Assembly: GCA_030427215.1 (NCBI GenBank)
Contig: JAUHXB010000037.1
Span: 1 to 9,081, forward strand
Reading direction: 5' to 3'
DNA length: 9,081 nucleotides
Source: Alphaproteobacteria bacterium
Lineage (GTDB): Bacteria; Pseudomonadota; Alphaproteobacteria; Micavibrionales; UBA1664
Shown here: in pieces, positions 1 through 9,081 of the stretch
Layout of the letters: each line of letters starts with the position of its first letter
Position numbering within the stretch: the stretch's first letter is position 1
The notes under the pieces: model-generated
Told to the model about the DNA's origin: nothing
What the model saw: the letters and a program-made list of their open reading frames with translations, nothing else
Databases searched by the model: none
Position numbers and translations under genes: made by a program

Positions 1-457
1 CAACCAAGATAATATCCGCCTGATCCAACCCATCCAAATGCTGCCCATCATCATGGTGCATCGCGTAATCTAACGCATCAATCCGTTCGAAATAGGCATC
101 ATCCATTTTATATTGAAGCCCAGGCGTGTTGAGCCCTTCCATCCCCAAGTAACTTGATAATCCATTCATAATTGGATCGAGGACTGGGACGCATGGAATT
201 TTCATCTTTCTACATCCGTCGCGCATTTTTTTTCTTAATTTTGGATCAACCAATGTCATTAAAACCAACCCTGGTTCATCGGCAATACCATCCAAAACCA
301 TTTCAATTTGTTCGGGGGTTCTGATTAAATTCCAAAATTTTTCATTTGGTGTCACATCTTCAAATTGCGCTAAGCAAGCCCTTGCCAAACCTTGCAGCGT
401 TGTCCCCGTCGCATCAGAAACCAGATGAATGAAAAATTGTTTGGATGGGTGGTTCAT
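1..457 (-). CDS. Pyruvate, phosphate dikinase regulatory protein (PPSR/DUF299 family), 5' part, cut at window edge
   Basis: The family is a bifunctional ADP-dependent kinase and Pi-dependent pyrophosphorylase that switches pyruvate,phosphate dikinase (or PEP synthase) off and on in the cytoplasm. About 152 N-terminal residues are present. They show the family's opening, FFIHLVSDATGTTLQGLARA, then QFEDV, an FWNLIRTPEQ segment, PGLVLMTLVDPKLRKKM, IPCVPVLDPIM, and the HHDDGQ motif followed by ADIILVG at the edge. The nucleotide-binding loop expected just after ILVG lies outside the window, as does roughly the last 45% of a usual 270-280 aa protein. The ATG at 457 is the only sensible start. No clear Shine-Dalgarno is visible, and the gene begins 25 bp after the preceding leftward gene ends, so cotranscription is likely. 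To my recollection this is the RP001-type gene that flanks oriC opposite hemE in Caulobacter and Rickettsia. Identification is confident from sequence; the PPDK-versus-PEP-synthase target is not decided. Confidence 0.93.
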   Translation of the reverse strand, partial: MNHPSKQFFIHLVSDATGTTLQGLARACLAQFEDVTPNEKFWNLIRTPEQIEMVLDGIADEPGLVLMTLVDPKLRKKMRDGCRKMKIPCVPVLDPIMNGLSSYLGMEGLNTPGLQYKMDDAYFERIDALDYAMHHDDGQHLDGLDQADIILV

Positions 458-482
458 AGATTATTTATAAACCGACTGAACG

Positions 483-1268
483 CTATTCACAAATTGCAAA
501 TCGCGCCGCTAAATTTTGATCAGAAAACGCAACATCCCCAACCCTATAGGTTTTATTATCAGAAATGATTTGCATCAAATGAATGCTGTCATATTCGTCT
601 TTGGTATCACGATAATAAGGGTTATTCAAAATATCCTGTTGTAAAAATCGATCTAAATACGATGTTTGATCATCTGGTGACGTGGTCAAACATGCCAAAA
701 TATTTTTGGAAATATTTTTTGCACCAAATGTCACGCCATCATCTATCATATCATCCATAAGAGACAAGGTATTATGATCGCATTGATGAACACGGTCATA
801 ATTTGAAAACCACAGATTAAAAGCCGCGGTCATCGTTTGACGTGATGCGTCTTGATCATCATGGCTTAACGATAGTTTTTCCAACATTTTCTCAAAAACC
901 AGCACCATGTCTGATATATCCGAGCATAAAAGATATTTCCACAATAATGATTGGCCATCCAATTTCATGTTATAGGCATGAATAATTTTTTGAACCTGAC
1001 AATCTGCAACGCATATGCGCCCCGCCAATAAAACCTGTTCAGGGTGGTATTGCTCAATCGTGCCATTTAACCATTCAACATGTCGTGCCATACGTATGGC
1101 TTCGATTTCTGCTAGATCGACCTGAGATTGAAAATATGGAGATTGATTAAGTTGAGTTTTACTCAATCCAAAATTATGAACGATAATAATTCTGCGATCC
1201 GTATCCAAATCATACGGCAGATCATTCAGATCACGATATTCAATCATCCAATCTTTTAAAATAACCAT
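483..1268 (-). CDS. Hypothetical protein, divergent relative of the DUF6782-like protein encoded just upstream
   Basis: The product has 261 residues, no signal peptide and no obvious membrane segment, so it is probably cytoplasmic. I do not recognise it with certainty. Residues about 76-110 (PEQVLLAGR, then VADC, ending at W110) align by eye with residues 199-233 of the upstream gene's product (PEEAVLINR, then EADS, ending at W233). Residues 146-175 (AAFNLWF, D164, then L..MDDM) match its STFEKWF...D...I..M stretch. The two genes therefore look like diverged tandem duplicates. If the ancestor was a DUF6782-type putative metallopeptidase, the presumed metal ligands are mostly lost: the expected EAD is VAD, and only an RH at 62-63 resembles the zinc helix. 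The frame stays open further upstream to 1520, but that part lies in the preceding gene. The ATG at 1268 follows that gene's stop by 4 bp and has GAGGG about 10 nt before it, so I chose it. Function is unknown. Confidence 0.75.
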   Translation of the reverse strand: MVILKDWMIEYRDLNDLPYDLDTDRRIIIVHNFGLSKTQLNQSPYFQSQVDLAEIEAIRMARHVEWLNGTIEQYHPEQVLLAGRICVADCQVQKIIHAYNMKLDGQSLLWKYLLCSDISDMVLVFEKMLEKLSLSHDDQDASRQTMTAAFNLWFSNYDRVHQCDHNTLSLMDDMIDDGVTFGAKNISKNILACLTTSPDDQTSYLDRFLQQDILNNPYYRDTKDEYDSIHLMQIISDNKTYRVGDVAFSDQNLAARFAICE

Positions 1269-1272
1269 GTCT

Positions 1273-2520
1273 TTAAAGCCCTCTGAAATGATCGAGGAAG
1301 AAGAGACTGGCGTGCTCTGAAGTGTTAAGTTCATATGTTCCATTTTGCGTGTGACCTTGTGGCAAAGTAATGACATTGTCATGGTTGTTCTGTGTTTCAA
1401 TTTCGCTTTTTTCGTCACTTTGCAATTCTTGTTCCATATCAGACATTCGGCGTTCAAATGACACAAACCATAGGAAATTTGCATTTGATCTATCCCTAAC
1501 CTCGCCATAAAGTGCATCATTCATAATTTGAACCACGATTTGCGATAAATAATTGTCGGCCTGCGGTACACGGCCCAAACCGGCAATAATATCCATTGCA
1601 ATGACGCGCGATGCGTCACGATCATTAATTTCCAAATCCGTATGGCCGCCCATCATAATTTGAATGATATTGCGATCAATTTGTTTACAACGGCCCGAAA
1701 TAAACCATTTTTCGAATGTTGAACGCATCGCCAATCCTGATTTTATTGATCTAAAATCCGCCATGGCCTCCATCGCATAGGCAGAACATAAATCATAATT
1801 GGCACCGCACATGGCACGCGCCCAAACATCATGATGTCCGGCCAAATTTAAATCCCATAATAGTGCAACCTCGGCTATATCGCTATCTGCCTCGATTAAC
1901 CGGTTAATTAAAACAGCTTCCTCTGGTAAGAAGGATAATGGGTTTAATAAAACACCATTATGGTCATGCCAGGCCAAACGCATTGATTTGATGAAAGCAA
2001 CAGACGCATCCGTTATATTCAGGCTTGGATTAATCTGAATTGTTTTTTTCGTGGCAATGTAATGCGATGTCTTAATCTGTTTTGATAATTTGATATCAAT
2101 ATTTTTATCGATAATAAAATCATAATAAGATTTAAAAATGCTGCTTTGTTGACCGTAATTTATGATGTCATCTAAAGACAAATCCTCATTGTCATTATTC
2201 AATAGTTGATCAAAATTATCTTCGGGTGTTACGATGTCAAATTGAGATAAAGATTTCGCGGCGCGATCATAAGATTCAATTTTTTGACGCATCTTTGCCA
2301 AGAATTTTTCATCAGATGGTAACAAAGCCGTTGGCATGGCTTGGTCTTCTTCCACAAATAAAAATTCATCTTCGTCTGCGCTATCATCAATGTAAAATAA
2401 CGGCTGATCACCAATAATATTGCTGAGGGCTTTTGAGCCTTGATCGCCGGCATGACATGAAACACGAACCGATTGCGGCCCTTGATATTGAAAATCGTAA
2501 TCCCAAATTGGCTTATCCAT
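1273..2520 (-). CDS. DUF6782-like putative metallopeptidase-family protein, probably catalytically degenerate
   Basis: The product has 415 residues and no signal peptide or membrane segment. An acidic stretch (44-60) and a variable, charged linker (about 60-150) precede a helical core (155-290). The core pattern is a short helix with RLAW at 181-184, then LPEEAVLINRLIEADSD (198-213), LAGHHDVWARAM (226-237) and AMRSTFEKWF (264-273). It resembles, from memory, the alphaproteobacterial DUF6782 putative metallopeptidases, whose helix carries a HExxH-type motif followed by an EAD acid. Here the helix reads KSMRLAW, so both histidines and the glutamate appear lost while the later EAD (210-212) remains, suggesting a pseudoenzyme. 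The C-terminal tail (361-415) is polar and low in structure. The ATG at 2520 has AGGGG 8 nt upstream. The gene is followed after 4 bp by a shorter relative on the same strand, which argues for one operon. Family assignment is tentative. Confidence 0.8.
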   Translation of the reverse strand: MDKPIWDYDFQYQGPQSVRVSCHAGDQGSKALSNIIGDQPLFYIDDSADEDEFLFVEEDQAMPTALLPSDEKFLAKMRQKIESYDRAAKSLSQFDIVTPEDNFDQLLNNDNEDLSLDDIINYGQQSSIFKSYYDFIIDKNIDIKLSKQIKTSHYIATKKTIQINPSLNITDASVAFIKSMRLAWHDHNGVLLNPLSFLPEEAVLINRLIEADSDIAEVALLWDLNLAGHHDVWARAMCGANYDLCSAYAMEAMADFRSIKSGLAMRSTFEKWFISGRCKQIDRNIIQIMMGGHTDLEINDRDASRVIAMDIIAGLGRVPQADNYLSQIVVQIMNDALYGEVRDRSNANFLWFVSFERRMSDMEQELQSDEKSEIETQNNHDNVITLPQGHTQNGTYELNTSEHASLFFLDHFRGL

Positions 2521-2558
2521 TTTTTTATCCCCTAAAAATAAATTCGGATTTATCCCTT
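2513..2558. promoter_or_regulatory. Three TTATCC (DnaA-box-like) elements at the 5' end of the DUF6782-like gene
   Basis: TTATCCATT (2513-2521), TTATCCCCT (2525-2533) and TTATCCCTT (2550-2558) share the TTATCC core of the DnaA box TTATCCACA in the same orientation, at spacings of 12 and 25 bp. Each matches the 9-mer at only six or seven positions. The first lies over the start codon and second codon of the leftward gene. They may be weak DnaA sites belonging to the origin region, or sites for DnaA control of the leftward operon. Binding is inferred only. Confidence 0.3.
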
Positions 2559-2565
2559 AATCTTT

Positions 2566-2613
2566 TAACAGTATCGCCAAAAGACCTTAACAATTTGCTA
2601 GGAAAACCCTAAC
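2566..2613. repeat. TAAC elements at exact 22-bp spacing upstream of the DUF6782-like gene
   Basis: TAACA occurs at 2566, 2588 and 2610, that is at exactly 22-bp intervals (two helical turns, one DNA face). The surrounding bases are also alike (CCTTAACAA, CCCTAACAA). A further TAAC at 2647 belongs to the CtrA-type site. The arrangement looks like a phased operator for a DNA-binding protein controlling the leftward operon, or part of the replication-control region. The protein is unknown. Confidence 0.35.
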
Positions 2614-2645
2614 AAATCCTAAATTTTTTCAACTTTTTCAGAAGG

Positions 2646-2660
2646 TTAACAGGATGTTAA
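2646..2660 (-). promoter_or_regulatory. Perfect CtrA-type binding site (TTAA-N7-TTAA)
   Basis: The minus strand reads TTAACATCCTGTTAAC, matching the full alphaproteobacterial CtrA consensus TTAA-N7-TTAAC including the final C. It lies in the 144-bp gap between the 200-aa hypothetical gene and the DUF6782-like gene, about 125 bp before the latter's start and 5 bp beyond the former's stop. It could drive or repress the leftward operon, or act with the origin, where CtrA sites occur in Caulobacter. By my rough estimate about one such match per window of this composition is expected by chance, so its position is the main support. Confidence 0.45.
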
Positions 2661-2664
2661 ATGA

Positions 2665-3267
2665 TTATGATAAGTTTTTAATAGGAAGATCACTTATTAT
2701 CAGGGACTTATCATGAATGGATACTTCACCAGATTGTGAAATATTAAATGCCACAGCGAACAAAGATTGTTTCAAAATACAAATGATCGTTATGCGATGG
2801 CATTCTTTCACCAATTCCACCTTTGGATATTTCTCAATTTCCAATGCAATATTATTCAAAATATTTTGCGATACAGAATCCTGCCATTCAATATCATCAA
2901 ATTGTGTAACAGGGATTAAAGATCCCCCATCCGTTTGAAACATCATCAAATAAAATTTCAAATAATCTAAAACAGTATTGTTATCTAAAGATAGATCCAT
3001 CGATGACAGGCCATTATCATTATACGGATCAGATGAATATAGAACGGGTTTTATATCCGAATTTTTCTTAAGATATAAAGCCCGAACATGGGGCATGCCA
3101 GAATAATCCTGACATTCAATTAACGTCGCATTTGATGCAAAAGGCAATGTCCAGGATAATACCTCGGTATGATTTATATTTAGAGGTATCGTGTTATCAC
3201 GATCCAAAATATTTTTAACAATGGATTGGCCCTGAGATTGTGATAATTTTTTATATGCCGATGTCAT
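2665..3267 (-). CDS. Hypothetical origin-proximal protein of about 200 aa
   Basis: The product is a soluble-looking protein of 200 residues without a signal peptide. A short N-terminal helix (about 1-22) is followed by an alternating strand/helix region: VLSWTLPFAS (36-45), GMPHVRALYLKK (57-68), LDYLKFYLMMF (100-110), IPVTQFDDIEW (118-128), a strand pair (157-176), and a C-terminal ISDLPIKNL (191-199). The pattern of RALYL, a helix ending in MMF, DDIEW and a terminal DLPI resembles, from memory, an uncharacterised alphaproteobacterial family, but I cannot name it. I chose the ATG at 3267, which has a weak GTAAGA 9 nt upstream. An in-frame TTG at 3303 would add 12 residues but has no ribosome site. 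The gene is the first leftward one beside the candidate origin and diverges from hemE. Its AT content is high, like the flanking non-coding DNA. Function is unknown. Confidence 0.8.
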   Translation of the reverse strand: MTSAYKKLSQSQGQSIVKNILDRDNTIPLNINHTEVLSWTLPFASNATLIECQDYSGMPHVRALYLKKNSDIKPVLYSSDPYNDNGLSSMDLSLDNNTVLDYLKFYLMMFQTDGGSLIPVTQFDDIEWQDSVSQNILNNIALEIEKYPKVELVKECHRITIICILKQSLFAVAFNISQSGEVSIHDKSLIISDLPIKNLS

Positions 3268-3295
3268 AGAATATAGTCTTACTGATTTGTATAAC

Positions 3296-3580
3296 TTATC
3301 CAATAATCATGTGCATAGTTTTTGTATGTTCCTCTGTATTGAATCCCACTCTTTTTTTTCGTGGATAAAGTCATGTCATTTTGGAACTATTTTATAAGGT
3401 TGTTGGGATAAAAAATAGAGATGTATAAAAAACGAATATCATTTTCACGTTATTATCCATCTTATGAGTCCGCGATCTATCCCCATGAGGATAAGATGAT
3501 TGAATAATGATTTACCCCCATGACTCACAGGACCTACAAATACTTAAACCTTATTTAAAATAATATTTCTTATTTTATTT
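3296..3580. other. Candidate chromosomal replication origin (oriC)
   Basis: This AT-rich, essentially non-coding stretch lies next to hemE, from which genes diverge, matching the hemE-RP001 origin position known in Caulobacter and Rickettsia. Against the DnaA box TTATCCACA it shows, on the minus strand, TTATCCACG (3360-3368) and TTATCCTCA (3486-3494), each 8/9, and TTATCCCAA (3403-3411), 7/9. On the plus strand it has TTATCCAAT (3296-3304), TTATCCATC (3453-3461) and CTATCCCCA (3477-3485), each 7/9. GANTC methylation sites occur at 3341, 3466 and 3522. A perfect CtrA-type site sits at 3544-3558, inside a block (3538-3580) that is almost all A and T and could be the unwinding element. An inverted repeat, CATCTTAT (3458-3465) with ATAAGATG (3491-3498), overlaps two of the boxes. 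The first box reaches into the upstream coding region only if the TTG start of that gene is used. Origin activity is inferred. Confidence 0.6.
3544..3558. promoter_or_regulatory. Perfect CtrA-type binding site ahead of hemE, inside the AT-rich block
   Basis: The sequence TTAAACCTTATTTAA is a perfect TTAA-N7-TTAA half-site pair, the pattern bound by the cell-cycle regulator CtrA. It ends 51 bp before the hemE start and lies in the block proposed as the DNA-unwinding element. In Caulobacter, CtrA bound at such sites silences the origin and also affects hemE transcription. The high AT content makes a chance match more likely here, so support rests on its place beside the DnaA-like boxes. Confidence 0.45.
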
Positions 3581-3609
3581 TGGGCGATATTCGGTCTAGG
3601 ATGCATTCC

Positions 3610-4626
3610 ATGGAATTGATCAAAGCCCTCAAAAAACAACCAACCAATCATACACCAATTTGGCTGATGCGCCAGGCAGGACGCTATCTTCCTGAATACC
3701 GAGAGGTCAGAAAGCAAGCTGGTGGTTTTTTAGATTTATGCTATACGCCTAAATTGGCCAGTGAGGTAACGCTTCAACCCTTGCGTCGTTTTGATTTGGA
3801 TGCGGCAATTATATTTTCTGATATTTTAGTTGTTCCTCATGCGCTTGGTCAAAAGGTCTGGTTCCAAGAGGGCGAGGGTCCGCGATTAAACCTAGTAACA
3901 TCAATCAATGATCTTCCTGAATTTAACCAAGATCAATTTTTAGATCATCTTGCGCCCGTGTTTGAAGCATTGGAATTAACGCGCTCCGCTATGCCGTCTG
4001 ATAAAGCCTTGATAGGGTTTGCAGGGGCGCCATGGACTTTAGCCTGTTATATGATTAATGGCCGTGGGTCGCGTGATTATCAAAATGTCCGTGTGTTTGC
4101 CCGTCAAAATAAACAAGAATTTCAAATGATTTTAGATACGCTAGTGCATGCGATATCAATCTATCTGATCCAAAAAATTAAATCAGGGGCAAACGCCATC
4201 CAAATATTTGACAGCTGGTCAGGGGTGTTGAGTGTTGAAGAATTTCAAAATTATTCAATCGACCCAACCAAAAAAATTATTGAGAATGTGAAAGCCGTTT
4301 ACCCGGATATTCCTATTATTGGTTTTCCAAGGGGCGCAGGATTAAATTATACCGATTATATTAAAAACACGGCCATTGACGCAGTGTCATGCGATCAATC
4401 GGTACCATTATTATTCATGAAAGAGTTTCAAAAAGATGTATGCGTGCAGGGGAATTTGGATAATATTTTATTGCTCAATGGTGGTGATGACATGGTTGGT
4501 CAAGCCCAAGAAATTTGTAATTCACTTGCCAATGGGCCATTTATCTTTAATCTGGGGCATGGCGTTATTAAAGACACAAACCCCGATCACGTCACACAAT
4601 TGATAGAGGCAATACGATCATGTTAG
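3610..4626 (+). CDS. hemE: Uroporphyrinogen decarboxylase
   Basis: This cytoplasmic enzyme removes four acetate carboxyls from uroporphyrinogen III to give coproporphyrinogen III in haem synthesis. The 338-aa product has the family signature IWLMRQAGRYLPEYR (17-31), with substrate-contacting R21 and R25. It also has the catalytic aspartate in FSDIL (D71), the FAGAPWTL motif (137-144), the conserved tyrosine Y147, the IFDSWSG segment (199-205) and the NLGHGV histidine (H317), all as expected. Length is slightly below the 345-355 aa usual in the family. I start it at ATG 3610, which has TAGGA 8 nt upstream and gives the usual short N-terminus. The upstream ATG at 3601 has its ribosome site too close, and a TTG at 3580 lies further out. 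The 3' end overlaps hemJ by 7 bp (ATGTTAG), implying translational coupling. No hemH lies next to it, unlike in some relatives. Confidence 0.97.
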   Translation: MELIKALKKQPTNHTPIWLMRQAGRYLPEYREVRKQAGGFLDLCYTPKLASEVTLQPLRRFDLDAAIIFSDILVVPHALGQKVWFQEGEGPRLNLVTSINDLPEFNQDQFLDHLAPVFEALELTRSAMPSDKALIGFAGAPWTLACYMINGRGSRDYQNVRVFARQNKQEFQMILDTLVHAISIYLIQKIKSGANAIQIFDSWSGVLSVEEFQNYSIDPTKKIIENVKAVYPDIPIIGFPRGAGLNYTDYIKNTAIDAVSCDQSVPLLFMKEFQKDVCVQGNLDNILLLNGGDDMVGQAQEICNSLANGPFIFNLGHGVIKDTNPDHVTQLIEAIRSC

Positions 4627-5057
4627 CAGATTATTATTTATACATTAAGGCCGCGCATTTAATCGCCGTGATATCATGGATGGCGGCGATGCTCTACCTC
4701 CCTCGATTATTTGTCTATCATGTTGCGGCAGAAAAAGGGTCTGTTCAATCCGAAACATTTAAGGTTATGGAGCGCCGTTTGCTTCGCTATATCGGAACAC
4801 CAGCGATGTTAATCACCTGGATTTTGGGAATAATGTTGTTATCTGCCAATCCCGAAATTGCCTCGGATGGTTGGATTCATTTTAAATTACTCCTCGTGTT
4901 TTTGCTTTCTGGCTTTCATGGGGCGTGCGCCGGATGGATGAAAAAATTCGCCCGTGATGAAAACACAAAATCGCAAAAATTCTTTCGGATTGCGAACGAA
5001 GTTCCCACAGCAATGATGATCGTGATCGTTATTTTGGCAGTTTTAAAACCGTTTTAA
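4620..5057 (+). CDS. hemJ: Protoporphyrinogen IX oxidase, HemJ type
   Basis: HemJ is the membrane-embedded enzyme that oxidises protoporphyrinogen IX to protoporphyrin IX in bacteria lacking HemG and HemY. The 145-aa product has the normal family length and four hydrophobic segments (about 8-31, 60-76, 87-106 and 129-143). The diagnostic motifs are KAAHLIAVISWMAAMLYLPR (10-29), HFKLLLVFLLSGFHG (87-101) and the RIANEVPT loop (123-130). The conserved histidine and lysine reported as essential in the family correspond to H13 and K89. The ATG overlaps the end of hemE, and a GAGG lies about 12 nt upstream within hemE, so the two haem enzymes are probably translated from one message. An AT-rich palindrome covers the stop codon. 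The next gene, rho, has its own promoter 174 bp further on. Confidence 0.95.
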   Translation: MLADYYLYIKAAHLIAVISWMAAMLYLPRLFVYHVAAEKGSVQSETFKVMERRLLRYIGTPAMLITWILGIMLLSANPEIASDGWIHFKLLLVFLLSGFHGACAGWMKKFARDENTKSQKFFRIANEVPTAMMIVIVILAVLKPF

Positions 5058-5059
5058 AA
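5041..5059. repeat. 19-bp AT-rich palindrome at the hemJ stop codon
   Basis: TTTTAAAAC and GTTTTAAAA are a perfect 9-bp inverted repeat around a single central base (5050), with the hemJ TAA inside the right arm. The stem is almost all A-T and is followed by A-rich rather than T-rich sequence, so it does not look like an ordinary intrinsic terminator. It may mark the 3' end of the hemE-hemJ message or be chance. Confidence 0.4.
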
Positions 5060-5067
5060 ATAACCCC

Positions 5068-5097
5068 TTGACATACCTCACATTGTTTGGATATATG
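5068..5097 (+). promoter_or_regulatory. Predicted sigma70-type promoter of rho
   Basis: A perfect -35 hexamer TTGACA (5068-5073) is followed after 18 bp by TATATG (5092-5097), which shares the TATA core of the -10 box. Transcription would start near 5104, leaving a leader of about 128 nt before the rho ATG. It lies just after the hemJ stop, so rho can be expressed independently of the haem genes. Confidence 0.6.
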
Positions 5098-5124
5098 GGG
5101 ATACTTCATTCAATTTTTCGCGAC

Positions 5125-5184
5125 ATGAATTTAACCGTCTTGCGTTTACGCGCGGAAATCACGCAAGCCATATTTCAAATATAA
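5125..5184 (+). CDS. Possible 19-aa leader peptide in the rho 5' untranslated region
   Basis: An ATG at 5125 opens a 19-codon frame (MNLTVLRLRAEITQAIFQI) ending with TAA at 5184, 47 bp before rho. E. coli rho also has a short upstream reading frame (rhoL) in its autoregulated leader, but there is no visible similarity. No Shine-Dalgarno precedes this ATG. The frame contains both arms of the hairpin at 5139-5167, so translating it would disrupt that structure, as expected of an attenuator peptide. It could equally be a chance frame. Confidence 0.25.
   Translation: MNLTVLRLRAEITQAIFQI
5139..5167 (+). promoter_or_regulatory. Hairpin in the rho leader
   Basis: CTTGCGT (5139-5145) pairs perfectly with ACGCAAG (5161-5167) across a 15-nt loop containing CGCGCGG. 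It is the only GC-rich, strongly pairing element in an otherwise AT-rich leader. No T-run follows, so it is not a classical terminator. A role in Rho autoregulation, in mRNA stability, or in coupling to the small frame it lies in is possible but inferred. Confidence 0.4.
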
Positions 5185-5231
5185 TCAAAAATCTTTATTA
5201 AAAATCACACATAAAAAACGGAAAAAATCTG

Positions 5232-6488
5232 ATGGATTTAAAAATATTAAAACAATATTCCCCTGCTGAATTATTGGCCTTTGCCGAGGAAATGGGATTG
5301 GATGATATTCCAACCGCCCGTAAACAAGACATGATGTTTGCCATCCTCAAGGAACTCGCCGCCAACGACATTAATATCCGTGGTGCAGGGGTATTAGAGG
5401 TCTTGCAAGACGGATTTGGTTTTTTAAGATCACCCGAAGAAAACTACCTTCCTGGCCCAGACGACATTTATGTGTCCCCCAATCAAATTAAACGATTTGG
5501 CCTTAAAACAGGGGATAGCATTGAGGGTGATATTCGTGCGCCAAAATCAAATGAGCGTTATTTTGCATTATTAAAATTAGATAACATTAATTACGAAGCG
5601 CCTGAAAAATTACGTCACCGTGTTGGATTTGATAATTTAACCCCATTGTACCCTGATCGTAAGATCAAGTTGGAAATTGATAATCCAACAAACAAAGACT
5701 ATACGGCGCGTATCATTGAACTGACGGCCCCATTAGGGTTTGGTCAAAGGGCGCTTATTGTTGCCCCGCCGCGTACGGGTAAAACAGTGATGTTGCAATC
5801 CATTGCCAATAGTTTGGCAGAAAACCACCCTGAGGCTTATTTGATTGTTTTGCTTATCGATGAGCGCCCAGAGGAAGTGACCGACATGGCAAGATCTGTT
5901 CGTGGTGAGGTGATTTCATCAACATTCGATGAGCCTGCATCACGTCATGTGCAAGTATCGGAAATGGTGATGGAAAAGGCAAAGCGTTTGATCGAACAAA
6001 AACGAGATGTTGTGATTTTACTCGATTCCATCACACGTCTTGGCCGTGCTTATAACACTGTTGTGCCCTCAAGCGGTAAGGTTTTGACCGGTGGTGTGGA
6101 TGCCAACGCCCTACAACGTCCCAAGCGTTTCTTTGGTGCCGCGCGGAATATTGAACAAGGCGGTTCATTAACCATTATCGCTACAGCCTTGATAGATACA
6201 GGGTCACGCATGGACGAGGTTATCTTCGAAGAATTTAAGGGTACGGGTAATGCCGAAATCGTGCTTGATCGTAAGATTGCCGATAAGCGTGTTTATCCCG
6301 CGATTGATATTCAAAAATCAGGAACGCGGAAAGAAGATTTATTGGTTGACGCTGCAACCCTTCAAAAAATGTGGATTTTACGCCGTATTTTGAATCCGAT
6401 GGGTACGATTGATGCAGTTGAATTTCTAACTGGGAAATTAAAACAATCAAAAAATAATGCTGACTTCTTCCAATCTATGAATCAATAG
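5232..6488 (+). CDS. rho: Transcription termination factor Rho
   Basis: Rho is the hexameric RNA-dependent ATPase and helicase that releases RNA polymerase from untranslated transcripts. The 418-aa product is collinear with E. coli Rho (419 aa). It has an N-terminal helical domain, then an OB-fold RNA-binding domain with DGFGFLR (60-66). The motor domain has Walker A APPRTGKT (178-185, K184), catalytic E211 in LIDERPEEV, Walker B VILLD (261-265, D265), the Q-loop [20 protein letters not shown] (280-299) and the C-terminal MWILRR segment (380-385). There is no inserted or extra N-terminal domain. The ATG at 5232 has a weak GGA-rich ribosome site about 10 nt upstream. It is preceded by its own promoter and a structured leader, which suggests autoregulation as in other bacteria. 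It stands between the haem genes and mnmE, as in many alphaproteobacteria. Confidence 0.98.
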
Positions 6489-6502
6489 CGTAATGTTTTA
6501 GT

Positions 6503-6721
6503 ATGGAAAAAATATCTAAATATTTTTGTGATTTAGCTAAATCAAAAGATCGAATGTTAAAAATATTTTATAACGTCGCCCTTCCTGGTTCTGTTGCAGG
6601 GATGTTTACTCTTTCTGAGAAAGTTGCGTTAGGTGTAACGGGATTATTAATTATTCACGAAGTTATGAGAGATATTATTTCACAACAAGATTGTAAATCC
6701 CCAAAACCCGCCCCAAAGTAA
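6503..6721 (+). CDS. Small hypothetical, possibly membrane-associated protein
   Basis: A 72-aa frame begins 14 bp after rho. A basic amphipathic N-terminus (1-22, lysine-rich) is followed by a hydrophobic stretch (about 24-52: ALPGSVAGMF, then VALGVTGLLII) that could form one membrane helix or a hairpin. A short polar tail ends in KSPKPAPK. No strong Shine-Dalgarno is visible, and codon choice is more AT-rich than in rho. The last 42 bp overlap the end of the convergent zinc-motif gene. I do not recognise a family. Co-transcription with rho is likely if it is real, because no terminator is seen between them. The protein-like composition and the otherwise empty gap favour a real gene, but only moderately. 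Confidence 0.5.
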   Translation: MEKISKYFCDLAKSKDRMLKIFYNVALPGSVAGMFTLSEKVALGVTGLLIIHEVMRDIISQQDCKSPKPAPK

Positions 6722-8233
6722 GATATTCCCAATCAAACCATAAAGTCCTGCCTTACCCACGGGGGGCATCTTTTTGGTGGGGATTCCAATATCTTTCATC
6801 ACCGATTGAAACGTGAAATACCCAACAGTTTTAATAGATGATAATGTGACAAATAATCCCAAAATCAATGGAATTCCATCCATGATCATTTGAATATTTT
6901 GGGATTGGTTATCTTTCATATCTGCGCCTATCCCATACATAAACCACAGATAATTAATCAATAATGATACCGCTAACCCCACGCCAAGGCCGATATATCG
7001 CGGTCGGCGCGTTATGCGTTTTTCAGCGCTATAGGCATATTTAACAAAGCTTTGGAGTGTTTTTTTCGTGAGGCCAAGGTTGTATGTTTTTTGTAATTCA
7101 ATCGCGGCACGCTTCATGCCCTTTTGCGCGATCAGACCTAATGTTTCACGTGAAACACGGCTGTCGTTACAGACTTCTTTTAATAATCCAGCGACAAATC
7201 CGTTTCCTTTTGCCGCCATGGTGATTTTTTCCATCTCGGGCTGAATCAGGTCGTCCATGAAATTTCCGCTATCACACACTGCGCCTTTTAATCCCGCCTG
7301 ATGAATTTTATAGGGTGTTTTGCCAATGATAAATTGCGTCACCGCCCACGGCATTGCCGCCTCGTATTCAATCACATTATGATCGGGTGCGTCTTTATCT
7401 TCCACGGCATGATTGACCTGTTTAATTGTGATATGCCCGCCTTCGGCAAGAGCCACCGCTCCAATTTTCGAGGCCATGATTTTGGGATAAGGATCCATAT
7501 CATCCATCAACACATCCCCATGAACATTCAATTGCGGAGTGATCGTGGCATGGTTGGAATTTTTCCCTTGTCCCGCGCAATTGTCACAAGACAGCGTTCC
7601 CTTTGATTGACAATGTGGGCATGGTGACATTTTTTGCCCACGACATTGCGTACACATAATTTCTCCACGTCCTTGACAGGCTTGGCAAGGTTGCATCTCT
7701 CCACCCGCCTGAACTTGTCGTGCACCATTACATTGAAGACACCGCATCATTCCGGTTGAATAACATAATTGGCATTGTATGAGGCCACGTCCCTGGCACG
7801 GCGAACACGCTGTCATTTTTTGTCCCTGACATTTTTGGCAAACAACATGTTCGGTGAGGGTCAGTTTATCTTGTGGTAAGGGGATGTTCTGCTTATCCGT
7901 TGCAAATCCCTTATGCGGCAATGATTCAATGATATCTTTAGCCTTGCTGTCCAATGTTTCTTTCGCGGCGAAACTGTTGAGATATGTATCTATTTCCTTT
8001 TGTAATTCGCCTTGTTTAATGACGCGACCTTTGGTTTTATCGCCCTTTTCTGATATGGTTTGAACATCACAATCCAATTCGAAGTATGTTTTGCCTGTCA
8101 TGACATCCAACCCTTGCTTAACGATTGTGAGTTTAATATCAGCAGGGTCAACGCCATTGCCCTCAACTTGTTTTTGAATGCGTTGTTCGACTTTCTTGAT
8201 AAATTCAGGTGGGTATGTATAGTCATCGGACAT
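6680..8233 (-). CDS. Membrane-anchored protein with eight DnaJ-type CxxC zinc motifs and no J domain
   Basis: The product has 517 residues. The N-terminal region (1-125) is soluble and charged. Then come eight CxxC pairs starting at residues 132, 143, 154, 165, 183, 194, 205 and 216. These are two blocks of four at exactly 11-residue steps with an 18-residue step between blocks, many reading CxxCxGxG as in the DnaJ cysteine-rich domain. Residues 225-405 form a mixed region without a recognised motif. Three hydrophobic segments follow (about 413-436, 453-476 and 495-517), so the protein is probably anchored in the inner membrane by its C-terminus. No HPD motif or J domain is present, so it is not a DnaJ co-chaperone; a zinc-dependent protein-binding or redox role is an inference. 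The frame is open to 8332, but the ATG at 8233 avoids overlap with the divergent gene and lies 7 nt after a TATACT box, with no ribosome site. A perfect parS lies inside it at 7142-7157. Confidence 0.88.
   Translation of the reverse strand: MSDDYTYPPEFIKKVEQRIQKQVEGNGVDPADIKLTIVKQGLDVMTGKTYFELDCDVQTISEKGDKTKGRVIKQGELQKEIDTYLNSFAAKETLDSKAKDIIESLPHKGFATDKQNIPLPQDKLTLTEHVVCQKCQGQKMTACSPCQGRGLIQCQLCYSTGMMRCLQCNGARQVQAGGEMQPCQACQGRGEIMCTQCRGQKMSPCPHCQSKGTLSCDNCAGQGKNSNHATITPQLNVHGDVLMDDMDPYPKIMASKIGAVALAEGGHITIKQVNHAVEDKDAPDHNVIEYEAAMPWAVTQFIIGKTPYKIHQAGLKGAVCDSGNFMDDLIQPEMEKITMAAKGNGFVAGLLKEVCNDSRVSRETLGLIAQKGMKRAAIELQKTYNLGLTKKTLQSFVKYAYSAEKRITRRPRYIGLGVGLAVSLLINYLWFMYGIGADMKDNQSQNIQMIMDGIPLILGLFVTLSSIKTVGYFTFQSVMKDIGIPTKKMPPVGKAGLYGLIGNILLWGGFWGFTILL
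7142..7157. other. parS centromere site (perfect 16/16)
   Basis: TGTTTCACGTGAAACA is the exact palindromic consensus bound by ParB in chromosome segregation. It lies inside the leftward zinc-motif gene, where it encodes VSRET. A perfect 16-bp match is very unlikely by chance. parS sites cluster near the origin, and parAB commonly lies a few genes beyond mnmE (mnmE-mnmG-rsmG-parA-parB) in alphaproteobacteria, so the location fits well. Confidence 0.93.
7577..7840 (-). repeat. 33-bp-periodic coding repeat for the eight CxxC motifs
   Basis: This stretch encodes residues 132-219 of the membrane protein. Cysteine pairs recur every 11 codons (33 bp) in two groups of four, with one 54-bp step between the groups. 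The repeat is strict at protein level but diverged in DNA sequence, so it reflects old duplication kept by selection for zinc binding rather than a recent expansion. Confidence 0.8.
8196..8223 (+). promoter_or_regulatory. Predicted promoter for the DUF6489-type gene and mnmE
   Basis: TTGATA (8196-8201, 5/6 to TTGACA) and TATAGT (8218-8223, 5/6 to TATAAT) are separated by 16 bp. Transcription would start near 8230, giving a 28-nt leader with AAAGGAAAG (8246-8254) just before the ATG at 8258. The whole promoter lies within the first codons of the divergent leftward gene. Confidence 0.5.
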
Positions 8234-8240
8234 GGAGAAT

Positions 8241-8269
8241 AGTATAAAGGAAAGATCATGAAATTTACA
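8241..8269 (-). promoter_or_regulatory. Possible promoter giving a leaderless message for the zinc-motif gene
   Basis: On the minus strand TATACT (8246 down to 8241, 5/6 to TATAAT) ends exactly 7 nt before the ATG at 8233, and no ribosome site lies between. Transcription would therefore start at or next to the A of the start codon. The -35 candidate TGTAAA (8269 down to 8264, 17-bp spacing) is poor. Confidence 0.3.
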
Positions 8270-8485
8270 GTGAATGTTGATTGTACTCCCGAAGAGGCTC
8301 GCCGTTTTTTTGGCTTGCCTGACGCGGATCAATTAAATGATAATATGATGGAAACGATGAAGGCATGGACACCGCAAAACATGACCCATTTTCAGGAGCT
8401 TCAGCAAATGATTTGGGATCAAATGGGTGCGGCCATGACTGGTGGCATGCCTCAATCGGACGATGCAGATAAAAAGTCAAAATGA
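8258..8485 (+). CDS. DUF6489 family small protein
   Basis: The 75-aa product begins MKFTVNVDCTPEEARRFFGL and continues PDADQLNDNMM, the pattern I know from the alphaproteobacterial DUF6489 family. A short strand with the DCTPEEARRFxGLPD motif (8-22) is followed by an amphipathic helical region (about 25-56) and a glycine- and charge-rich tail. It is soluble, with no signal peptide. The ATG has a strong ribosome site (AAAGGAAAG, 4 nt away). The stop overlaps the mnmE start (ATGA), so the two are translationally coupled, and as I recall this family is often found beside mnmE. The biochemical role is unknown; the linkage hints at a role connected with MnmE or origin-region functions. It diverges from the zinc-motif gene across a 24-bp gap. 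Confidence 0.9.
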   Translation: MKFTVNVDCTPEEARRFFGLPDADQLNDNMMETMKAWTPQNMTHFQELQQMIWDQMGAAMTGGMPQSDDADKKSK

Positions 8486-9081
8486 CGGATACAATTTATG
8501 CATTGGCAAGCGGGCAAGGGCGCGCAGGTATAGCCATTGTGCGGGTCAGTGGCCCACAGGCGTTTGAATCCCTATCATTGTTAACTGATCAAAAATTTCA
8601 AACGCGTATGGCAACATTGTCAAAATTGATTAACCCCAATGATCAATCCGTCATAGACGAAGTGGTTATTATCACATTTGATAACCCCAACAGCTACACT
8701 GGTGAAGATACAGTTGAATATAATATTCATGGCGGTGTGGCGGTCCGTGAAAGCCTATTTTCAGTTCTTTCTAAAATGAACGGCCACCGCATGGCGGAAC
8801 CAGGGGAATTTACCCGCCGAGCCTTTGAAAATGGACGGATGGATTTAACGCAGGCCGAGGCGGTGGCGGATCTGATCCACGCCGAAACCGTAAGCCAAAA
8901 GCAATTGGCACTGAATCAAATGGGTGGGGCGTTATTTAATTTGTATCAGTCTTGGGCCTCAAGCCTTGTCCGCGCGCTGGCCTATGCTGAGGCTCAAATT
9001 GATTTTGCCGATGAGGATTTACCAGAAGATGAAGTGAAATCACATGTGATACCCGTTTTAAATATTGTTTCACGTGAAATA
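8482..9081 (+). CDS. mnmE: tRNA uridine-5-carboxymethylaminomethyl modification GTPase MnmE (TrmE), 5' part, cut at window edge
   Basis: With MnmG, MnmE installs the cmnm5 group on U34 of certain tRNAs; it is a cytoplasmic G protein. The first 200 codons are present, in frame to the edge. They cover the N-terminal tetrahydrofolate-binding domain, with TIYALASGQGRAGIAIVRVS (4-23), then SYTGEDTVEYNIHGG and the FTRRAFENGRMDLTQAEAVA signature. The start of the helical domain follows (AYAEAQIDFADED). The GTPase domain with its P-loop and the C-terminal cysteine motif lie outside the window; a full protein is about 440-450 aa. The ATG overlaps the stop of the DUF6489-type gene by 4 bp. The last 16 bases contain a near-perfect parS. 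mnmG, rsmG, parA and parB commonly follow in related genomes, which would fit the parS sites. Confidence 0.97.
   Translation, partial: MTDTIYALASGQGRAGIAIVRVSGPQAFESLSLLTDQKFQTRMATLSKLINPNDQSVIDEVVIITFDNPNSYTGEDTVEYNIHGGVAVRESLFSVLSKMNGHRMAEPGEFTRRAFENGRMDLTQAEAVADLIHAETVSQKQLALNQMGGALFNLYQSWASSLVRALAYAEAQIDFADEDLPEDEVKSHVIPVLNIVSREI
9066..9081. other. parS centromere site (15/16 match)
   Basis: TGTTTCACGTGAAATA differs from the parS consensus only at base 15 (T for C). It lies inside mnmE, ending at the window edge, and encodes VSREI in the same frame as the perfect site 1.9 kb to the left. ParB usually tolerates a single outer mismatch, so it is probably functional, though weaker. Confidence 0.8.

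Follow-up and report, generated by a model that had tools for sequence, protein, structure and literature searches.

A probable hemE-linked replication origin with a BUS-like unwinding unit in a Micavibrio-like alphaproteobacterium

The window, that is the whole stretch of DNA analysed, is a 9081 bp contig (C235) of a Micavibrio-like genome (G000) comprising 1.49 Mb in 293 contigs. As the first-pass annotation had stated, genes diverge from a gap of 342 bases (3268-3609) upstream of hemE. The hemE gene, coding for uroporphyrinogen decarboxylase (PF01208), occupies 3610-4626 on the plus strand, and a gene for a 200-aa protein of unknown function (2665-3267) reads from a conserved ATG at 3267 on the minus strand. 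The latter gene lies beside the gap, on the strand opposite to hemE, in all 48 genomes of the order that were examined. Further to the left the minus strand codes for two DUF6782 proteins (1273-2520 and 483-1520, the true start of the second being probably internal) and for a ppsR-type kinase/pyrophosphorylase (PF03618, 2-457) that runs off the window and that we take to be COG1806, the family named beside the Caulobacter and Rickettsia origins. Rightward of the gap the plus strand carries hemE, a gene for a UPF0093 protein (presumably hemJ-type), rho and mnmE, the last two being separated by a gene on the minus strand that codes for a cysteine-rich protein.

The 200-aa gene and the DUF6782 pair also occur together in G046, G005, G006 and L049. 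The 200-aa family has three copies in the genome of the window (on contigs C235, C84 and C201); in a sample of 192 genomes from the class, 15 gave a match. Structure prediction yielded a confident fold (pLDDT 92.7), for which no clear match was found in the PDB. As the protein has paralogues, no role at the origin is claimed for it. The minus-strand protein encoded at 6680-8230 contains repeated CxxC motifs and is weakly DnaJ-like, under the cut-off; homologues were detected by tblastn near rho in G002, G003, G004, G046, G005 and G006.

Nine DnaA-box-like 9-mers were found in the gap, two of them agreeing with TTATCCACA in eight of nine positions (3360 and 3486, both on the minus strand) and seven in seven of nine. 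This number was not reached by any of 1000 first-order shuffles (mean 1.8). The six boxes listed previously (two at 8/9 and four at 7/9) were thus an undercount. The cluster includes TTATCCAAT (3296-3304, plus strand), CTATGCACA (3310-3318, minus), TTATCCACG (3360-3368, minus, 8/9), TTATCCCAA (3403-3411, minus), TTATCCATC (3453-3461, plus), CTATCCCCA (3477-3485, plus) and TTATCCTCA (3486-3494, minus, 8/9). TTATCC cores occur five times in the gap (shuffle mean 0.48, reached in 0 of 1000), and no other 400-bp stretch of the window has as many. Nine cores lie in 2513-3494, one more than the eight reported from a hand count, and five in the remainder, which agrees with the earlier estimate of about five. 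The corresponding gap of the same-genus genome G004 is the only 400-bp window with six cores on contig G004:C2; TTATCC counts in G005 and G046 did not single out the origin. A cluster of boxes exceeding chance, as expected of a hemE-linked origin, is present in the gap. A bipartite origin making use of the TTATCC group at 2513-2550 was also considered and rejected, since this group is not repeated in four genus-mates: of its three cores, the one at 2513 falls on the start codon of the adjacent gene, while the other two recur in none of the four relatives.

Other motifs claimed for the gap were found there as well. The three GANTC sites (3341-3345, 3466-3470 and 3522-3526) are at chance level (shuffle mean 1.3, P 0.14). 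There is one perfect, CtrA-like TTAA-N7-TTAA (3544-3558; shuffle mean 0.045, P 0.039), and two further copies lie elsewhere in the window, at 2646 and 5043. The AT-rich block (3538-3581) contains the joint most AT-rich 40 bp of the window: 40-bp segments starting at 3538-3542 are 90% A+T, a maximum tied with the starts 2098-2100.

Four genus-mates (G001, G002, G003 and G004) were available for comparison, so that the genus set counts five members including the genome of the window. The gaps of the five align, and each contains several TTATCC-type cores within 320 bp before hemE; the box cluster, on whose conservation in close relatives the origin claim had been made to depend, was thus found in 5/5. 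Three blocks of the alignment are conserved. The first consists of GTATAA (5/5) followed by a TTATCCAATA-like box, the nine bases of the box at 3296-3304 being identical in three of the five members. The second is TGTGnA followed by TGTATGTTC, the longest invariant run, which in the window is immediately preceded by the box at 3310-3318. The third is a hemE-proximal box pair followed by CTA and an AT-rich run. In addition, the GGATA core of the box at 3360-3368 is present in all five genomes, and the TTATCC core of the box at 3486-3494 is equally far from the hemE match (-121) in G004 and G002. The segment 3310-3331, which reads TGTGCATAG and then TTTTTGTATGTTC and holds the longest invariant run, lies outside the BUS-like unit described below.

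Because the chromosome of the window's genome is in pieces, GC skew was examined in relatives. On G004:C2 (229,738 bp, same genus) the cumulative skew has its minimum at 170,943, 478 bp from the 5' end of hemE (170,465). In the complete genome of an order-mate, G046, 20 samples of 20 kb gave ten positive values between 0 and 1.13 Mb, a value near zero at 1.23 Mb and nine negative values thereafter; when the last and the first 20 kb were joined and positions counted from the start of the record, the skew minimum fell at +308 and hemE at +269. A 967-kb contig of the same family carrying both hemE and dnaA (G005:C4, 15 samples) has negative skew as far as about 695 kb, beyond which the values are for the most part weakly positive; this places the switch within 4 kb of the 5' end of hemE (691,498). 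No reversal was seen on the same-family contig G006:C21 (599 kb, hemE and dnaA), where 20 of 21 samples were negative and one was +0.016; G006 nevertheless carries the BUS-like unit at hemE (38.3 bits), and the missing flip might be due to weak skew, to rearrangement or to a mis-join. Skew thus reverses at hemE in three (G004, G046, G005) of the four relatives sampled.

These data also bear on a start of replication beside dnaA, with the hemE gap serving merely as a gene-regulatory DnaA/CtrA site. Many bacteria initiate replication at dnaA, and dnaA and dnaN do adjoin in the genome of the window (contig C260). A skew switch beside dnaA, which had been named as an observation that would speak against the gap, was however seen in none of G004, G046 and G005: all twelve 5-kb windows (60 kb) around dnaA of G004 have positive skew, the dnaA sample of G046 (385 kb) and its neighbours are likewise positive, and dnaA of G005, at 359 kb, is flanked by negative skew on both sides. 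Moreover, the 730 bp around the start of the window genome's own dnaA contain a single TTATCC core. We consider an origin at dnaA very improbable.

The hemE-proximal block of the genus alignment corresponds to a conserved unit of 57 bp (3512-3568, plus strand), which the first-pass annotation had overlooked. It starts with two abutting weak DnaA boxes, box 1 TTACCCCCA (3512-3520, two mismatches to TTATCCACA) and box 2 TGACTCACA (3521-3529, three mismatches, containing GACTC). These are followed by the short spacer GGAC (3530-3533), by the triplets CTA-CAA-ATA-CTT (3534-3545), which are the complement of DnaA-trios with the second off consensus, and by the AT-rich tract, the likely duplex-unwinding region (3538-3581). 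In relatives, too, an AT-rich run follows the triplets. The block recurs upstream of hemE in other families, often with clean CTACTA.

To score the unit, a 31-column matrix was derived by iteration from the 600 bp upstream of hemE in 43 genomes outside the genus, of which 42 were kept. The site in the window scored 34.9 bits and the next best in the window 11.4; none of 500 shuffles of the gap reached the former value (maximum 13.0). On G004:C2 the unit was the best site in 230 kb (23.8 versus 11.8 bits). When each genus was left out in turn, sites above 15 bits were obtained upstream of hemE and on its strand in 42 of 48 genomes and 24 of 26 genera, and in 0/48 on the opposite strand or in the first 1000 bp from the hemE start onwards. 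Six genomes, among them two entire genera, stayed below 15 bits. In this procedure the training sites had been chosen by a matrix that saw the other genera, hence the matrix test on the window's own genus is the cleaner one. In certain genomes, L014 for one, the box pair chosen by the matrix was not the one with the cleanest triplets. The upstream set comprised 48 of the 49 genomes with a hemE match; it omitted G013, whose match had 30% identity, and also a weaker second copy of hemE in G054. L013 (5.7 bits) was excluded from the set of 47 units used below.

Alternatively, 3512-3568 could serve hemE as its promoter or leader, with the origin located in the same gap but opening elsewhere. In each of the five genus members the best upstream match is on the hemE strand, at a nearly fixed distance of 98-102 bp ahead of the hemE match. 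Among the 20 sites of at least 30 bits, however, this distance varies from 98 to 292 bp with a constant 9+9+4 layout, and the layout fits the published description of BUS (tandem boxes, spacer 13). A promoter or leader is on these grounds an unlikely explanation of the block, and we favour an unwinding element.

Model R1, of 62 positions, was built from 23 sequences, none from the window's own genus, and was searched over 45 whole genomes of 55 and over 48 of 80 named loci. In the genome of the window the only significant match was 3512-3568 (E 2.2e-8; next 0.66), strict filters having passed 119 of 712 first-look candidates to scoring and the E-values being rough owing to a short calibration. 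No match was present at the genome's own dnaA at E ≤ 1, a further point against an origin there. At E ≤ 0.005, R1 gave 34 matches in 34 genomes, every one just upstream of hemE. Twenty-three of these genomes had supplied sequences to the model and 11 had not; the 11 include G053, which repeats a model member, and the five members of the window's genus (5/5 matched). In three further genomes the best match was at hemE but weak (E 0.04-0.32). The best match was not at hemE in eight of the 45 genomes: four had no hemE match, one had no R1 match, two were matched only elsewhere, and in one the hemE site was a weak third. R1 matched eight of the 48 named loci outside the genus at E ≤ 0.1, in every case upstream of hemE; one of the eight (L049) is a record of the model member G031. 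G018, G027, G029 and G045 had neither a hemE match nor an R1 match better than E 0.024. Although the stated completeness is ≥94% for three of them, these assemblies may lack the region; otherwise their origin may lie elsewhere.

With respect to the published rules for BUS, the box and spacer limits (first box up to two mismatches, second up to four, spacer up to 16) compare with values of 2, 3 and 13 in the window. Three or more consecutive triplets with a conserved middle base are absent, the series CTA-CAA-ATA-CTT being interrupted directly behind its initial CTA. G003, with CTA x4, is the only one of the five genus members to have the three triplets. Within the genus the triplet tract decays from CTA x4 (G003) to a single CTA (G004), and the box spacing is kept. 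Applied as coded to the 600 bp upstream of hemE, the published rule gave scattered matches and none at 3512; the conserved unit was located by comparison of relatives. As the three-in-a-row rule does not hold, the unit is called BUS-like and not a strict BUS; it is probably homologous to the BUS elements of the relatives.

It had been proposed that the origin is under cell-cycle control, by CtrA acting directly at 3544-3558 and by CcrM through the three GANTC. The genome does encode CtrA (NF045991, 393 bits, cut-off 350) and GcrA, as well as a CcrM-like gene truncated at the end of a contig, whose C-terminal piece scored 183 bits on 141 residues with NF050803, under the cut-off of 830. Over the 500-bp regions preceding hemE in 48 genomes, GANTC occurs 219 times (79 expected, 2.8-fold) and perfect TTAA-N7-TTAA six times (2.5 expected). 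The sites themselves, however, do not favour such control. The TTAA-N7-TTAA straddles the conserved junction between the last triplet and the AT-rich tract, overlapping both, and it is not in place in any of the four genus-mates, two of which have one near -181 to -188 and two none; TTAA is found at or near the second half of the site in three of the four and at the first half in 0/4. As to GANTC, the number in the window's gap has a P of 0.14, and the origin's number was matched by 103 other non-overlapping 400-bp windows on G004:C2, 25 in the samples of G005 and 19 in those of G046. GANTC density was for this reason rejected as a mark of the origin. The many GANTC-rich windows away from the origin agree with a report (PMC8116508) that most alphaproteobacterial chromosomes are enriched in GANTC between their genes. 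Direct CtrA and CcrM control of the gap is accordingly a weak proposition, and we regard it as doubtful.

One of the GANTC sites (3522-3526) lies within box 2. GANTC occurs within the tandem boxes in 15 of 47 units, 12 times in box 2 and three times at the junction; when each genus is represented by its first genome, the count is 7 of 25, compared with 2.8 in column shuffles (P 0.005). Because the question was chosen after the data had been seen, this enrichment is a lead only. It would be compatible with a CcrM site built into the unwinding element of Micavibrio-like bacteria, hemimethylation timing its re-opening by DnaA, an idea to which we give rather little credence. If true, replication would leave the opening site hemimethylated, and this would set when DnaA may re-open it.

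The proposal that the gap is the chromosomal origin is well supported by the skew in three of four relatives, the box cluster in all five genus members and the conserved unwinding-type element. Very probably, 3268-3609 is an oriC with a TTATCC-type box cluster for DnaA, and the duplex is predicted to open at the BUS-like unit at 3512-3568. From the arrangement of the elements we infer where DnaA would bind and melt the DNA, in which direction loading would proceed, and that the window genome's own chromosome starts replication here. DnaA would gather on the upstream boxes (3296-3494) and next occupy the two abutting weak boxes (3512-3529), which would orient it rightwards, towards hemE. The filament would extend over GGAC to the triplet-bearing strand (3534-3545), the AT-rich tract to about 3581 would melt and admit the helicase, and forks would depart both ways.

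The likely opening site of a Micavibrio-like chromosome is thereby narrowed to about 60 bp, and an origin model that can be searched genome-wide has been obtained. An element of BUS layout is conserved across most genera examined, and the window's own genus erodes its triplets; with these natural variants the tolerance of BUS to broken triplets becomes testable. A literature search covering titles and the beginnings of abstracts found no paper on a Micavibrio origin; the only one in the searched collection to mention both Micavibrio and oriC (PMC9418006) applies Ori-Finder to another bacterium.

According to PMC1914354, Caulobacter Cori and the Rickettsia origin likewise lie upstream of hemE, are AT-rich, contain a DnaA-box cluster and are flanked by divergent genes, with a ppsR-type gene on the opposite side. 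In those two bacteria the COG1806 gene directly adjoins the gap, whereas here the 200-aa gene and the two DUF6782 genes (483-3267, minus strand) separate the gap from ppsR. Cori has five CtrA sites; counting perfect sites, the gap has a single CtrA-like one, which is not conserved. Box 1 ends in TCCCCA, the weak W-box of Caulobacter (PMC4285127), in 8 of 47 units; in a further 16 of the 47 its ending is TCCCCG. In contrast to the W-boxes, the weak box here belongs to a tandem that precedes a triplet tract, and in the window it reads CCCCCA. The basal origin unwinding system (BUS), according to PMC8287927 and PMC6669920, resembles the unit in its tandem boxes, in the 13 bases from the first box to the triplets, in CTA as the first triplet (3'-GAT-5' on the opposite strand) and in the AT-rich DNA that follows. 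The elements described in PMC8287927 mostly have a pair of boxes, the first nearer the consensus, then a short GC-rich region and 3'-GAT-5' triplets, with the distance from main box to triplets peaking at 10-13 bases. Unlike there, both boxes in the window are off consensus, and the second triplet, CAA, breaks the three-in-a-row rule. The gap of this Micavibrio-like lineage is likely to be a hemE-linked alphaproteobacterial origin of an ordinary kind, in which a BUS-like opening site has been newly located.
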